Virus record (IMG/VR): IMGVR_UViG_3300045911_000316
Coordinates: 1 to 23,181 of that record
Reading direction: 5' to 3' (one strand)
Source: a virus
DNA: 23,181 nucleotides
In this document: piece by piece, positions 1 to 23,181 of the stretch
Layout of the letters: each line of letters begins with the position of its first letter
How positions within the stretch are numbered: position 1 is the stretch's first letter
The notes under the pieces: generated by a model
Database searches by the model: none
The model's input: only the letters and a program-made list of their open reading frames with translations
Told to the model about the DNA's origin: nothing
Made by a program: the position numbers and the translations under genes

Positions 1-173
1 TTCGTCCCAAACGGGCTGTTGCTGCCCGCCCGACCCGGACTGGTCTGCATCGCCACCCCGCTCGGAGTGTTCGCGATGCTGGTCATCCCCTGCCCGTTGC
101 TCTCCGGATTGCCCGGGCTGCTCGGCGCCTTGGGAGGGTTGCTCGTCCCGCTGTTCTTGTCGATCGTGGTCAT
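1..173 (-). CDS. hypothetical protein, partial (runs off left edge)
   Basis: I do not recognise this gene. It opens at an ATG (bases 171-173) behind a strong ribosome-binding site of the form AAGGAGTCCGCCG and stays open to the window edge, 57 codons. The visible product is rich in Ser, Asn, Gly, Pro and Thr (MTTIDKNSGTSN start) and looks disordered. Third codon positions are mostly G or C, as in the secure genes here, whereas the other open frame over the same bases has clearly weaker third-position bias. That supports this frame as the one really translated at the left edge. It overlaps the preceding gene out of phase. It lies downstream of the coat protein gene, where head completion or tail genes often sit, but nothing in the sequence assigns a role. 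Confidence 0.5.
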   Translation of the reverse strand, partial: MTTIDKNSGTSNPPKAPSSPGNPESNGQGMTSIANTPSGVAMQTSPGRAGSNSPFGT

Positions 174-303
174 CGGCGGACTCCTTCCAGCCCTCTGCCT
201 TTGCAGCTTCGATCTCGTGGTGCTCAAAGTGACCGACGGTGTCGTAGTTCGATCCGTCCGCTCGCTTCACTCGCTTCCACAAGGTCTTGCTGGTGTCGGG
301 CAT
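1..303 (-). CDS. small hydrophilic protein, partial
   Basis: Unrecognised. It starts at ATG 301-303 with AAAGGA nine bases upstream and remains open to the edge (101 codons). The first 45 or so residues look like a compact small phage protein, with a basic start (TLWKRVKRADG) followed by an acidic, His-rich stretch (GHFEHHEIEAAKAEGWKE). After about residue 44 the next gene starts in another frame, and the remaining residues are Gln, Asp and Gly rich with weaker third-position G+C. The functional protein may therefore originally have ended near base 170 and now lacks a nearby stop. Function unknown. The start is well supported; the true end is not visible. Confidence 0.5.
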   Translation of the reverse strand, partial: MPDTSKTLWKRVKRADGSNYDTVGHFEHHEIEAAKAEGWKESADDHDRQEQRDEQPSQGAEQPGQSGEQRAGDDQHREHSERGGDADQSGSGGQQQPVWDE

Positions 304-330
304 GGGCTAGTTCCTTTGCTGAAAGGGGCT

Positions 331-394
331 GCGGCCCGGCAAGGCCGCTGTCCCAAGATGTTATCCCGGCTCCGGCAGTCCCATTGCCGGCGCC
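331..394 (-). other. two hairpins in the gap between small genes
   Basis: Two inverted repeats lie in the 98-base gap. One has six paired bases, gcggcc (331-336) with ggccgc (343-348). The other pairs ccggca (372-377) with tgccgg (385-390), extended by ggc/gcc outside one mismatch. Neither is followed on the minus strand by a clear T-run, so they may be attenuators, RNA-stability elements or weak terminators rather than strong intrinsic terminators. Confidence 0.35.
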
Positions 395-401
395 GTCTGC
401 G

Positions 402-590
402 TTACGACTTGCGGTAGCCCCAGGCCACCCAGTTGACCTTACGGCTGAACGTGGTGGCCGCGATCTGTGCGGTGTCGGCGGTCGCGGTGGTGAGCTGGCC
501 GAACGCGAAGGTAAGACCAGCGGCCTGACCGTTGCCCGGCGAGATCACGTTGGGGACAGAAACGTCGGGTCCGATGTATCCTTCGTTCAT
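402..590 (-). CDS. small hypothetical protein downstream of coat protein
   Basis: A 62-residue protein starting at ATG 588-590 with CCGGAGT about ten bases upstream and ending in TAA. I do not recognise a family. The sequence is non-charged and rich in Gly, Ala, Thr and Val up to residue 48, then ends with a short aromatic and basic tail (SRKVNWVAWGYRKS). That composition suits a small structural or decoration-type virion protein more than an enzyme. It follows the major capsid gene after a hairpin (625-652), a typical place for head-decoration or accessory head proteins. The structural role is inferred from position only. Confidence 0.55.
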   Translation of the reverse strand: MNEGYIGPDVSVPNVISPGNGQAAGLTFAFGQLTTATADTAQIAATTFSRKVNWVAWGYRKS

Positions 591-624
591 GGCGCAGCAC
601 TCCGGGGGAGAAGTTCGAGAATCA

Positions 625-652
625 AGGGCGACCCGCTTTCACGGATCGCCCT
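625..652 (-). terminator. hairpin after the coat protein gene
   Basis: An 11-pair stem, agggcga..ccg paired with cgg..tcgccct including one U-G pair, closes a six-base loop. It lies 33 bases after the coat protein stop and 35 bases before the next start. The minus strand after it (TTGATTCT) has no strong T-run. It is therefore more likely a partial terminator or an mRNA-stabilising hairpin that keeps coat message high than a complete stop. Confidence 0.45.
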
Positions 653-684
653 GGGGTGTCAAAGGGGTCCGCCCCCGTCACTGA

Positions 685-1917
685 TTAGGTGAGTTGGCGG
701 CAGATCTGTGCGCCGAGTCGGCCGTCGACCATGGCCGCGCCGCACAGGATGTCGAGCGAGAGCACGTCGCTCTTGAGGTTGCGGTCGTAGTCGAACACCG
801 CGCGCATCGACAGGTTGCTCGCCTGGTCCTCGATGTACGCCGCGGGCGTGCCCACGGGCAGATCGAGGGGGACGGAGACGAAGGCGAAGCAGTCGGGGTG
901 GAACAGAGCGCCGTGGTTCTGGCGGGTCAGACCGCCGCCGCGGTAGACGTTGATCGTCGCGTTGTCAGCCACGTCCTCGCGGAGCGGCTCCCAGATCGTG
1001 AACGTGCCGGCGCTGCCCGAGGAGGTCACAGCCACCGCGCCCACGACACCGGCGCCGCCCGGACCCTTCACAACGCAGTCCTGGTAGTCGCCGGACGAGC
1101 CGGAGAGGAAGATGCGGACGATGTCGCCGACCTTGAGCGTCACGGCCGCGCCGTTGGCGTTGTCGTAGGGGATGCTCGTGCTGCCCTTGACCAGCGAGGC
1201 GCTGTTCACGAGGCAGGTCGTCATGGTGCCGCTGGTGAACGTCGCGGTGTTGACGTTCTGGCCCATGTAGAGATCGAAGTTCATGATCGGGCCGACGCGG
1301 GCGGCGCGGAGAGCGCTGTCGTCGCCGCTCTTGTCGACGCCGACGAACGCCTCTTGGCTCAGGATCGTGGCCTTCTGCGTGGTGCTGACGATGCCGACGC
1401 GCGGGTTGAGCGGCGTCTTGAGATCGTTCATCGTCTTGTCGCAGTTCGCCCAGTCCGCGATCGTGGTGGGCAGCGCCACGGCACCGGAGCCCGCGCCGAT
1501 CAGGCCAAACTCGGAGGGACCAGCCACGTTCGGGATGTGGAAGAGCTTGGTGAGACCGTACTGGTCGATCTTCTCGCCCATCTCCACCATGCGAGGAGCG
1601 AGCACCTGCTCAGAGAAGTCGACGAGCGACATGGTGCGCTCGCGGTCGGTGATCTTGATCGTCGCGTCGAAGTGCTTCTCGAGGGTGAGCGGGATCGACG
1701 TTTCCTGGATGTCGCGGACGGTCACGGTCGAGCCGTTGTACTCGTCCACAACGCCCTTCGAGCGGCGGCGGATGCTGATGGTCTCGCCGACCTTGGCGCC
1801 CGCGTTCAGCGAGGCCTCGTAGCGGCGGGAGAACAGGCGCTGCGTGACAAGATTGCTCTGGAGGAGCACCAGGGCCTCGCGAGCAATGACAGACGGGGTG
1901 AGAAAGATGTTCGGCAT
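685..1917 (-). CDS. major capsid protein, P22 coat-protein family
   Basis: A 410-residue head shell protein. The N-terminus (MPNIFLTPSVIAREALVLLQ) and the following pattern of a basic RRR motif, a long beta-rich middle and a D-x-D-x-N near the end resemble the P22-coat family of HK97-fold capsid proteins, and the length is close to that family (about 400-430). Residues 240-320 are a Gly, Ser and Thr rich beta segment, plausibly the inserted domain seen in P22-like coats. I chose ATG 1915-1917, with GGAGAG nine bases upstream. A TTG five codons earlier is in frame but sits on the ribosome-binding site itself. It follows the scaffold, the usual scaffold-then-coat order, and would form the icosahedral shell. 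Confidence 0.85.
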   Translation of the reverse strand: MPNIFLTPSVIAREALVLLQSNLVTQRLFSRRYEASLNAGAKVGETISIRRRSKGVVDEYNGSTVTVRDIQETSIPLTLEKHFDATIKITDRERTMSLVDFSEQVLAPRMVEMGEKIDQYGLTKLFHIPNVAGPSEFGLIGAGSGAVALPTTIADWANCDKTMNDLKTPLNPRVGIVSTTQKATILSQEAFVGVDKSGDDSALRAARVGPIMNFDLYMGQNVNTATFTSGTMTTCLVNSASLVKGSTSIPYDNANGAAVTLKVGDIVRIFLSGSSGDYQDCVVKGPGGAGVVGAVAVTSSGSAGTFTIWEPLREDVADNATINVYRGGGLTRQNHGALFHPDCFAFVSVPLDLPVGTPAAYIEDQASNLSMRAVFDYDRNLKSDVLSLDILCGAAMVDGRLGAQICRQLT

Positions 1918-1992
1918 CGGTGGACTCTCCAAAGCGGATCAAACGCACGATGAGTGTACGCAGTTCCGGGAAAGCCCACAGGACCCTCGCCG

Positions 1993-2847
1993 TCAGGGGT
2001 TGAACCGACCGGCCCAGCCGGTCTGCAAGCCCTGCTTCTTCCGGTACTCCTTGTACTCGGACATCGACATCTTAGCCACCTGAGCATCACTCAGGGCACC
2101 ATTTCCCCCACCCATCCCGCCCTCAGCACCGGCCCCGCGGCTCCCGGGGAACCAGTGCCGGGCCTTCTCCTTCATCCCGTCAAGCCATTCGGCAGCGCCC
2201 ATCGGGCTCTTGCCGTCCTTGCCCAGAAGAACAACGCCGTCAGGCCCCTTGATGTGAACACCATGCTCGCGGTCAAAGGCGAAGGTGTTGCGGGCCCGCA
2301 GGAGAACGTCATCGAGCGCGGTGTCGACGATGCCGGCCTTCGTCGCCGCCTGCATCACCGTCGCCTCGATCTCGCGCTGTGCGTACGCGGTGTGGGCGGC
2401 GTTGCGGTCGCGCTCCGCGGCCTCGGCCTTCTCAGTCGCCGCCTTGATCTTGGCCTCGAGGTCCTTGCGCATCGCAGACGCGCGACGCTCGAACCACTCG
2501 TCGTGCTTGCCCTCGGCCAGCAACTTGTTCGTCTCGTCCTTCGACAGACGCTCACGCATCTCGATCAGGCCCTTGAGCCCATCGGTGCCGCCAAGCGCGT
2601 CGATCTGACCCTGGATCGCGTCGAGCGATTCCTTGAGCTTCCGCTTCTCGGCAAGGATCTCGTCGCGGTTCTGCTTGAGCGTGGCCGTCGCCTTCTCCAC
2701 CGCCTCGTTGATCCGCTTCGTCACCTCGTCATCGCCACCGCCGCCACCACCGCCGCCCTCGCCTCCATTGTTGAACCGGGCACCAAAGGGCACACCGGAG
2801 AGCATGAACAGGGCGAGCGGGGACGATGCAAAACGACGACGACGCAT
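1993..2847 (-). CDS. capsid scaffolding protein
   Basis: A 284-residue protein that likely templates procapsid assembly. It begins at ATG 2845-2847 with an excellent ribosome-binding site (AAGGAGCCGCCC). Residues 1-25 are basic and hydrophobic, then comes a Gly-rich linker with eight consecutive glycines (about 28-38). Residues 40-180 are a long, highly charged Lys/Glu/Ala helical region typical of phage scaffolds. The C-terminus (about 240-284) is Gly rich, then basic, where scaffolds usually bind coat protein. Position between the head morphogenesis protein and the coat gene supports the call. No protease motif is visible. Scaffolds diverge quickly, so the assignment rests on composition and synteny. 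Confidence 0.75.
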   Translation of the reverse strand: MRRRRFASSPLALFMLSGVPFGARFNNGGEGGGGGGGGDDEVTKRINEAVEKATATLKQNRDEILAEKRKLKESLDAIQGQIDALGGTDGLKGLIEMRERLSKDETNKLLAEGKHDEWFERRASAMRKDLEAKIKAATEKAEAAERDRNAAHTAYAQREIEATVMQAATKAGIVDTALDDVLLRARNTFAFDREHGVHIKGPDGVVLLGKDGKSPMGAAEWLDGMKEKARHWFPGSRGAGAEGGMGGGNGALSDAQVAKMSMSEYKEYRKKQGLQTGWAGRFNP

Positions 2848-2897
2848 GGGCGGCTCCTTGCCTCTGGTGCCGGATCATCCGGCGACCCGACCTGCAA

Positions 2898-4073
2898 TCA
2901 CCTGAGCGCTTCGGCGTCCTGGCGTCGCAGATCAGCAACAGTGTAGCGGGCTCCCCGGTAGTCAGTAAAGCGGTCAAGAGAAAGTCCGCCGTCGCGGAAC
3001 AGGGACGCGCGGGAGGGCCCAAGCACGTCGTCTTGGAACCACCGGGGCTGGCGTCGAAGCCACGACTCGTATGTGAGGGAGGCGGGCACAGTGCCAACGC
3101 GATCGCGAGCCCACTGCTGACGAACCTCGTGGATGCTCTTCCCGGTGCTGCGGGCCATCTCGCGGAAGTCGATCACGCGCTCCTCGCGGGTGCGTGTGTC
3201 CGTGACAAACGGACGCTCACCGGCAATGCCATCGGGCGAGAGCACGGCCACCATGATGCTCCGACAGTTCGGATGGGCCGGAGGCCGCGCGTCAGGTGGA
3301 TACAGGCGCTTGCCGGGCACGTCGTCGGGGATCACGCCACCGGGCAGCGACGCCAGGGCTCCGTCGCGGCCGGCGCACAGGAGACTGGTGCGGCCATCCA
3401 GCACCGAGGTCCATCGCTCGGCCAGAATGATGTCGGCGTTCTCCTCGAACAGCACGTCGCGGGCGACAGATGCGAAGTGAACGGCCGACGTGCGTGCGAT
3501 CGTCTGTGCCTGACGATTCGACAGAGGCAGCACCATTTCCTGGATGCGACGCACCACGGTGTCCCGGTCCACACCGGCCGTGAACGCCGCACGGATCTCG
3601 GTGACAACACGGCCTGCATCGGTGATGCGGTAGCCCCGAATCCACTCCTCAAACGTGCGTCCCGCAAATGGGATGCTCTTGGCCGTCGAGTAGGCGGAAC
3701 TCGGGGCGTCGCGGACCAACAACTCTTTCAGGCCCACCGCCGACAGGATCGCGGCCTTCTGGAAAGCCGCCTCGGCCTCGACCAGGGCGCGGAACTCGAC
3801 ACGGAGAGCCGCCGCCATCTCCGACACGCCTTCGGCGCGGATGGCCGTCGCCTCCTCGATGAGAGAGTCGAGACGACGCGCCTTGCGGGCGCTCGTCCGC
3901 AGACCACCGCGGATGATGGAGTCGAACGCCTTGCTGACCTCGGCGATCACCGCGGCCTCTGACGGGCTCAAGCTGTTCATCGCCCGCTGACCGGCGCCCA
4001 CAAACAGGCGGTTCAGATAGATCGCATGACGAACCTGCGCGTCAAGTAGTCGCGTATTTGCATCGCCCGGCAT
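2898..4073 (-). CDS. phage head morphogenesis protein (SPP1 gp7 / Mu gpF-like minor capsid protein)
   Basis: A 391-residue minor head protein. Residues 40-130 are helical and charged. Residues about 145-275 carry the recognisable head-morphogenesis domain: a helix with ARTSAVHFASVARDVLF (193-209), then WTSVLDGRTSLLC (D226, R228, T229, C233), then a PPAHPNCRS motif (H267, C270, R271). The D-x-R-T and HPNCR motifs are the hallmark of the Mu gpF family, whose members bind the portal and sit inside the head. It begins three bases after the portal stop and precedes the scaffold, the common portal, MuF, scaffold, coat order. The 115-residue C-terminal extension is basic and aromatic with no recognised domain and no clear toxin motif. 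Confidence 0.85.
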   Translation of the reverse strand: MPGDANTRLLDAQVRHAIYLNRLFVGAGQRAMNSLSPSEAAVIAEVSKAFDSIIRGGLRTSARKARRLDSLIEEATAIRAEGVSEMAAALRVEFRALVEAEAAFQKAAILSAVGLKELLVRDAPSSAYSTAKSIPFAGRTFEEWIRGYRITDAGRVVTEIRAAFTAGVDRDTVVRRIQEMVLPLSNRQAQTIARTSAVHFASVARDVLFEENADIILAERWTSVLDGRTSLLCAGRDGALASLPGGVIPDDVPGKRLYPPDARPPAHPNCRSIMVAVLSPDGIAGERPFVTDTRTREERVIDFREMARSTGKSIHEVRQQWARDRVGTVPASLTYESWLRRQPRWFQDDVLGPSRASLFRDGGLSLDRFTDYRGARYTVADLRRQDAEALR

Positions 4074-4076
4074 GGC

Positions 4077-5612
4077 TTACTCCTCATCGCCGGGCTCCGG
4101 CTTGTCCGGGGCGTCCCCACCGGGGTTGGCGTCCTTGCCGCCGTCCTTGGGTGCCCCGGCAGGAACTTCTGGTTCGGGCTTGATAATCGTCGCCAGAGAC
4201 GCGGACTCCTCCTCGATCGCGGAGACCTCCTCCTCAAACGACTTATGGGTGAGGCTGCCGCGCCGCATCAACTCGTGCATGGTGGCGTACGACATCGGAG
4301 CGCCGCTGTTCTTCGCGGTGACAAGCTCCATGAGCTCTTGGCTCGTCATCGTGGGCTCGGCGAAGTCGGTGTCCGGAGAGAACTCCACGGACTCCGGCTC
4401 CAAGCCGCTCATGTGGGCAACCTGCTTGAGCACGGTCTCGAAGCCCTGACCGAGATTCGTCACGATGTTTCGGAGCGTCACCTGCTGGGCCATCTGCCGC
4501 TGACGCAATGCCTCGCCGCTCTCGGGCGCGGTCTTGTCCGTGGCCAGCAACTTCCCGCCCTCCATGTCGAAGCGGTCGTACTCGTCCGCGATCGACTGGC
4601 GCATGAGCGGGATGCCCTGGCCGTCGATGTCGAGGTACCACGCCTTTGCATCGGGGCTGGGAAACGTCCAGATGCCCTCGCCGCCGATCTTTTGCGGCGC
4701 ATCGGTGGACTCGATTCCGGCGATGCAGATCTGAGGATCACCCTTGATGTAGAGCGCCCGGTTGTAGTCAGCGGTCTTGCGGTAGATGGCAAAGGCGCGG
4801 CGGGCGAGCGGGAGCATCGGGATCGCCTGATAGCAGTACCCGATGTCGATGGCGTTGAGCGGGTAGAAGGGGATGAAGTCAAGGGTCTTTCCGCTCACGC
4901 TGATCGTGACCCAGCCGCCGGCGTCCTTGTTATCACCCTCGCTCACCACCTGCAGAGTCGGCGCCTTGTCGTCGCCAGACTCCTTCTCCTCCCACAAACG
5001 CGACTGATAGACGCCGTTGTTCAGGCGCAACTCGCGGTACCGAGTGACCTTCTCGACGTCAAACTCGTCCTCGCCCTCCTCGTCGGAGATTTCGCGGAGC
5101 ACCACAAAGCTCGCGCCACCGCCCTGACGCGCGGTGCGCTCCTGCCAGTTGATCAAGTTCTCGACCGAGTAGGGCACGATCCGCAGCTTCTGGTCGGTGT
5201 CGACATCAATCAGGAGCCCGATGCGGCCGGTCGTCAAGACCTCGGAGGTCGTCATCGACCACAGTTCTTCGAGCGTGGTCCCATCGGGGCACGCCATGTC
5301 GATCAGGTAATCGAGGGAGGCCGGGAGCTTGGCGACGGGAGGACGCGCGTGGATGACGCCCTGGAACCCGGCCAGCGCGGGCTCCACGATCTCCGGGAAC
5401 TCGGCGAACCCGAGGTAGAACGTGTAGGGATCGGAGCCAACACGCTTCCCGCTCTCAAGCACGTCGGCGATCATCGTCGGCATACCCGGAGGCACCGGCA
5501 GGTACGTCGCGGTCGCGCCCTTCACAGCCGTCTCGCCCTCGATGGCGTCGCGCATCAACTGCCACGTCGTCGAACGCTTCTTGTACTCGGGATGTGCTGT
5601 GTTGACGGGCAT
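4077..5612 (-). CDS. portal protein (DUF4055 family)
   Basis: A 511-residue portal protein, the dodecameric ring at the head vertex through which DNA is packaged. The N-terminus has the pattern of DUF4055 portals: a tyrosine-lysine segment, then W-x-L-M-R-D-A-I-x-G with a following YLPVPPGM motif (about residues 10-45). A conserved mid-domain (RIGLLIDVD, about 130) and a helical crown region rich in Gln, Met and Arg (about 355-400) follow. The last 45 residues are an acidic, Pro-rich tail. It starts one base after the preceding stop with only a weak GAAGG site, implying translational coupling. Its place among terminase, MuF and scaffold genes fits. Length is typical for the family (about 450-520). 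Confidence 0.85.
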   Translation of the reverse strand: MPVNTAHPEYKKRSTTWQLMRDAIEGETAVKGATATYLPVPPGMPTMIADVLESGKRVGSDPYTFYLGFAEFPEIVEPALAGFQGVIHARPPVAKLPASLDYLIDMACPDGTTLEELWSMTTSEVLTTGRIGLLIDVDTDQKLRIVPYSVENLINWQERTARQGGGASFVVLREISDEEGEDEFDVEKVTRYRELRLNNGVYQSRLWEEKESGDDKAPTLQVVSEGDNKDAGGWVTISVSGKTLDFIPFYPLNAIDIGYCYQAIPMLPLARRAFAIYRKTADYNRALYIKGDPQICIAGIESTDAPQKIGGEGIWTFPSPDAKAWYLDIDGQGIPLMRQSIADEYDRFDMEGGKLLATDKTAPESGEALRQRQMAQQVTLRNIVTNLGQGFETVLKQVAHMSGLEPESVEFSPDTDFAEPTMTSQELMELVTAKNSGAPMSYATMHELMRRGSLTHKSFEEEVSAIEEESASLATIIKPEPEVPAGAPKDGGKDANPGGDAPDKPEPGDEE

Positions 5613-5613
5613 G

Positions 5614-5994
5614 TCAGAAGGCCTTCTTCTCGAGATGCTTGAGGCGCTCGTCGTTGCGAATCGACTGCTCCCAAGCCTTGTCGGCAGTCGCCTTGATCTC
5701 GTTCTTTCGCGACTCCATGACCTCGTCGCGCACGTTGAGTGGCATGACCAGTGCAGTCATCACGCCGCCCGCGATCGAGACGCCCACGGCAATGAACGCC
5801 GCGATCCAGCCCCAGTTGGTCTGCTTGCTCGCGGACTGCTCGCGGCGCAGCTGATCGAAGCCGGTGTTCACCGACTGAGCGATTCCGCGGAGATCGAGCT
5901 TGATGCCTGCAACGTCCTCGTGCAGATTCTCAAGGGCGACCTCGACCTTGCCGACGCGAGATTCCAGATGCTGAGGGGGCACAGGGTCATCCAT
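5614..5994 (-). CDS. coiled-coil membrane protein
   Basis: A 126-residue protein, not assigned to a family. Residues 10-50 form a probable amphipathic coiled coil with heptad-like Leu and Val spacing. Residues about 62-85 (WGWIAAFIAVGVSIAGGVMT) are one strong transmembrane helix. Residues 88-126 are a charged Lys/Glu/Asp helix ending HLEKKAF. This coil, membrane helix, coil layout is seen in hemolysin-XhlA-like and other small phage lysis or membrane proteins. A holin-accessory or virion-associated membrane role is possible but not shown. It ends one base before the portal start, so its translation is probably coupled to portal synthesis. GGAGCC lies upstream of the ATG at 5992-5994. Confidence 0.6.
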   Translation of the reverse strand: MDDPVPPQHLESRVGKVEVALENLHEDVAGIKLDLRGIAQSVNTGFDQLRREQSASKQTNWGWIAAFIAVGVSIAGGVMTALVMPLNVRDEVMESRKNEIKATADKAWEQSIRNDERLKHLEKKAF

Positions 5995-6018
5995 TGGCTG
6001 GGCTCCGAGGCGTGGGGG

Positions 6019-6822
6019 TTATCGAAGGTTGTCCTGGCGGCGGATCTCGTCAATGACAGCCTCCTCCTCGGGCTCAACGTGGGAGGAGAGGAACGTCTTG
6101 AGCCGGTCCCACATCTCGGGCGGCACCTGGGCAAACGCGGGGTCCTGGGCCAGCTTCTTGAAGTCGCTGATGCCAGCGGCGACCGACCGAAGCGCCTTGT
6201 GCGACTTCTCGCCCTTGGCAGCCTGCTGGCCGAGCGTCTGAGTCGTGAACTCGCGGTAGAGATAGAGCCCGACCACCACCAGTGCGACGCCGCCGACGAT
6301 GAACAGCGTCGCTACAGGAAAGAGCGCGGATGCAAGGAACGCACATCCTGCTCCGGCCACGACCAGCGTGGCCTTGATGGGGATGGCGACGGGAAAGGTC
6401 GGGGGCCGCACCACCAGCGAGGCGGTCGCCAGGAGGATGAGCGCGACGCCGACCCAGAGGAGAGGGTTGGCCCAGAGGTTCGACGACCCCTTCACGTCGT
6501 TGCTGGTCTCGGTGGTGCCGCCAGTCGCCGCACCCTTGGTCCCGAGATTGGCACCCGGCGCCCCGGCGTTGAAGTCGCTGGCGATCTTCTCGCCCCGGGC
6601 CCGCAGGGACGCGCCTTCGCCGGTGGCCTCCTCCTCGATCTTGAGGCTGCCGCCATCCTTGGTCGTGGTGTGCTCGAGCGTGACCGTGCTGCCGGGCGGC
6701 AGGCCGAGCGCCTGGCGCACGGCCTCCTGCTGCTCCGGAGTCAGCGCGGATTGTCCTCGGGCGGGGGCGGCGAAGGCGAAGAGGGCGATGGTGATGACGA
6801 GGATGGCGGCGACGGTGCGCAT
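6019..6822 (-). CDS. exported multi-pass membrane protein
   Basis: A 267-residue protein of unknown function. Residues 1-23 form a signal peptide (hydrophobic run, then AAPARG before QS). Residues 24-115 are a soluble, Gly/Thr/Ser-rich domain predicted outside the cytoplasm. Three hydrophobic segments follow at about 119-138, 145-167 and 170-190, then a charged C-terminal helix (195-267) ending RRQDNLR. The start ATG 6820-6822 has AAGGAG six bases upstream. A longer in-frame upstream reading is rejected because it lacks such a site and is Arg/His-rich shadow sequence. It lies between terminase and portal with two other membrane proteins. It could be an envelope or superinfection factor; nothing in it is diagnostic. 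Confidence 0.6.
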   Translation of the reverse strand: MRTVAAILVITIALFAFAAPARGQSALTPEQQEAVRQALGLPPGSTVTLEHTTTKDGGSLKIEEEATGEGASLRARGEKIASDFNAGAPGANLGTKGAATGGTTETSNDVKGSSNLWANPLLWVGVALILLATASLVVRPPTFPVAIPIKATLVVAGAGCAFLASALFPVATLFIVGGVALVVVGLYLYREFTTQTLGQQAAKGEKSHKALRSVAAGISDFKKLAQDPAFAQVPPEMWDRLKTFLSSHVEPEEEAVIDEIRRQDNLR

Positions 6823-7037
6823 GAGGGCTCCTTCTTCGTGATGACCAGACGGTAGGTGGCGGGCGGCTGCGGCGCAGTCGTCACGCTCCACTTCGTTGTC
6901 GTCGTCTCGGTCGGACGCTTCTCCTCGGACTTCGATGCCACACGGGTCTTTGCCGAGCCGACCTCGGTGCTCGCCGGTGTGGCGCATCCCGAGAGTGCGA
7001 GTGCGGTCAGGAGAAGCAGTGTGGTCATCGTTCGCAT
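6741..7037 (-). CDS. small lipoprotein
   Basis: A 98-residue predicted lipoprotein. Its N-terminus is a short signal peptide with a classic lipobox, Leu-Ser-Gly-Cys at about residues 15-18, so after lipidation Cys18 would anchor it in a membrane. The mature part is short and rich in Thr, Lys and Ser. The last 28 residues are almost only Pro and Ser and overlap the next gene by 82 bases out of phase, so they may be an accidental extension. GGAG lies upstream of ATG 7035-7037. Small lipoproteins next to an integral membrane gene recall outer-membrane spanins or superinfection-exclusion proteins. Neither can be claimed from sequence alone. It follows the large terminase by 29 bases. Confidence 0.6.
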   Translation of the reverse strand: MRTMTTLLLLTALALSGCATPASTEVGSAKTRVASKSEEKRPTETTTTKWSVTTAPQPPATYRLVITKKEPSCAPSPPSSSSPSPSSPSPPPPEDNPR

Positions 7038-7066
7038 GTTCGTGCTCCTGCTGAAAGTGTACACGC

Positions 7067-8743
7067 TCAGCCGCGTCGCCATCGGCTCACCCGAACAACC
7101 TCCGCGCGGGCCCGTCGCCACTCCACCACCCGCATCTGGTTCGCGATCGCCCACTTGCTGATCGAGTCGTCGTGGCTGCCCGGGTCCGCGGCGAATGTTC
7201 CATCGGCCTGCAGGCGGAAGGTCATGCACTCAGCAAGGAACTGTCTGTCCATGATCCGCTCCAGCGCGCCATCGGCCTCCATCCACTCGCGGAGACCTTC
7301 GAGCGCGATCGGCCGGGTGATGACGTTGGTCGTCCAGCCGGCCCGGGCAACTCGATTCTCCTCGGCCGACCGATGGCTCGGTGCCGCGCCGTGGTAGTAG
7401 AGCGACCCGCCAGTGTGGTGCGGCTTCTCCAGCCCAAGATCGATCACCTTCTGGATGACGGCGTGGCCGTGGTTCTCTCGCTCGATCCCAACCAGCGCGT
7501 CGTTGTACTGCTTGTGGATGCGGACGATGTGGTCGGCGAGCACCCGCGGCGTGAAGATGCCGTGCAGGGACTTCACCTGCTTGCCGTTGTCGCGCCGCAT
7601 CACGCCGATCCCGCTCGGATCGCAGCCGACCAGACCTTCGGACGTGTCAGCGCCAAGGCAGTAGAGGACGCCCGGCTGAGGCTTCTCCCACTCGACCTCG
7701 TAGCCGCCCGGCAGAACCCGTGCGCCCGCTGGCATAGTCCCACCGTTGGGAGCATCGATCATCTCGGGCTGTCGGCAGAAGTCGCGGATGCGGAGCAACA
7801 CCTGCGGGTCGAAGAATGGTGTGCCGCTCACAAGCCAGCAAGTCTCGTCGTCCTCGGGATACTCCTGCGGGAACAGCCGCTTGAGTTCGCGGCGCTTGCG
7901 ACGCCGCCACTTGATCTGCTCGGGGTCAAGCCCGTGCTTTGCCACCAGACGACGCTCGTCGTCGTCGAGGGTCTTGACGATCTCAACCGCCTCCTCGGGG
8001 TCGGCGATCTTGTCGCGGTTAATGTGGTCGACGAACCAGGGGAGGAAGATCGGGGTCCAGTCGTTCTTGCCCTGCTTCGCCTCCTGATACATCTCCCTGA
8101 ACATCTCGCTGCCGTTGGGAGTGGTTTCGAGCACCATCTCGCCGTGCGACGCCGCCTCGCTCAGACCAGTCAGGATGTCGCGCTGCTTCATCACCTGGTT
8201 GAAGCCGAGACAGGACCATGCGACTTCCGACCAGTGGACGCGGGAAAGCGTGTCGCCGCGGCCCACGCCACGACCGGCGGCGGTGCCGACGTAGAAGAGC
8301 GAGTTGAGGGCCGGGAACTCCAGCTTGTACTGGTTGCCGATGCCCTTGATCGCCGGCGCCTCTGGGTCGCGCTGGTGCATCAGCACGGGGATGCGGAAGA
8401 TGCGGGCCGTGACCTCGCCATCCTGGGCAAGAGTGAGAACGTTGATGTTGCGGTTCCGGCTCGCCAGCGCATACGACTGCGCCTGCTCCACGGTGGTGAA
8501 CCCGCCTCGGCGGTACTTCAACAGCAAGTAGCGAGGGAGCTTGCCCTTCTCCACGGCCGCTCGCTTGGCCTCGAGGTACTTGATCTGAATGGGCCGGAGC
8601 TCGAACGGGATCACCCGGTTGTCGACCGTTCGGATCTGCAGATTGCGGCGCGCGAAGTCGATGAACGACTCGTCCTTCTTCGCCGGAAGCTTGGAGGCGA
8701 TGCTCGCGCGAAACTGCCGGAGTAGTTCGGTGCCATCACTCAC
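7067..8743 (-). CDS. terminase large subunit
   Basis: A 558-residue DNA-packaging motor: an N-terminal ATPase pumps DNA through the portal and a C-terminal RNase H-like nuclease cuts the concatemer. ATPase features are a variant Walker A (KYRRGGFTT, residues 76-84), an acidic Walker B-like strand with catalytic Glu (RVHWSEVAW, E173) and the coupling motif ETTPNG (206-211). Nuclease acidic residues are D366 in GADTSEG, E421/E423 in GIERENHG and the H-D-D at 524-526. Length is typical. It starts at GTG 8741-8743, overlapping the small subunit by eight bases with GGAGCC upstream. It is followed by the membrane-protein trio rather than directly by the portal. Confidence 0.93.
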   Translation of the reverse strand: MSDGTELLRQFRASIASKLPAKKDESFIDFARRNLQIRTVDNRVIPFELRPIQIKYLEAKRAAVEKGKLPRYLLLKYRRGGFTTVEQAQSYALASRNRNINVLTLAQDGEVTARIFRIPVLMHQRDPEAPAIKGIGNQYKLEFPALNSLFYVGTAAGRGVGRGDTLSRVHWSEVAWSCLGFNQVMKQRDILTGLSEAASHGEMVLETTPNGSEMFREMYQEAKQGKNDWTPIFLPWFVDHINRDKIADPEEAVEIVKTLDDDERRLVAKHGLDPEQIKWRRRKRRELKRLFPQEYPEDDETCWLVSGTPFFDPQVLLRIRDFCRQPEMIDAPNGGTMPAGARVLPGGYEVEWEKPQPGVLYCLGADTSEGLVGCDPSGIGVMRRDNGKQVKSLHGIFTPRVLADHIVRIHKQYNDALVGIERENHGHAVIQKVIDLGLEKPHHTGGSLYYHGAAPSHRSAEENRVARAGWTTNVITRPIALEGLREWMEADGALERIMDRQFLAECMTFRLQADGTFAADPGSHDDSISKWAIANQMRVVEWRRARAEVVRVSRWRRG

Positions 8744-9383
8744 CGGACGGCTCCTTCACGGTGACGGTGGCGTCGATCACGTCGCCGTAGTCCTTGTCGG
8801 ACTTCATCGACAACTGACGCTGCTCCATGTCCTTGATCGCCTCGTCGAGAACGGCGACGACGCGGGGCGCGGCGTCCTCCGGGATCACCTTGCTGATCCG
8901 CTCGATGATGAAGCCCATCTGGACCCGCATCTCGTTGATGTCGATCTGTAGACGCTGGGGCTCCTCGTAGCCCATGAGCCGGGCGTGGAACACCATCAGG
9001 CGGATCAGACGGTCCACGGCCTGCAGATCCATCGGCGGCGTCGACGTCTTGCCATTCGCGTCGGTCGCGGGATTCGGCATCGCCTGCAGGTACAGCCGGT
9101 TGATCAGCGTCTCGATGCGGACGTGCGCGATCTGGCGAAGCTCGGTCGCCTTCTCCGCGGTCTCGAGCCGCATGGCCCGGACCTCTTTCATCACCAGCTT
9201 GTACGCCGCCTGCTTGCTGACCCCGAGCGCCTTGCCGATCTTCGAGAAGCTGAACCCGGCGGCGCGGAGACTGATGGCTTTCTCGCGTCGCTCGGCGAGC
9301 GCGGGATCGTTGTCGGGCGTGTGGTGAGTGCCCTTGTTGATGACTTGCGCGGCGGCGGGGCCCTTGCTTTGGTCGAATGTCAT
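8736..9383 (-). CDS. terminase small subunit-like DNA-binding protein
   Basis: A 215-residue protein with an N-terminal helix-turn-helix at about residues 34-66 (REKAISLRAAGFSFSKIGKA, then GVSKQAAYKLV), the DNA-recognition part of small terminases. The middle is helical (70-165) with an acidic tail (165-215) that probably oligomerises and contacts the large subunit. I chose ATG 9381-9383. An in-frame TTG at 9399-9401 abuts the GGAGAGG directly, which is too close. The gene overlaps the large terminase by eight bases. Other HTH regulators could look similar, but the position immediately before the large subunit makes terminase the best call. Confidence 0.8.
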   Translation of the reverse strand: MTFDQSKGPAAAQVINKGTHHTPDNDPALAERREKAISLRAAGFSFSKIGKALGVSKQAAYKLVMKEVRAMRLETAEKATELRQIAHVRIETLINRLYLQAMPNPATDANGKTSTPPMDLQAVDRLIRLMVFHARLMGYEEPQRLQIDINEMRVQMGFIIERISKVIPEDAAPRVVAVLDEAIKDMEQRQLSMKSDKDYGDVIDATVTVKEPSGE

Positions 9384-9555
9384 GTGGCGTCCCAGCGTCA
9401 ACCTCTCCGTGGGCGATCACTCATCCCGGCACACACGGGCGTGGTCGCGGAAGCCACCTGGAGGGCCGCGGAGCCATTGTACGGGCATCAACCCACTCTC
9501 ACCCCTACCCGGTTCACCAGAGGCCCCTGCGTCAACCACCCACATCTGCACCCGG
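9384..9555 (-). promoter_or_regulatory. intergenic region upstream of terminase genes
   Basis: One of the few real gaps in the left half (172 bases to the chosen terminase start). On the minus strand it contains a good -10 hexamer, TACAAT (about 9477-9482). At 16-18 bases upstream I see only GGGTGA-like sequence, not a proper -35. A TTGACG lies too far upstream. A short inverted repeat CGCGG/CCGCG follows. This may be the start of the packaging and head operon or carry a packaging recognition site, but neither is demonstrated. Confidence 0.3.
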
Positions 9556-10476
9556 TTACGCGGATGCGACGATCTCGCGACAGATCGCAAGCAGCTTCTC
9601 GGCGGGCTCATCGCCAAGCACGTCACGGACGTTCTCGGCCTCCTGACCGGTGAAGGCGAAGTTGAGGCGGAACGGCTGCTCGAACGCGGCGCTGATGCGG
9701 CCGCGCTCCAACTCCGATGTCGCGGCCTCCAGTTTCTCCTTCCGCTCCACCACCTGAGCGGCGGCGGCGCGGGTCATGGCGAACGCGTTGATCCCGGCCT
9801 CGCCCTTCTGCGAAGGCAACTCGACCAGCTTGGTGCTCGCCTCTTCCTTGTCCGCGATGTCTCCCTGGGCGGCGTCGCCTCGCTCGGGAGTCCACGCGTT
9901 ATGGAACTCCTCGCCCGCCAGCGCCTCGGCCGCGGGCAGTTCATCCAGAAGATCGTTCAGTTCGGCGTCGCTGATCATCAGCGAGTCCTGTGCCCACTCG
10001 ATCGCGCCGAGTTGCTGCAGGTCCTTCAAGACCTCGGTGCTCAACTCGATGTCCTCGGACCCGCGAGCGCGGTTGTGCCGAAGGGTCGCAATCCGCATCT
10101 GCTCGTCGGTCATGTCGACGAACACCACGGGGATCTGGCTCATCCCGAGTTTGCGAGCAACACGCCACCGGTGCTCACCGTCAACGATCTGCCGGCTCGA
10201 CCGGTGCACGATCACGGGCTGCGTGAACCCGTCCTCCTGGATGCTGCGGGTCAAGAGTTCGAGCGTCGCCTCGTCCTGGCGGTTCGGGTTGTAGGTGTTG
10301 GGCTTGACGCTCTCGGTCGCCACGTACTCGATCTGCAGCGACTTGAGGCGGACGGCGTTCTTCTGCACCGCATGGAGACCGCGCTTCGCGATCTTGTCGG
10401 TCACGATCGCGGCCGTCGCCTCGGGGCTGGTGTTGGTTTGAACGCGGGACGTCCCGCCAAGGGGTTCGTTGCTCAC
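9556..10476 (-). CDS. ParB/IbrB-like nuclease-fold protein, copy 2
   Basis: A 306-residue ParB/sulfiredoxin-fold protein. The core spans about residues 44-150: YNPNRQ (62-67), the signature DGEHRWR (99-105) that binds phosphates or nucleotides in this fold, and a conserved IATLRHNRARG block (129-139). Residues 1-43 are a Thr/Ala-rich extension absent from its neighbour. Residues 180-250 are helical and variable. The C-terminus (LNFAFTGQEAENVRDVLG, then EKLLAICRE) again matches the neighbouring paralogue. It shares ATGA with the preceding gene, so the two are co-translated. Members include plasmid-partition ParB, IbrB and DNA-modification-associated proteins. There is no partition ATPase gene here, so a partition role is unlikely. 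Confidence 0.8.
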   Translation of the reverse strand: MSNEPLGGTSRVQTNTSPEATAAIVTDKIAKRGLHAVQKNAVRLKSLQIEYVATESVKPNTYNPNRQDEATLELLTRSIQEDGFTQPVIVHRSSRQIVDGEHRWRVARKLGMSQIPVVFVDMTDEQMRIATLRHNRARGSEDIELSTEVLKDLQQLGAIEWAQDSLMISDAELNDLLDELPAAEALAGEEFHNAWTPERGDAAQGDIADKEEASTKLVELPSQKGEAGINAFAMTRAAAAQVVERKEKLEAATSELERGRISAAFEQPFRLNFAFTGQEAENVRDVLGDEPAEKLLAICREIVASA

Positions 10477-11258
10477 GGCTGATGGCTCCTCTCGCGACAG
10501 ATCTGCAACAACTTCTCGACCGGCCTGTTCCCGAGCGCCTTGCGGACGATCCCGGCCTCCTCACCAGTGAACACCAGGCGCAGGCGGTACACGCTGGTGT
10601 CCTTCTCGACCTTGGCTCGCTCCTGCTCCGTCTTGGCCGCGCGAAGGCGGGCCTCGCGCGCCCGGATCACGTCCTGCACGCTGGCGGTCTGGTGCTCCTC
10701 GACCTTGCCGCCCTCCTTGGCGATCATGGACTTGAGGGTGTCCTGATCGGCGTTCGCCAGCGCCGCGGCCTGATCGTTGCTCATCCCGTCCTGGTGATCG
10801 ACGGCATCGAGGAAGTTGCCGAGCTCGATGTCGTCCATTTCGAGCGAGTCTTTCAGCCACTCGGTCGCGCCCAGCTTAGCGAGGTCGCGGAGAACGGCCG
10901 CTGCGAGTTCGACGTCCTCTCCACCGCGCGCCCGGTTGTGGCGAAGCGTCGCGATGCGGGCCTGCGCCGGCGTCATGTCGGTCAGGACGACGGGAATCTC
11001 CTCGAACCCGAGCGCCTTGCACGCTCGCCACCGGTGCTCCCCGTCGACGATCGTCATGGTGCTGCGGATCACGACAACAGGCTGGGTCATCCCATCCTCG
11101 TCGATGCTCTTGCACAGCAACGTGAAGTCGTGCTCACTCTGGCGGTTGGGGTTGTAGTCGTTCGGCTTCACGGCGTCGATGGGCATGTACTCGACCTTGA
11201 GTTGGCCGAGTGCGACGTTGCCCTTCACCACCGGTCCCGCGTTCTTGCCCTTCGCCAT
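10473..11258 (-). CDS. ParB/IbrB-like nuclease-fold protein, copy 1
   Basis: A 261-residue paralogue of the next gene. The ParB/sulfiredoxin core has DYNPNRQ (34-40), DGEHRWR (72-78) and IATLRHNRARG (102-112), identical in the last block to copy 2. A helical region with Lys/Glu-rich segments (about 160-220) precedes a conserved C-terminal domain (LRLVFTGEEAGIVRKALG, then EKLLQICRE). It starts at ATG 11256-11258 behind GAGGAGC, 12 bases after the oxygenase stop, and overlaps copy 2 by four bases. In known IbrA-IbrB pairs a ParB-fold protein sits beside a PAPS-reductase-like protein, and such a protein lies two genes upstream here. Two copies suggest a heteromer or divergence after tandem duplication. 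Confidence 0.8.
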   Translation of the reverse strand: MAKGKNAGPVVKGNVALGQLKVEYMPIDAVKPNDYNPNRQSEHDFTLLCKSIDEDGMTQPVVVIRSTMTIVDGEHRWRACKALGFEEIPVVLTDMTPAQARIATLRHNRARGGEDVELAAAVLRDLAKLGATEWLKDSLEMDDIELGNFLDAVDHQDGMSNDQAAALANADQDTLKSMIAKEGGKVEEHQTASVQDVIRAREARLRAAKTEQERAKVEKDTSVYRLRLVFTGEEAGIVRKALGNRPVEKLLQICRERSHQP

Positions 11259-11270
11259 CGCGCTTGCTCC

Positions 11271-11957
11271 TCACTTCTTGCCGTAAAGATACCCGGCCTC
11301 AGCCGACTTCGGCGCCGCACCGGGCGCAGAGAACGACATCGGCACGCTGATCCGAAGCGGCGACCCGTCGACCGGGCCAACCGCGTGCGCGATCTGAGAA
11401 AGATCGCCGTAGATGAGGCCGATCGACGGCCCGAGAACGGTGTGGAGCTCGCCGCCCTCCACGAACTTGAACCGCCCGCTGTGGAGTCCGAAAGGGAACA
11501 GCACCGCCGTGATCGGCGTGCTGTCGTAGTGCCACTCGTACCCGCGGCTCCCACGGGGCAGGATGTTCACGTTGATCGCCTGCTTCCACCCGATCCGCGG
11601 CTCTCGCTCGAGCGGGACCCGGTGAAGCTGGTTCAGGAACAGGGCGATCGCGTGCCAGAACGAGCGGAGCGCCGGAAGGTGCTCGCTGATGAGGTCGCCA
11701 TCGGCCACGAAGTAGTCGAGGCCGGTGATCTCCGGGTCGTCGTCGCCCGCCGGCTTCTCCAGCGACCCCAGCGCATGATCGGGCGCGGCCTTGACGTGCC
11801 GGGCCATCCCGATGGCGCGGGCGCACGCGCTCATCGCGCGATGGAACTCCACCCAGCCGATGGCCTCGACGATGAAGGTCTCGACCTCGGGCACGGTGCA
11901 CACTCGGGCACGGCCACCGAAGTAGTCGTGGAGCTTGGGATAGGGGCTTGGAGGCAT
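11271..11957 (-). CDS. Fe(II)/2-oxoglutarate-dependent oxygenase, possible DNA-base (TET/JBP-like) hydroxylase
   Basis: A 228-residue predicted dioxygenase. The iron-binding facial triad is visible: H143 and D145 in EWHYDSTPITAVLF, distal H191 in GDLSQIAHAVGPV, and R202 in PLRISVPMSF, eleven residues after the distal His, to bind 2-oxoglutarate. A GGEL turn lies between (168-171). The double-stranded beta-helix occupies about 125-212. Residues 1-100 are helical with no clear match. Phage TET/JBP enzymes have this compact arrangement and oxidise thymine or 5-methylcytosine in DNA, but amino-acid or small-molecule hydroxylases share the triad, so the substrate is unproven. Its ATG overlaps the PP-loop gene stop as TGATG, so translation is coupled. 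All catalytic residues are present. Confidence 0.75.
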   Translation of the reverse strand: MPPSPYPKLHDYFGGRARVCTVPEVETFIVEAIGWVEFHRAMSACARAIGMARHVKAAPDHALGSLEKPAGDDDPEITGLDYFVADGDLISEHLPALRSFWHAIALFLNQLHRVPLEREPRIGWKQAINVNILPRGSRGYEWHYDSTPITAVLFPFGLHSGRFKFVEGGELHTVLGPSIGLIYGDLSQIAHAVGPVDGSPLRISVPMSFSAPGAAPKSAEAGYLYGKK

Positions 11958-13126
11958 CAGAAGCTGGGCGTTCCGTTCCATGTGCCGGCTCCGGGACGAA
12001 AGAACTCGGGCTCCATCGGGGGAAACTTCGATGCGCTCAGCAACAGGATCCGCAAGCTGAACGGATCGCCATTGAACATGATCTCCGTGAGGCGCTTCCA
12101 GGACACGATCTTCGCCCCGCCGCACTCGTGACACGGAGTGACCTCCGGCACCGGCCCCGTGCTGTGACGCGCGTGGTGTGCCAGAACGTGATCCTTGACG
12201 GCGACGCTTCGATCTCGAATCCATTGCGCGGGAGCCTCGTTGATGCAGAGTCGGTGGTAGCACTGTTCCCAAGTTTCGTCGAGGCGGCGTCGCGGAACTG
12301 CGACGTGGCTCCCGAACTGAGCGGCTTGGCGGACGCCCGCAAGTCGACGGGTCACGCGGTCGAACCACTTGGGCCAGGCGCTGGCGGCGAATCGCAGGTT
12401 CTTGACCGCCGCGGTACTCATCGTCACCGGGCCGATGCGGAGTTCGCGGGCCGGGATGCCCATGCGGTGCATCACGTCGTAGGCCTTGTTGTAGTCCCAG
12501 CCGTTCTCCTTGATCGCCTTCCACACGTCGCTGTCGGTCCAGTCGTAGATCGGCCGCAGCTTCCGGTAGGGGACGCCGCTCCGCATCGCCGCACCGGTCA
12601 GGGCGCCGCCGCTGCTCACCAGACCGAGCATTCGCTTGCTGCTCTCGCTGACGCGCAGGCCCACCACGTCGATCAGATCCTTGCCGGGAGTCACCGGGAA
12701 CCGCGCGGGGCTCACGATCGCCTCGATGTTCTTCTCCGCGATGTCGACGGCGAAGTCAGGAGGCTGGTACACCCACTGGTCGCGCGGAATCGTCGGATCG
12801 CAGACCCACCAGAACGGCGCGGCTCGGTTGAAGACGTTGACCATGGGCTGCCGCGCCATGAGCCAGTGCATCCGAACCTCGGGCCGCTGGGACAGGCGAA
12901 GCAGGTACTCGTGGGTGCCCGGATAGAGAATCTCCTCCTCGCGGAACACCACGTCGACCGGGAGCGCGCCGGCCTGCTCCGCGGCGATCAGCGTCAACTC
13001 GGTGCACACCGCACTGTCCTTGCCGCCGCTCACGGAGACCACGACGCGGTGCCCCTCCTGGAAGCACTCGCTGATGCGACTGATGGCCGCGTCGAACACG
13101 TTGTCCCCGGTGTAGATTCGCCTCAT
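11957..13126 (-). CDS. PAPS reductase-family PP-loop protein, IbrA-like
   Basis: A 389-residue adenine-nucleotide alpha-hydrolase. The PP-loop SGGKDS is at 33-38. GLRVSESS at 156-163 and PIYDWTDSDVW at 192-202 are the further motifs of the PAPS reductase/DndC/ATP-sulfurylase group. FWWVCDP (105-111) followed by W118 resembles the aromatic block of IbrA/DUF3440 proteins. A C-x-x-C (332-335, CHEC) with a further Cys at 294 may bind metal. No C-terminal ECGLH motif of true assimilatory PAPS reductases is seen, so simple sulfate reduction is unlikely. It overlaps the methyltransferase by ATGA and the oxygenase by TGATG. An activated-sulfur, adenylation or DNA-modification role is plausible. Confidence 0.75.
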   Translation of the reverse strand: MRRIYTGDNVFDAAISRISECFQEGHRVVVSVSGGKDSAVCTELTLIAAEQAGALPVDVVFREEEILYPGTHEYLLRLSQRPEVRMHWLMARQPMVNVFNRAAPFWWVCDPTIPRDQWVYQPPDFAVDIAEKNIEAIVSPARFPVTPGKDLIDVVGLRVSESSKRMLGLVSSGGALTGAAMRSGVPYRKLRPIYDWTDSDVWKAIKENGWDYNKAYDVMHRMGIPARELRIGPVTMSTAAVKNLRFAASAWPKWFDRVTRRLAGVRQAAQFGSHVAVPRRRLDETWEQCYHRLCINEAPAQWIRDRSVAVKDHVLAHHARHSTGPVPEVTPCHECGGAKIVSWKRLTEIMFNGDPFSLRILLLSASKFPPMEPEFFRPGAGTWNGTPSF

Positions 13127-13875
13127 CGACCGAGCTCCAGAACGGCATACGAGAAGTCGGGTCGCACGATCAGGCCGGTCCTGCGTGCGATCGCTGCTTC
13201 ACATGGTAGCAGACGTGCGACGCGACGGGCAAGCCATCCGGAGTAAGACCCGATGCTGCGGCTCAGCACGGGGCGGGAGCGGCCGACAAACTCCGCGACG
13301 TACTCGAGATCGTCGGCGCGGTAGGACATCGGGCTGGTGCCGTCGACGTTCATCCGCACCATGCCGTAGCGGCCGGACTCGAAGCGGTCGGGCGCGGGGC
13401 AGGCGATCACCATGCGGCAGCGCTCGGCACCCATCTCGGCCAGGGCGCGGACCACGCGGGCGAATCCGACGATGTAGGGCGAGCAGTAGAGCATCAGGAT
13501 CAGATCGGGCCGGGTCGGAATCGTGATCTCGCGGCAGTACTGCTCCGCGGTCATCTGCCGGTACTCGGTGTGCCAGCCCGGAACGGGGCGCCGGCGCGCG
13601 ATCTCGAGCATCTTCTCGCTCGGGTCGACGCCCTCGTAGAACCCGCTGTACCAGATGTCGTTGCAGAGCCGCAGTCCGAGACCGGTTCCACACCCGATGT
13701 CCAGGACCCGCATCGGGGCGCGGCCTCTCATCAGGTTGCGGACGAACTCGTCCTCGGCGGCGTCGATGGGTCGCTGATAGACCCCGTCGTATTGCTCCGC
13801 GACCGCGTCGTACGCGGCTGCCGGGTTGATGGGGCCGACACGGGACGCAGAGCGATGTTCTTGGACGACAGCCAT
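13123..13875 (-). CDS. class I SAM-dependent methyltransferase
   Basis: A 250-residue Rossmann-fold methyltransferase. Motif I, VLDIGCGTG, is at 57-65 and binds S-adenosylmethionine. An acidic residue at the end of strand two (D84 in GVDPSEKML) would contact the ribose. A strand-four region (RPDLILMLYCSPYIV) takes the place of the DNA-methylase DPPY/NPPF motif. Lack of that motif argues against a standard DNA adenine or cytosine methylase. The layout resembles small-molecule or hypermodified-nucleotide methyltransferases (Methyltransf_11/25 type). The start ATG 13873-13875 has a strong GGAGG eight bases upstream and begins inside the nuclease gene. The stop shares ATGA with the PP-loop gene. 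Confidence 0.75.
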   Translation of the reverse strand: MAVVQEHRSASRVGPINPAAAYDAVAEQYDGVYQRPIDAAEDEFVRNLMRGRAPMRVLDIGCGTGLGLRLCNDIWYSGFYEGVDPSEKMLEIARRRPVPGWHTEYRQMTAEQYCREITIPTRPDLILMLYCSPYIVGFARVVRALAEMGAERCRMVIACPAPDRFESGRYGMVRMNVDGTSPMSYRADDLEYVAEFVGRSRPVLSRSIGSYSGWLARRVARLLPCEAAIARRTGLIVRPDFSYAVLELGR

Positions 13876-14210
13876 TCGCGGACCTCCTCGACGGACTCCA
13901 CCACCAGGACCTCGCAGCCCGCTTGCTGGAGTACGCCCCCGGTGTGGATCTGCAGCGGTGTGCGCACCTCGCCGGGGCGCTTGACCTCGATCCACACGCT
14001 GTGCCCGCGAAGGGCCTCGCACGTGAAGTACAGATCGGGGATGCCACCGCCCTGCATCCTGTTCCCGTGCATCTTCCTCACGAAGTGGTGCGGGACGCGC
14101 TGCAGGAGCGCGATGATCCGCGTCGTGATGTTCCGCTCGAGTGGGCGTGGCATATTGGAAAGGGGCTGGTCGGGCAGTGCCTCAGCCAGCCCCTGGACGT
14201 TTCCCGGCAT
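13731..14210 (-). CDS. VRR-NUC-type (PD-(D/E)XK) nuclease
   Basis: A 159-residue small nuclease of the VRR-NUC family, related to Holliday-junction and flap-processing nucleases. The fold signature is clear: GGGIPDLYF with D59, WIEVKRPG with E75 and K77, then RTPLQ (Q87) and QQAGCEVLVV. The core covers about residues 25-115, typical for stand-alone phage VRR-NUC proteins. ATG 14208-14210 is preferred because the upstream small ORF ends there as TGATG; another in-frame ATG lies at 14151-14153. The last 47 residues (Ser/Thr/Arg/Pro rich) overlap the methyltransferase out of phase by 145 bases and are probably not part of the fold. It may process DNA during replication or act with the modification cassette. 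Confidence 0.75.
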   Translation of the reverse strand: MPGNVQGLAEALPDQPLSNMPRPLERNITTRIIALLQRVPHHFVRKMHGNRMQGGGIPDLYFTCEALRGHSVWIEVKRPGEVRTPLQIHTGGVLQQAGCEVLVVESVEEVREWLSSKNIALRPVSAPSTRQPRTTRSRSNTTGSISDPSTPPRTSSSAT

Positions 14211-14323
14211 CACTGGCCGCCGAGGAGCCTGAGCGCCTGCATGATAGCGTCGGTGCGCCCACTGACGCTGGATGCCGGTCTCGCTTCGCACGGCGGCGGG
14301 ATGGTCCATCCCGGTCGCGTCAT
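14210..14323 (-). CDS. tiny ORF coupled to the VRR nuclease
   Basis: A 37-codon reading frame starting at ATG 14321-14323 and ending in TGATG that overlaps the nuclease start. Third positions are mostly G or C and the C-terminal part (GRTDAIMQALRLLGGQ) looks protein-like, with an amphipathic helix. There is no strong ribosome-binding site. Its ATG lies within the proposed -10 hexamer of a nearby promoter, so it would need transcription from further upstream. It may be a translational-coupling leader or a real microprotein. Confidence 0.35.
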   Translation of the reverse strand: MTRPGWTIPPPCEARPASSVSGRTDAIMQALRLLGGQ

Positions 14324-14350
14324 ACGTCACTGGTGGCATCTATGCAATCA
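14319..14350 (-). promoter_or_regulatory. predicted promoter with GCATNNATGC operator (site E)
   Basis: Minus-strand TTGCAT (14342-14347), a 17-base spacer, then TATGAC (14319-14324). The spacer begins AGATGCCAC, so the palindrome GCATAGATGC overlaps the -35 exactly as in the copies near 16.07, 17.51, 18.84 and 19.52 kb. The -10 is weaker than in those copies and lacks the TGG extension. It would drive the nuclease-to-terminase cassette. Confidence 0.45.
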
Positions 14351-14369
14351 GGGGTTCGCAGGGATGCTA

Positions 14370-14495
14370 TCAGTGACGGGTGGCCTCGTACTTCTCCTCA
14401 CGGACCTTCTTCTCGGCGATGGACTTCGGCGACTTCGCGACGTCCTTGGCCCTGGTCTGCTTCTTGCCGCCCTTCGACTTCGTGCTCTTTGCCAT
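14370..14495 (-). CDS. small lysine-rich basic protein
   Basis: A 41-residue protein with about a dozen lysines and several arginines (MAKSTKSKGGKKQTRAKDVA start). It begins at ATG 14493-14495 with a near-ideal ribosome-binding site (GAAGGAGCAGCACG). Frame extension further upstream is possible to an ATG at 14553-14555, but the strong site favours the shorter form. Such highly basic, disordered microproteins in phages may bind nucleic acid or host proteins; no family is recognised. It precedes promoter site E by about 20 bases. Confidence 0.55.
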   Translation of the reverse strand: MAKSTKSKGGKKQTRAKDVAKSPKSIAEKKVREEKYEATRH

Positions 14496-14560
14496 CGTGC
14501 TGCTCCTTCGGGGATGAGAACCGGTGCCGGGTCCACACACGTAGACGCGGCGCATAGATG

Positions 14561-14800
14561 CTATGTCGGCTCGGGTCTGCGGGTCGCGTCCGTGGGAGGT
14601 GGGTCGAGGTAGTCCGCGGCGTACTCGGCGAGCCGCATCAACTCCGCGACGGCCTCGGCGCAGTCCTTGGTCTTGCAGACAGGCCCATCACCGGTCGTGG
14701 ATTCGTGCCGGTTCAGGACCTCCATGGCGAAGCGCAGGCGGCGTGCGACCTCGTCGGGACCGGGATCGTCGGACTTCGCGATGGTTGACATGGCTCTCAT
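14561..14800 (-). CDS. small hypothetical protein with two cysteines
   Basis: A 79-residue, mainly helical protein (residues 14-33 and 47-66, DEVARRLRFAMEVLNRHE then AEAVAELMRLAEYAADYLD). Cys42 and Cys47 flank a short basic loop. I do not recognise it. Two starts are possible: ATG 14798-14800, which overlaps an upstream frame as ATGA, or ATG 14789-14791 behind GAGAG. The same frame is open upstream to an ATG at 15017-15019 and beyond, so a longer protein cannot be excluded. It ends in TAG, which shows that amber is an ordinary stop in this genome. It shares no detectable motif with its neighbours. Confidence 0.5.
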   Translation of the reverse strand: MRAMSTIAKSDDPGPDEVARRLRFAMEVLNRHESTTGDGPVCKTKDCAEAVAELMRLAEYAADYLDPPPTDATRRPEPT

Positions 14801-14985
14801 CGTTGACTCGCCGCGGAGTCCGAGCGAGCGTGGGACTGGCGCGCGATGGTGGTGTAGACCCTCCGTTGGCGGAAGCCGCTGCGGGTGGGTGAGGGGCCGA
14901 GGTTCGTCGTTGCCGTCAGTCGAGATCGCGATCGTGTCCCGCCGGTCGTCGAGCGATGTTCGGGGGACCCCGCTCGCCGGGCCAA
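14797..14985 (-). CDS. doubtful arginine-rich ORF
   Basis: A 62-codon frame opening at TTG 14983-14985 and closing with TGA in an ATGA overlap with the following small gene. The product is rich in Arg, Ser and Thr. No ribosome-binding site is visible, and an A/T-rich stretch precedes it. Only the stop/start overlap argues that it is translated. It is listed because the gap would otherwise be empty. Confidence 0.15.
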   Translation of the reverse strand: MARRAGSPEHRSTTGGTRSRSRLTATTNLGPSPTRSGFRQRRVYTTIARQSHARSDSAASQR

Positions 14986-15019
14986 AACTTTTTTGCAAAT
15001 GAGGGTGGTCCAAAATCAT

Positions 15020-15487
15020 GGTGCATCCGCCGAGACGCCCAGAGGCGCCGAGCCAGGTGCTGTGCCAGGACCCCCCATGGGGGGTGCCGTGGTGCCGGGG
15101 CTGCCGCAGCCGCCGTGGAGGGGGTCTGGCGAGGCCGTGGAGGCCGCGAGGGCGACGCCGTGGAGGCGCAGGCGCGTGGCGCAGGCGCAGCCGCCCGGCG
15201 TGGCAGGGGGTGGATCGTGGTGGCTGTGGTGCCCACGTGGAGGGCCGGTGGGTCGGGTGCTGGCGGATGGGCGACCGGGGCCGGGTGCTCCACGTGCGTG
15301 GCGCCGGCTGGGTGGCCAGCAGATCGTCTCGGTGCTGCGGGGTGGTGCTCAAGCCCGTGGAAGAGGGTCCGCCGACCAGCCGGCCCTGTCGCAGGATCGT
15401 GGGGCCGCGAGCAGGCCAGCAGGAGGGGCGTACGTCGGGCGAGCGGGCGGGGGCGGAGAGGCGTCCGTCCCGGCCGGTCGAGCGCAT
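15020..15487. other. GC-rich region without a supported gene
   Basis: About 470 bases with very high G+C and purine-rich, G-rich plus strand. Long open frames exist on both strands, but all have Pro/Arg/Ala/Gly shadow composition and none has a ribosome-binding site. It holds a perfect 14-base palindrome (CCCCCCATGGGGGG, 15071-15084) and irregular short repeats such as GTGGAGGC and GCAGGCGC. An A/T island with a run of six T (14984-15004) lies just beyond. I see no RNA gene. Confidence 0.4.
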
Positions 15488-15491
15488 GGAA

Positions 15492-15520
15492 ACGCCCCGT
15501 ACAGAGGCCGTACGGGGCGT
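15492..15520 (-). terminator. intrinsic-type terminator after the first KSGGKGMN paralogue
   Basis: A perfect 11-pair stem (acgccccgtac with gtacggggcgt) around a seven-base loop begins 26 bases after the stop codon. On the minus strand it is followed by TTTCC, so the U-tract is short. The stem strength and position make termination or 3' end protection likely. Confidence 0.6.
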
Positions 15521-15546
15521 CGGTCAGTGGACCTGACAGAATCCGA

Positions 15547-15978
15547 TCAGGCGGTGCAGGCGAGGCGACCGACCAACTTCCGAACGTTCATGCCCTTGCC
15601 GCCCGACTTCCAGACGCCAAGGACCTGGTCGGCGGTGAAGGCCCGTCCTGGGAGGAGGGTCGGCAGGTCGGCCGGGCCGTTGCCCGTGAGGAACCGGTGC
15701 CAGCCGGCGCGGGGGATGCCGTGCGCCTTGCACGCGGCGGCGACGGCCTGCTCGGAGGTGCCGCCAGCCGAGTCGGCGGGGGCGGGCGTCTCGTCGGCGG
15801 GGGCGTCGGCCGGAGCCGAGTCGTCGCCGGTGCCGGTGTCGCCGGTGTCGGCCTGGAGGAAGGCCCGCATGTCGGCGACGGAGGTGATGCCCTCCTCGGC
15901 CGCCTGCTCGCGGATGGCGTCGGCGTCGAGGCCGAACTCGCGGGCGAGGGTCTTGAACTGCTTGTTGCTGATCGTCAT
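15547..15978 (-). CDS. two-domain small protein, KSGGKGMN paralogue A
   Basis: A 143-residue protein homologous to the gene at 16958-17422. Residues 1-42 are a conserved N-terminal domain (SNKQFKTLAREFGLDADAIR) with a helical, possibly HTH or SAP-like look. Residues 43-75 are an Asp/Ala/Pro/Thr-rich linker. Residues 90-138 are a second conserved domain (GWHRFLTGNGPADLPTLLPG, then VLGVWKSGGKGMNVRKLV). The basic KSGGKGMN loop could touch nucleic acid; no known family is recognised. It begins at ATG 15976-15978 behind AGGAGTCCAGCC, has a promoter 90 bases upstream and a terminator downstream, so it is a one-gene transcription unit. Such isolation suggests strong or early expression. Confidence 0.7.
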   Translation of the reverse strand: MTISNKQFKTLAREFGLDADAIREQAAEEGITSVADMRAFLQADTGDTGTGDDSAPADAPADETPAPADSAGGTSEQAVAAACKAHGIPRAGWHRFLTGNGPADLPTLLPGRAFTADQVLGVWKSGGKGMNVRKLVGRLACTA

Positions 15979-16066
15979 GGCTGGACTCCTATGCCCCGAT
16001 TCTCGCCGGGGCGGGCGTTTGGCGAGGCGGCGGGCAACACGCCCGACTCACCTCTCCAACACGTAT

Positions 16067-16097
16067 ATCGTACCACATAGTCGCATCCATGCAACTA
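16067..16097 (-). promoter_or_regulatory. predicted promoter with palindromic operator (site A)
   Basis: Minus strand TAGTTGCAT (-35 TTGCAT, 16089-16094), a 16-base spacer and extended -10 TGGTACGAT (hexamer 16067-16072). A palindrome GCATGGATGC overlaps the -35 and spacer. The same arrangement recurs at three other gene starts (sites B, C and, less closely, D). It is 90 bases before the paralogue A start. Confidence 0.7.
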
Positions 16098-16204
16098 TTC
16101 TACCATCATTTTGCAGAAATCTTTTTGCCGAGCCGGGGAGCCGGCGCCGCAGGTCCCCGTCCAACCGGCGCGGCTCCTGGATACGAAGCGCCCGCACGCA
16201 CGAT

Positions 16205-16580
16205 GCAACGGGCGTGCCAACGGCGCGCGATTTGGGCAAGATTGGCGCGAAAACCGCGTTTGGCTCAGGATCGATCCGGAGGGTGTTCCCCATACTCCAA
16301 TAGGGACCGCAAACGCGTCGCTCTGGGAGGATCGTGGGCCATCTGGTGGCAAGCGTCCCAAGTATGCGACTAGGAGCCGAACAGACGCGATGAGCAACGT
16401 GCGTGCCAGTCGCGGGCGTCGATCCGCTGGCACGCCGGTTGCGGAGGCTCGCGTCCGCCTGCAACGGCCATGCCAGTCGCACGCCTGCAACGGGTGTGCC
16501 AGTCGCGGTGCCGCGAGTCCCGTGCCCGAGTCGCCTGCAACGTGCGCGCCATGGGCCGAGCAACGGGCGTGCCAGGGCGA
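16205..16580. repeat. degenerate GCAAC-GGCGTGCCA repeat cluster
   Basis: Plus-strand copies of GCAACNNGCGTGCCA-like sequence start near 16205, 16394, 16461, 16487, 16537 and 16560, with one inverted copy at 16427-16442. Two adjacent minus-strand units of 26 bases read GACTGGCA..CCGTTGCAGGCG. Spacing is irregular (23-189 bases), so this is not a CRISPR. Units carry TTGCA and GCGACT, words also present in the nearby promoters. I see no gene in the stretch 16098-16833. Confidence 0.6.
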
Positions 16581-16604
16581 GGCGAGGAGCCGAGCCAGGG
16601 CGAC

Positions 16605-16646
16605 GAGGCGGCGAGGTGAGGAGCCGAGGCGGCGAGGTGAGGAGCC
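16605..16646. repeat. 21-bp perfect tandem duplication
   Basis: Two adjacent identical copies of a 21-base unit starting GAGGCGGCGAGG and ending GAGGAGCC (16605-16625 and 16626-16646). Shorter fragments of the unit lie on either side. It lies in non-coding sequence and looks like recent slippage. Confidence 0.8.
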
Positions 16647-16677
16647 GAGACGCAGAGCCGGTGAGGCGCACGTGCAT

Positions 16678-16815
16678 GGTGAGCGCCAGCCACCCCCTCG
16701 CAGGTGTCGGGCCAGCCACCCTCTCCATGCACGCCCAGCCACCCCCGGCGAGCCACGCACGGTGAGCGCCAGCCACCCTCCGACCAGCCGACCACCCGGT
16801 GAGCGCCAGCCACCC
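16678..16815. repeat. three copies of an 18-bp repeat plus extra CAGCCACCC cores
   Basis: GGTGAGCGCCAGCCACCC occurs exactly at 16678-16695, 16761-16778 and 16798-16815. Additional cores CAGCCACCC lie at 16713-16721 and 16736-16744. All are in the same orientation, just before the terminator that follows (in transcription order) the gene ending at 16958. Near-identical copies occur at 20297-20327. Confidence 0.8.
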
Positions 16816-16835
16816 TCACGAGCGGAGGCGCGCAT

Positions 16836-16870
16836 AAAAAGGCGGGCCCGACCGTGAAGTCGAGCCCGCC
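16836..16870 (-). terminator. strong rho-independent terminator
   Basis: Minus strand GGCGGGC, one mismatch, CGAC, a six-base loop, GTCG, then GCCCGCC (16841-16870), followed by TTTTT (16840-16836). This is a textbook intrinsic terminator and lies 88 bases after the stop of paralogue B. A second stem, GGTGCG/CGCACC, lies just upstream between the gene and the terminator. Confidence 0.85.
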
Positions 16871-16957
16871 CATGATCTCGGTGCGAAGCCGCTAGACCAC
16901 GCACCGATTCGGCAAGCACCGTCCGACCAGCGCCAGACCACGCTTGCCCTGCACCGC

Positions 16958-17422
16958 TCAGGCCACGGCCTTCATGCGAGCCGCGACCTCCTGGACCAGC
17001 TTCTTGGTGTTCATGCCCTTGCCGCCGCTCTTCCAGATGCCCACGACCGTCTGCTGATCGAGCGTGCAGCCGGGCACGAGCGTCGCGAGATCGGCGGGGC
17101 CGGTGCCGGTGAAGAACCGGTGCCAGTTGCGCCAGGCGCCCCCGGGGCGACCCATCGCGGCGAACCACTCGGGCTCGGGGTGCTCGGGCTTGCGCCCCCG
17201 CCCGGACTTGGCGGCGGGCTCGGCCGGGGCGGGGGCCGCGTCCGCAACCTCGTCGGCGCCCGGCTCGGGCTCGGGGGCCGCGCCGTTCGCCAGCGACTCG
17301 AGATGCGCCGTCAACTCGCTGACGCTGCTGATCTCCGCGGCAGCCGCGATCTCGCGCACCTCGTCGACCGAGCGGCCGAACTTCTTGGCGATGCCCTTGT
17401 ACTGCTTGCTGTTGATACTCAC
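16958..17422 (-). CDS. two-domain small protein, KSGGKGMN paralogue B
   Basis: A 154-residue paralogue of the gene at 15547-15978. The N-terminal domain (residues 1-42, SINSKQYKGIAKKFG) and C-terminal domain (residues 98-143, NWHRFFTGTGPADLATLVPG, then VVGIWKSGGKGMNTKKLV) align closely with paralogue A, while the Glu/Pro/Ala-rich linker (43-90) differs and contains a basic KSGRGRKPE patch. The start is GTG 17420-17422: AAGGAGTCCAGATC in front is the same leader as paralogue A, and the longer frame upstream is shadow sequence. Its own promoter (site B) lies 86 bases upstream and a strong terminator downstream. A DNA-binding or host-takeover role is conceivable; function is unknown. Confidence 0.7.
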   Translation of the reverse strand: MSINSKQYKGIAKKFGRSVDEVREIAAAAEISSVSELTAHLESLANGAAPEPEPGADEVADAAPAPAEPAAKSGRGRKPEHPEPEWFAAMGRPGGAWRNWHRFFTGTGPADLATLVPGCTLDQQTVVGIWKSGGKGMNTKKLVQEVAARMKAVA

Positions 17423-17507
17423 GATCTGGACTCCTTGCTGCCGCGTGTTCAGGCCACGGGCGACGCCTTTGCCCATCGCGGGCGAGACTTCCACACTCAC
17501 ACCGATG

Positions 17508-17538
17508 ATCGTACCACGCCGTCGCATCGGTGCAACTA
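17508..17538 (-). promoter_or_regulatory. predicted promoter with palindromic operator (site B)
   Basis: Minus strand TAGTTGCAC (hexamer TTGCAC 17530-17535), a 16-base spacer, then extended -10 TGGTACGAT (hexamer 17508-17513). The flank forms a perfect 8-base inverted repeat GCATCGGT/ACCGATGC around the -35, a likely regulator site. It drives paralogue B. Confidence 0.7.
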
Positions 17539-17566
17539 CCGATGCTGTATTTCTTTGCCACTCGGC

Positions 17567-17785
17567 TCAAGGCCGATTCCGATACTGATAGCCGCGGGTT
17601 CGATTGAGGTGCTTGGCGGGAGCGGCGGACCCGCCTCGCACCGACGTGTCGTGGCCGAGCCGCCAGGGCCGGGCACCGCACCCAGAGGCGAGCAGCCAGA
17701 GGGCGAGGAGCCCGAGCGCGGCGAGGAAGAAGAGCATCCTCCTCGTGCTCAGCCGACGATTGATCTCACGCAGGTCGTCGAGCAT
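17567..17785 (-). CDS. small lipoprotein-like membrane protein
   Basis: A 72-residue protein starting at ATG 17783-17785, two bases after the preceding stop. A charged N-terminus with RR (residues 15-16) precedes one hydrophobic helix (about 17-31, MLFFLAALGLLALWLLASGC). The helix ends in Ala-Ser-Gly-Cys, an imperfect lipobox. The mature tail is basic and Gly-rich. It could be a small lipoprotein or a single-pass anchor; no family is recognised. Site B begins 29 bases after its stop and there is only a weak five-pair hairpin at the stop, so some readthrough into paralogue B is possible. Confidence 0.5.
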   Translation of the reverse strand: MLDDLREINRRLSTRRMLFFLAALGLLALWLLASGCGARPWRLGHDTSVRGGSAAPAKHLNRTRGYQYRNRP

Positions 17786-17787
17786 GG

Positions 17788-18258
17788 TTACTCCGGTTCG
17801 GCGCTGGTGTCCGTGGGGTGGCAGATCTGGCCCGGGAGCGGGAACTCGATCCCGACCTCCTTGCCCTCGTCGTCCCACTTCGGGACCGGCACGTTGCTCT
17901 CGCGGGCGAGCCGCTTGATCGCATCGCACGCAGCCTGAGCGCGGCGACCACGACCGAAGTACTCGCGCTCGATGTACTTGTCGGCCCCGCAGTCGCGACA
18001 CGCGGCCTCGAGGAGCGTCAGCGTGTAGACGCCCCGCATCACCGCCTTGGGATCGCCGTTGATGACGTGCTTGCCCGTGCCGTCGCTGTCGTCGGACTGG
18101 TGGATCTCGTTGAAGAACTCGACCTTCGATCGCTCCACCCCGCCCATGGTGTCCACGAAGTCGATCGAGTAGATGCTGTGGCCGTCGCCACCGAGGTATC
18201 CGGCGATGCGCGCCGCCTCCTGCAGTGTGAACACGGGTCGCTCAGTTCTCTTTGCCAT
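17788..18258 (-). CDS. hypothetical protein with a central CRDC motif
   Basis: A 156-residue protein, not recognised. Residues 9-26 (FTLQEAARIAGYLGGDG) look helical, and the next part is beta-rich (HSIYSIDFVDTMGG). A C-R-D-C pair at about 89-92 stands alone and may bind metal or be structural. A basic helix follows (GRGRRAQAACDAIKRLARES), then an acidic tail. The start ATG 18256-18258 carries GAGGAGTCCGGCC, the recurring ribosome-binding context, and overlaps the upstream gene by 17 bases. It is followed within two bases by the lipoprotein-like gene. A small regulatory or nucleic-acid-binding role is possible but not supported by a motif. Confidence 0.6.
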   Translation of the reverse strand: MAKRTERPVFTLQEAARIAGYLGGDGHSIYSIDFVDTMGGVERSKVEFFNEIHQSDDSDGTGKHVINGDPKAVMRGVYTLTLLEAACRDCGADKYIEREYFGRGRRAQAACDAIKRLARESNVPVPKWDDEGKEVGIEFPLPGQICHPTDTSAEPE

Positions 18259-18679
18259 GGCCGGACTCCTCTGAAAGTGCCCTGTCTTGTGCGAGGAAGT
18301 AGCACCGCTGACACGGGCATGTGTCGGGGTGCCGCTCGCCCGCGGCGCAGTCGCCGCACACGACCGTGCCCCACACGGGACCGGTCACCTGTTTCTTGCA
18401 CTTGGAACACCGATAGACGGGCCGGAGCTCGAAGCAGCCGGCGCCCGAGGGCTCGATCGCGTTCCAGGCGCTGACGGCGGCGTTCCAGGCGCCACGGACG
18501 TTGAAGTCCTCGACGCGGGTGCCCCCGACCTCGCCGCGGAGCCGCCACCACTCACCCCAGACCGTGCGCTCGAAGAGCGCGAACCCGTCGTCGTCGACGC
18601 CCTTGGCCGTGATAGCATCGAGGGCGGCGCGAAGCACCCACTCCCGGAAATGCGACGCCGTTTGAGGATAGGTGCCCAT
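18242..18679 (-). CDS. cysteine-rich (zinc-ribbon-like) hypothetical protein
   Basis: A 145-residue protein. The first 88 residues are helical and Trp-rich (FREWVLRAALDAI and GEWWRLRGEVGG). The C-terminal third has paired cysteines: CSKC (about 90-93), CGDC (about 107-110) and CPCQRC (120-125). The first two pairs look like a four-Cys zinc ribbon and the last may be a second site. Such proteins bind DNA, RNA or partner proteins. ATG 18677-18679 has AAAGGAGTCGG upstream and overlaps the previous tiny gene as TGATG. Zinc binding is inferred from spacing only. Confidence 0.65.
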   Translation of the reverse strand: MGTYPQTASHFREWVLRAALDAITAKGVDDDGFALFERTVWGEWWRLRGEVGGTRVEDFNVRGAWNAAVSAWNAIEPSGAGCFELRPVYRCSKCKKQVTGPVWGTVVCGDCAAGERHPDTCPCQRCYFLAQDRALSEESGHGKEN

Positions 18680-18807
18680 CAGAAGCCGACTCCTTTCAGG
18701 CGGCGACCGACCGCCTTGGTGCTGCCCTCATAGTCCGCGGCGTGGTTTGCGAGAAGGGTAGTGTACCAGAGCGGCCCTTCGCGGCAGACCACGGCATTGT
18801 GATGCAA
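18679..18807 (-). CDS. small conserved-looking ORF after promoter C
   Basis: A short frame, too small for routine ORF lists, giving 42 codons from TTG 18805-18807 and ending in TGATG that overlaps the next gene. The sequence (REGPLWYTTLLANHAADYEG) reads like a real helical protein and third positions are G/C-rich. In-frame sequence just upstream, EWCPLHHNAVVC, includes a Cys-x2-His-His pattern, so the true start may be further up, for example GTG 18841-18843, which overlaps the -10 of site C. The start is therefore uncertain. It would be the first gene transcribed from site C. Confidence 0.4.
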   Translation of the reverse strand: MHHNAVVCREGPLWYTTLLANHAADYEGSTKAVGRRLKGVGF

Positions 18808-18833
18808 CGGGCACCACTCTCTCCCACTTCCAT

Positions 18834-18864
18834 ATCGTACCACCTACTCCCATCGCTGCAACTA
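18834..18864 (-). promoter_or_regulatory. predicted promoter (site C)
   Basis: Minus strand TAGTTGCAG (hexamer 18856-18861), a 16-base spacer and extended -10 TGGTACGAT (hexamer 18834-18839), identical in the -10 to sites A and B. The palindrome is degenerate here (GCAGCGATGG). It lies 12 bases after the DUF6011-like gene and precedes the small ORF and the cysteine-rich gene. Confidence 0.65.
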
Positions 18865-18875
18865 CCTGCCAACTT

Positions 18876-19466
18876 TCATCGACCGGCGCACACCGGGCCG
18901 ATGCCCGTGCGGATGGACTCCGGGCACGTCAGCGGACGGTTGCAGACGCGACAGGCGCTCTTGAACAGCACGTGCGCCCGCAGCGGGTCCGCGCGAACGC
19001 TCCCATCGGGCTGCACGCGGCCGCGGCTGAGGATCGCCATGAGGGCGCCCCCGATGTCGGCGGTGATCGTGCTCCTGAACGCGCCCCACACGCGGAGAGT
19101 GTTGTCGTCCTGCACGAACGCGAACCCGATGTAGTCGGCCTCGTTGTTGGGCCCGACCAGCATGGAGAGGATTCGCTTCCCATGGAGCCCGCTGCTCTTG
19201 TTCTGCACCGTGGCGATCCGGAGCGTCCGGTGCTCGCCGCTCTTCTCGGAGACGAGCGTGTACGTGCCGTTCTTCACCCGCCCGTCGTCCTGCAGATGCG
19301 ACTCAGGTGCCGCGAGTGCCGGCTCAACGATCGGGCCGTGCGTGCGGACTATGCCGACCCGGTTGGTGCACTCGGGGTTGTTGCACCGGCCTTCGGCGTC
19401 GAGCGGGCAGGCGCAGAGGTACTTGATCGCGGTGTCGGGAAAGACGGTTGTGCTGCATCGGGACAT
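18876..19466 (-). CDS. DUF6011-like cysteine-rich protein
   Basis: A 196-residue protein. The last 30 residues (CRVCNRPLTCPESIRTGIGP then VCAGR) match the DUF6011 signature: a C-x2-C-x-R-x-L knuckle, then S-I-x-x-G-I-G-P-x-C. This is common in phage and actinobacterial proteins and probably binds zinc. The N-terminus has another cluster (CACPLDAEGRCNNPEC, about 18-33). The middle (50-140) is beta-rich with no match. The start is ATG 19464-19466 behind CGGAGTCCAGCC; a longer upstream frame is part of the promoter D region. It begins inside the preceding ORF. Function unknown; a DNA- or RNA-associated role is a guess. Confidence 0.65.
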   Translation of the reverse strand: MSRCSTTVFPDTAIKYLCACPLDAEGRCNNPECTNRVGIVRTHGPIVEPALAAPESHLQDDGRVKNGTYTLVSEKSGEHRTLRIATVQNKSSGLHGKRILSMLVGPNNEADYIGFAFVQDDNTLRVWGAFRSTITADIGGALMAILSRGRVQPDGSVRADPLRAHVLFKSACRVCNRPLTCPESIRTGIGPVCAGR

Positions 19467-19731
19467 GGCTGGACTCCGGCAGGTGTTCGGGAGAGACCTC
19501 CTCTCCCATCCCACACTCTACACCACTAGTCGCATCCATGCAACCACTAACGCCTAAATCTTCGCTGACGCTCCCGGCAGCCATGAAGGAGTTGATCGCC
19601 AGTGTCATGCCCTCGATGAACGAGTAGCCATGGGCTTTGCACCACTCGCGGAAGTCCAGGAGCAGGCCGTGGTAGTCGTCGCGCTCCTCTGCAGGACGCT
19701 TGCGTTTCGGCCTGGGTCCGCGCTTAGCCAT
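19324..19731 (-). CDS. hypothetical basic protein with long overlapping 3' end
   Basis: A 135-codon frame, unrecognised. The first 60 or so residues look genuine: a very basic start (AKRGPRPKRKRPAEERDDYH), then a helical segment with aromatic residues (LLLDFREWCKAHGYSFIEG). Beyond about residue 62 the frame passes through promoter site D and then overlaps the DUF6011-like gene by 143 bases, where composition becomes Arg/Pro/His-rich shadow sequence. The working protein may thus be only about 60-75 residues in relatives. It starts at ATG 19729-19731, overlapping the preceding stop by eight bases. The basic N-terminus could bind nucleic acid. Confidence 0.5.
   Translation of the reverse strand: MAKRGPRPKRKRPAEERDDYHGLLLDFREWCKAHGYSFIEGMTLAINSFMAAGSVSEDLGVSGCMDATSGVECGMGEEVSPEHLPESSHVPMQHNRLSRHRDQVPLRLPARRRRPVQQPRVHQPGRHSPHARPDR
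19515..19546 (-). promoter_or_regulatory. predicted promoter with palindromic operator (site D)
   Basis: Minus strand TGGTTGCAT (hexamer 19538-19543), 17 bases, then TAGAGT (19515-19520). The GCATGGATGCGACTA block is identical to site A, but the TGGTACGAT -10 is replaced by a weaker version. It lies inside the 3' part of an ORF, 49 bases before the DUF6011-like start. Confidence 0.5.
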
Positions 19732-20293
19732 GGGAGGAGGATACCTCGCTCTCCCACTCTGGCCCGACCCACTCGTCGATCAGACGCGCACGCTCCTCAT
19801 CGCGCTCGCGGTCACGCTGAACCAGGAGATCGCGGACGCCGACCGCGAAGGACTCGAGCCATCGCTCGTGCGCCTCGGGTACGTGCGTGCGTACCACTTC
19901 GACCATGTTGACGAACCGCTGGCCGAAGTGCGACCACCGCTGACCGGTGATCGTCGGCGCCAGCCCGACTTGCGCGGCCTCGATCGCCGTCGCCGGGATG
20001 GTGGCCAGCAAGGTCAGTCGCACGGGCGGGATGATCCATCGCTCGCCCGTCATCACCGCGTCCCAGACGCCGGTTGGCGGAACCGTCCGCCGCTTCTCCG
20101 TGATGTAGACGCGGACGGGGCGCTCGCCACTCCACCACGCCGCGGCAAGGGCCTGGGCCACGGTGGGTGACACGCACAGCCGAGGAGTGGACGGCTCGCT
20201 GCTGGCCTTGGTAATCGGTGCCCGGCGCACCGCAGTCCAAGCCTGCTCGGTACGGCGGTCGGTGCAGTGGTACCAGTGACGGTGCTTGCTCAT
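19724..20293 (-). CDS. hypothetical protein with YHCT N-terminus
   Basis: A 189-residue soluble protein. The N-terminal half shows conserved-looking blocks: HWYHCTD (6-12), EPSTPRLCVSPTVAQALAAA (33-52), VRVYIT and TGVWDAVMTGERWIIPPVRL. The C-terminal half is helical and charged (VRDLLVQRDRERDEERARL). The order of a YH-x-T start, an S/T-rich loop and an Ala-rich helix is reminiscent of ADP-ribosyl-transferase/KptA-like folds, but I cannot confirm the catalytic residues, so this is only a lead. The start ATG 20291-20293 shares ATGA with the membrane protein before it. It is probably an accessory protein of this small-gene cluster. Confidence 0.55.
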   Translation of the reverse strand: MSKHRHWYHCTDRRTEQAWTAVRRAPITKASSEPSTPRLCVSPTVAQALAAAWWSGERPVRVYITEKRRTVPPTGVWDAVMTGERWIIPPVRLTLLATIPATAIEAAQVGLAPTITGQRWSHFGQRFVNMVEVVRTHVPEAHERWLESFAVGVRDLLVQRDRERDEERARLIDEWVGPEWESEVSSSHG

Positions 20294-20562
20294 GTGCAGC
20301 CACCCCCACGGTGATCGCCAGCCACCCTCGCGGCGATGTAGGTCGTCAGCGCCGCCGGCACCGCATAGCAGGCGATCGCGGCGACCAGCCCGGCGCCGCC
20401 GATGACGGCGCTGATGCCCAGGCCCACGAAGAGCACGCAGAGCACGCAGACGGCCAAGGTCCAGGCCCCGACCGCCAGCGGCGTCCCGTGCGTGGCGCGA
20501 TACCGCCCCTGATAGACCACGGCCTCGACGGAGCCCACGATGGCGAGGAGCAACAAAGTCAT
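20290..20562 (-). CDS. small three-helix membrane protein
   Basis: A 90-residue integral membrane protein with three hydrophobic segments: about 1-18 (TLLLLAIVGSVEAVVY, containing one Glu), 29-52 and 54-80. A charged loop (QGRYRATHG) separates the first two. The start is ATG 20560-20562 with a very strong GGGGAGGAGC site and an ATGA overlap with the preceding gene. It ends in ATGA with the next gene. Size and helices would allow a holin or a superinfection protein, but there is no lysin nearby. The last residues (VAGDHRGGGCT) are encoded by a copy of the dispersed GGGTGGCTG repeat. Confidence 0.6.
   Translation of the reverse strand: MTLLLLAIVGSVEAVVYQGRYRATHGTPLAVGAWTLAVCVLCVLFVGLGISAVIGGAGLVAAIACYAVPAALTTYIAARVAGDHRGGGCT
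20297..20327. repeat. two CAGCCACCC cores within a gene end
   Basis: CAGCCACCC occurs at 20297-20305 and 20319-20327. The second lies in an 18-base sequence (20310-20327) differing by one base from the triple repeat at 16678-16815. A further core lies at 20584-20592. All are in the same orientation as the distant cluster. Confidence 0.75.
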
Positions 20563-20756
20563 GTGCTCCTCCCCGGTGCATCGCAGCCACCCCTCGGCAG
20601 AGCCAGATGCTCGTGGCCCTTGAGCATCGAGGTCACGACCGCGGCCTCGCCGCTCAGCAGAATGACGTGCTCTCGCGTGGCCTGGTCGTAGATCTGCCCG
20701 AAGTGGACGCCGCGGTGTGCCGCGAGCGCCCGCACCGCGTCGACAACGAGAGCCAC
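20559..20756 (-). CDS. small protein, 3' part of an amber-interrupted reading frame
   Basis: Sixty-five codons from GTG 20754-20756. The sequence (ALVVDAVRALAAHRGVHFGQ, then IYDQATREHVILLSG) looks like a genuine alpha/beta protein. There is no good ribosome-binding site before this GTG. Seven bases upstream is an in-frame TAG, and before it the same frame continues to an ATG with a strong GGAGG. The likeliest reading is one 88-codon gene broken by an amber codon at position 21. If the short form is translated it would rely on reinitiation. Its stop shares ATGA with the membrane protein gene. Function unknown. Confidence 0.55.
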   Translation of the reverse strand: MALVVDAVRALAAHRGVHFGQIYDQATREHVILLSGEAAVVTSMLKGHEHLALPRGGCDAPGRST

Positions 20757-20762
20757 GTCCCG

Positions 20763-20825
20763 CTAGCGCAGGGCGGCACACAGATCGGCGACCCGGAGCT
20801 CGACGTGTCGGACCTCCCGCGGCAT
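20763..20825 (-). pseudogene. 5' fragment before the in-frame amber codon
   Basis: Twenty codons (MPREVRHVELRVADLCAALR) from ATG 20823-20825, with GGAGG nine bases upstream and one base after the helicase stop, end in TAG 20763-20765. The frame resumes without shift into the next CDS. The peptide reads naturally into the downstream sequence, suggesting a nonsense mutation, a sequencing error or programmed readthrough. Confidence 0.5.
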
Positions 20826-20826
20826 C

Positions 20827-23181
20827 TCAGTCACCCTCCTCGAACTTCTGGACGAATCGATGAAGGGGCGCACACTCCTTAGTCGCGTTTCTGCAAATGA
20901 AGGCCCGCTCGCGGGCACGGGTCATCGCCACGTAGAAGAGCCGCACGACCTCGTCGCGGAGAGGCCCGGGACCGCTGTTCCACTGGCGTGATCCGGCGGC
21001 GCTGAGGTCGGGGAAGATGAAGGTGCAGTCGGCCTCCGCGCCCTTGAACGAGTTGTGTACGACAATCCGACCAGACACGTAGTGCTCGTGGGGGTCGACA
21101 GAAAGACTGAACACCGTACCGGAATACGGCTCTCTCGTGATCGTCGCCAAGACGGCGTTCGGAGCCTCCTTGCCTCGCGGAAACTCCGACTCAACGACGG
21201 GGACCTCCATCATGCCATCAATCAGGTTGGCAGCAATCGTCTCGAACCAGTAGCGATTCCGCTTCTGCACAACGCCGTCTCGTGAGTAAAGGGGGGCGTC
21301 GATAAAGAGGCCGAGATCGGCCAGTAGCCGCAGTGCGTTCGATCCACTCGACTCCATAAGCCGAGAGTGAACGGCTTGTAGTTGATCTGAGTTCAAGAGT
21401 TGTCCGCGAGAGCCCTCGAATCGCAAAGATGGGATGCCGTACCTCGCCTGATAGTACGACTCGTGCATCGATGCCTGCTCGCGAGTGTCATAAACACCGA
21501 TGATCCAGGCCGCGTGACCCCGCTCGGTAGACAGGCGACCTTTGACGCCGCCGCCGACCGCTGCGCTGCACATGCCGATACGCCACCAGCCGCCTCGTCG
21601 CATCAAGTACACCACGAACTTGTTGTAAAACGACTCGGCAAACCGGACTCGCATCCGGTGCGTCGGGGTGACACGACACCTCGCGAAACCGGCTTGAACG
21701 ACCACCAGTTGTCCATCGAACTGAGAGTGGCCCTTGCGGAACGCGTACCCAGCACCGGTATCCCCCGGAGCGTTGCGCCCGCGAGTGATGTCGTTGCATG
21801 AGGGGTTGAAACTCACGAGTCGATGGATGCTGGAATCGATCTCTCCGATAGGGACGTAGCCCGATGTAGTCAGGATGGGCTCGTCGGGAGGAGAACAGTG
21901 GATGGTTCCAACGAACACCCGCGGAGCCTCTACAAGCCCTTCTAAGCCACGCGAGATCACCCCCACCGGATACTCCACCACCTTCTTCGGAGTGGCCAGG
22001 AGCCTTCCCTGCCACCACTGCGCGGCCTCTGCAACACTCCTCTCCCCGGCCCACACCGCACGCAACTCCGCGTGAACCGCGTCCTCGAACCAGTCCTCGA
22101 TCTCCTCCTCGAGCACGGTCGCGGAGTCCCGCTCCTCCTTGCTCATCGCCGGCGCATCGTCGTCGCCAAACGGATCGTCACCCTTGTCGGTGAGCGGATT
22201 GTCGCCCATGAAAAGCTCGCCCGGTTCATCGCCCTCGTCGGCCTCGCCCAAGCCCTCGATGCGCTTCTTGGCCCCGCGCCGGAGCACACCCTTCGCGCTC
22301 ATGGGGCCAACGAACTTGGCGACGTCCTTGATCGTCCATGGAGCCTTGTTCGGGTTGTCGTGGCAGGGTCGCACAAATGCGAGTAGGCGGGCCAGCATCG
22401 ACAGGCCCTTGCCAGACTGGCCGAGCGGATTCCAGTCGCGACGGTACTTCCGCCACGGGTTGCTGAACGGGATGTGCTTGCGCCGCAGGTTCCCGATCAG
22501 GCTGTTCAGCATGTACGAGCACGAGGTCTGGAACATGACCGAGCGACCGGTCTTGAGAAGCTGCTCGCACTCGTCGACCAGAGGATCGGTGTCGTAGATC
22601 GTGCCCTCACGCCACCCCATCTCGCCGCGCACATCCTCGTCGGCGATCGCCTCTTTCCGGGGCGCATACTCGATGGGCTCGTAGGTCGACAGGTGATCGC
22701 GGACCCAGCCCACGGCGACGCGGAGAACCCGCTCGGGCACGCGGTACGACTGGCTCAGGATGCGGCGGTGCGTGGCCGGCACGCTCGGATCGGAGAACAG
22801 GGAAGGATCGGCTCCTCGCCATGTGTAGAGCGCCTGCCAGGGGTCGCCCACGACGATCGTGGCCTTCGCCTGCTTACCCCACTTCTGGATCAGAGCGTAC
22901 TCAAGGGCGCTCAGATCCTGGGCCTCGTCCACCATGATCACCGCGGGATTGCCCGGCGCGTGATACACGGTGTTGAGTGCGTTCTCGATCAGATCCGTGA
23001 AGTCGATGACGCCCTGCTCCTGCTTGAACGCATCCCACTCGTCGGCGAAGCGAGCCACGTCGTCGTCCCAGTCGTCGCGGGGCACCCGCTTGTGGCGCAG
23101 GATTTCCATGCGCTGCAGGAGCGCGTCGCCATCGGTCTCGATGTTGACATCGGCGCGGCGGTCCCACGCGTTCTCCTCTCC
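20827..23181 (-). CDS. UvrD/Rep-type superfamily 1 DNA helicase with intein, 5' end beyond window
   Basis: An ATP-driven 3'-5' DNA helicase of the UvrD/PcrA/Rep class, probably for phage replication or recombination. The frame is open to the right edge, so the N-terminus with Walker A is not visible. Counting from Met at 23107-23109: motif II DEAQD (61-65), motif III GDPWQALYTWRGA (88-100), motif IV SYRVPERVL (121-129), motif V split as GTIH (401-404) and SFKGAEAD (687-694), motif VI RLFYVAMTRAR (723-733). A 282-residue intein separates the two halves of motif V, so splicing is required for activity. An acidic insertion with DEGDEPG and DDPFGDDD lies at about 290-320. It ends in TGA one base before the next ATG. 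Confidence 0.9.
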   Translation of the reverse strand, partial: GEENAWDRRADVNIETDGDALLQRMEILRHKRVPRDDWDDDVARFADEWDAFKQEQGVIDFTDLIENALNTVYHAPGNPAVIMVDEAQDLSALEYALIQKWGKQAKATIVVGDPWQALYTWRGADPSLFSDPSVPATHRRILSQSYRVPERVLRVAVGWVRDHLSTYEPIEYAPRKEAIADEDVRGEMGWREGTIYDTDPLVDECEQLLKTGRSVMFQTSCSYMLNSLIGNLRRKHIPFSNPWRKYRRDWNPLGQSGKGLSMLARLLAFVRPCHDNPNKAPWTIKDVAKFVGPMSAKGVLRRGAKKRIEGLGEADEGDEPGELFMGDNPLTDKGDDPFGDDDAPAMSKEERDSATVLEEEIEDWFEDAVHAELRAVWAGERSVAEAAQWWQGRLLATPKKVVEYPVGVISRGLEGLVEAPRVFVGTIHCSPPDEPILTTSGYVPIGEIDSSIHRLVSFNPSCNDITRGRNAPGDTGAGYAFRKGHSQFDGQLVVVQAGFARCRVTPTHRMRVRFAESFYNKFVVYLMRRGGWWRIGMCSAAVGGGVKGRLSTERGHAAWIIGVYDTREQASMHESYYQARYGIPSLRFEGSRGQLLNSDQLQAVHSRLMESSGSNALRLLADLGLFIDAPLYSRDGVVQKRNRYWFETIAANLIDGMMEVPVVESEFPRGKEAPNAVLATITREPYSGTVFSLSVDPHEHYVSGRIVVHNSFKGAEADCTFIFPDLSAAGSRQWNSGPGPLRDEVVRLFYVAMTRARERAFICRNATKECAPLHRFVQKFEEGD
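21052..21897 (-). mobile_element. intein (Hint domain) with degenerate GIY-YIG-like insertion
   Basis: A 282-residue protein-splicing element. Using the same helicase numbering: splice-site Cys405 opens block A (CSPPDEPILTTSGYVPIGEI); block B is CRVTPTHRMRV with T481 and H484; block F is GTVFSLSVDPHEHYVSG; block G is RIVVHN, giving penultimate His685 and Asn686; the +1 extein residue is Ser687. All splicing residues are present, so it is probably active. Residues 498-558 contain FVVYLMRRGGWWRIG, R525 and E550 then YG, the order of a GIY-YIG nuclease, though the second Tyr is replaced. The DNA is less GC-rich (32 of 60 at 21361-21420 against 43 of 60 at 22681-22740), suggesting separate origin. 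Confidence 0.88.

Follow-up and report, generated by a model that had tools for sequence, protein, structure and literature searches.

A class 1 intein in motif V of a phage UvrD-type helicase with a predicted GIY-YIG-like nuclease domain

What interrupts a core motif of a phage helicase gene, and what does the large middle part of the interrupting element do? These questions are raised by the 3' part of a UvrD-type gene in the window, by which we mean the whole stretch of 23,181 nucleotides analyzed here. The helicase can be aligned along its length with those of the phages MMP7, Riverbug and PMBT28. Its N-terminal part, including the Walker A region, is absent from the record, because the 5' end of the gene runs off the contig at position 23181. 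Genes for a P22-like coat protein, a MuF-type head protein, a portal and a terminase large subunit identify the window as a fragment of a tailed phage (Table 1). Also in the window, two adjacent and overlapping ParB-like genes (9556-10476 and 10473-11258, minus strand) adjoin a PAPS-reductase-like gene (11957-13126) and a methyltransferase gene (13123-14022), and these genes possibly form a DNA-modification group.

The first-pass annotation of the window had proposed an intein exactly between GTIH and SFKGAEAD, and the intein ends that we determined are identical to it to the base. Translation of positions 20827-23181 (minus strand) reads ...PRVFVGTIH/CSPPDEPILTT...YVSGRIVVHN/SFKGAEADCTFIF... 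(here and below, slashes mark the intein ends), and the insert, exactly 846 nucleotides or 282 codons long, keeps the reading frame and contains no stops. All splice residues that had been called intact are found in the translation, namely Cys1, the block B motif T-P-T-H (77-80), His281-Asn282 and the +1 Ser. We compared them with a set of 30 related inteins from motif II, III and V sites of helicases, one TerL-like gene, one transposase-like gene and two methyltransferase genes. Cys1 is found in all 29 complete members, block B has its His in 30/30 and its Thr in 29/30, the terminal Asn is universal (30/30) and the penultimate His is kept in 26 of the 30. An AlphaFold2 model of the whole intein, made with a 20-member alignment, is confident (pLDDT 92.3, pTM 0.88), and its splicing part matches solved inteins and the hedgehog Hint domain with VIA Z values of 14-18. 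In a search with Hint-domain profiles, suggested earlier as a check, Pfam Intein_splicing matched at 17.2 bits, below the cut-off of 35.8 bits, and NCBIfam returned no match. Standard annotation probably overlooks this element for that reason. Sequence and model together support the view that the insert at 21052-21897 is a class 1 intein with a Hint fold, and from well-known intein chemistry we infer that it splices.

Table 1. Positions of the features discussed, in window coordinates.
Feature	Position	Strand	Basis
UvrD-type (superfamily 1) phage helicase gene, intein host (extein)	20827..23181	-	PF00580, E 2.4e-14; phrog_1967, E 4e-37
N-extein junction GTIH, first half of helicase motif V	21898..21909	-	Translation; intein-free homologues read GTIHSVKGGEAD
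Intein, 282 aa, class 1 (Cys1 ... His281-Asn282 / Ser+1)	21052..21897	-	Translation, relatives, AF2 model, structure matches
N-terminal splicing (Hint) segment, residues 1-92	21622..21897	-	AF2 model, PDB intein matches, residue counts
Cys1 codon	21895-21897	-	
Block B TPTH (residues 77-80)	21658-21669	-	
Predicted inserted GIY-YIG-like nuclease domain, residues 93-212	21262..21621	-	AF2 model, PDB and viral fold matches, 30/30 invariance
Tyr97	21607-21609	-	
R-I-G 106-108	21574-21582	-	
Arg121	21535-21537	-	
Glu146	21460-21462	-	
C-terminal splicing (Hint) segment, residues 213-282, end IVVHN	21052..21261	-	PF14890 C-terminal half; PDB profile matches to KlbA and DnaX inteins
C-extein junction SFKGAEAD, second half of motif V	21028..21051	-	Translation, helicase homologues; +1 Ser at 21049-21051
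P22-like coat protein	685-1932	-	
MuF-type head protein	2898-4073	-	
Portal	4077-5612	-	
Terminase large subunit	7067-8743	-	

Relatives of the element are found in several hosts. In a tblastn search of phage records, the window intein matched over its full length the methyltransferase inteins of Streptococcus suis prophages (32% identity, E 4e-34) and the annotated UvrD inteins of SPO1 (gp34.33) and CampHawk (30%, E about 1e-28). Eight viral contigs matched a DNA pattern written for the C-terminal junction at motif V, and all 8 carry the end of a related intein; an alignment-based scan of viral contigs added further same-site inteins. Counting the window, no fewer than 12 viral contigs have an intein at T-x-H/S-x-KG, with identities mostly of 40-55%. 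The E value of 4e-34 for relatives, the 11 other contigs with the same junction and the confident Hint-fold model place the identification as an intein beyond chance. Viral-contig scans with a single protein (intein or helicase) as query gave no match, nor did a DNA pattern for YLM...RxG.

A domain that was inserted permanently and is never spliced out would be an alternative to an intein, and a folded but unspliced domain at this site in a homologous helicase would have told against the first-pass annotation. Such a case was not seen among the same-site inserts, and Cys1, TxxH, HN and the +1 Ser are kept in 12/12 of them. The insert splits a core helicase motif, and the same family occurs at unrelated sites and in unrelated hosts (TerL-like, transposase-like and methyltransferase genes). 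We therefore reject a permanent insertion, which appears extremely improbable.

The site itself is variably occupied. The helicases of Meiothermus phage MMP7 (VGTIHSVKGGEAD) and Thermus phage Riverbug (IGTIHSVKGGEAD) have no insert, and their junctions align with that of the window without a residue gained or lost. With a DNA pattern of motif V in its joined form (GTIH-S-V-KG) we found 48 viral contigs in which the motif is uninterrupted, and no match to the family HMM was found anywhere in the reading frames of these 48 empty-site helicases. The comparison with intein-free homologues proposed in the first-pass annotation, together with the 11 same-site relatives and the predicted Hint fold, supports the identity of the intein, its exact place in motif V and the intactness of its splice residues. 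The closest empty-site helicases share 43-44% identity with that of the window, more than the intein-bearing ones do (38% at most), although the figures rest on two types of alignment, local and global, and compare only roughly. Motif V occupancy is therefore patchy. In a tree of 25 inteins those of motif V form one clade (support 100/99), with the TerL-like intein as nearest outsider (98/97). Among 84,980 cellular genomes we found no motif V intein, the junction pattern giving 19 matches with 0 inteins and the A2 alignment scan none. By the patterns used, the motif V site looks viral.

About 120 of the 282 residues went unremarked in the first-pass annotation, and in the model they make up an additional domain whose fold is that of a nuclease. 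Residues 93-212 are predicted as a separate unit of strand, strand, helix, strand, helix and long helix. Modelled alone, this domain reaches a pLDDT of 93.5 and has a beta-beta-alpha-beta-alpha core (E3-10, E13-20, H26-33, E38-45, H48-62). Foldseek found nothing significant for it in the PDB (best E 1.5). A second look at the PDB candidates with VIA, in which 206 chains were aligned, placed GIY-YIG proteins in all top four rows. The best was BH0048 (1zg2; Z 5.3 over 76 residues), a bacterial GIY-YIG structure of the Slx1 family according to PMC1564403. Three structures of Slx1 followed (Z 4.4, 4.2 and 3.6), with the next row at 2.7; these supporting values, 5.3 and below, are modest. Among predicted viral structures, the two best matches were a methyltransferase and a helicase (E 6e-10 and 7e-9), both host-protein types of this intein family, and the weaker rows with informative names were mostly GIY-YIG, group I intron endonuclease, T5orf172, SegE-like, Hef-like and MUG113 proteins. 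Pfam GIY-YIG families did not match any of 20 members of the intein family. Profile comparison with hhalign against sets of T4 GIY-YIG and ICP1 T5orf172 proteins, with column-shuffle controls, gave no match either, but the known relatives that served as positive control also failed to match each other.

Five positions of this domain, Tyr97, Arg106, Gly108, Arg121 and Glu146, are invariant in all 30 related inteins. The conserved Tyr lies on strand 1, R-x-G on strand 2, Arg on helix 1 and Glu on the helix after strand 3, which is the order expected for GIY-YIG proteins. By its predicted fold, that is by the modelled core topology and the conserved Tyr, Gly, Arg and Glu, the middle domain belongs to the GIY-YIG superfamily. 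The second motif departs from the canonical Tyr-Ile-Gly of the PF01541 type, because an Arg replaces the first Tyr to give R-[IV]-G in 30/30, and for this reason we call the domain GIY-YIG-like rather than a canonical member. A LAGLIDADG or HNH domain was considered and rejected, since no such motif was seen and the topology differs. More broadly, a nuclease of another fold (HNH, PD-(D/E)XK/VSR or LAGLIDADG) whose likeness to GIY-YIG is coincidental would be in line with the weak PDB scores and the missing sequence-level match. It is hard to reconcile with a confident model of GIY-YIG topology, with GIY-YIG proteins as best structural rows in two libraries and with conserved residues in the expected order, and we regard it as quite improbable.

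The middle domain is under strong purifying selection. In three pairs of inteins, whose inserts are 74-77% identical, the insert has pN values of 0.15-0.18 against near-saturated pS values of 0.79-0.89, and in these pairs it is constrained at least as much as the splicing part. This constraint bears on whether the domain is (still) a nuclease, since a splicing and vertically inherited intein could instead carry a domain that is GIY-YIG-like in fold but serves in DNA binding or has a structural role. Loss of nuclease activity is frequent among inteins, and the Arg that stands for the YIG tyrosine throughout the family would fit such a role. Against it are the strength of selection and the invariance of Tyr97, Gly108, Arg121 and Glu146. 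In addition, ICP1 T5orf172 sequences have KVG or KIG at the YIG position, and among T5orf172 domains is the active nuclease Odn of ICP1, which keeps the Arg and Glu (PMC8263062).

Vertical inheritance, the other half of that alternative, can be judged from the distribution of the inteins. The window intein is 52% identical to that of contig L018, while the helicases that carry them are 27% identical. The intein and helicase trees conflict, but not significantly, as co-inheritance with the helicase is not rejected by the AU test (p 0.12). Lateral transfer is thus suggested by the contrast in identities rather than proven, and patchy occupancy speaks against strictly vertical descent. Taken as a whole, a vertically inherited intein with a non-nuclease domain seems unlikely.

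Several further intein sites in the same gene of related phages had also been overlooked. Contigs L015, L018, L021 and L028 have inteins at motifs III and V of one helicase gene, and the paired inteins within a gene are only 24-36% identical. A single UvrD-type gene of a 147.6-kb viral record (IMGVR_UViG_3300028920_000035; L022:3-5366) carries three inteins, at motifs II, III and V, all with the YLM...RxG domain. Inteins occur at the Walker A motif and motif III in L030 (2346-5240), and at motifs II and III in L032 (1494-5003). The L030 insert lies within Walker A and is intein-like (GPPG/C...HN/TGKT), and the motif II insert of L032 (VDE/C...HN/CQD) is longer and has, by eye only, LAGLIDADG-like motifs. 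The penultimate His has been lost from the motif III intein of L018 and L028, where Glu or Gly precedes the Asn, but not from their motif V intein. Members without this His are also seen in a terminase-like gene (L027:3501-4376, ending Q-N) and a transposase-like gene (L031:3501-4352, ending C-N). In Bacillus phage phiBsKO1-1 (L008) the helicase with a SPO1-type intein is split over several frames with stops, which reflects either decay or sequencing errors. Related inteins are also found near motif III in UvrD genes on cyanobacterial plasmids.

We consider it probable that the element is a mobile, self-excising class 1 intein at motif V whose divergent GIY-YIG-like nuclease cuts the intein-free allele for homing. 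After translation and Hint folding, residues 1-92 and 213-282 would excise the intein by class 1 splicing, joining ...GTIH to SFKG... and rebuilding motif V. The GIY-YIG-like domain of the released intein could then cut the intein-free motif V allele of a co-infecting phage, and repair of the cut allele would copy the intein in. This reading draws support, at the level of sequence and modelling, from the exact insertion, the splice residues, both predicted folds, the invariant positions, purifying selection, the single clade and patchy occupancy; cutting and homing in particular are suggested by the fold, invariance, selection and occupancy. Since motif V is interrupted, helicase activity should depend on splicing. 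Splicing that senses a signal and so switches the helicase on would be compatible with a homing intein. The motif V insertion would inactivate the unspliced helicase, and for DnaB inteins of mycobacteria, splicing that responds to the environment has been reported (PMC6195587). No regulatory feature was seen here, and the patchy occupancy is what a mobile element would show if it were neutral once spliced out, so that we give such a switch very little weight. With somewhat less confidence than for the homing intein itself, we favor a wider picture, in which a virus-borne intein lineage spreads with a GIY-YIG-like homing nuclease instead of LAGLIDADG or HNH. It would have colonized several active-site motifs of one helicase gene (II, III and V), in some cases occupying two or three of them together, and would also have entered terminase-like, transposase-like and methyltransferase genes, with the motif V site confined to viral helicases.

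In phages, GIY-YIG nucleases drive group I introns and free-standing homing genes. According to a survey of the superfamily in 2006, no intein was known to contain one (PMC1564403), and later reviews mention GIY-YIG only in general terms, as a homing family. No paper on a GIY-YIG intein came up in phrase searches, although coverage of subscription papers was thin and an earlier report is possible. What is added here is the prediction that a viral intein family, one with an allele at motif V, carries a divergent nuclease domain of GIY-YIG-like type. A GIY-YIG nuclease fold inside an intein would represent an undescribed route by which such parasites spread between viruses. If these inteins cut DNA, the fold would have a further self-splicing context, in phages as well studied as SPO1. 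The set also offers a natural series, in which related inteins have entered one gene at several of its catalytic motifs.

The closest known systems are the SPO1 gp34.33 and CampHawk inteins, which belong to the same family over their full length (about 30% identity, E 8e-29; PMC3868849). SPO1 gp34.33 shares with the window the UvrD-type host, the middle domain and the invariant Y, R-x-G, R and E, but its intein sits at motif III (GDDDQ/C...HN/SMYSFRG) and is a different allele; accessible records and papers state no nuclease type for it. The inteins of the S. suis prophage and of a Providencia plasmid have the same domain and about 31-32% identity over the full length, but reside in an adenine-specific DNA methyltransferase (QHEP/C...HN/CL) and not in a helicase. 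With T5orf172/MUG113 and classical GIY-YIG nucleases (I-TevI and Seg of T4, Odn of ICP1) the window domain has in common the fold and the order of Tyr, Arg and Glu, and with T5orf172 also the absence of the YIG tyrosine. It differs in R-x-G for YIG, in sequence similarity below detection and in its place inside an intein, the known nucleases being free-standing or in group I introns. In homing inteins of the LAGLIDADG and HNH types, such as PI-SceI and the mycobacteriophage TerL inteins, the Hint domain is likewise interrupted by a nuclease domain, whereas the window insert is shorter, with about 120 amino acids, and by its predicted fold comes from another nuclease superfamily.
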